Part shown: in pieces, positions 1 through 36,737 of the stretch
Layout: the number at the start of each line of letters is the position of its first letter
Position numbering within the stretch: position 1 is the stretch's first letter
Assembly (NCBI GenBank): GCA_001791745.1
Contig: MGFG01000019.1
Location: forward strand, 1 to 36,737
DNA: 36,737 bases
From: Candidatus Uhrbacteria bacterium RIFOXYC2_FULL_47_19
GTDB lineage: Bacteria > Patescibacteriota > Patescibacteriia > SG8-24
Direction: 5' to 3'
Notes under the pieces: generated by a model
Told to the model about the DNA's origin: nothing
The model's database searches: none
What the model saw: the letters and a program-made list of their open reading frames with translations, nothing else
Translations under genes and position numbers: made by a program

Positions 1-92
1 GTGGTATCCGGGACCCAGGAGCAGAAAGATTGGGATTAGCTTCTGGATCCCGGATAGACCTCGCCTTGCTCGGTCTTCCGGGATGACAGATT
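1..92. repeat. Partial palindromic intergenic repeat (GGATCCCGGA family)
   Basis: This is the right-hand part of the repeat that recurs at about 20.68-21.28 kb and 28.13-28.48 kb. It carries the same blocks: TATCCGGGACCCAGGAG, then TTCTGGATCCCGGATAGACC, then CTTCCGGGATGACA. The inverted CCGGGA/TCCCGG cores would let single strands fold into a hairpin. The left end is cut by the window edge. Confidence 0.8.
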
Positions 93-126
93 GAGAAAAA
101 AAACGAGAATTGACAAATAGAGGAGG

Positions 127-483
127 ATGACGGCAAAGGCTAAAAGTCAAGATTTGACCCCAACAAACACAGAAAAACTCGAATCGTGTCTCAGTACGAT
201 CATGCAATCATTCGATTCAATACCGCTGAATCCATCACTTGAGGAAAAAGCTGCTGCACTGTTCTATCTCTTGATCAAAAACCACCCATTTCAGAACGGT
301 AACAAGCGTGTCGCTGTAACCACTCTATTGGTATTTCTTAGTTTAAACGAAAAATGGATGACATTAGACATGCGTCGTTTATATAATTTTGCTGTCTGGG
401 TTGCGGAAAGCGATCCTTCTTTAAACGAAGAGACAATCGCAGCTACAGTTGCTTTCGTTGGGAAACATCAGACCGAACTCTAA
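127..483 (+). CDS. Doc/Fic-family protein, probably N-terminally truncated
   Basis: This 118-residue protein carries the Doc-type Fic motif HPFQNGNKR near residues 53-61, inside a helical domain. Canonical Fic enzymes AMPylate with HPFx(D/E)GNGR. Doc-type variants ending in NKR are known to phosphorylate EF-Tu as toxins. The usual N-terminal segment before the first Fic helices is absent. An in-frame TAG at 118-120 blocks extension, and the GAGG immediately before ATG 127 is too close to work well as a binding site; ATG 202 is an alternative start. Codons 6-12 are encoded by a copy of the 21-bp repeat tail (141-161) also found near 1.28, 21.26 and 28.46 kb, so a repeat seems to have replaced the original 5' end. 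No antitoxin gene is visible. It is probably a remnant, though a short active toxin cannot be excluded. Confidence 0.65.
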   Translation: MTAKAKSQDLTPTNTEKLESCLSTIMQSFDSIPLNPSLEEKAAALFYLLIKNHPFQNGNKRVAVTTLLVFLSLNEKWMTLDMRRLYNFAVWVAESDPSLNEETIAATVAFVGKHQTEL

Positions 484-516
484 TAAGAAGCCAACCTAAT
501 TTCAAATGGTCGTATC

Positions 517-543
517 AAAAAACTGCCATTGGCAGTTTTTTAA
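517..543 (+). terminator. Intrinsic terminator after the Doc/Fic gene
   Basis: A6-CTGCC-ATT-GGCAG-T6 hairpin. The A and T runs make it usable in both directions, so it may also serve the convergent gene ending at 570. Confidence 0.8.
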
Positions 544-569
544 TTAATGTCTCTCTGATCAGAGTTAAA

Positions 570-1226
570 CTACTCCCCGTCCGCATCCCCCACCATTAGT
601 TCATAACCGGTTCCTTCGATAATCAGACGAAGTAACTTAGTGGCATCGTCGCGCGCATCCTCGAACAATTGTGAATCCTGTCGGACCGACTCCTTAGCCG
701 CAGCAATCAACTGCTCGAGTGCTCGATTGTGATCCTCGTTGGGATCATTGTCGAGCACGTACCTGAGCACACCCTGTTGTGACTCGACCTCAATGTCACC
801 ATGCTGGCTAGCATTCAGAATGTCGGCCGGCGGCACGTCGACCCGCACCGTCTTAGCTTCTTGATCGACCACAATATCCTTTTCCGTCAGTTGAGACATG
901 TCGACACCTACATCAACCCGAATCACACCATCGGCCTTAACGGTCTGCCCCCAAAAAAAGTTGGACCACTTCGATCCGGTATCAACCACAATCTCCGATT
1001 TCTGATCGATATAAATTGATTTGGTGACTACGAAATATTGATCGGAAATGCGCTCCAGGATGGCCAGCGAGGTGATGGCTATCTGTTCCTCTTGAACCGG
1101 CTTAGAGAAATCCAATTTAACGACGGCGACCAGTGCGGCGGTGGCTAGCAGCACGAAGCCAAAAAGCAGTAAGGTTTTCCTGAATCCGGACATAGACGAA
1201 ATTCTATTAAGTAAATCTGTCCTCAT
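570..1226 (-). CDS. DUF4230 family membrane-anchored protein
   Basis: This protein has about 218 residues, with one hydrophobic segment near its N-terminus (FRKTLLLFGFVLLATAALVAVV) and an extracytoplasmic domain resembling DUF4230. The resemblance rests on a strand-rich part around FFWGQTVKADGVIRVDVGVD, then KTVRVDVPPADIL, then a helical C-terminus. The function of DUF4230 is unknown. I chose ATG 1226 because GGTGGAG lies 9 nt upstream; a TTG at 1253 would add nine residues. It is divergent from the mscS gene and may share the roughly 150-bp spacer for regulation. Confidence 0.65.
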   Translation of the reverse strand: MRTDLLNRISSMSGFRKTLLLFGFVLLATAALVAVVKLDFSKPVQEEQIAITSLAILERISDQYFVVTKSIYIDQKSEIVVDTGSKWSNFFWGQTVKADGVIRVDVGVDMSQLTEKDIVVDQEAKTVRVDVPPADILNASQHGDIEVESQQGVLRYVLDNDPNEDHNRALEQLIAAAKESVRQDSQLFEDARDDATKLLRLIIEGTGYELMVGDADGE

Positions 1227-1280
1227 TCTGTCTGACTCCACCCGGTCCGGCAAGTGAGAGCGGTAGAATTAAGAAGGATA

Positions 1281-1300
1281 GAAAATCAAAATCTGACCCC
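1281..1300. repeat. Copy of the 20-21 bp repeat tail (AATCAAAATCTGACCCC)
   Basis: A near match to the tail that ends the palindromic repeats at 21262-21282 and 28457-28476, and to 141-161 in the Doc/Fic gene. Here it stands alone between the divergent DUF4230 and mscS genes. Confidence 0.6.
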
Positions 1301-1316
1301 CTACCACCCTGCAATG

Positions 1317-1345
1317 TTGCCCCGCAGTCCAATCATCCGTATTAT
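1317..1345 (+). promoter_or_regulatory. Putative promoter of the mscS gene
   Basis: TTGCCC, 17-nt spacer, TATTAT. Transcription would start about 25 nt before ATG 1375. Confidence 0.45.
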
Positions 1346-1374
1346 AACCGCGTTATCATCTAATCTCTGACCAT

Positions 1375-2445
1375 ATGCTGACCATTCTAGAAAACATGCG
1401 CCTAATGGTGATCGGTCATAACACTGCCTACGATTATCTCCTAGCGGTTGGTATCTTCCTCGGAGTCATCGTCGGACTAAAATTAATTCAGACTTTAGTA
1501 CTAATTCACCTTCGACGACTGGCCAAAAAAACCAAGATTCAGGTTGATGATGCGATCATTGAGGTCTTTGAACGTATCAAGCCACCGTTCTATGTATTAT
1601 TCGCACTCTATCTGGCCACTCGTACTCTGACACTACCGCCGATTATAGAAACGGTCGTCGGGTTAGCGTTCGGTATCGTGTTGGCGGTTGAAATCGCCAT
1701 TGCCATCGGCCGACTAATCGACCGATTACTCGAAATTCGAGTGAAAGAGACCGACGGCTCCGAGAACGACAAAGCACAGCTTTCCTCTGTACTCCAAACG
1801 ATCGGCCGCATTGCCAAAGCGCTAGTCTGGATTGTGGCTGCGCTCATGCTGCTAGCCAACCTGGGCGTCAATGTCACTTCACTGGTGGCTAGTCTGGGTA
1901 TTGGCGGCATCGCCATCGCCCTCGCACTCCAAAACGTTCTCGGTGATTTGTTCAGTTCAGTCTCAATTCTGATCGACAAACCGTTCGTGGTTGGTGACCT
2001 AATCATGATTGGCGAGCATAGTGGCAAGATCGAACGTATCGGCCTCAAGAGTACACGACTCCGAACCCCACTCGGTGAGGAGTTGATCATCTCAAACCGT
2101 GAATTAACCAACGTTCGTGTCCAAAACTTTGGTCGTCTCCAGCGCCGCCGGGCCTTGTTCACGTTAGGTGTCACTTACAACACTTCATCAGAAAAACTTC
2201 GTCGGATTCCGGAGATGATGCGTAAAATTATCGCTGCTGAAACGACCGCTGAATATGATCGTTGCCATTTTGTCCGCTACAACGATTCGAGTCTGGACTT
2301 CGAAATCGCTTTCTATGCGAACACCTCTGACTACAACGAATATCTCGATCTACTCCAAAACGTGAACCTCGCTGTCTACGACGTGTTCGCTGCTGAAGGA
2401 ATAAAATTCGCCTTCCCGACCAGGACGGTCGTCATGGAGAAGTAG
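1375..2445 (+). CDS. MscS-family mechanosensitive channel
   Basis: This 356-residue membrane protein would release solutes during hypo-osmotic shock. About four or five hydrophobic helices come first. The pore-lining TM3-like helix follows, with alternating glycine and alanine (SLGIGGIAIALALQNVLGDL, about residues 174-193). Next is the beta domain (FVVGDLIMIGEHSGKIERIGLKSTRLRT) and the alpha/beta C-terminal domain. The length sits between E. coli MscS (286) and larger paralogs. It is monocistronic, with its own terminator. There is no clear binding site before ATG 1375; Met9 is an alternative start. Confidence 0.9.
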   Translation: MLTILENMRLMVIGHNTAYDYLLAVGIFLGVIVGLKLIQTLVLIHLRRLAKKTKIQVDDAIIEVFERIKPPFYVLFALYLATRTLTLPPIIETVVGLAFGIVLAVEIAIAIGRLIDRLLEIRVKETDGSENDKAQLSSVLQTIGRIAKALVWIVAALMLLANLGVNVTSLVASLGIGGIAIALALQNVLGDLFSSVSILIDKPFVVGDLIMIGEHSGKIERIGLKSTRLRTPLGEELIISNRELTNVRVQNFGRLQRRRALFTLGVTYNTSSEKLRRIPEMMRKIIAAETTAEYDRCHFVRYNDSSLDFEIAFYANTSDYNEYLDLLQNVNLAVYDVFAAEGIKFAFPTRTVVMEK

Positions 2446-2461
2446 CTGGGCTCGCCCGACG

Positions 2462-2491
2462 AATCCCCGGATCTCGTCCGGGGATTTTGTT
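2462..2491 (+). terminator. Intrinsic terminator of mscS
   Basis: A 10-bp perfect stem AATCCCCGGA/TCCGGGGATT with a 5-nt loop, followed by TTGTTT. Confidence 0.8.
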
Positions 2492-2494
2492 TCG

Positions 2495-2866
2495 CTAAAA
2501 GAGTAAATGAGCGATCGGCGAAACATAAGAAATAACGCCAACCTCATCAAGAGCGACCATATAGCTACCAATTCTATGGGAAAACGTCTCTCCGCTATCT
2601 TCGTCCTCAACTCGCACAATCGAACCAATGACCACCTCCTCGCCACCTAGCTCTGGCTTCGGCAGCACCTCCGCCTGACTCATGACCTCAGCTAGCTTCT
2701 CTAACTGCCGACCATACATCATAATCTGACGCTAACCATCTTCAAAACCAAAATTATCATGCCAGGTCTCAGAACTCTGGTCAGTACTATCAGCTGCGTC
2801 GCGAAAGGCTTCCTGAATTTTTTCTTTCAGATTGGCAATCTGTGCGACTAGACGGTTATAATCTTC
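2495..2866 (-). pseudogene. Decayed GreA/GreB-like transcription factor gene
   Basis: One minus-strand frame reads through a Gre-like coiled-coil part (NRLVAQIANLKEKIQEAFRD), then ETWHDNFGFEDG, a TAG stop at 2732-2734, and then the C-terminal Gre domain with VVIGSIVRVEDEDSGE and ending ISYVSPIAHLLF. A second TAG (2867-2869) sits directly before the first preserved codon, so there is no start. Gre factors rescue backtracked RNA polymerase through acidic residues at the coiled-coil tip. The 75-codon piece starting at ATG 2722 could still be expressed but would lack the coiled coil. TAG clearly ends other genes here, including mscS, so recoding is unlikely. Confidence 0.65.
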
Positions 2867-2869
2867 CTA

Positions 2870-3268
2870 AAAAAATAATAAGACATAGATCTTAACAGCC
2901 GATAATGTCATTAAACTCAAAACGCGAAATATCTTATAAAGGCTGAAGGTTGGTGTCAATCGTACGCACTACAATCAATGACCAAACATATTATGATATG
3001 CAAAATCCGGCTCGCGCCGGACTCTGTCTTTTGGGGTCTCGAAGTTCGTATCGGCTATAACTGCGTTACTGAATCCTAAATCGAATCTTCCGGACCTGTG
3101 CTTTCCGTATGTGTTATCTTCCCCAAATCAATTGATCAATTGCACAAGACCTGAACTATAGCACCGAACCGCCAAAAGGTCAAGCGTTGGGGACTGTTTT
3201 GGAGGCAGAAGGCGCATTCTTAGCCAAGAAACCAACAAAAGACGGAGCCTGAACCATGGGCTGAAACC
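2870..3268. other. Intergenic stretch without recognisable gene
   Basis: About 400 bases. I see no convincing reading frame. A small CCGGC-TCGC-GCCGG hairpin lies near 3007-3020 but lacks an adjacent T-run. Confidence 0.5.
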
Positions 3269-3297
3269 AAAAACCGCCTCCGGTAAGAGACGGCTTT
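3269..3297 (-). terminator. Intrinsic terminator of the DEAD-box helicase gene
   Basis: On the minus strand GCCGTCTC-TTACCG-GAGGCGG is followed by TTTTTGG, just after the stop codon. Confidence 0.75.
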
Positions 3298-3308
3298 CTT
3301 TCTGATTA

Positions 3309-4613
3309 CTAGAACCGACGGCGGGGCGGGCCTCGACGGCCAGCTGACTGCGCCGAAGGTCCGGCTACTGACGGACGCGGTCGGCGACTGGCCGATGGTC
3401 CTCCAGCCGAACGACCACGATTCGGACGACGTCGGTTATTGGACGACTGACTCAAAGATTTGATCGAAACGCTCGGTTCAAACGGCAGATTAAGCATGGA
3501 TAACCGCTTCTGAATCAATAACTCAATGTCAGTAACTATCTGACCTTGATTCGGCTCAGCAAAAGAAATCGATTTACCAGTCCGCTCAGCTCGTCCAGTC
3601 CGACCAATACGATGCACATAATCCTCGGCTTGCTCCGGTAGATCAAAATTAATGACCATCGAAATACCAGTGACATCAATACCACGAGCTGCAATGTCGG
3701 TTGCTACCAACACTCGGAATTTACCATTCTTAAATCCACCGAGTGCGGCGCGGCGCTGGGCCAATGTCCGATTACTGTGAATCTCAGCCGCCTTTTCGTT
3801 ATCGCGACATAACTCATGCGTAATACGCTTAGCGCCATACTTAGTGCGAGAAAAAACCAGTACTGTTCCCCGCTCCTCCTTAAGAAGATGGCGAAGCAAA
3901 CGTAACTTATCCTGCTTAGGAACTACACAAAGTTGCTGTTCAACTAGTTCGGACGAAGAACCAGAACGAGCTACCTCGATTCGCTCCGGGTCACGCATAT
4001 ACTGCTGAGCTAGACGGGCGATTTCGTCTGGCATAGTGGCCGAAAAAAGCATGGTCTGACGTTCGGTTGGTACAGTCTGCATGATCTTTCTGATCTGCGG
4101 AGCAAAACCCATGTCGAACATACGGTCAGCCTCATCCAACACAACAACACTTACTCCATCAAGCGAGGCGGTTTTGCGCTGCAGGTGATCAATGAGTCGA
4201 CCAGGTGTAACTACAATAACATGCGGCTTCCGTCTCAACTCTTCAATCTGACGACCCATCGATGCTCCGCCGATCAGCACTGACGTACGCAATCCAAACC
4301 GCTTGGCAATCTTAATTAATTCCTCTTCAACTTGAAGTGCCAACTCACGGGTCGGTAACACCACCAATCCTTGACCTCCCTCATGCGCAATACGCTGCAA
4401 CATGGGAATAGAAAAAGCCATGGTCTTACCAGTACCAGTCTGAGCAATACCCACGATATCCCGACCTTGAATACAAATCGGAATAGCCTTGGATTGAATT
4501 GGTGTTGGATTCTTAAAACCGGAACCCAATAAAGCGGCTAATAACTTGGGGGCAATTCCTAACCCGTCAAACCCAACGGTCCCCTCTTCGCTGTTCTGTT
4601 CTTTATTGTTCAT
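3309..4613 (-). CDS. DEAD-box ATP-dependent RNA helicase (RhlE-like)
   Basis: This 434-residue RNA helicase probably unwinds rRNA or mRNA structure. The motifs run in order: Q motif (GFKNPTPIQ, 32-40), Walker A AQTGTGKT (57-64), PTREL, TPGRL, DEAD (160-163), SAT (191-193), then ARGID and HRIGRTGR in the second RecA domain. The last 50 residues are basic and rich in Arg, Gly, Pro and Ser, an RNA-binding tail typical of RhlE and cold-shock helicases. The gene is transcribed alone, with a putative promoter at 4759-4787 and a leader of about 139 nt that ends in a terminator-like hairpin directly before ATG 4613. There is no clear Shine-Dalgarno sequence, so the leader hairpin may govern expression. 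Confidence 0.92.
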   Translation of the reverse strand: MNNKEQNSEEGTVGFDGLGIAPKLLAALLGSGFKNPTPIQSKAIPICIQGRDIVGIAQTGTGKTMAFSIPMLQRIAHEGGQGLVVLPTRELALQVEEELIKIAKRFGLRTSVLIGGASMGRQIEELRRKPHVIVVTPGRLIDHLQRKTASLDGVSVVVLDEADRMFDMGFAPQIRKIMQTVPTERQTMLFSATMPDEIARLAQQYMRDPERIEVARSGSSSELVEQQLCVVPKQDKLRLLRHLLKEERGTVLVFSRTKYGAKRITHELCRDNEKAAEIHSNRTLAQRRAALGGFKNGKFRVLVATDIAARGIDVTGISMVINFDLPEQAEDYVHRIGRTGRAERTGKSISFAEPNQGQIVTDIELLIQKRLSMLNLPFEPSVSIKSLSQSSNNRRRPNRGRSAGGPSASRRPRPSVAGPSAQSAGRRGPPRRRF

Positions 4614-4617
4614 ACTT

Positions 4618-4653
4618 AAAAACGTGACCCGATATCTGCAGAGTCACGTTTTT
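4618..4653 (-). promoter_or_regulatory. Attenuator-like hairpin in the helicase leader
   Basis: A perfect 11-bp inverted repeat AAAAACGTGAC/GTCACGTTTTT with a 14-nt loop. In the minus-strand transcript the T5 run ends 4 nt before the start codon. It lies downstream of the likely promoter, so it can terminate transcription or hide the ribosome site. Confidence 0.6.
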
Positions 4654-4758
4654 GGACTGTCTAGGAAGATCCTTGTTAGGTCCAGTCGTACGAATCTCTG
4701 AGCTCGAGTCCATCACCGCTTGATTAGCTTTTTTGCGATGACGCTCTGACAAGTGCCA

Positions 4759-4787
4759 ATTAAATCACAAAACAGCAAAAGTGTCAA
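4759..4787 (-). promoter_or_regulatory. Promoter of the helicase gene
   Basis: Minus-strand TTGACA, 17-nt spacer, TTTAAT. The transcript would begin near 4752, giving a long untranslated leader. Confidence 0.65.
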
Positions 4788-4820
4788 CCTGTTCCTGCCT
4801 AAAATTAGGCAATCTAAGGC

Positions 4821-4844
4821 AAAAAAGACGCCCAAGCGGACGTC
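4821..4844 (-). terminator. Intrinsic terminator of the hypothetical gene ending at 4843
   Basis: Minus-strand GACGTCC-GCTT-GGGCGTC followed by TTTTTT. It overlaps the stop codon. Confidence 0.8.
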
Positions 4845-5235
4845 AGAAGACTCGATTGCCGTTTGTTGATGGAAGCGGAAGGGTTAAGAGTTCCGCCTGT
4901 TCACCTCGAAACGAGAGTACCAAGAATGATCCGGCCCGATGCAAAACATCAACCTTTGAGTCCAGATGCGGATTAGCATCAAGCAACTGCTGACGAAACC
5001 AGTCAGGGCAGATTCCAACTAGAACAGGAAACCTTGTTTCGTTGTACCGCGACCAATCATGATCTGGATATAACAGAGCAGTGTAGTCTTTAGCCTGCCT
5101 ACTAGTTTGGGGATCCAGCACCAGACCCAACAGTCTACGGGACTGACAACCCGATTCGAGCGCCAGGGTCGCTTCGATCAAGAGCTGTCGCCAGATGCCA
5201 TCATCTCTCCTTAACTCGATTACACTTTCGGACAT
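4843..5235 (-). CDS. Hypothetical protein, 130 aa
   Basis: I do not recognise this family. The protein is soluble, with no signal peptide or membrane segment, and contains aromatic-rich parts such as DWSRYNETRFPVLVGICPDW. Support for it being a gene comes from a GGAGGAG binding site about 8 nt before ATG 5235 and a dedicated terminator at its end. It is transcribed alone, between the helicase and the kinase operon. Confidence 0.7.
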   Translation of the reverse strand: MSESVIELRRDDGIWRQLLIEATLALESGCQSRRLLGLVLDPQTSRQAKDYTALLYPDHDWSRYNETRFPVLVGICPDWFRQQLLDANPHLDSKVDVLHRAGSFLVLSFRGEQAELLTLPLPSTNGNRVF

Positions 5236-5317
5236 CTATCGACTCCTCCATCAAGAAACAAGATTACCAAAAATCCGGCGCCAGATGAAATTAGACACCG
5301 GATTCAAAAACTTTTTC

Positions 5318-5536
5318 TTAGAAGTACAACGATAGTCCCAACGATCCGTGAAGTAAGACTAATGCCACTGTTAGGTAGGCCAAACGTACATGAGTCTGGT
5401 ACGACATTAATCGTTTGCCTTTCCAGGTAAGCTTAGACGCAACAGCAGTCAATAATAGGAATAATAAACTTACAATACCGCCGTACATAATTAGCGGTTT
5501 GCCGAAGATAGAAAAATAAGCGATATCAATCAGCAT
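5318..5536 (-). CDS. Small two-helix membrane protein with a His-X13-His helix
   Basis: This 72-residue protein has two hydrophobic helices, about residues 15-34 and 50-71. His49 and His63 are 14 residues apart along the second helix, the spacing of haem-binding histidines in cytochrome-b-like helices. Its start lies 5 nt after the stop of the cytochrome-b5-like lipoprotein gene, so the two are very likely co-transcribed. By inference it could be the membrane partner that exchanges electrons with that haem protein. No family was recognised, and haem binding is not shown. Confidence 0.7.
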   Translation of the reverse strand: MLIDIAYFSIFGKPLIMYGGIVSLLFLLLTAVASKLTWKGKRLMSYQTHVRLAYLTVALVLLHGSLGLSLYF

Positions 5537-5541
5537 AAAAA

Positions 5542-5919
5542 TTATTTCAATGCTCCGATCAAATAGTTAGCTAGATCAGCATTGGCTCGTGACGAGTGTG
5601 GTGGACCGGATTCACCGCGATCTTTAGTAGCAAAAAGTTGTGAAGCCTCCTTGCCACAACCAGCCAGCATCGCTTGACCTCCCAGATGTCCGGCAATAGC
5701 CCCGGTCACATCATAAACTAAACCATTGATAGCCATCCAACAATCTCCAATAGAAGCGTGTAGAGCCAGATCGTCGAGAGTATAAATCTGTTCTGGAGTT
5801 GTAACTGACGTAGGTGTGTTTACTGTGCTGTTCTGTGTCTGTCTAGAACAGCCAGCACCGGTCAGTAGTAATGCGGCAAAGGCCAATACCACAAGCGAAA
5901 TCATCCTAGTCTTTCTCAT
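5542..5919 (-). CDS. Cytochrome-b5-like haem-binding lipoprotein
   Basis: This 125-residue protein has an N-terminal lipoprotein signal peptide (charged MRKTR, hydrophobic core, TGAGC with Cys24). A short Ser/Thr linker leads to a cytochrome b5-type domain. Visible family features are CWMAINGLVYDVT (60-72), the first axial histidine in HLGG (His78, normally HPGG), and the second axial histidine in PPHSSR (His108), followed by LANYLIGAL. It would be a haem protein tethered to the outer face of the membrane. It lies 13 nt after the histidine kinase gene and 5 nt before the His-X13-His membrane protein, so all three probably form one operon. Confidence 0.85.
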   Translation of the reverse strand: MRKTRMISLVVLAFAALLLTGAGCSRQTQNSTVNTPTSVTTPEQIYTLDDLALHASIGDCWMAINGLVYDVTGAIAGHLGGQAMLAGCGKEASQLFATKDRGESGPPHSSRANADLANYLIGALK

Positions 5920-5932
5920 AACGAGAGGTGTA

Positions 5933-7537
5933 TTAAGTTTCTAGCGGTAAAACAAGGCCAAAAGTTGAACCACTATCACGTCCATTTGATTCGACAATCA
6001 TTCTTCCGTTATGAGCGTCAACAATCTGCTTGGCGATGAATACACCCAATCCCTCACCACGTGACTCCAACTTAACCGCTGACATACCACTCTTAAAGAT
6101 ACGTAGAATGGACTTAATTTCCTCGTCGGTCATGCCGATTCCGGTGTCCGTGACTCGAATCTCGACGGTACTACCAACAACAGAAGCAGTGACAACTATT
6201 TCTCCATGCTCGGTGTACTTAATAGCGTTGTCGACCAAATTCATAAGGGCATGGTAAATGGCCCCGGAGTCACATGATACCAGTGGTAAATTAGATGGCA
6301 CAACAGTTTTAAAGGTTAGACCTTTTCGCTGAATCAAAGGATCTACCTCAGCAGCTAAACGTACAATCACAGAACCGAGACCTGTGTCCGATTTATAAAT
6401 TTTGAGTTCGCCAGTCTCGATCCGTCCAACATCCAAAAAGGTCTTACTGGTACCCATCAACCGATCTAGAGTCTCAATGTTCGACTGTAATACCTCTCGC
6501 ATACGCTCCGGCAGCTTACCAAACTCGCCCTTGAGTGCTAACTCAGTGTAACTATGCAGTGAAGTCAGTGGTGAATGCAGTTGATCGGCCACGAGCGAAA
6601 CGAACTTAGTTTTGAGACGATCAGCCTCGACTAACTTACGATTCATGACAATGACCTGCTCCTGCATTACTTCATTACGTCGCTGCTGTCTAATTTCACG
6701 TACAAAAATTCTAGTAGTCATCGCTCCGTACGAAAGAAGGAAAAAGAGAACTGCTAATCGAGAACCGAAATCAAAAATGGTTTCCGACGAAACGACCATG
6801 TCAGAAATGAAGACGAAAAGTGCGATCAAAATCAGAACCTCAACACCAACCAATCTCAAATCCACCAGCAACCTTCGCTGAACAACGAAGGGCATAATAA
6901 TCAGTACACCACCGACTAATGACACGATAGTGAATAGAAAATTAAAATCACGACCTAAATAAGAACTAAAAATTACACCAGACACTGCATAAAAAACGAA
7001 CACTGCACCAGCAATGACTGAAAGCAACTCCTTGGAGCCCATTCTATGTTTGGCTCGCGCAGCATAGATCATCACAGCCAATGATGCAGCCACAAACAAT
7101 ACGAAATGTAGTGCCAACAATTTCAGACCGGTTCCTTGTAGTGAAAAGCTGTGGCCACTTTCCCTAACCAGCATATCGGAAAAGAAAACAAACCAACCGA
7201 TAACCAAGTTAGGCAACAACGCAATCAGCCAAACCAATCGAGGTAACTTTCGATCAAATAGATAGGTCAGACCAAAAAGATAAAAGAAACCCGGTACTAG
7301 AGGGCCTACAAAACACAGCAGCTGAATCCAGAATAACGTCTGTCCAACCAAAGTCGGTAGTCGCCAGAAAGCCAAAGCCATCAACCACAACGCCGCCGAA
7401 ACCATAATGCCAGAAAAAGCCAAGTGACGATGATTTTGCTGACCACTAAAACTAATCCAGGTTCCCAAACCCATCAACAACAAAACTACAATCAGTGATG
7501 TATAGGCCATCATCTGCTGTAATAAAATTGAGTTCAT
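5933..7537 (-). CDS. Membrane sensor histidine kinase with 7TM N-terminal region
   Basis: A 534-residue kinase. The first 280 residues hold about seven to nine hydrophobic helices, like the 7TM sensor region of many kinases. A HisKA domain follows, with phospho-acceptor His321 in DQLHSPLTSLHSY. The HATPase domain has an N box NLVDNAIKYT (434-442), G1 DTGIGM (464-469) and G2 GEGLG (494-498). All catalytic motifs look intact. There is no response regulator gene in the window, so the kinase is an orphan here. It leads an apparent operon with the b5-like lipoprotein and the small membrane protein, which suggests sensing of, or control over, a haem or redox process (inference). No strong binding site precedes ATG 7537. 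Confidence 0.9.
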   Translation of the reverse strand: MNSILLQQMMAYTSLIVVLLLMGLGTWISFSGQQNHRHLAFSGIMVSAALWLMALAFWRLPTLVGQTLFWIQLLCFVGPLVPGFFYLFGLTYLFDRKLPRLVWLIALLPNLVIGWFVFFSDMLVRESGHSFSLQGTGLKLLALHFVLFVAASLAVMIYAARAKHRMGSKELLSVIAGAVFVFYAVSGVIFSSYLGRDFNFLFTIVSLVGGVLIIMPFVVQRRLLVDLRLVGVEVLILIALFVFISDMVVSSETIFDFGSRLAVLFFLLSYGAMTTRIFVREIRQQRRNEVMQEQVIVMNRKLVEADRLKTKFVSLVADQLHSPLTSLHSYTELALKGEFGKLPERMREVLQSNIETLDRLMGTSKTFLDVGRIETGELKIYKSDTGLGSVIVRLAAEVDPLIQRKGLTFKTVVPSNLPLVSCDSGAIYHALMNLVDNAIKYTEHGEIVVTASVVGSTVEIRVTDTGIGMTDEEIKSILRIFKSGMSAVKLESRGEGLGVFIAKQIVDAHNGRMIVESNGRDSGSTFGLVLPLET

Positions 7538-7843
7538 AGTTAATCAGTTATCCAACTTGATTGATGCACGAATTTCATTTTCTGACAGACTACTTTAACT
7601 GTAATACAAAATTATGATACCACAGCTACAACACTCGAACATCGGACTAATCCAGAAACAATGCGACACTAACTCGAACAGACTCGCTTATGGTGAATCT
7701 ATACTCTTAAGTAAAACCGCCGACGGTAATCTTTATAATGCGCACCAATCCAGCGTCGGAATACTCTAACAGTATGGATACTGAAAATTCCTGCGACTAA
7801 ATTCTAAAACGAATTAAAAACGACTTTCCATTGACCGTTCGAC
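7538..7843. other. Intergenic stretch between the kinase and the large repeat protein
   Basis: About 300 A+T-rich bases upstream of the kinase and downstream of the large gene. No convincing gene or strong terminator is visible; the kinase promoter should lie here. Confidence 0.4.
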
Positions 7844-10615
7844 TCAACTAATGCCCTCCTCCTTAAGAAACTCCAGACCAGTCTCACTACCCAATGTCCT
7901 GATTATTTTGACAATATCTTTCTTAGTATCAGCGTCGATCGAGTCCCAAGCCCGACCCATGAGCAGATTCAGGCCAACCTCGCCACCGTACTCTGCAACA
8001 ACCCGGGCAATATCATTCTTGGTGTTGGCGTCGACCGAGTCCCAGACCTCGTCAAACCTATCTATAAACAAACGAGTGCCAACCTCGCCACCGTACTCTA
8101 CGATGGCCCGGGCAATAATATTCTTGGTGTTGGCGTCGACCAAGTCCCAGACATCGTCAAACCTATCTATAAACAAACGGATGCCAACCTCGCCACCGTA
8201 CTCTACGATGGCCAGGGCAATTTTATTCTTGGTGTCGACGGCTGCCGAGTCCCAGACCTGGCCCATGAGCAGATTCAGGCCATCTTCGCCACCGTACTCT
8301 ACGATGGCCCAGGCAATAATATTCTTAGTGTCAACGTCAGCCGAGTCCCAGATCTCGTCAAACCTATCTATAAACAAACGGATGCCAACCTCGCCAATGT
8401 GCCATACGATGGCCCGGGCAATATTATTCTTGGTGTTAGCGTCGACCGAGTCCCAGACCTCGTCAAACCTATCTATAAACAAACGGGTGCCAACCTCGCC
8501 ACCGTACTCTACGATGGCCCAGGCAATAATATTCTTGGTGTTAGCGTCAGCCGAGTCCCAAACCCGACCCATGAGCAAATTCAGGTCAACCTCACCACCG
8601 TACCCTACGATGGCCCGGGCAATAATATTCTTGGTGTTAGTGTCAGCCGAGTCCCAGACATCGTCAAACCTATCTATAAACAAACGGGTGCCAACCTCGC
8701 CACTGTACTCTACGATGGCCTGAGCAATAATATTCTTGGTGTTAGCGTCAGCCGAGTCCCTGACCCGGCCCATGAGCAGATTCAGGCCAACCTCGCCACC
8801 GTACTCTACGATGGCCCGGGTGATATTACCTAGTTCCTTCCCGTATCCAATCTTCAGCAGTCCGGAATAAGCATCCCCCATCCCACCCTCCGACATCCAC
8901 GAGCGGACCGCATGGACAGCCAAACCGTAGTCAACAAACAGCGGCGAGGTGTACACCGCGTAGACAGCAGCAGCCCTCTGCTCCGGCGAGCTACCCATAA
9001 GCGACAAGGTCAAGGCCTTCCGTACTGCGTCGGCCGGTCCAAGGCTGTCGAAGTTGCCACTCCCAGGGGCCACGTCCTCCGGCACCTCGGCGGCCCGGGC
9101 GGCGAACGTCGCCAGCCAGCCCAAGCGGACCGGATCGATCCGATGCTTCCTGCCGCGCCGTTCGCGGCCGTCGTCCACCGTCAGCGTGGGTGGGGGCAGA
9201 GAACGCACTTCAGTCGTGCCGTGATCATTGGTCTGGTCCCTGCTTTTGGCGAAGACCCTTTTTCCAACCTTTGGTGGCAGCGCGTCGGCGTCCACGTGGA
9301 TGTGCAGCGAGGCCAGCCAGCCAGGACATGCGACCTCGGCGCGCCTGGCCTCCATGTGCAGCGAGGCGAGCGTCGCCAGATCGAGCGGCATGCCGCCCTT
9401 CCCGGTGCGCAGTTCGATGCATTCCTGGTCGATACTGACCTCAAGTAACGAACTACCATTCAGGACAGCCTCTACGTCGTTCCGAATTTCTTCCTTATTC
9501 CCAGAAAACGGAGCGTACTCCAACTCGAAGCCGATGTGGGGTAGACCCACGCCACTAGACTCCGGAACTGGAGGTCCGGCACGCATGACTCTGGCGACCA
9601 GAGCCGACCACTCGGCCGGAAAGTATTCGGCCAAATCGGCGACCGGCTTCGATAGCTCGGTGGACAGCCCGAGCCAGGCCTCGCCGTGCACGGCACGTAG
9701 CCGCTCCAACTCAGACGGTGCACCATGGGTACGGTCCGCGAGCAGGGATATCGACAGCGGCGACGAGAAATCCCCGGCATCGGCCATGGCGGCGGCGCAG
9801 TCGGCCTTGGCCTTACGAGGCAGCTGGTCGTACGGCAGCAGGTCGAGCGCGGCCCAAATCTCCCTCTTCAGCCCGCCGTCCGCACTGCGAGACAACTGAG
9901 CGAGGCGCAACGCCAGCTCTCCGGTGTGTGCCTTTTCCGGCTCTCTTATCCGATCCAGCAAAAACGCCAACGCACGCACCATGTCAAGTCTGGACTTGTC
10001 AGGCATGAGACTCCAGGCCTCGGGCAACAACAGTAAGGACAGTCGACCGTACTCCAGCTCCGCTCCTTTTTTTCTGAGATCAATCCGTTCCGAGAGATCT
10101 TCAATAGTCAACTCGCCGGACAAAAAACGCCGGAAGGTAGAGCGGACCTCACCCCGCCCATCGAAACCGGACGCCTCCAGCACTGCATCGACGTACGGCC
10201 TAAGCTGAGACTGCCCGACCAGCAGGTTGATCTTCATCGCCTCGTGCGCCTTCAGGGCCGCGGCGACGATCTTCGGCGGCAGGTCTGCGTACGATGTATC
10301 TTCCATCTCGTCCGACATTAATTCAGTCTCTGTTCGTTCTTGTCTTGGTAAATCCGTCTCTTTGAACAAAGATACGCCTTCATCTTCTGACACCGGCATC
10401 AACAGCCCAGAAGGACCGATCTCGAACTCCTTGCTGGAGGCCAGATCGACCCTCTTGGGCCGTACTACTTTCATGCCGTTGTTGACGGGCGGCGGCAAGC
10501 GCAGCTCCGGCGGTACACAGCAATCGTCGGGTGATGCGATCAACTCGGGAATGTCCGTATTGAACGGCCTGCCGGTCCGTGGGTCAATAATACGTCCGGA
10601 CTCTTGATTCTTCAT
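7844..10615 (-). CDS. Large protein with amidoligase-like core and tandem HEAT-like repeats
   Basis: A 923-residue cytoplasmic protein that I cannot assign to a named gene. Residues 1-110 are low-complexity, and 110-350 are helical. Residues 358-480 resemble the putative amidoligase fold (glutamine-synthetase-like COOH-NH2 ligases): GFELEY (362-367), an acidic strand ending IELR (400-403), HIHVD (438-442) and TTEVR. This match is by motif only. Residues 610-912 are nine helical repeats of two kinds, A (32 residues, GLNLLMGRVWDSAD...) and B (35 residues, GTRLFIDRFDEVWDS...), in the order A B A B B A B B A. They are nearly identical at the DNA level, implying recent expansion. The repeats look HEAT-like and may bind a partner. 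The N-terminal two thirds is visibly richer in G+C than its surroundings. An IS remnant lies 80 bp upstream but spares the promoter. Confidence 0.7.
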   Translation of the reverse strand: MKNQESGRIIDPRTGRPFNTDIPELIASPDDCCVPPELRLPPPVNNGMKVVRPKRVDLASSKEFEIGPSGLLMPVSEDEGVSLFKETDLPRQERTETELMSDEMEDTSYADLPPKIVAAALKAHEAMKINLLVGQSQLRPYVDAVLEASGFDGRGEVRSTFRRFLSGELTIEDLSERIDLRKKGAELEYGRLSLLLLPEAWSLMPDKSRLDMVRALAFLLDRIREPEKAHTGELALRLAQLSRSADGGLKREIWAALDLLPYDQLPRKAKADCAAAMADAGDFSSPLSISLLADRTHGAPSELERLRAVHGEAWLGLSTELSKPVADLAEYFPAEWSALVARVMRAGPPVPESSGVGLPHIGFELEYAPFSGNKEEIRNDVEAVLNGSSLLEVSIDQECIELRTGKGGMPLDLATLASLHMEARRAEVACPGWLASLHIHVDADALPPKVGKRVFAKSRDQTNDHGTTEVRSLPPPTLTVDDGRERRGRKHRIDPVRLGWLATFAARAAEVPEDVAPGSGNFDSLGPADAVRKALTLSLMGSSPEQRAAAVYAVYTSPLFVDYGLAVHAVRSWMSEGGMGDAYSGLLKIGYGKELGNITRAIVEYGGEVGLNLLMGRVRDSADANTKNIIAQAIVEYSGEVGTRLFIDRFDDVWDSADTNTKNIIARAIVGYGGEVDLNLLMGRVWDSADANTKNIIAWAIVEYGGEVGTRLFIDRFDEVWDSVDANTKNNIARAIVWHIGEVGIRLFIDRFDEIWDSADVDTKNIIAWAIVEYGGEDGLNLLMGQVWDSAAVDTKNKIALAIVEYGGEVGIRLFIDRFDDVWDLVDANTKNIIARAIVEYGGEVGTRLFIDRFDEVWDSVDANTKNDIARVVAEYGGEVGLNLLMGRAWDSIDADTKKDIVKIIRTLGSETGLEFLKEEGIS
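7880..8788 (-). repeat. Coding tandem repeat array (96- and 105-bp units)
   Basis: Nine in-frame units encode residues 610-912 of the large protein. Unit boundaries are easy to see by the recurrent GAGCAGATTCAGGCC (A units) and AAACCTATCTATAAACAA (B units) on the plus strand. Length differences are multiples of three, so copy number can change without frameshift. Confidence 0.9.
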
Positions 10616-10644
10616 GTCTTTCAGCTTAGGTTACGGTCCCCTTC

Positions 10645-10673
10645 ATTATATTGAAAATCCAGACATTGTTAAA
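10645..10673 (-). promoter_or_regulatory. Putative promoter of the large repeat protein gene
   Basis: Minus-strand TATAAT (complement at 10645-10650) with a weak -35 TTTAAC 17 nt upstream. It lies between the IS remnant and the start codon, so the insertion has not separated gene and promoter. Confidence 0.5.
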
Positions 10674-10694
10674 ATGACAGCTAGGATGAAATTA

Positions 10695-11373
10695 GAGTTA
10701 ATGGACATTTTCAGTTGGTTTTTTGGCTATTTTGATGCTAGGTTGCGCATATATTCTTCATTTTGATTTTTTCGTGACCGAAGAGACGAATGCCGACTAT
10801 CTTTCGGGGATCAGGAGGCTTGAAGATGATTTTGGGTATCGGGTTGTCGCCGCCGTCTGTGATGGCAAAAAATGGCTCTGTGAGCAGCTAAGGGCAGCCG
10901 GATACCCTGTCCAGCATTGCCAGTTCCACATGCTCAAGACCGTCACGAGACATCTCACGAGGCATCCCGTTCTTGAGGCCGGCATCGAGCTTCGACGGAT
11001 CGCCATGACGCTGAAGCATGCCTCAGGCGCATCCTTCACGGGAGCGCTTCATGATTGGTTCGGGCGCTGGAGGGTATTTCTTAAAGAACACACGACCGAT
11101 CCCGTGACCGGACGGTGGCAGTACACGCATCGGCGCATTCGAGGTGCCTATGCCTCCCTCATGCGCGCCCTCCCGTTTCTCTTTACCTTCGAGGGCTATC
11201 CTGACCTCGATATCCCAAAAACCACCAATACCTTAGACGGAACATTCTCTCATCTCAAGCAAAAAATCTACGTGCATCGAGGATTGAATGTCGAGACTCA
11301 AAAGAAGATGATCGGAACGATCCTAAATGCCCCCTCACAGACCAAAAGACCAACTGAAAATGTCCATTAAGCC
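10695..11373 (+). mobile_element. Deleted IS element, IS256/IS1249-like group
   Basis: Terminal inverted repeats of 29 bp with one mismatch lie at 10698-10726 and 11342-11370, both beginning TTAATGGACATTTTCAGTTG. They are flanked by GAAATTA at 10688-10694 and 11374-11380, a 7-bp target duplication if the element includes three further bases on each side. It is only about 680 bp and encodes just the C-terminal part of a transposase, so it is non-autonomous. Confidence 0.8.
10723..11370 (+). pseudogene. Truncated mutator-type transposase
   Basis: This 215-codon remnant preserves the middle and end of a DDE transposase: ETNADYLSGIRRLE, then VAAVCDGKKWL with a catalytic Asp, the Cys/His stretch QHCQFHMLK, and the C-terminal TTNTLDGTFSHLK followed by HRGL, typical of IS256/IS1249-like enzymes. 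The zinc-ribbon/helix-turn-helix N-terminus and the segment expected to carry the first catalytic Asp are missing, replaced by about 20 unrelated codons after the left repeat. The last codons and the stop lie inside the right inverted repeat. It should be inactive alone but could be mobilised by a full-length relative elsewhere. Confidence 0.8.
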
Positions 11374-11418
11374 GAAATTAAGACAAAAACTAAAAAAGAC
11401 CTGATAGTAGACATCTCT

Positions 11419-11979
11419 TTAAATGACAGCCTGTTCCATCTCCAACTCGGACACTAACTCCTGCCAATGTTCACGATAGTAAGTATAACGTCGATCAAAT
11501 TCCTCCCGTGAAGTTGGCTGAACTTTTAGTTCGTTCAATAATCCATACAATTTACGAAGAGCTACCTCACGTCCATCCGGTCCGACCAATTCTTCTAATT
11601 CCACAATCCGACCATAACCACGCGTGATATCGAGCGTCGCTTTGACCCCATGCCACCTAAAACGACGTCGCTCGCGGAACCACTTAACCTCGACTGTGTG
11701 TCCTAGGGTCATCATTAGTTCTGATAATCTAGGAAAATCCTCCCATCGACATCGTACTTCAAATTCCTCTCGAACAGTGTCATGTAATTCTCCACTTTTG
11801 AGCCATAGCTTAGCCTCACGATCGGAACGCTGGATACGAAGATCGTGTGCCCCACTCAAATAATGTGTCTCCTGAAAATCCTCACCTAACGGTTCACCCT
11901 CTCTGTTGAATCGCTCAAGAAGCTCATCAAACTTACGCCCATCCACAAAACTCCTAACCTCACATTCAAAAACTGACAT
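11419..11979 (-). CDS. CYTH domain protein
   Basis: This 186-residue protein starts with FECEVRSF, an ExExR version of the ExExK signature of CYTH enzymes (class IV adenylate cyclase, thiamine triphosphatase, inorganic triphosphatase). It continues with the charged tunnel strands typical of the fold: LRIQRSDREAKLWLKSG, REEFEVRC, KWFRERRRFRWHGVKATLDI and GRIVELEELV. The likely activity is hydrolysis or cyclisation of a triphosphate with divalent metal; the substrate cannot be told from sequence. It begins 12 nt after the end of the GyrI-like gene, so the two probably share a transcript. Confidence 0.85.
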   Translation of the reverse strand: MSVFECEVRSFVDGRKFDELLERFNREGEPLGEDFQETHYLSGAHDLRIQRSDREAKLWLKSGELHDTVREEFEVRCRWEDFPRLSELMMTLGHTVEVKWFRERRRFRWHGVKATLDITRGYGRIVELEELVGPDGREVALRKLYGLLNELKVQPTSREEFDRRYTYYREHWQELVSELEMEQAVI

Positions 11980-11991
11980 AGTAAAACCAGA

Positions 11992-12492
11992 TCAACCCAC
12001 CTTGGCCACCAGTACGACATAATTACGACCATACTTTTTAGCGCACTTGGGGCAGGTGGTGTAATAAAAGAACAGCTTTTCTATCTTTTGTCCGCGAGAC
12101 TCAACGAATCGACCCATCTCTCCAATCCACTGCCCAATATTACGATAGGGCCCCTCAAAAACCTTAGAGAGAAAAACACCGGAAAGCCTAACTATGTCAG
12201 CACCATCAACCTCTCGATCCATTTCAATTAGTAAATCCGCTCCCCAAGATGATCGCTCGTCCGACAACCAAATCGGATGGACCGGCATAGCACCAGCACG
12301 CTCTAACCGATCAAAACCTCTCTTAAAAACAGCGCCCATGTTGATGGGCATATGCAAAAAACTCCTGACCTTCTCTCGTAAAAACGGTTTATTGCTCCAC
12401 GTCACTTCTTTTTCATCCCAAAGACTAGGATCAAAACGTGGACAACATTCATCCCCTTGTCCGACTCCTTCTCCATTAGTTTGGTTATTCAT
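11992..12492 (-). CDS. GyrI-like/hydrolase-annotated conserved protein
   Basis: About 167 residues. It matches from memory a conserved family often labelled hydrolase or GyrI-like small-molecule-binding. The characteristic parts are ECCPRFDPSLWDEKE near the start, SWGADLLIEMDREVDGA, RLSGVFLSKVFEGPYRNIGQW and the C-terminal YTTCPKCAKKYGRNYVVLVAKV. The CPKC pair and the early CC could bind metal. I chose ATG 12492 over ATG 12609 because conservation begins just after it and the remaining 120 bp is needed as promoter space for this gene and the divergent methyltransferase. The biochemical role is not established. Confidence 0.7.
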   Translation of the reverse strand: MNNQTNGEGVGQGDECCPRFDPSLWDEKEVTWSNKPFLREKVRSFLHMPINMGAVFKRGFDRLERAGAMPVHPIWLSDERSSWGADLLIEMDREVDGADIVRLSGVFLSKVFEGPYRNIGQWIGEMGRFVESRGQKIEKLFFYYTTCPKCAKKYGRNYVVLVAKVG

Positions 12493-12615
12493 AGCATAAA
12501 GAAGTAATAAATGATGAAAAAACATAGAATCAACCCGCTCCACAATTTCAATATAACAAAAGCTGTTCTCAGACGCACTCTTGGTCAAAACACAACGACG
12601 AGGTAACATCCACCC

Positions 12616-13167
12616 ATGCCAGAACCAATATTAAACAGTTTACTGATAGTCATCTTCGTCGTAGTGCTGACCGCCGGCTATGCTGGGTTATCCGCTGCGC
12701 CGTGGGTACCGACACGCAAAGGTGAGCGTGCCTCATTGGTCGCCAAATTAAAGTTAAAAGATGGCCAAACCGTCTACGACCTAGGAAGCGGTGATGGTTC
12801 GTTGTTGTTTGCATTGATCGAACGATTCCCTAACTGCCGATTGATTGGCTTAGAAATATCACTACTACCATTCCTAATCTCGCTGATACGTCGACTAACT
12901 GGGTGGTCGAGATATAAAAACGTCCGATTGCTCTTTCGTGACTTTTATCGAACCGATTTGTCTAAAGCTGACTTAGTATTCGCCTATTTAATGCCCGGTT
13001 GCTACACCAGAATCAGCGAAAAATTCTCGAAAGAACTCAAAAATGATTGCATTGTGGTGATTGAAGCCTGGCCAATTCCTGGAATAGAAGTCAAGGACAA
13101 GATCGTTGGAGACCGGCAGCTGCCGCTCTACGTCTACGAAGGACGGCAATTTAGGACCGGCAAGTAG
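12616..13167 (+). CDS. Membrane-anchored class I SAM-dependent methyltransferase
   Basis: A 183-residue protein with one N-terminal hydrophobic helix (residues 7-26), then APWVPTRKGER and the SAM-binding motif VYDLGSGDGSLLFAL (53-67). An acidic end of strand 2 (LIGLEIS) and motif IV-like DLVFAYLMP follow. The layout, with an anchor and a PWVPT segment before motif I, resembles the FAM173/ATPSCKMT-type protein-lysine methyltransferases, but the substrate is unknown. It is divergent from the GyrI-like gene and has its own terminator. Confidence 0.8.
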   Translation: MPEPILNSLLIVIFVVVLTAGYAGLSAAPWVPTRKGERASLVAKLKLKDGQTVYDLGSGDGSLLFALIERFPNCRLIGLEISLLPFLISLIRRLTGWSRYKNVRLLFRDFYRTDLSKADLVFAYLMPGCYTRISEKFSKELKNDCIVVIEAWPIPGIEVKDKIVGDRQLPLYVYEGRQFRTGK

Positions 13168-13169
13168 CC

Positions 13170-13203
13170 AAAAAGCACCGAGCGTAATGCCCGGCGCTTT
13201 TTT
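13170..13203 (+). terminator. Intrinsic terminator of the methyltransferase gene
   Basis: AAAAAGC-CCG...CGG-GCTTTTTT hairpin with small internal mismatches. Confidence 0.75.
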
Positions 13204-13218
13204 CGCTGCTGTATTCGC

Positions 13219-13536
13219 CTACTCCTTCCTGGCGTCGACGATGGAATCCCAAGTCATGTAAGCCGAACTACCAGCCTCTCCGTCCTCTTCAATCACACAC
13301 AGCTCCACATCACCTTCTTCGACGGACACGACAATTAAATTCGGGACAGTCTGTTCTATTCCATCTTTCCTTAGCTGCACGAAAGTCAGGCTACCCTCGA
13401 ACAGAGACCGTTCCCTATCATTCCAGACTTCCAACGATCCTTGCAATAGGGTCTTCAGACGTTCCTTCTTCTGCTCGATTGTTTCTCTACCGCTCTCAAG
13501 GGTGAAATTGGGCTTTCTTTCTCTTTCTTCATCCAT
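13219..13536 (-). CDS. Hypothetical protein, 105 aa
   Basis: A soluble, acidic, charged protein of unrecognised family. The N-terminus is lysine/glutamate-rich and the rest looks strand-rich (LIVVSVEEGDVELCVIEEDG). The ATG at 13536 is preferred over a TTG at 13551. It starts 17 nt after the stop of the four-helix membrane protein gene and is likely co-transcribed with it. Confidence 0.6.
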   Translation of the reverse strand: MDEERERKPNFTLESGRETIEQKKERLKTLLQGSLEVWNDRERSLFEGSLTFVQLRKDGIEQTVPNLIVVSVEEGDVELCVIEEDGEAGSSAYMTWDSIVDARKE

Positions 13537-13553
13537 AATCTTAAAACGCAAGG

Positions 13554-14000
13554 TTAAGGCAAAACGACCGGCGACACCTCGGATTTACGATGTCCGTTCC
13601 AAGCTACAGTCGTCACCACGAAGATTAATATATAGAAGACCAATCCATAAACACAGGTCGGCAGGCCCAAGGTATAAAACGGACCTCCAGACAGGATGGA
13701 GATAATCTCCGGCACTGCAAACCAACCAGCAAACAAGATACCGAAGCCAGAAAGTGCCAAATTAATTTTAATCGGCCAGCCGGTCCGCACTTTCTTTAAG
13801 TTGGCGTAGAGTGAAACTAAAAATAACAGTGAAAAAATAACAAAGCCGTAGGCACAGGACGGCAAACCCCATAACGTTGGACATGATTCGTTGAACGCAC
13901 ACGCCCCACCAAACAACTTAATGCCAGTCAAATAACCGGCGAACAACACGCCAGCTAATGACAACCACGGAGCCGCCTTTAAATAACTTTCAATCTTCAT
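13554..14000 (-). CDS. Four-helix membrane protein with duplicated GLPxCxYG motif
   Basis: A 148-residue protein with four hydrophobic helices arranged as two similar halves. Each half has a GLP-[ST]-C-[AV]-YG-[FL] segment (GLPSCAYGF near 46-54 and GLPTCVYGL near 112-120) at a helix start. The first half adds CAFNESCP, giving Cys34, Cys40 and Cys49. The Cys pattern before a helix recalls VKOR-like thiol oxidoreductases, but the diagnostic CxxC is missing, so this is only a suggestion. It is probably the first gene of a pair with the 105-residue hypothetical. Confidence 0.65.
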   Translation of the reverse strand: MKIESYLKAAPWLSLAGVLFAGYLTGIKLFGGACAFNESCPTLWGLPSCAYGFVIFSLLFLVSLYANLKKVRTGWPIKINLALSGFGILFAGWFAVPEIISILSGGPFYTLGLPTCVYGLVFYILIFVVTTVAWNGHRKSEVSPVVLP

Positions 14001-14152
14001 GATGAATAGCTTATAAAATTATAGGAGGGCCGATTCAGCCCAGTAACTCATAGAATACACCAAATCATTACAGAAGTAATGATTGCACCCATCCAATCAA
14101 CCGAACTGCTACAATATAAACAGTATCGAAAAATTCTCTCACCTATCAAACC

Positions 14153-14485
14153 ATGGCTTACCTATCCGTCGTCCTCGCCCAATTCCTCTATACCCTATCC
14201 GATGTTTGGAAAAAATCGATCTTCGGCGAACAAGGTTTCAGTATTGGAACCTTTGTGCGACCAGCTTTCCTGTTGGCTCTGATTGTCGCTGCTGCTGGTT
14301 TCGCTTTTCAAATGCACGCCTTATCTAAACTCGACCTATCACGGACGATTGTTATGATGGGGCTGCTGGCGATCATTTTTTCCTCAACCGCCGGCGTGAT
14401 TTTCTTCCGTGAACATCTCAATATCTGGAACGTTATCGGCCTAGCACTGGCCTGTGCAGCCATCGTACTAGTAAACGTAAAATAG
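14153..14485 (+). CDS. EamA/SMR-like small membrane transporter
   Basis: A 110-residue protein with four predicted helices and the drug/metabolite transporter look: small residues in the helices, FQMHALSKLDLSRTIVMMGL and the C-terminal FFREHLNIWNVIGLALACAAIVLVN. It corresponds to one half of an EamA protein or to an EmrE-like subunit, so it should work as a dimer. It is monocistronic. The substrate cannot be inferred. Confidence 0.8.
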   Translation: MAYLSVVLAQFLYTLSDVWKKSIFGEQGFSIGTFVRPAFLLALIVAAAGFAFQMHALSKLDLSRTIVMMGLLAIIFSSTAGVIFFREHLNIWNVIGLALACAAIVLVNVK

Positions 14486-14499
14486 GAAACGTTAGTAAT

Positions 14500-14530
14500 A
14501 AAAAGACGTCCTGTTATGGACTCTTTTTAT
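14500..14530. terminator. Shared bidirectional terminator
   Basis: AAAAAGACGTCC-TGTTAT-GGACTCTTTTT between the converging EamA-like gene and glycosyltransferase gene, with T-runs on both strands. Confidence 0.8.
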
Positions 14531-15987
14531 TTTGGTCGAGAAAAAAGTAACACGGTCGGGGAGAACTTGTTGGCTAGCCAAATGCCGTCGAGTCGCCAGC
14601 CATGATCGACGAACCAGCCCTGAACCGGATTCGCTGCTGGCTGAAACTCGCCAGTCACCAGGAAGACGCGTTCTGTCTCGCCGATGTCACGTTCCATTCG
14701 AGTCAGCATCTCTGACCCCGCGACCGCACTGCCCGAATAGCGCACCAGCCGCTCATTAAAATTTAGCGTCTCGTCGTAAGCGTAACCGGACGCGACTGGC
14801 AGCGACCCGCGGTAGTATTCTCGAATCGGCAACTCGGAAACGAACCATTCAGCGAAAATCATATCCCCGACATGTTCCTGCGTCTCAATGAAATGCATAG
14901 CCCCGTCCCAACGGATCCGGCGGACCGATACTAGCTGCCAAAGCGACGATAGGATCAGCGACAGAAAAACGACGACAATAATGAATCCGACGATCGTACG
15001 CCGAGACGAACGGAAGAACCGCACTAACACTGAGCCTCCAACTGCCGTGAGCGCCAGGACTGCCGGTAGCGCGACGAGATAATACTTGACCGTGGACCAA
15101 CCCAACGGCGCGAAGACCACAAACGGCGCAATCGCCAATAACGTATACAGCTCGGCAATCCGCGGTCGATCTCCGGTCTGACGACGTAGCGACCTGAAAG
15201 CAACAATCATCAAAACGGCCGCGAACAAACCTATCAACCACAGACTGACTTCCGAAGTACCGTGAGCGAACAACTTCGAAAAGACTCCGACCGCCGCAAG
15301 AACTCCCCCGTTTGTCCCGAACTGCCACTCATTTCCGAAACCAGCAGATCTAAACTTAATGACTGGAACTAACCAAGCCAAAAACGGAATTATCATTCCA
15401 ACTACAGCAATCACTAATCGACGTCGAGCAGGACCATTGGATCGCCAGAAGCCCCAAACAACCATGATTGCAAACGGCACAACTACAGTAAGATGTGTCA
15501 GCAACGCCGCGGCAGCCACTAAACTCCAAACTAGCAATGACCGACGACTAAAGTCACTTCGCCAAGCACGCACGAACAACCACAACGACAAAGAGACGAG
15601 CAAAGTTAGTAACGAATACATTCGTGCCTCGCCAGACAAGTAGATCAACACCGGAGAAATAGCCACTAACGTCGCAGCCACAGCCGCTGACCAACGCCCA
15701 CCGATCTCCCTAGTCACCAACCAAACCGCCGGAACCACAGCTGTACCGCACAGCACCGACAATAATCGGGCAGCTGACAGCGAATCGCCTACAACCCACA
15801 ACCAACTAGTCAAAACCAAATGAAAAAATGGTGGATGTACATCCCAAAAAGCCGGCAACCACGACTCTAACGTGGACGCCGACGCAAAATGTAGACTGAA
15901 TAACTCATCAAGCCAGCCGGTCCCCTGCATCCTCAATGAGAGTAAGCGCAGGCCTAATGCCAACAATGTCGTCACAATCAAACTCAT
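14527..15987 (-). CDS. GT-C glycosyltransferase (GT39/PMT-like)
   Basis: This 486-residue polytopic protein probably transfers sugar from a polyprenyl-phosphate donor at the outer membrane face. The first periplasmic loop has the catalytic acidic motif WLDELFSLHFA after TM1, followed by DVHPPFFHL, the pairing seen in PMT/ArnT-like (GT39) enzymes. About ten to eleven helices follow, with charged loops such as SGEARMYS, and a soluble C-terminal tail contains REYYRGSLP. It stands alone, with its 3' end on the shared terminator. Confidence 0.88.
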   Translation of the reverse strand: MSLIVTTLLALGLRLLSLRMQGTGWLDELFSLHFASASTLESWLPAFWDVHPPFFHLVLTSWLWVVGDSLSAARLLSVLCGTAVVPAVWLVTREIGGRWSAAVAATLVAISPVLIYLSGEARMYSLLTLLVSLSLWLFVRAWRSDFSRRSLLVWSLVAAAALLTHLTVVVPFAIMVVWGFWRSNGPARRRLVIAVVGMIIPFLAWLVPVIKFRSAGFGNEWQFGTNGGVLAAVGVFSKLFAHGTSEVSLWLIGLFAAVLMIVAFRSLRRQTGDRPRIAELYTLLAIAPFVVFAPLGWSTVKYYLVALPAVLALTAVGGSVLVRFFRSSRRTIVGFIIVVVFLSLILSSLWQLVSVRRIRWDGAMHFIETQEHVGDMIFAEWFVSELPIREYYRGSLPVASGYAYDETLNFNERLVRYSGSAVAGSEMLTRMERDIGETERVFLVTGEFQPAANPVQGWFVDHGWRLDGIWLANKFSPTVLLFSRPK

Positions 15988-16159
15988 ATCATTAGTCTGA
16001 TGATACCTTATTGGGGATCGTTCATAAGTATCACCAAAAAATGCGCAGATAAACGTAACTAAATTTCACCGCACCAAACGGCCTATGTAACTTATAGCTC
16101 TCATTCCTGTACTGCCAACTTGACCAATGTTATACTTGCCCCATCTTCGACTGCAAAAA

Positions 16160-16603
16160 ATGCCTATGTCTATAATGGTTTCACTCAAAAAAGAAAAAAA
16201 GACGGACGCTGGGGAAATGTTGCTATTTCCTGAAGCCATTGAACCAGAAAAAAGTCCGGATTGGATGTTCGCCGACAATGAGGAAGGGCAACTGGCGGTT
16301 GATGTCTTTGAAACGGATCGAGAGATAGTTCTTAAATCGGCTATTGCTGGTGTCTCATCCGATGATCTCGACGTCTTCCTGCACAATGACATGTTAACCG
16401 TGCGTGGCATTCGTCGTCACGTCTCAGAAGACTGCGCGCGTTATATGGTTCGAGAGTGTCACTGGGGACCCTTCTCTCGATCGGTCATCTTGCCGAAAGA
16501 GATTGAAGAGGACCGAATCTCCGCTGTCCTAAAGGATGGGGTACTAACTGTACGAATGCCTAAAACTGATCGCTCGCGCCGTATTGAGATTAGTGAAATC
16601 TAA
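16160..16603 (+). CDS. Hsp20/alpha-crystallin small heat-shock protein
   Basis: About 147 residues. The alpha-crystallin domain runs from GQLAVDVFETDREIVLKSAIAGV to the end, with the conserved DDLDVFLHNDMLTVRG, RECHWGPFSRSVILP and the late strand ISAVLKDGVLTVRMPK. As a holdase it keeps unfolding proteins soluble. The start is uncertain: ATGs lie at 16127, 16160, 16166 and 16175. A TATACT at 16131-16136 looks like a -10 box, which would exclude the first, so I took 16160. Its short charged N-terminus fits CPR Hsp20 proteins. Confidence 0.9.
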   Translation: MPMSIMVSLKKEKKTDAGEMLLFPEAIEPEKSPDWMFADNEEGQLAVDVFETDREIVLKSAIAGVSSDDLDVFLHNDMLTVRGIRRHVSEDCARYMVRECHWGPFSRSVILPKEIEEDRISAVLKDGVLTVRMPKTDRSRRIEISEI

Positions 16604-16669
16604 TCACAGTCGATAGTCACACCTCATAACGAACCGCCGGGGACACCCTGCATCAGTCCAGCTAGCACT

Positions 16670-18634
16670 ATGACGAAAGAGAAGATCCGCAAACCTAGCG
16701 GCAAACCGACCGGAAAGAAACGAACACCAACCGACGGACAACGATCAAAGAGATCGACCATCGCCGTCAGATTGGCGGTGCTTTTTATACTTATTGCAAT
16801 AATTCTAGCTGGGATTGCGTTGGTTCTATTAGGTAAGGCACCAGAGGGAGAAATCCGCTCTGGAGTCAGTGTTGGTCCAATCGATTTAGGTGGTAAAACC
16901 GCTGATCAGGCTGAGTCAGAGTTGGCTCGATTCATTGGTAACTATGAATTAACTTTCGTCCTACCTGAGACCCAATCGATTCTTGGTCCATTCAACAACG
17001 AAGTAAGTCCGGTTAAATTCGATTCAAACATTGCGATCGAATTAGCCTATGGTGTCGGGCGTTCCAAAAATCCTTTTGTCTCTTTAGTTCAACGTCTAAA
17101 GTCAGCAACTTTTGGTCTAAACATTTCAATCCCTTTCTCACTCGATGAGACTCTATTGTTAGACGAATTGACTACCGATTTAGGCACCGAGGTCAGACCG
17201 GCCGAAGACGCTAGCTTGCATATCGTAGTCGAGGATAATGGACAGTATGACATCTCAGTCCAACCCGAAAAGGCAGGTATCAACTTTGATCAATTATCGG
17301 CTATCGCTGAGACCCGCGACCGCCTACGTCAACTATCTGATAGGCCGATCGAACTAACGATTTCTACCGAACTTCCGCACTTCACCACTGCCGACTTGGA
17401 ACCACTTGTACCGAGCGCTCGGACCAGTTTAGAGCTTGCTCCTCGAACAGTTCGCGCTAGAAGTCTAACTTGGACTGTATCACGACGACATATCGCTGAT
17501 TGGCTGATGCCAACAGATGATGGTGGTCAAATTCATCTCACCCTCAACCAAGAAAAAGTTTTCAAACATCTCGAGACTTACGCTTCATCGATGGCAGTCA
17601 GTCCAACTGATGCAATCTTCGAGATGACTGACGGCCGGGTCACTAAATTCTCACCCAGTATTGACGGCGAAAAACTAGATCTAGAAAAATCATACGAAAT
17701 TCTACTACAAGAATTATCTCCCGATGCCGAGCCAACCTCCGGTGCAATCGAACTACCGGTCACAGTTGCTTATCCCGATGTACCGACCGAAAAGTCTAAT
17801 CCTTACGGCATCAAAGAAATCCTCGGCATTGGCTCGTCCAACTTCAAAGGTAGTCCGGCTAACCGCCGTCACAATATTGCACTAGGTTCCTCCTCATTGA
17901 ACGGTTTACTGGTCGCACCTGATGATGTTTTCTCTTTAATAGGCGCTCTGGGTGAAATAGATGGCGAGCATGGCTACCTGCCAGAACTTGTCATTAAAGA
18001 TAATAAGACCACACCCGAGTTTGGTGGTGGACTTTGTCAGATCGGCACTACCACCTTCCGTACGGTATTAGCTGCGGGATTACCGGTTACCGAACGACGT
18101 AATCACTCCTACCGTGTTTCCTATTATGAACGCGATGGTAATGGCGACTACATGGGACCGGGCAAAGACGCTACCATCTATGACCCATCGCCTGATTTTA
18201 AATTCACGAACGATACCGGACACTATATTCTCATCATGACCAACATTACCGGTGACAAGATTTCATTTACCTTCTGGGGAGTAAGTGATGGTCGTCGAGC
18301 TGAACAAACCGACGCAGTCATTCTGAGTCAAACTTCCCCACCACCCAAAAAGGTCATTCTAACCACCGATTTGCCTGTCGGACAGGAAAAGTGCACTGAG
18401 CACGCTCACGCTGGAGCCAAAGCCGTCTTCACTTATACAGTCACTATGGCCAACGGTGAAATTCGCGAAGAAGACATTTTCAGTCAATACAAACCATGGC
18501 AGGAAGTTTGTCTTCTTGGTGCCACAGCAGAAGATATTGTTGCCTCGCAAGAACAGGCAGTTCCGACTGATGGTGCGACAACATCTGATGAAACACCATC
18601 CTCTGATGCGCCAACTCCACCACCAGAGGGTTAA
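16670..18634 (+). CDS. VanW family cell-surface protein
   Basis: A 654-residue protein anchored by one helix (about 30-52) after a basic cytoplasmic tail. The outer part starts with peptidoglycan-binding-like repeats (SVGPIDLGGKTADQAESEL and a second copy later). The VanW domain follows (about 380-540), with NRRHNIALGSSSLNGLLVAPDDVFSL, FGGGLCQIGTTTFRT and the NHSYRVSYYERDG stretch. A Ser/Thr/Pro-rich tail ends it. VanW-domain proteins are linked to cell-wall metabolism; the exact reaction is unknown. It is monocistronic with a terminator. Confidence 0.9.
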   Translation: MTKEKIRKPSGKPTGKKRTPTDGQRSKRSTIAVRLAVLFILIAIILAGIALVLLGKAPEGEIRSGVSVGPIDLGGKTADQAESELARFIGNYELTFVLPETQSILGPFNNEVSPVKFDSNIAIELAYGVGRSKNPFVSLVQRLKSATFGLNISIPFSLDETLLLDELTTDLGTEVRPAEDASLHIVVEDNGQYDISVQPEKAGINFDQLSAIAETRDRLRQLSDRPIELTISTELPHFTTADLEPLVPSARTSLELAPRTVRARSLTWTVSRRHIADWLMPTDDGGQIHLTLNQEKVFKHLETYASSMAVSPTDAIFEMTDGRVTKFSPSIDGEKLDLEKSYEILLQELSPDAEPTSGAIELPVTVAYPDVPTEKSNPYGIKEILGIGSSNFKGSPANRRHNIALGSSSLNGLLVAPDDVFSLIGALGEIDGEHGYLPELVIKDNKTTPEFGGGLCQIGTTTFRTVLAAGLPVTERRNHSYRVSYYERDGNGDYMGPGKDATIYDPSPDFKFTNDTGHYILIMTNITGDKISFTFWGVSDGRRAEQTDAVILSQTSPPPKKVILTTDLPVGQEKCTEHAHAGAKAVFTYTVTMANGEIREEDIFSQYKPWQEVCLLGATAEDIVASQEQAVPTDGATTSDETPSSDAPTPPPEG

Positions 18635-18655
18635 ACAATAACTCGCTCAAAGCCC

Positions 18656-18690
18656 AAAAAGCTGATCTCAACGGAGATCGGCTTTTGCTT
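18656..18690 (+). terminator. Intrinsic terminator of the vanW-like gene
   Basis: AAAAAGCTGATCTC-AACG-GAGATCGGCTTTT hairpin, 22 nt after the stop. Confidence 0.8.
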
Positions 18691-18710
18691 TTCTGGAGGT
18701 TTCAAGATGT

Positions 18711-18739
18711 AAAAAAGAAAACGCCCCAAGTGGAGCGTC
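18711..18739 (-). terminator. Intrinsic terminator of the hypothetical gene ending at 18764
   Basis: Minus-strand ACGCTCC-ACTT-GGGGCGT followed by TTTTCTTTTTT. Confidence 0.75.
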
Positions 18740-18763
18740 TTTCGGAGAACAGACGAACTATTG

Positions 18764-19129
18764 TCAGTCCTCAACACTGACACCTAAATTGACAAACTCG
18801 TTCAACCGTATGAATGGTTGAGGAAGACTAATTTTCTGCAATCTAGTGTGACCAACAATCACACCCGCCTCTTCTGGAGTGACCAAGTCATCACCAAAAA
18901 AGATATTGGACTCAGTCGTTCCTTCAACCCCTAGCCACTCGACGATGTAGGCAAATCTAGCGTGTTGTAATACGCCGTTCACCGACGGACGTGGATATTT
19001 AGAATCAAGCCAAACTTCACGAGTCACCCGACCCATAACCACTTGACCTAACCGAATCAATCGTCGCGGACAAACCTCGTCACCTTCTTGCCAGGATCTA
19101 ACAGACTTAGACGATTCCAATTTAGTCAT
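18764..19129 (-). CDS. Hypothetical protein, 121 aa
   Basis: A soluble protein of unrecognised family, with no signal peptide. The start at ATG 19129 is well supported: GGAG lies 7 nt upstream. A longer frame to 19186 exists but lacks such a site. The gene has its own terminator. Sequence parts such as EVWLDSKYPRPSVNGVLQHARFAYIVEWLGVEG suggest a small globular fold. Confidence 0.7.
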   Translation of the reverse strand: MTKLESSKSVRSWQEGDEVCPRRLIRLGQVVMGRVTREVWLDSKYPRPSVNGVLQHARFAYIVEWLGVEGTTESNIFFGDDLVTPEEAGVIVGHTRLQKISLPQPFIRLNEFVNLGVSVED

Positions 19130-19175
19130 TCCCCATCTCCCTATTTCCCTATCTAAAGAACTAAAGGTCCAAAGA

Positions 19176-19330
19176 ACAAAAAACACCTCAGAGGTTCGCG
19201 CTCAAGAAGTTAGTTCATAGGAGACTTCGAGCCGGAGCCCGAAAATCCCTATAAACACACTCCATGCTTGTCGTGAGCGCGAAACACCAAGGTGTTTCAT
19301 CGCCAAACGCAATAGACCGGTGTTGCACTG
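19176..19330 (-). ncRNA. Candidate rod-like small RNA (6S-like shape)
   Basis: Minus-strand promoter TTGACA-17-TAGATT (complement 19338-19366) points at this stretch. The expected RNA of about 155 nt folds into one long rod. The outer stem is AACACCT/AGGTGTT (19290-19296 with 19182-19188). A perfect 10-bp stem TTCGCGCTCA/TGAGCGCGAA follows (19274-19283 with 19195-19204). Then comes a 10-nt bulge, two more stems and an apical hairpin closed by a UCCG tetraloop of the stable UNCG class. T6 follows the outer stem, acting as terminator. The overall shape, a long hairpin with a large one-sided bulge, recalls 6S RNA, but no diagnostic sequence was recognised. Confidence 0.5.
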
Positions 19331-19337
19331 ACGTGGA

Positions 19338-19366
19338 AATCTACCATGCTTCGAAAGGCCTGTCAA
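19338..19366 (-). promoter_or_regulatory. Promoter of the rod-like RNA
   Basis: Minus-strand TTGACA, 17-nt spacer, TAGATT. Confidence 0.55.
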
Positions 19367-19542
19367 GTCAAAGTCTGATCTCTGTTACTAGAAGGTAGAT
19401 TTTTCGCTAATTTCTAAGAAAAAACAGCTGCAGAAAAAATGCTCATCTATCTATCACTTAACTTCAAGTTATAAAAATCATGACTATAATCCAAATCTCC
19501 GCTTATTTATGCTAAAAATTAGACGAGATTGTCCAACGACCC

Positions 19543-19571
19543 TTGACAAGTTAAGATTAATATGCTATAAA
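19543..19571 (+). promoter_or_regulatory. Strong promoter of the tRNA-like RNA
   Basis: TTGACA, 17-nt spacer, TATAAA: a near-consensus sigma70-type promoter whose start point falls within about 2 nt of the tRNA-like acceptor stem. Confidence 0.75.
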
Positions 19572-19578
19572 GACTCAT

Positions 19579-19853
19579 CAACGTTGTCATGCCAACTGGT
19601 GCACATGCGTCCAGAGATGGATGCGCGGGAGTAACATCTCGATGCGGCATGAGTTCCGGCGCGCAAGCGTGGGCATAGACCCCGTAAGCGGAAAGGGGGT
19701 TCGAATCCTCCCAACGTTGCTAAATTCCAGCTGTGAAGTCGAAACTCCGGAGAGCCCCTTCTGGGACCGAGAGGATCGTCCGCAGCTGGTCGGATAAGCT
19801 GTCAATGACGGCAGCCTATCTAAGGCCCCACCTTTCTTAAGGTAGGGCTTTTT
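19579..19853 (+). ncRNA. Structured RNA with an expanded tRNA-like domain
   Basis: A perfect acceptor-like stem AACGTTG/CAACGTT (19580-19586 with 19712-19718) encloses four elements. A 3-bp D-like arm has an 8-nt loop holding GG (19590-19603). A 5-bp stem at the anticodon-arm position (19604-19608 with 19647-19651) has a 38-nt loop containing its own 6-bp hairpin (19614-19619 with 19635-19640). A branched variable arm (19654-19693) has a GCAA tetraloop. A textbook T arm has 7-nt loop TTCGAAT (19700-19706). No CCA is encoded. The transcript continues through a stem CCAGCTG/CAGCTGG (19727-19733 with 19783-19789) and a hairpin at 19798-19815 to a terminator. It lacks the D-loop and tag expected of tmRNA and the core of RNase P RNA. 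It could be an intron-bearing tRNA, a novel RNA, or a leader of clpP. Confidence 0.6.
19825..19853 (+). terminator. Intrinsic terminator of the tRNA-like RNA
   Basis: GCCCCACCTT/AAGGTAGGGC stem with one mismatch, then T5. It lies 100 bp before clpP. Confidence 0.8.
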
Positions 19854-19954
19854 ACTTTTAGAAGCGATCAAATACGTTCCATTAATTAAACCTTCACTTT
19901 GTTGTACGAAAACGATATGCTGAAGCGGCCAATTGACTAAGCCTCAGCTTCAAT

Positions 19955-20557
19955 ATGAAAAATCCATATACGGTTTCATCTCAAATTCTAATTCCGACTG
20001 TCATTGAGAAGACCACACACGGCGAACGTGCCTACGACATTTACTCACGCCTGCTCAAAGATCGCATTATCTTTCTAGGCGACGGCATCGACGATCATGT
20101 CGCCAACATCATCATTGCCCAACTATTGTTCCTCGAAAGTCAGGACAAAACTAAGGACATCAAATTGTACGTCAACTCGCCGGGTGGTTCAGTGACTGCC
20201 GGACTCGCCATCTATGACACCATGCAATACATCAAGCCAGACGTAGCGACGATTTGTGTTGGCATGGCCGCCTCGATGGGTGCGGTACTACTCACGGCCG
20301 GAGCTAAAGGGAAACGTTTCGCCCTACCGAACGCTGAAGTCATGATTCATCAGGTTATGGGTGGTGCCGAAGGACAAGCAACAGATATTAAGATTCGTGC
20401 CGAACGTATTTTGAAAATGAAGGACTCGCTGAACTCGCTCCTGGCCAAGCATTGCGGACAAAAATTCGAGAAGGTCGAGAAGGATGCAGACCGTGATTAC
20501 TTCATGTCAGCTGAGGAAGCGGTCAAATACGGACTAATCGATAAGATTATCAAGTAA
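19955..20557 (+). CDS. clpP: ATP-dependent Clp protease proteolytic subunit
   Basis: This 200-residue serine protease assembles into a tetradecameric barrel and degrades substrates unfolded by ClpX or ClpA. The catalytic triad is visible: Ser107 in GMAASMGA, His132 in VMIHQVMGG and Asp181 in [10 protein letters not shown]. The oxyanion-region SPGGSV and the axial N-terminal sequence are normal, as is the length. A weak promoter TTCACT-17-TATGCT lies just upstream, so it need not depend on the preceding RNA. A terminator at 20579-20606 ends a single-gene unit. No clpX or trigger-factor gene is adjacent. Confidence 0.96.
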
Positions 20558-20578
20558 TTTTGCAGCTAAGACTGTATG

Positions 20579-20606
20579 AAAAGACCGCCTCACAAGGCGG
20601 CTTTTT
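20579..20606 (+). terminator. Intrinsic terminator of clpP
   Basis: ACCGCCT-CACA-AGGCGG followed by CTTTTT. Confidence 0.8.
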
Positions 20607-20645
20607 CATTTGGAGTATCTGTCACCCTCCACCTCTACTATCACT

Positions 20646-20788
20646 TGTCGTCCCAGAACTGCGAACTGAACATTATTCCTTTTGTCGTCCCAGAACTGCG
20701 AGTGTAGCGAGCAGTATCCGGGACCCAGGAGTAAAATCGATCGGCTTCTGGATCCCGGATAATTGCTAACGCAATTTCCGGGATGACA
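20646..20788. repeat. Palindromic repeat copy, cluster B unit 1
   Basis: Begins with a short head copy (TGTCGTCCCAGAACTGCGAA) at 20646, then a complete unit from 20684. The unit has TATCCGGGACCCAGGAG, TTCTGGATCCCGGATAA, an ATTGCTAACGCAAT mini-palindrome and TTTCCGGGATGACA. Confidence 0.85.
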
Positions 20789-20830
20789 GCTGGAAAGACT
20801 CGCAATTTTCGGGATGACAATTTAAAACAC

Positions 20831-20944
20831 TGTCGTCCCGGAACTGCGAGCGAGTGTAGCGAGCAGTATCCGGGACCCAGGAGTAAAGAGATTGGGATTA
20901 GTTTCTGGATCCCGGATAATTGCTAACGCAATTTCCGGGATGAC
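20831..20944. repeat. Palindromic repeat copy, cluster B unit 2
   Basis: A full unit from TGTCGTCCCGGAACTGCGAG to CCGGGATGACA, with a longer GCGAGCGAGTGTAGCGAGC head arm and the ATTGCTAACGCAAT insert. GGATGACA-type satellites follow to 21053. Confidence 0.85.
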
Positions 20945-21084
20945 AGCTGGAAAGACTCGCAATTTCCGGGATGACAAAATAAAAAGTAAGGATGACAAAT
21001 TAAGAAAGGTTGCGGTTTCAAGATGACATATTAAAAAGTAGGGATGACAAATACATAAGAAGAATTGAGATAACAAAAGAATAT

Positions 21085-21202
21085 TGTCGTCCCGGAACTG
21101 CGAGTGTAGCGAGTAGTATCCGGGACCCAGAGGCAAAAAAAGATTGGGATTAGTTTCTGGATCCCGGATAGACCTCGCTCCGCTCGGCCTTCCGGGATGA
21201 CA
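21085..21202. repeat. Palindromic repeat copy, cluster B unit 3
   Basis: A full unit with the alternative arm CCTCGCTCCGCTCGG in place of the ATTGCTAACGCAAT insert. Confidence 0.85.
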
Positions 21203-21213
21203 TATTAAAACAC

Positions 21214-21282
21214 TGTCGTCCCGGGCCGAGACCCGGGACCTAGAGGCAGAAACATAAACACTAAAAATCAAAATTTGACCCC
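21214..21282. repeat. Short palindromic repeat with tail, cluster B unit 4
   Basis: A compact palindrome TCCCGGGCCGAGACCCGGGA followed by a spacer and the tail AATCAAAATTTGACCCC, ending 4 bp from the NrnA-like gene. The same composite is at 28409-28476. Confidence 0.85.
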
Positions 21283-21286
21283 GCCA

Positions 21287-22261
21287 CTAAGTCCGTTCTA
21301 CTCGCCAAACATCAGTTTCCTCCACAATCCGTCCGGCCATAGAAAAACCGGCGGCCTTGCAGTGCCCGCCGCCGCCCATCAGCTTGGCCACCCGAGATAC
21401 GTCGACCCCCTCGACCGAGCGTAGCGAACCGCGCACTTGTCCATCCGGCATTTCGCGCAGCACCATAATCACATCAGCATCCAAAAAAGTATTCAAAAAA
21501 TTCGACACACCTTCAACATGTTCATCAGTCGTCTCCTCGTTCAAGTCGTCGGCCAGAATGACTGTCGAAGCCACACCCAATTTTTCGTCATACTTCAGCC
21601 GGGCCAGCACCGCACCCCATAGACGCAATGACCCAACCGACTTGTTGCGAAACAAGTTACGTCCAACATCATGCATTCGTGCACCACTCTTTAAGAGTCC
21701 AGAAGCTGCCTCAATTGCATCCCGAGTAGTGGCTGGATTACTAAAATTGCCAGTGTCAGTTAGTAGTCCGGTCAGAAGTGAAGTTGCCATATCTCGACAA
21801 ATCTCCACCTGATTATCAACGAAAAACCGATAAACCAATTCGCAGGTCGAGGAAGCGGCAGCATCGATAATATTCAAATGACCGTAACCTTCGTTCGTTG
21901 GATGATGATCAAAATTAATGACGGTAGCCCTCTTTTTAAGAGAGTCAATGTGACTGTCGATCCCAGCAAAACGCGAGTCGCCACAGTCGCAGACCACTAC
22001 TACATCATGTTTACCATCATCAAAAACCGCTGGATCAGAGACATACTTTTCTGTGCCAGCTAAAAATAGATATTTCTGAGGTAGTGGATCGGTACAAAAA
22101 TTGACGACTGCGATCCCCTCCCGTTCACACCAACGACGCAACGCCGAAGTGGCCCCGATCGTATCACCATCCGGACCACGATGCGACACCAAGAGTACGC
22201 TCTGTGCGCGCTTCATAATGTCGTAGACTGATTTGTTTCGCTGATCAAATTGCATAAGCAA
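21287..22261 (-). CDS. DHH-family phosphoesterase, NrnA-like
   Basis: A 324-residue enzyme expected to hydrolyse short oligoribonucleotides or pAp with Mn2+. Motifs are HRGPDGDT (27-34, metal-binding Asp31 and Asp33), CDCGD (91-95), the DHH motif FDHHPT (117-122), LLTDTGNF and the DHHA1 domain with GGGGHCKAAGF near the C-terminus. All metal ligands look present. It ends against a palindromic repeat and is transcribed toward clpP. Met3 is an alternative start. Confidence 0.9.
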   Translation of the reverse strand: MLMQFDQRNKSVYDIMKRAQSVLLVSHRGPDGDTIGATSALRRWCEREGIAVVNFCTDPLPQKYLFLAGTEKYVSDPAVFDDGKHDVVVVCDCGDSRFAGIDSHIDSLKKRATVINFDHHPTNEGYGHLNIIDAAASSTCELVYRFFVDNQVEICRDMATSLLTGLLTDTGNFSNPATTRDAIEAASGLLKSGARMHDVGRNLFRNKSVGSLRLWGAVLARLKYDEKLGVASTVILADDLNEETTDEHVEGVSNFLNTFLDADVIMVLREMPDGQVRGSLRSVEGVDVSRVAKLMGGGGHCKAAGFSMAGRIVEETDVWRVERT

Positions 22262-22340
22262 ATCAATCTACCCCCTACCGACTAAGGTGTCAACACACAC
22301 AATTCGAACCAAGTAGACCTCAATATCGACTAACAGATGA

Positions 22341-22652
22341 TCAGGCTTAACATGCTGCCGAAGAGACGCTAACGTCATCCGACGGATTGATCCAACCGTC
22401 ATCAGCAACACGGAAGACAAAGATCTAGCAAAAATCTTTTGGTGGGAGGCAGAGATCTACCGTCAAGCAATCCTCTCTTACGAGCGACTGCTACAAAACA
22501 TTTTCGTCGAGATTGATGGAAAAAGAGCTTACGGTATCTTGCTGATACGGTCAGTGAGCTGTAAGGAACGATGGATCCGAGCTATAGCTCAGCAGTACAC
22601 AACTCCAGAAATCATGAAGGTCATTTATCTGCTTAGGACGAAAAAAGAATGA
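22341..22652 (+). pseudogene. Startless reading frame, possible gene remnant
   Basis: 103 codons stay open between TGA 22338-22340 and TGA 22650-22652, but no ATG, GTG or TTG occurs early in frame. The encoded sequence looks protein-like: KIFWWEAEIYRQAILSYERL, then VEIDGKRAYGILLIRSV, then YTTPEIMKVIYLL. I recognise no family. It may be the 3' end of a decayed gene, or the openness may be chance. It directly precedes the T-box-like element. Confidence 0.3.
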
Positions 22653-22654
22653 CC

Positions 22655-22771
22655 CCCAACTTCCTAAACATGTCAGGCAGGCCATAAAAGACCTCTACTA
22701 CTCTCTGTACTACTAAACGAAAGGGTGGTACCGAGTCTTCCACATACTCCCGCTCCGGCGGGGCTTTTTTT
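22655..22771 (+). promoter_or_regulatory. T-box-like antiterminator and terminator without a downstream target
   Basis: AGGGTGGTACCGAG at 22722-22735 matches the T-box core (AGGGUGGNACCGCG). GGG, a 7-nt TGGTACC bulge, and GAG pairing with CTC (22747-22749) give the usual antiterminator layout. The competing terminator CCCGC-TCCG-GCGGG (22749-22762) is followed by T7. T-boxes sense uncharged tRNA and control synthetase or amino-acid genes, but the next plus-strand gene (SMC) is 1.2 kb away. I cannot place a convincing stem I or specifier codon. Confidence 0.55.
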
Positions 22772-22794
22772 AGAGAAAACAAAAACCATTACCT

Positions 22795-22960
22795 AAAAAA
22801 GCAATGGCATGAAATCTCGAGAGTGACCTTCTACCACAACACCGAACATTGTTCGGAGCTCTGGTAGGAGGGCAGAACAAGAACGTTCTGCACCTTCTCG
22901 CGAGAATGCACTGAATACACTTCGTCCATTGTGCCGGCGGACGAAGGGAGGCTACTGCTT
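22795..22960. other. Hairpin-rich region, possible structured RNA
   Basis: Successive inverted repeats are visible: CTACCA/TGGTAG enclosing CCGAAC/GTTCGG (about 22835-22870), GCAGAAC/GTTCTGC (22873-22892), TTCTCGCGAGAA, and TTCGTCC/GGACGAA (22921-22946). On the minus strand a CCATT...AATGG hairpin with T5 near 22790-22815 could end a transcript, perhaps the 3' region of the gene ending at 23076. No known RNA family was recognised and no convincing protein frame is present. Confidence 0.4.
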
Positions 22961-23075
22961 CCTCTGGGCTCACCACTTACGTCAGGTGACTACGCCATTC
23001 GTTTTGTGCGGTCAGGTTTTCACCGCAACCGATCCCCTATCGAGATGATCGGAATTTTCTTGGACCGGCTGGGGG

Positions 23076-23459
23076 CTAGACGACCGTCTCGTCACGCTCG
23101 ACCAGGCGAGGATGCCGTCGACCAGCGTGACCGTCCCGAGCGATTCGGCGCTCCAGCCGCACCTCCTGACCCTCGCTCCGCTCGGCACCTCGGACGGCCT
23201 TCCGATCCCGCTTCTGCTTCCGCCGCCACTTACAGCAGTCCGAGCAAGGACAAGTCGGACGTGCCGGCTGCGTGTCACCCAACACGTAGACCGGCCCATC
23301 ACCGAAGTCCTCCCCGGACTGCCGCTGCTTCTCCTGAGCCGACAGCAGCGACCGAGCCTCCGCCACCGGATAGAAACTATCCGACGACGGACTGTTGGTG
23401 TCGAACACCTCCACGAGATGATCCTCGTGAAAGGCGGCCAGCTCCTCCAAAAAATTCAT
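23076..23459 (-). CDS. Hypothetical protein with CPCSDCCKW motif, 127 aa
   Basis: ATG 23459 has AGGAGGAG 3 nt upstream of the AGC preceding it, a strong start; longer frames upstream lack this. The first half is acidic and globular (FLEELAAFHEDHLVEVFD). A TCPCSDCCKW stretch follows, which could bind zinc. The last 50 residues are very rich in Arg and Glu, suggesting a nucleic-acid or partner-binding tail. The G+C content is clearly higher than in neighbouring genes. No family is recognised. Confidence 0.6.
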   Translation of the reverse strand: MNFLEELAAFHEDHLVEVFDTNSPSSDSFYPVAEARSLLSAQEKQRQSGEDFGDGPVYVLGDTQPARPTCPCSDCCKWRRKQKRDRKAVRGAERSEGQEVRLERRIARDGHAGRRHPRLVERDETVV

Positions 23460-23820
23460 GCTCTCCTCCTGCCGGAACCACCGACACAGGTCCGAAGTTC
23501 GGGCAGAATGTCCACGACCGCCAGTATGGCCTGGCCGTAAACGAAATGAATCTCTTGATAAGCCTCGCTTAAACCTTAATACAGGTTCATCGCATGATTT
23601 CATATTTTAAAGATTATGTCAAGTATGCCCTAGACATAATCAGCACACCATACATAAATTGACTGAAATAAGCTAAAAAACATAACTCAAGATGTCCATT
23701 AACCAGCTTCTTTCGTTAAAAACTGCCAATTACCTCATATCTTAATCTTGTATTTAGCAACTTAAACTTCAAGTGATATCTAGCGACCACCAAACTTAAC
23801 ACTGATTTCAATTAACCAAT
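23460..23820. other. A+T-rich intergenic stretch
   Basis: About 360 bases upstream of the minus-strand hypothetical and of smc. No gene is supported. A minus-strand TTGACA lies near 23617-23622 without a good -10 box. ATGTCCATTAA at 23692-23702 equals the outer end of the IS inverted repeat, but it is too short to call a remnant. Confidence 0.4.
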
Positions 23821-24006
23821 CTAACTGAAACTAACTCCAGCCCACTTAAAAACATCATTGAGTTCCACAGTCAGATGATTGCCATCCCGAGCTAAAACTG
23901 GCACGATTTGAACGTGTTTCGGCCGACTAGCGACAATGCTGTACCGGCCGACAGTGTAATCCGACCAGATCAACAGTTTATGATTCTCCAAAAGCTGGAA
24001 ATGCAC
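23821..24006 (-). CDS. Possible small protein, 61 aa, overlapping the smc start
   Basis: The frame gives a protein-like sequence (GRYSIVASRPKHVQIVPVL, then NHLTVELNDVFKWAGVSF) in an otherwise empty region. It overlaps the first 27 bases of smc on the opposite strand and has no binding site. It could be the end of a decayed gene. Confidence 0.2.
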   Translation of the reverse strand: MHFQLLENHKLLIWSDYTVGRYSIVASRPKHVQIVPVLARDGNHLTVELNDVFKWAGVSFS

Positions 24007-26280
24007 GGCTTCAAGTCCTTCGCCGATCGCAAAATCCTAGAATTCGTCCAGCCATCGGGTCGATCCCGTGGCATTACGGCCATCGTCGGACCGAATGGCT
24101 CGGGTAAATCCAACGTAGCCGACGCAGTCCGTTGGGTGCTAGGCGAACAAAGCACTAAACTACTCCGAGGCAAGAAGGCTGAAGATGTGATCTTCTCCGG
24201 CTCGGAGCGACGTGCTCGGTCGGGCTATGCCGAGGTGGTACTACACTTCAACAACGAGGCCGGAAAATTACCACTCGACATTAGCGAGGTCACTATCGCT
24301 CGTCGCATCTACCGCGATGGCGAGTCCGAATACCTAATCAACAAAAAGAAAGTGCGTTTAGCCGACGTGCAACTACTCCTGGCCCAGGCCAACTTTGGTG
24401 CGCGCTCATACTCAGTCATTGGTCAGGGTATGATCGACAACATTCTAGTTGCCTCGCCGCAGGAGCGTAAAGAATTTTTCGACGAAGCCGCCGGCGTCAA
24501 ACAATACCAACTCAAACGTCATCAATCGACAATCAAGATGCAGGCGGCCAAAGAAAATTTGGGGCAGGCCGAGATGCTAGTAAACGAAATCGAACCACGT
24601 GTACGTTCACTCTCACGTCAGGTCAAACGTCTCGAGGAACGTGATGAATTGCAAAATGAATTACACGATTTACATCACCAGTACTACGGACAACTCTGGT
24701 TTGAATTACAACAAGATATTAATCACCGAACTACCGAACTAAATAAACGTGAGCAAGAATGGAAGGATCGTGAATCTACCCTCGAAGAGGCCAAACGCGA
24801 ACTATCCAAACTTGAACGTGAGGAGACCGGTAATGATGCCTTCACTGAACTACAGTCCAAGTTTCAAAAGTTGATGTCCGAAAAAAGTGTGCTTAGAGAA
24901 CGCGAACTTCGTGTTCGTAGTCGGATTGAAATTGCTGAACAGGTCAAGAAGCAGACTGCGACTGCTATGCCACTCTCTAAGATAATAGAAGGTGTGCGTG
25001 GTCTAGGTGACCGACAGGGTCAAGCGATCAAATCACTACAAACAGCTAAGGATCTCAAAGCGGCCCAGGCAGTAGTCCCCAACTTCAAGTCGGTACTCGA
25101 CGACACTGTCACTTTAGCCGACCGACTAGAAAGACCGGCCCCAGAAATTGAAGCCAAAAAACCAGAAGCTGACCCAGCACTAGTCAAAGAACTTGAAGGG
25201 TTGCGACAAGAAATCGACACTCTCGAGACACAGCTCAAGGAAACACAAAAAACTCTTAGTACCTACAATGACAGCGAACGCAAAAAGAAAGAAAAATTTT
25301 TTTCATTGCAACGTACTCTCCAAGAAAAAATCTCATCAGCACATTTACTGGAGCGTGGGTTGGGTGACTTACGTATTGAACTAGCTCGACTGGAAACGCG
25401 ACGTGATTCATTGGAGCAGGAAATGTCGGCTGAACTCGGCGAACGAGCTGAGAGAATAAAGAAAGAACTGATCACCGACAAAAAACCAACCATTTCAACT
25501 GAATCACTTCGACCGCGCATCGAGAAACTCCGCTATCAACTGCAAATGATCGGCGGTATCGATCCGGAAGTGGTCCGCGAGTATCAGGAAACCAATGAAC
25601 GCTACACTTATCTTGTCGGACAAATCAGTGACTTAAATAAAGCCATAGCTGACCTGGAAAGAATCATTGTCGAACTTGATCAGACTATCAGAACGCATTC
25701 CGAGACCGCTTTTCGCAAACTGAACCGCGAGTTCGACCGCTACTTCAAACTATTGTTCGGCGGCGGCAAAGCCGAACTTATTCAACTCACCGCAGCTCGC
25801 GTACGCAAGGATGATCAGGCCGAAGCCGAGACCGAAAATCTGAATGGTGACGATGTGGAAGTGCCAGCAGATGATGGGCAGAGTGATACCTACATCGCCG
25901 GTGTCGACATCACAGCCACGCCACCTGGTAAAAAGATCAAGCACATTAATATGCTCTCCGGCGGCGAGCGGGCTCTGACGTCGATCGCGCTCATCTGTGC
26001 CATCATGATCTCCAACCCCAGCCCGTTCGTACTACTCGATGAGGTAGATGCTGCACTCGACGAATCAAACGCCGACAAATTCGCCAGCATTCTTGGAGAG
26101 CTAGCAGAGAAGACACAATTTATTGTCGTCTCGCACAACCGCTACACCATGCGCCGGGCCAACGTGCTCTATGGCGTGACCATGCGCGACGACGGCACTT
26201 CCGACCTACTATCTATTAATTTAGAGGAGGTAGATACCTTCAAAGAAGAAAGAAAGACGAAAGCCAAAAAAGCCGCCTGA
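23980..26280 (+). CDS. smc: Short SMC-family chromosome ATPase lacking a recognisable hinge
   Basis: 766 residues against about 1150-1200 for normal bacterial SMC. The N-terminal ATPase half is complete: MILQKLEMHGFKSFADR, Walker A GPNGSGKS (37-44), and the QG region near 149. The C-terminal half has the LSGGERAL signature (659-666), Walker B FVLLDEVDAALDE (683-695) and the H loop VSHNR. Between them are shortened coiled coils (about 175-325 and 395-575). A proline-broken linker (about 328-395) stands where the hinge should be. ATG 23980 is chosen because homology begins there; an in-frame extension to 23908 looks non-conserved. The ABC exporter gene follows after 28 nt. Confidence 0.88.
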   Translation: MILQKLEMHGFKSFADRKILEFVQPSGRSRGITAIVGPNGSGKSNVADAVRWVLGEQSTKLLRGKKAEDVIFSGSERRARSGYAEVVLHFNNEAGKLPLDISEVTIARRIYRDGESEYLINKKKVRLADVQLLLAQANFGARSYSVIGQGMIDNILVASPQERKEFFDEAAGVKQYQLKRHQSTIKMQAAKENLGQAEMLVNEIEPRVRSLSRQVKRLEERDELQNELHDLHHQYYGQLWFELQQDINHRTTELNKREQEWKDRESTLEEAKRELSKLEREETGNDAFTELQSKFQKLMSEKSVLRERELRVRSRIEIAEQVKKQTATAMPLSKIIEGVRGLGDRQGQAIKSLQTAKDLKAAQAVVPNFKSVLDDTVTLADRLERPAPEIEAKKPEADPALVKELEGLRQEIDTLETQLKETQKTLSTYNDSERKKKEKFFSLQRTLQEKISSAHLLERGLGDLRIELARLETRRDSLEQEMSAELGERAERIKKELITDKKPTISTESLRPRIEKLRYQLQMIGGIDPEVVREYQETNERYTYLVGQISDLNKAIADLERIIVELDQTIRTHSETAFRKLNREFDRYFKLLFGGGKAELIQLTAARVRKDDQAEAETENLNGDDVEVPADDGQSDTYIAGVDITATPPGKKIKHINMLSGGERALTSIALICAIMISNPSPFVLLDEVDAALDESNADKFASILGELAEKTQFIVVSHNRYTMRRANVLYGVTMRDDGTSDLLSINLEEVDTFKEERKTKAKKAA

Positions 26281-26308
26281 TTTATCTCGCGGCCGTCACT
26301 GTGATCAC

Positions 26309-28030
26309 ATGCGTTCCTATTTAAAATTCATCCTCCAAGAGCTCAAGCCGCATCACCGGCTAATTTTCGTTTGCATGCTGCTGGCGGCGGTTGGCGCAAT
26401 TCTCGACACGCTCGGTCCGGTTGCTATGGGTCGTGGCTTCGACCTGGCCAACGAACACAGCTCTCCCTTGCTCTATGGCGGCGCGATCCTGGCCTGGTTG
26501 ATCATGCGTTCGCTTGCCGACCTAATCAGGACCTGGGTCGCCAACAGCGGTGGGTTGGGTGTCGGTAATGACATTTCCACCTCGTTCACTGCCAAAGCCG
26601 CCGCCCGCATCATCGACAAGCCGCTCAAGTTCCACTACGGACAAAAAATTCAAGCGATCATGGAGCGCGTCAACAACTTCCGCTGGTCATTGGATAGCTT
26701 CCTTAATGCCGGACTGTTCGACCTGGTGCCGTCCTTACTGGCACTCTCGGGTATCCTAGTCTACCTGTTCATCATCAACTGGACGATCGGTCTGACCATC
26801 CTGATTGCACTCGCAGCTTACGTCGGCTTCACTCGCTTGGTGATCGACCACTCCTTCCAAACCCGCAAGGCTTGGAGCGAGGCCGACAGCTCGTTCATGC
26901 ACGTCATTCACGACGCCATTCGCAACATCCTTCTGGTCAAGTCCACGACCAATGAGGCGGCAGTCGCCAAACGCGTGGCCAAGGAACGACGAGCGGTTAT
27001 GGCGGCTGCAAACGAAGACATCCGCATCTCCAAAATCATGCTCAATGGCCAGAACTTGATCGTGGCTCTGGCCACAGCTGTGACCTTGTGGCTCTGTGTT
27101 CGGGGGCTGGCCGCTGACCGACTAACCATCGGACAAACCTCGACCCTGATCGCCTTCACCTTCACCGTCTTCGGCTACTTGCGTGCCATTCAATGGCAAT
27201 TCAGAACTTATCTAAGGTCGATCGCCGACTGGCAGGCCATCATGCCGGAGCTGGAACTACCCGGTGAAGATCTGAAGTCCGGCCGTAAGATAGAGATCAA
27301 GGGCGAAGTTGAATTCCGCGACGTGCACTTCCGCTACATCGAGGATCGACCTGCTCTCGAGGGCATCGATTTCCGTGTACCGGCCGGAACGCGCGTGGCC
27401 GTGGTCGGCGAATCAGGTGAAGGTAAAACTACTCTTGTTGATTTACTTGGCCGTTACTTAACGCCACAAGCTGGGCAGGTGTTGATTGACGAGCAAGATC
27501 TGCAGCAAGTAAGTCTGTCGTCGCTCCGTTCGCAGATGGCCTATGTACCTCAGGATCTGACACTGTTCCATGAGTCGCTGATCGATAACATCCGTTTTGG
27601 TCGTCCCAAGGCTTCTGACAAAGAGGTGCTAAAGGCCGCCAAGCAGGCTGGACTAACCGACTTAATCAAGAAGCTGCCCGACGGTCTCGAAACTGTAGTT
27701 GGTGAGCGTGGTCTCAAACTCTCAGGTGGTGAGCGCCAACGTGTAGCTCTGGCTCGAGCTTTTCTGCGCGAGCCACGCATCTTGATCCTCGATGAACCGA
27801 CCGCCCATCTCGACAGTAAAACCGAAGCAGCGCTCCATCTGTCACTTGGCAAACTAATGGCCGGACGAACGGTCTTTGTCATTGCTCATCGTCTACGTAC
27901 TGTGACTGATGCAGACTTAATTTTAGTTTTACATCAGGGTCGTGTAGTCGAGGCTGGTACCCATAAACAATTAGCCGCTAAGCCGGACAGTATTTACGTC
28001 TCTTTGCTCCAGGCTCAGGGTTTGGCTTAG
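26309..28030 (+). CDS. ABC exporter, fused membrane and ATPase domains (MsbA-like)
   Basis: A 573-residue half-transporter that should act as a homodimer exporting lipid, peptide or drug. Six membrane helices lie in residues 1-310. The nucleotide-binding domain follows, with Walker A GESGEGKTT (about 367-375), Q-loop YVPQD, signature LSGGERQR (about 471-478), Walker B ILILDEPTAHLD (about 492-503) and H-loop VIAHRL. It probably shares a transcript with smc, 28 nt upstream. The substrate cannot be inferred. Confidence 0.92.
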   Translation: MRSYLKFILQELKPHHRLIFVCMLLAAVGAILDTLGPVAMGRGFDLANEHSSPLLYGGAILAWLIMRSLADLIRTWVANSGGLGVGNDISTSFTAKAAARIIDKPLKFHYGQKIQAIMERVNNFRWSLDSFLNAGLFDLVPSLLALSGILVYLFIINWTIGLTILIALAAYVGFTRLVIDHSFQTRKAWSEADSSFMHVIHDAIRNILLVKSTTNEAAVAKRVAKERRAVMAAANEDIRISKIMLNGQNLIVALATAVTLWLCVRGLAADRLTIGQTSTLIAFTFTVFGYLRAIQWQFRTYLRSIADWQAIMPELELPGEDLKSGRKIEIKGEVEFRDVHFRYIEDRPALEGIDFRVPAGTRVAVVGESGEGKTTLVDLLGRYLTPQAGQVLIDEQDLQQVSLSSLRSQMAYVPQDLTLFHESLIDNIRFGRPKASDKEVLKAAKQAGLTDLIKKLPDGLETVVGERGLKLSGGERQRVALARAFLREPRILILDEPTAHLDSKTEAALHLSLGKLMAGRTVFVIAHRLRTVTDADLILVLHQGRVVEAGTHKQLAAKPDSIYVSLLQAQGLA

Positions 28031-28129
28031 AATGGATCCTCATTAGCTGGGGGATTCCTCTCTCTCAGACCCCTTCTCTTTAACCTCCGAGATTGCCGCG
28101 GGAGGTATGCGCCGTGGAGATCGGATCGT

Positions 28130-28156
28130 GGATCCTGGGTCTCGGCCCGGGATGAC
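28130..28156. repeat. Short palindromic repeat copy, inverted, cluster C
   Basis: GGATCCTGGGTCTCGGCCCG then GGATGACA: the compact form of the repeat in opposite orientation to the copy at 28409. Confidence 0.75.
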
Positions 28157-28168
28157 ATATTAAAGCAC

Positions 28169-28325
28169 TGTCGTCCCGGAACTGTGAACTGAACATTATT
28201 CCTTTTGTCGTCCCGGAACTGTGAGCGAGCGTAGCGAGTCGAGCAGTATCCGGGACCCAGGAGTAAAATCGATCGGCTTCTGGATCCCGGATAGACCTCG
28301 CTCCGCTCGGCCTTCCGGGATGACA
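28169..28325. repeat. Palindromic repeat copy, cluster C main unit
   Basis: A short head copy at 28169, then a complete unit from 28206, with the CCTCGCTCCGCTCGG arm. It is followed by GGATGACA satellites to 28404 that match 20981-21053 almost base for base. Confidence 0.85.
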
Positions 28326-28408
28326 AAATAAAAAGTAAGGATGACAAATTAAGAAAGGTTGCGGTTTCGAGATGACAAATTAAAAAGTGAGGATGACAAA
28401 TAAAATAA

Positions 28409-28476
28409 TGTCATCCCGGGCCGAGACCCGGGATCCAGAGGCAAAAACATAAACACTAAAAATCAAAATTTGACCC
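28409..28476. repeat. Short palindromic repeat with tail, cluster C
   Basis: TCCCGGGCCGAGACCCGGGA plus the AATCAAAATTTGACCC tail, the same composite as 21214-21282. Confidence 0.85.
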
Positions 28477-28567
28477 AACTGCCAAACAATTGACAAAGTC
28501 ACGCAAAATCGGCATTCTCTTTAGTCCAAACCGTTCTGTCCTCTTAAGGACAAGAAAGGAGGAGGAA

Positions 28568-29035
28568 ATGAACTTCGTGAACGGATCAAGCTTGGTTCCG
28601 ACCAACTTCGTCGGGTCAAAAGGTGAAAGAAAAATCGAACAACTCAAAAAGCTTCTCAAACAGCTGATCTCGAGCGATTCCTGGCTTAAAAGACTTGGAA
28701 TTATCGAACGAGAGAAAGCTGCCAAGTTGCTAGGCAACTCCCTGCAGCACTTCCAACCTGGCCAGCCTCACGGCGACCACTTCTATCGCCTAATCGACGG
28801 TAAAAATGGTGATCTTATCATCAAAGTCATCTTCACGGTGACTAAACTACACCAGACGGTCCTGGGTGGAGAGGATTCGGGAGAGCCCATCGCTGTGCTG
28901 CTCGTCCATTTGATGAGTAATAATCGATGTGTGGGCTACCGGGCGATCTACGTCCACGCCGACGGTCGGGTAATCGACGTCCACTACGATCCGACCAACG
29001 CCCACCTCTCGGACAACTTAATTCGAGTAGAGTGA
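28568..29035 (+). CDS. Hypothetical protein, 155 aa
   Basis: Unrecognised family. ATG 28568 is well supported by AGGAGG 5 nt upstream; an earlier frame start at 28490 lies beside the repeat tail. The protein is soluble, helical at first (KIEQLKKLLKQLI), then strand-rich with YRAIYVHADGRVIDVHYDPTNAHL. It has its own terminator. Confidence 0.7.
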   Translation: MNFVNGSSLVPTNFVGSKGERKIEQLKKLLKQLISSDSWLKRLGIIEREKAAKLLGNSLQHFQPGQPHGDHFYRLIDGKNGDLIIKVIFTVTKLHQTVLGGEDSGEPIAVLLVHLMSNNRCVGYRAIYVHADGRVIDVHYDPTNAHLSDNLIRVE

Positions 29036-29068
29036 AATCTCACCTAACCAACTGAGTCCACTCAAACC

Positions 29069-29100
29069 ACAACTCCCAACTTCGGGGGTTGTTTCTTTTC
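29069..29100 (+). terminator. Intrinsic terminator of the 155-aa hypothetical
   Basis: ACAACTCCC-AACTTC-GGGGGTTGT stem (one G-U), then TTCTTTTC. Confidence 0.75.
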
Positions 29101-29108
29101 TCCTGGCC

Positions 29109-29137
29109 TTGACTTCCTGGTCTGTCCGAGGCACAAT
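29109..29137 (+). promoter_or_regulatory. Putative promoter of rpsP
   Basis: TTGACT, 17-nt spacer, CACAAT, about 100 nt before the rpsP start. Confidence 0.45.
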
Positions 29138-29239
29138 GCTCTCCGACTGAATCCCAATAAGCTGCAAGGACAGCGGGAAGTCTCTCACTCCCCCACCTGC
29201 CCGATCGATTCGTCACTAAATCCAACCATCCCAAGACAA

Positions 29240-29593
29240 ATGCTAGTCATTAGACTTTCGCGCGTCGGCAAAAAGAAAAGACCATCCTACCGTGTCGTAG
29301 TCCAGGACCGTCAACGCGATCCGTGGGGCACATCGGTCGATATTGTCGGCAACTACAACCCACTGACCTCACCATCCACTGTTGTCTTCAAAGAAGACCG
29401 CATCAAGTATTGGCTCGAGAAGGGTGCCCAGCCTTCGGCTACAGTCCATAATCTGTTGGTAACAGCCGGTTTGATTAAAGGTCCCAAGGTCAAAGCTACA
29501 ACTCATGACCGCCAGGACAAACCAGCTGCTCCAGAAGAATCAAAGAAAACCGAAGCTCCGATAAAGGAAGAAACAACTAAGCCGGAAGCCTAA
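29240..29593 (+). CDS. rpsP: 30S ribosomal protein S16
   Basis: 117 residues; the S16 fold occupies about 1-80, with the conserved start MLVIRLSRVGKKKRPSYRVVV, then DPWGTSVDIVGNYNP and RIKYWLEKGAQPSATVHNLL. A lysine/glutamate/proline-rich tail follows. After the TAA at 29591-29593 the same frame stays open for 28 more codons of the same composition (EEASTATEKAPTETPATEEP) to TAA 29678-29680. The tail therefore looks recently shortened by a nonsense change. The core protein should be unaffected. It is followed by a terminator, then khpA and trmD. Confidence 0.95.
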   Translation: MLVIRLSRVGKKKRPSYRVVVQDRQRDPWGTSVDIVGNYNPLTSPSTVVFKEDRIKYWLEKGAQPSATVHNLLVTAGLIKGPKVKATTHDRQDKPAAPEESKKTEAPIKEETTKPEA

Positions 29594-29710
29594 AACGAGG
29601 AGGCTTCAACAGCGACCGAAAAGGCTCCTACCGAAACTCCAGCTACCGAAGAACCTAAGCCTGAGAGGTCAGCGCAATAAGCCAAACTAGATCGGTCTAG
29701 AAAGTAGATT

Positions 29711-29741
29711 AAAAGGACGGGCCTAAAGCTTGTCCTTTTTG
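29711..29741 (+). terminator. Intrinsic terminator after rpsP
   Basis: AAAAGGAC, 13-nt loop, GTCCTTTTT. Confidence 0.75.
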
Positions 29742-29775
29742 ATTGACGAAACTCCGCTCTCTAGCTATGATCGCA

Positions 29776-29876
29776 ACAGTCCCGAGTTAATGGGGACGAT
29801 GCTCTCTACACCAGAGACATCAGCTAACTACTGAAGGCAAGGTCCCACCGGGAGGGTAGCCGAGCCGAACTATCAG
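29776..29876 (+). promoter_or_regulatory. Structured leader of the KH-domain gene
   Basis: Local hairpins GTCCC/GGGAC (about 29778-29797) and GATGC-TCTCT-ACACC-AGAGA-CATC (about 29799-29822) are followed by TCCC-ACC-GGGA and GGGAGGGTAGCC. No known riboswitch consensus was recognised. GGGAGGG may contribute to ribosome binding but sits far from the ATG. Confidence 0.35.
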
Positions 29877-29878
29877 TT

Positions 29879-30235
29879 ATGTCAGAAGAGTTCTTCGATC
29901 GTGAATTTGTAGAATACGTAGTTAAGGCCATCGTCAACCATCCAGAGGATGTCCGGGCCGAACGATCCATCGACGAGCGGGGCGTCTTGATCACGCTGTA
30001 CGTGAACCCCGAAGATATGGGCTATGTCATCGGTAAGTCCGGACAGACCGCCCGTTCGATCCGCACTTTACTCAAGATTGTCGGTGCTAAGAACAACGCC
30101 CGAGTAAACCTCAAGATCTACGAACCAGAAGGCAGTCGCAAGTTCCCGTCCGCCGCCCCTGTCCAGTCGGCCCCAATGCCAGCTGTCGACGAGGACGAAG
30201 ACATCGACACTTCGGCTGTCGATCTCAAGATCTAG
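29879..30235 (+). CDS. khpA: KH-domain RNA-binding protein KhpA
   Basis: 118 residues; a single KH domain with the GxxG loop in MGYVIGKSGQTARSIRTLL (about 42-60), and an acidic proline-rich tail longer than in most KhpA proteins. KhpA proteins (YlqC) bind RNA and act with KhpB in cell-envelope control. The place between rpsP and trmD is the usual one for khpA in many bacteria and supports the call. A terminator separates it from trmD. Confidence 0.88.
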   Translation: MSEEFFDREFVEYVVKAIVNHPEDVRAERSIDERGVLITLYVNPEDMGYVIGKSGQTARSIRTLLKIVGAKNNARVNLKIYEPEGSRKFPSAAPVQSAPMPAVDEDEDIDTSAVDLKI

Positions 30236-30256
30236 TTTCAAAAAATTTTCCCGGAT

Positions 30257-30288
30257 AAAAAGACTCCGCCCAGTGCGGGGTCTTTTGA
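30257..30288 (+). terminator. Intrinsic terminator between khpA and trmD
   Basis: AAAAGACTCCGC-CCAGT-GCGGGGTCTTTT. Confidence 0.8.
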
Positions 30289-30375
30289 TTCGTTATCTCA
30301 TTAATCAAACCATTGACGTCCAACTCCCCCACCGCTACCATGCCTTGAAGTCCAAACCTGCTATGATTTCATCAT

Positions 30376-31089
30376 ATGTCCAAAACTAAAAAGAAAATCC
30401 GCTTTGATATCATCTCCATCTTCCCTCAGATGTTTGAGGGTTATTTTAGCGAATCAATCATTGCTCGCGGACGCCAGCAGAAACTACTCGACATTCGTCT
30501 ACATGACCTGCGTCGCTGGTCCGAAGGTCGGCATCGCCAAGTAGATGACCGCCCGTTCGGTGGTGGACCAGGCATGGTAATGATGGTTGGACCATTTTTC
30601 CGGGCCATCAAATCACTCCGACTTCTCAATCGCCAAAAGTCGCGCATAATTTTGATGTCGGCCAAAGGTCGGCGCTTCACCCATCGCGAGGCAGTTCGTC
30701 TAGCCAAGTATGATCGACTGGTACTGCTTTGTGGTCGCTATGAAGGCGTAGACGAAAGAGTTGCCAAACATATTGCCGATGAAGAATTATCAGTTGGCGA
30801 CTTCGTACTTACCGGCGGTGAACTGGCCGCCATGATTGTGGTCGATGCGGTCTCGCGACAAATTCCCGGTGTACTAGGCAAGAAGGAATCTCTGAACCAG
30901 GAATCTCATGTCGAAGACGGTGTGACTGAGTACCCACAGTACACCCGACCAGCCGACTTCTCTCCAGTCCGCGGGCAACGCTGGCCAACTCCCAAAATTC
31001 TACTGTCCGGCGATCATCAAAAGATCGAAACCTGGCGCCAAAAAAAAGCACAAGAGACATCAAAAAAACTTCAAACGAAAACCAAATAA
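30376..31089 (+). CDS. trmD: tRNA (guanine37-N1)-methyltransferase
   Basis: This 237-residue SPOUT-fold enzyme makes m1G37, which prevents frameshifting. Signature parts are RFDIISIFPQMF (9-20), DDRPFGGGPGMVM (57-69), the knot region LLCGRYEGVDERV (117-129), VGDFVLTGGELAA (140-152) and the catalytic loop with EYPQYTRPADF (185-195). The C-terminus is lysine-rich. It normally follows rimM, which is absent here, and precedes rplS, which is replaced by the 16S unit. Confidence 0.95.
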   Translation: MSKTKKKIRFDIISIFPQMFEGYFSESIIARGRQQKLLDIRLHDLRRWSEGRHRQVDDRPFGGGPGMVMMVGPFFRAIKSLRLLNRQKSRIILMSAKGRRFTHREAVRLAKYDRLVLLCGRYEGVDERVAKHIADEELSVGDFVLTGGELAAMIVVDAVSRQIPGVLGKKESLNQESHVEDGVTEYPQYTRPADFSPVRGQRWPTPKILLSGDHQKIETWRQKKAQETSKKLQTKTK

Positions 31090-31276
31090 TCACTGATCCT
31101 GACCCGGGTCGATCTGGTCGAATCTAATGATTTGCAAATCACACGATATCCACAACTATTTTTCCGACTAACTGTGTCAGTTCCAAAAACACCCAAAAAC
31201 ACATCACTAAAAAGGCACTTTTTAGGCCAAGATAAGCTATAAATAGACAAAAATGCTCCAACGGCTTACAGACCTC
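31090..31276. other. Spacer between trmD and the 16S unit
   Basis: About 190 A+T-rich bases. CTAAAAA-GGCAC-TTTTTAG at about 31208-31225 is a weak terminator-like hairpin that could end trmD transcription. Confidence 0.4.
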
Positions 31277-31304
31277 TTGACAGCCTAGCAAAAATCCATA
31301 TACT
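31277..31304 (+). promoter_or_regulatory. Promoter of the 16S rRNA unit
   Basis: TTGACA, 16-nt spacer, TATACT: strong match, about 205 nt before the mature 16S. Confidence 0.75.
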
Positions 31305-31321
31305 TACGGACGGAATTCAAC

Positions 31322-31509
31322 AATCGGATTCCTTAATAAAAACGCTTGAAATCGAGTCGTTTTTTTCTTCAGTCCGATTCTGAGTCCAGGAACTTTGACA
31401 ATGTGAACGAGACAACCCAACACAGTTGGGTCCCGGACCTTCGGGTTCGGGGGAACTAGGAAAGTCTATTTCCTCACTTCAGTTGAGTAGTCCAACGTTT
31501 CGTTGGACA

Positions 31510-31512
<3 letters not shown>
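31322..31512 (+). other. 16S rRNA leader with serial hairpins
   Basis: Contains AATCGGA/TCCGATT (31322-31328 with 31373-31379) enclosing an AAAACG...CGTTTTTTT terminator-like hairpin. The 5' arm of the processing stem follows (31397-31414). Then come CCCAAC-ACA-GTTGGG, an 8-bp stem with TTCG tetraloop (31432-31451), AGGAAA/TTTCCT and TCCAACG-TTT-CGTTGGA (31491-31507). Confidence 0.65.
31397..31414 (+). other. 5' arm of the 16S processing stem
   Basis: GACAATGTGAACGAGACA is complementary to 33118-33135 in the trailer, 17 Watson-Crick pairs and one mismatch over 18 nt. It would bring both ends of pre-16S together for RNase III-type cleavage. Confidence 0.8.
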
Positions 31513-33016
<1,504 letters not shown>

Positions 33017-33117
33017 TAAGGAGAACACTACATCCCGAACGGGGATGAAAGCTCCTAGGTCGAATCGGTCGCGCCTCAGAGCGCACCGAGGACAATGAAG
33101 TGGAAACTACCTAGTTC

Positions 33118-33135
33118 TGTCTCGTTCACATTGCC
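33118..33135 (+). other. 3' arm of the 16S processing stem
   Basis: TGTCTCGTTCACATTGCC pairs with leader bases 31397-31414, just before the terminator. Confidence 0.8.
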
Positions 33136-33142
33136 GAAAGTC

Positions 33143-33173
33143 AAAAAGACATCCTATGAACGGATGTCTTTTT
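33143..33173 (+). terminator. Terminator of the 16S unit
   Basis: A perfect 12-bp stem AAAAAGACATCC/GGATGTCTTTTT with a 7-nt loop, about 130 nt after the 16S end, so the rRNA unit stops without 23S. Confidence 0.85.
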
Positions 33174-33221
33174 GGCGAAAAACCTACGGCGACCTGAAGC
33201 TTGCGATCAAGCCTGACCATA

Positions 33222-33250
33222 TTGACAATTTCCGTATATCTTGGTAAGAC
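33222..33250 (+). promoter_or_regulatory. Putative promoter of the first RTX-like lipoprotein gene
   Basis: TTGACA, 17-nt spacer, weak TAAGAC. Confidence 0.4.
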
Positions 33251-33295
33251 ATGGATTCCGGGCCTACAATTTCAACCCCGGAGTTAGGAGGATGG

Positions 33296-34759
33296 ATGTT
33301 AGCAAGATTACTCCTGTCCGCCGCCGTCATCATGACGACGGTCTCGATTCACGGATGTCTGGCCGACGAGCCAGACGAGATGTCGGACAACAGCACGGTC
33401 GAAAGGTCGGCCGTATTCACGACCGAACACATCTATTTGAGTGTCTGCGGCTCCGGCTACAGCACCTACGGCGCTATCGGCGGCTACACCACTCTCGGAG
33501 TCTGCTGCTGGGAGAGCGGAAGGTGGGTCCTTCGTGGATCCTCCAACAACCTCTCCTCGGTCGGTGGGCACGGTGATGTGGTCATCCGCGGAACCAGCCG
33601 GGGCGACAACATCCTAGTCTATCCTCACGGGGTGGACTGCAGCGTGCCTGGCGGAGGAAGCCGAACCCTGCACGTCGGCGGTGTCGACAGGACTTGGGTC
33701 AACATGCTGACAGTCGACGGACTGTCCGGTTCGGACTCAATCGATGGTCTGGACGTTTCAACCGCTGACCCGCGATTCAGACTGCACCTGTTCGGCGGAA
33801 ACGGTGCAGACTACATATTCGTCGGCCCCGGCGGCGGTTATGCCAACGGCGATCGCGACGGGGATTACATCTCCGGCAGCGACCAAGGCGACCTGATCCA
33901 AGGGGGAGACGGTGCTGATAACATCGAGGCTAACGGCGGAGATGACTACGTCGACGGAGATAACGGCAATGATACTGTCCACGGCGGACCGGGCAACGAC
34001 TACCTTCTAGGCGGACGCGGGGCCGATGTCCTGTTCGGGGAGGAAGGACGGGACATCCTTGGCGGCCTAGACGGCGGGGACGAGCTCGACGGCGGACCGG
34101 ACGAGGACTGGCTGTTCGGCGATGACACGCCGTATTTGGCAGCCAATTCCCCGGACGACTGGTCAGATTGGCAGGACTGCGGCCAGTCGTGTTGGTTCGA
34201 TACCCGAAATCTGTTCCTAGCGTGGGAACCGGGATCTGACTATCTGTACGGGGGGTCGGAGGACGACGCCCCAGACCATATTTGGGGTGGAGAGATGGAC
34301 GATGTCGCCGACGGCGGCGACGGGTACGATCACGCCGACGGCGGCGACGGTAACGATACCTGCACCGCCGAGATCAGGATCGACTGCGAGCCGCACTGTG
34401 GCGACGGATCGTGCGAAGAGCTGGAGGACTGCGGAACCTGCGAGGCGGACTGCGGCTCCTGCCCGATCTGTGGCGACGGGCACTGCGACCCGACTAGCGA
34501 GACCAACGCATCCTGCGCGGTCGACTGTCCCGCCTACTGCGGCGACGGGGAATGCAACGGGGACGAATGGTGCCGTGGCTGCGAACGCGACTGCGGCGTA
34601 TGCGCGAGCTGCGGCAACGGATACTGCGACGGCGACGACGACTGCACCACCTGTCCCGGCGACTGCGGAACCTGCGACGAGCGCTGCGGTGACGACTGGT
34701 GTACGGAGAGCGAATCCTGCACCACCTGTCCCGGCGACTGCGGAACCTGCCCGGGCTAG
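33296..34759 (+). CDS. Secreted lipoprotein with RTX-like repeats and Cys-rich C-terminal repeats
   Basis: 487 residues from ATG 33296, which has AGGAGG 4 nt upstream. The N-terminus is a lipoprotein signal, MLARLLLSAAVIMTTVSIHGC, with Cys21. A Ser/Gly-rich part follows. Residues about 165-300 are GGxGxD-type repeats (GGDGADNIEANGGDDYVDGD, GGPGNDYLLGGRGADVLFGE) like RTX beta-rolls that fold on binding Ca2+. From about residue 370 come five units of CGDGxCxxxExCxxCxxDCGxC, each with six cysteines, probably disulfide- or metal-stabilised. It would sit on the outer cell surface. A second, homologous gene follows 189 bp downstream. The gene is visibly richer in G+C than the housekeeping genes. 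Its role is unknown; adhesion or surface display is a guess. Confidence 0.8.
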   Translation: MLARLLLSAAVIMTTVSIHGCLADEPDEMSDNSTVERSAVFTTEHIYLSVCGSGYSTYGAIGGYTTLGVCCWESGRWVLRGSSNNLSSVGGHGDVVIRGTSRGDNILVYPHGVDCSVPGGGSRTLHVGGVDRTWVNMLTVDGLSGSDSIDGLDVSTADPRFRLHLFGGNGADYIFVGPGGGYANGDRDGDYISGSDQGDLIQGGDGADNIEANGGDDYVDGDNGNDTVHGGPGNDYLLGGRGADVLFGEEGRDILGGLDGGDELDGGPDEDWLFGDDTPYLAANSPDDWSDWQDCGQSCWFDTRNLFLAWEPGSDYLYGGSEDDAPDHIWGGEMDDVADGGDGYDHADGGDGNDTCTAEIRIDCEPHCGDGSCEELEDCGTCEADCGSCPICGDGHCDPTSETNASCAVDCPAYCGDGECNGDEWCRGCERDCGVCASCGNGYCDGDDDCTTCPGDCGTCDERCGDDWCTESESCTTCPGDCGTCPG

Positions 34760-34793
34760 ACCACTAAGGGCTAGACGCGGCCAGATTTTCTTT

Positions 34794-34826
34794 CCCCGAC
34801 CGACTACATGTCGGTCGGGGTTTTTC
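34794..34826 (+). terminator. Terminator between the two lipoprotein genes
   Basis: A perfect 11-bp stem CCCCGACCGAC/GTCGGTCGGGG with a 5-nt loop, then T5. Confidence 0.9.
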
Positions 34827-34882
34827 GACCATGCAATCGATCAGCCCTCTACTTATCTTTTAGTCCGAAAATGGCCTAAACC

Positions 34883-34911
34883 TTGACAAAAAAGAGGAAA
34901 GGTTATATTTT
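34883..34911 (+). promoter_or_regulatory. Promoter of the second lipoprotein gene
   Basis: TTGACA with TATATT at 15 nt or TATTTT at 17 nt spacing. Together with the terminator before it, this makes the two genes separate units. Confidence 0.6.
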
Positions 34912-34948
34912 TTACCGTTGTTGATTGACAACCCAAAAGGAGGAAAGG

Positions 34949-36737
34949 ATGTTTATGTCTTGGCGGCGACCACTGGTCACCATTGCGTTCTTACTGCTGG
35001 TTGTCCTGACTTCGTGTGGGACGGGAGAGAGGAGACATGACGACGCTTGGCCACCGGAAGAGATCATCGACATCGCAGTCGGCGATTGCGTATTCCCCGA
35101 GGTGTCTACGGCACCGGACTGCGTTACGCCGGTCGATCCGGTGACCATCGAACCGACTAACTTCTGCGCCGGAGCGTCCATAGACGTATCGGGGGTGGAG
35201 ATGATCTACGGACCCATCGACGGACACCGAGAGATGCTAGCCGTCTGCTGTCGTGACATCTCGGGTGTTATGAGACCCGTGGCAGTCACCGACAACCAGT
35301 CGTGGGGCGGCGACGTGACCATCCTCGGGACGGCAGGCGGCGACTCGATCCACTGGACTGGAGAGCTGGTCTCGTGCCGTACCGACGGCGGATATCTGAT
35401 CGACGTCGGCGGGGAATCACCCAATTCGTGGGGAGGCACGCTCTCAATCCTGGCTGGTGACGGACCGGACGATATCGGCGGCATGAGCAGGAACGAGGGA
35501 ACTGCACTGCTCATATCACTGGAAGGTGAGGGAGGCAATGACAGACTGTCCGGCTCGCCGTCTGAAGACACCCAAACCACCGTCTTCGTCGGCGGTCCAG
35601 GAGACGACACGGTACACGATGCGTCGTCCGGACGGCTACAAATCTACACGGACGGACAGACCATATTCGACGCCACTGTCGGTAACGATTCGGTCACGGT
35701 ACTGAACGCGACCACAGCCCACATCACAACCGGAGCCGGTAACGATACGATCATCAGCCAAACTCACGGGTTGACCTTCATCGATCTGTCGTCCATGTCC
35801 AGTTCAGAGGACAGAAAAGTGGTCTCTACCGGCCCGGGAACCGATATCGTATCCGGAGGAATCGGCTACAACTCCGTCTCTCTGGGTGATGGGAATGACT
35901 TGTTCGAAGGAAACGGTGGCGACGATACGGTCGACGCCGGTGATGGCGACGACGTTGTCATAGCCGGTCGTCTTGACGGACATGTCACTGCTCACCTAGG
36001 CGATGGCGACGATCTAGCTTTCGGCGGCGCTGGAACCATTGTCGCCTATGGCGAAGGCGGTGACGACTTCATCCTAGGAGACCACTTCCCTGTCTGCGGC
36101 CCGATCGATGATGACGATTGGCCGTCGTCCTGCTTCAACCATGCCCGCCCCTCATCTAGCGTGGAGGACATCGACACGGCCAATGGCGGTCCAGGTGAGG
36201 ACTACTGTATAGCCGAAGTCGAGGTCGACTGCGAGAACGGACCAAGCTGCGGGGATGGTCTTTGTCTCCCCGATGAGGACTGCACTTCCTGCCCTGGTGA
36301 TTGCGGAGCTTGTCCCTTCTGCGGCGACGGCGAATGCAACGGCGACGAGGACTGCTTGACCTGCGAGGCGGACTGCGGCTGCGGCGACGGCGACCTGTGC
36401 TCCGACGGAGAGTGCGTGCCGGAGCCTATCTGCGGCGACGGCGAATGCAACGGCGACGAGGACTGCACTTCCTGCCCTGGTGATTGCGGGGCCTGCCCTC
36501 CAGTCTGTGGTGACCACGTCTGCGAAGGCGATGAAACCTGCGCTTCCTGTCCGGGAGACTGCGGAGCTTGTCCCTTCTGTGGCGACGGCGAATGCAACGA
36601 CGATGAGGACTGCGCTTCCTGCCCTGGTGATTGTGGGGCCTGCCCACCGAGATGTGGTGACCTTGCCTGCAACGGTGCTGAAACCTGCGCTTCCTGTCCG
36701 GGAGACTGCGGAGTTTGTCCCTTCTGCGGAGATCATG
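34949..36737 (+). CDS. Second RTX-like/Cys-rich lipoprotein, cut by the window end
   Basis: At least 596 codons, open to the edge. ATG 34949 has AAGGAGG 5 nt upstream. The signal peptide MFMSWRRPLVTIAFLLLVVL ends in a classical lipobox LTSC. A Gly/Asp/Ser-rich region with RTX-like repeats follows (EGEGGNDRLSG, GGPGDDTVHD, GNGGDDTVDAGDGDDVVIAG). From about residue 430 there are at least six units CGDGECNGDEDCxxCPGDCGAC. Units are very similar at the DNA level (36311-36345, 36430-36465, 36578-36615), suggesting recent duplication. The architecture matches the upstream gene, but the N-terminal third differs. The end of the protein is not in the window. Confidence 0.82.
   Translation, partial: MFMSWRRPLVTIAFLLLVVLTSCGTGERRHDDAWPPEEIIDIAVGDCVFPEVSTAPDCVTPVDPVTIEPTNFCAGASIDVSGVEMIYGPIDGHREMLAVCCRDISGVMRPVAVTDNQSWGGDVTILGTAGGDSIHWTGELVSCRTDGGYLIDVGGESPNSWGGTLSILAGDGPDDIGGMSRNEGTALLISLEGEGGNDRLSGSPSEDTQTTVFVGGPGDDTVHDASSGRLQIYTDGQTIFDATVGNDSVTVLNATTAHITTGAGNDTIISQTHGLTFIDLSSMSSSEDRKVVSTGPGTDIVSGGIGYNSVSLGDGNDLFEGNGGDDTVDAGDGDDVVIAGRLDGHVTAHLGDGDDLAFGGAGTIVAYGEGGDDFILGDHFPVCGPIDDDDWPSSCFNHARPSSSVEDIDTANGGPGEDYCIAEVEVDCENGPSCGDGLCLPDEDCTSCPGDCGACPFCGDGECNGDEDCLTCEADCGCGDGDLCSDGECVPEPICGDGECNGDEDCTSCPGDCGACPPVCGDHVCEGDETCASCPGDCGACPFCGDGECNDDEDCASCPGDCGACPPRCGDLACNGAETCASCPGDCGVCPFCGDH

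Follow-up and report, generated by a model that had tools for sequence, protein, structure and literature searches.

What kind of RNA is encoded immediately upstream of clpP in Candidatus Uhrbacteria bacterium RIFOXYC2_FULL_47_19, and how is its resemblance to tRNA to be understood? The DNA analysed (hereafter the window) is a 36,737 nt stretch of contig MGFG01000019.1, in which the original prediction placed an expanded tRNA-like RNA that could be an intron-bearing tRNA, a degenerate tmRNA-type RNA or a new class. The ncRNA locus described there is confirmed as real: an RNA of about 275 nt is encoded at nt 19579–19853, and its features, all on the plus strand, are given below.

Promoter and transcript

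The promoter, TTGACA-N17-TATAAA (nt 19543–19571; a match of 11/12), consists of a -35 hexamer at nt 19543–19548 and, after a 17 nt spacer, a -10 hexamer at nt 19566–19571 that is extended by a preceding TGC. The transcription start predicted from its position, about nt 19578–19579, abuts the acceptor-like strand at nt 19580–19586, and the predicted transcript is leaderless relative to the acceptor-like stem; this agrees with the claim that transcription starts at a 7-bp acceptor-like stem. Folding of the full transcript is more stable than that of shuffled sequences (z -4.7), which is mainly owed to its 3' domain, as the tRNA-like part folded alone gives a z of -2.0. When the window was scanned for a T arm leading into a 7-bp acceptor, there was a single match, exactly at the locus, while 17 of 200 dinucleotide-shuffled windows contained any match.

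Relatives in the same class

A second species of the same genus (G001) carries the RNA at the same place with 81% identity, and promoter, structure and terminator are all kept; within the promoter, the hexamers are retained and most of the spacer has drifted. With a covariance model built from these two sequences (R1), a diverged copy was detected in G007, which belongs to another genus; this copy has a leaderless promoter and a terminator but no CCA. A core model of the three sequences (R2) then found G048 and G237, from other families of the same class, at 43.4 and 48.9 bits compared with 36.1 for the highest-scoring tRNA. A five-sequence core model (R3), run on 41 genomes of the family of G237 (f24), added G375, G299, G381 and G128 at 42.6–52.9 bits, the top tRNA scoring 35.8. 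Altogether there are eight further loci in three families of the same class, all scoring above a tRNA background whose maximum is about 36 bits for both core models, and ARAGORN calls no tRNA at any of the eight. Independently of any model, plain blastn aligns several members of f24 and f39 with one another across the tRNA-like part. The promoter lies directly beside the domain in G007 and G048 as well, the distance from the end of the -10 hexamer being 4–7 nt across these two and the window genus (4 nt in G007 and G048).

Other candidates were rejected. Besides G001, blastn against 381 genomes of the class gave short matches only, of which many fell on the tRNA-like T arm, and two further matches obtained with G007 as query (L223 and L220) proved by inspection to be coding. 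The matches of R1 in the class that have a locus were all tRNA-Ser or tRNA-Leu. L273 was dropped because it resembles ksgA coding sequence, and L258 because it is a tRNA-Asp with a duplicated 3' fragment; L259 and L260 were likewise checked and dropped. L237, in G006, encodes CCA and is not called by ARAGORN, but at 22.6 bits (R2) and 31.7 bits (R3) it falls inside the tRNA score range and was excluded. Searches of phages, plasmids and viral contigs for the RNA recovered no member, 24 stretches giving no core-model match. No second similar copy occurs in the genome of the window, the genomes searched being assemblies, most of them fragmented. The RNA itself is undescribed in the open-access literature searched.

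Structure and covariation of the tRNA-like domain

The tRNA-like domain is contiguous and about 140 nt long. Its acceptor-like stem P1 is formed by AACGTTG (nt 19580–19586) and CAACGTT (nt 19712–19718), with compensatory changes in six of seven pairs among the nine sequences, and is followed by G19719 and CTAAA where CCA would be expected. Directly adjoining it is a D-like stem, P2, between TCATGC (nt 19587–19592) and GCATGA (nt 19647–19652), with compensatory changes in four of six pairs, one of them (U-A to C-G) already present between the two species of the window genus. It is these strands that relatives keep, instead of the proposed 5-bp anticodon stem and its 38-nt loop, and that helix is abandoned. 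The D-like loop contains a GG at nt 19598–19599, equivalent to G18G19 of tRNA and present in the D-like loop of every one of the nine sequences in alignment A11, and it is enlarged by two extra hairpins. The first, P3 (nt 19606–19625), has a GAGA tetraloop, is conserved in sequence and folds in both species of the window genus, to which it is limited; the second, P4 (nt 19626–19641), has a GCGA tetraloop in its G001 version.

Comparison with relatives places a hairpin at the anticodon position (nt 19653–19676), capped in the window genus by GCAA or GCGA and without an anticodon loop. The variable arm is a separate hairpin, CCG-TAAG-CGG (nt 19682–19691), the pairing of which is kept in most members (the hairpin of G048 is longer). 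The predicted T arm was found as described, GGGGG-TTCGAAT-CCTCC at nt 19695–19711, and in the nine sequences all of its cells are paired and three of its five pairs have compensatory changes.

Features common to the members are the 7-bp acceptor, the abutting D-like stem, the GG loop, a hairpin at the anticodon position, a long variable arm and a T loop of the form TTCRANT. Four relatives (G048, G299, G381 and G128) carry UANCCAY in the anticodon-position loop, that is, seven nucleotides with NCC at positions 34–36 and A at position 33, and a normal anticodon loop with U33 is absent from all nine. Position 3-70 is C-G in every sequence. The discriminator (G or A) and the first pair (A-U, G-C or C-G) vary among members, which argues against one constant synthetase, and CCA is encoded in three of the nine (G237, G299 and G381).

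Compensatory changes among relatives, which the original prediction had named in advance as a check on the proposed stems, occur in every core helix. In the nine-sequence core cloverleaf 92% of cells are paired and 21 of 28 pairs have changes on both sides, figures that are tilted in favour of the structure, since the core alignments were fitted to it by hand (A8, A10) or by model (A11), and that come from few sequences. None of 500 shuffles reached the observed values, and sliding the partner strand by one to three columns reduced pairing to 38–51%; the acceptor and T stems are also recognisable by eye in the sequences. Judged by this pattern of substitution, the tRNA-like cloverleaf (acceptor, D-like arm with GG, T arm) is shown to be under selection. 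The combination of an acceptor with an abutting D-like stem, a GG loop, a T arm, no decoding anticodon and covariation indicates that the nine sequences are a real RNA family and not a broken tRNA.

Comparison with tRNA, tmRNA and RNase P RNA

At the locus, Rfam searches at the gathering cut-off and at E≤10 gave nothing beyond chance matches, and ARAGORN made no call. This agrees with the original view that the RNA is neither an ordinary tRNA, tmRNA nor RNase P RNA and, together with the compensatory changes across relatives, supports the option of a new class. The tRNA model RF00005 at E≤1 finds 40 good tRNAs in the same genome, and the locus is not among them; those tRNAs that were inspected have an encoded CCA, where the RNA has G-CTAAA. 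Within this set tRNA-Cys, tRNA-Ser(GCT), tRNA-Ser(TGA) and tRNA-Ile(GAT) were not seen, probably because of assembly gaps. RNase P RNA (RF00010) has no match at the locus and its gene is on contig C9 (184 bits).

The tmRNA family (RF00023) and related families do not match the locus even at E≤10. Like tmRNA, the RNA combines an acceptor, a T arm and a D-like loop, without a decoding anticodon, in a larger molecule. The ends of tmRNA, however, come together in the acceptor and enclose a long insert, whereas here the module is contiguous, it lacks CCA, and no tag-like reading frame was identified in the tRNA-like domain by inspection. Alanine charging of tmRNA needs G-U at position 3-70; with C-G there in all nine sequences, the alanine identity of tmRNA is absent. 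As a normal tmRNA is also encoded elsewhere in the genome (contig C10, 123.5 bits), a degenerate tmRNA-type RNA is not supported. An intron-bearing tRNA fares no better: a decoding anticodon loop is missing from every homolog, and several are too small there to hold an intron.

Accessory domains and terminator

The further helices and terminator expected 3' of the tRNA-like domain are present. The 3' domain (z -5.95; 80% identity in G001) contains a long hairpin, P6 (CCAGCTG...CAGCTGG, nt 19727–19789), and a second hairpin, P7 (nt 19792–19821), in which comparison with G001 reveals four compensatory pair changes (AU-GC, UA-GC, GC-AU and GC-AU) around an invariant AATGAC loop. An intrinsic terminator follows at nt 19822–19853, with a two-part stem that folds in both species and then a T run. 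At possible small ORFs in the window genus (11 codons, ending in the terminator) the changes between the species follow base pairing and not codons.

Two ARRANGEMENTS of the RNA were found, with the tRNA-like domain either 5' or 3' of a structured accessory domain. The RNAs of the window genus, G007 and G048 begin with the tRNA-like domain, beside the promoter, and continue into a strongly folded domain (z -6.1 in both G007 and G048). In family f24 the folded part seems to be upstream of the tRNA-like domain (z -3.9 in G237 and -7.0 in G299, with weaker values for the remaining members), and a promoter of the leaderless kind was not seen next to that domain. The downstream part in f24 has no more structure than shuffled sequences and may be an ordinary small ORF; Pfam and PHROGs gave no match for the small ORFs 3' of four members. 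The Shine-Dalgarno-like GGAGGAGAG is shared by four of the five f24 members, 168–208 nt upstream of the tRNA-like domain. The accessory domains are not homologous between families. Because their place and sequence differ between lineages, the tRNA-like domain looks like a module with exchangeable partners.

Proposed function

The explanation we favour, with moderate confidence, is that the locus encodes a stand-alone structured ncRNA belonging to a new family, in which a tRNA mimic that does not decode is fused to an additional structured domain and docks through its elbow. The D and T loops would form a tRNA elbow, and the D-T elbow is recognised by RNase P, the ribosome, T-boxes and many proteins (PMC4810234). 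The docking partner of this L-shaped module would be some machine that binds tRNA; the ribosome or an RNase is most likely, the latter being either RNase P or, as for YrlA, PNPase. The accessory domain would act as the effector that gives a specific output. With the start predicted at the 5' base of the acceptor, the RNA of the window genus would need no maturation by RNase P, and its 5' end would be sealed in a helix. A single function for all families is an assumption, because the accessory domains are not homologous between them, and some of the members that encode CCA may behave more like tRNAs.

The best functional parallel is YrlA, a bacterial Y RNA of modular build whose tRNA-like domain binds PNPase (reviewed in PMC8394870). 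Both are non-decoding RNAs that resemble the D, T and acceptor arms of tRNA, but the 5' and 3' ends of YrlA pair into a long Rsr-binding stem, while here the module ends pair as an acceptor, the accessory domain hangs outside, and there is no Rfam match. A Y stem closing both ends of the RNA was not found, the 5' end being paired inside the tRNA-like domain. The large bacterial RNAs GOLLD and ROOL have tRNAs nearby or, in GOLLD, sometimes in a linker (PMC12286853). Those are phage tRNAs in a phage setting, whereas the present RNA is smaller, has no Rfam match and was not recovered in the viral, phage and plasmid searches.

To our knowledge, few cases of tRNA mimicry in cellular bacterial RNAs have been described (tmRNA, YrlA), and few ncRNAs have been characterised in Patescibacteria. 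A further independent mimic design, without an anticodon, usually without CCA and with interchangeable domains, would be a natural test of recruitment by the elbow alone. Standard annotation (ARAGORN, Rfam) misses the family entirely, and covariance model R3 makes a census directly possible.

The main rival to elbow docking is a purely structural 5' cap, in which the tRNA-like fold has no docking partner and shields the downstream RNA from 5'-end-dependent decay, being leaderless in the window genus and generated by RNase P where a leader exists. The coincidence of the predicted start with the acceptor stem in three lineages agrees with this, as do 3' domains that differ between genera, which is expected if only stability is selected. 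It is nevertheless unlikely, since in f24 the structured domain is upstream of the tRNA-like part, the sequence downstream being no more structured than shuffles, and since the GG and the T loop are more conserved than a simple stem would require. A more specific form of docking seems about equally improbable, namely a new RNA class of Patescibacteria whose conserved non-decoding tRNA mimic is joined, on either side, to lineage-specific domains and has the ribosome itself as its docking partner; the Shine-Dalgarno-like motif in f24 suggests that such an RNA could hold or control ribosomes in reduced cells.

An unusual working tRNA has a small probability. It could be an allo-tRNA, an intron-bearing tRNA or, given the UANCCAY loop of four relatives, a Gly-like tRNA, and the cloverleaf with its T arm and long variable arm, the CCA of three members and the seven-nucleotide loops with NCC at 34–36 are all consistent with this. 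Class II tRNAs (Ser/Leu), which share the cloverleaf, long variable arm and T arm, are also the nearest background of the covariance models. However, position 33 of the seven-nucleotide loops is A and not U, the window genus has a GNRA-capped hairpin at the anticodon position, and the D-like stem abuts the acceptor, the two-nucleotide acceptor/D linker of tRNA being missing. Nor is there a constant charging identity in discriminator or first pair. Six of the nine members lack CCA and extra structured domains are present, in contrast to class II tRNAs and allo-tRNAs; the acceptor/T combination is 7/5, compared with 8/4 or 9/3 in allo-tRNAs (PMC7609411).

The clpP neighbourhood

In three genomes the RNA precedes clpP on the same strand. 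In two, both species of the window genus, it adjoins the gene, and in G007 it is about 2.3 kb upstream with another gene between. In the other seven genera of the family the region directly upstream of clpP lacks it, and the G048 copy is near rnpA-yidD. The adjacency to clpP thus holds for the window genus but not as a general property, and since the neighbourhood is lineage-specific, the link to trans-translation that it had hinted at is not supported.

These distributions bear equally on whether the RNA is a cis-acting leader or attenuator of clpP, which is very doubtful. Its position upstream of the gene on the same strand, with a terminator in between, would suit such a role, but terminator and clpP are separated by about 100 nt that are 74% identical in G001 and contain a promoter-like stretch; the intervening gene in G007, the seven genera without the RNA at clpP and the location in G048 also argue against it.

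Least credible is the chance survival of a tRNA pseudogene or integration-site remnant, as, despite a tRNA-derived look and a covariance-model background made up mostly of class II tRNAs, there are compensatory changes in every core helix and covariation in P7, the promoter hexamers and terminator are conserved, and the genome holds no similar copy.

A second unannotated structured element is present on the minus strand at nt 19185–19300 of the window, with a terminator-like end on that strand. It shows 94% identity in G001 and 73–83% in six other genera of the family, contains an invariant TCGCGCTCACGACAAGCATGG...TTGAGCGCGA, and has no Rfam match. Wherever found it is within a few kb of clpP, i.e. 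it is a family-wide neighbour of clpP, unlike the tRNA-like RNA.

Other observations

The excluded candidate L237 (also L289; G006:C7:10759-10852, minus strand) is a tRNA-like gene without a recognisable anticodon arm. It has its own promoter-like site and a terminator-like hairpin, scores 26 bits with the tmRNA model, and is possibly a further relative or a separate oddity. In G048, the roughly 550 nt downstream of the tRNA-like domain (L292, nt 950–1499, minus strand; z -6.1, terminator-like hairpin included) resembles a large, unannotated ncRNA situated immediately downstream of rnpA-yidD.

Partial duplicated 3' halves of tRNAs, from T arm to CCA, occur at L258 (G001:C7) and L204 (G000:C3:3237-3285), where they adjoin tRNA-Asp and tRNA-Gln genes; recombination or integration might leave such copies. 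Elsewhere in the window, a tandem array with periods of about 96–306 occupies nt 7940–8828, within a 923-aa minus-strand ORF (nt 7844–10615), and repeats are found downstream of clpP at nt 20647–20984 (GTCGTCCCAGAACTGCG; a 157-nt unit in 1.9 copies).
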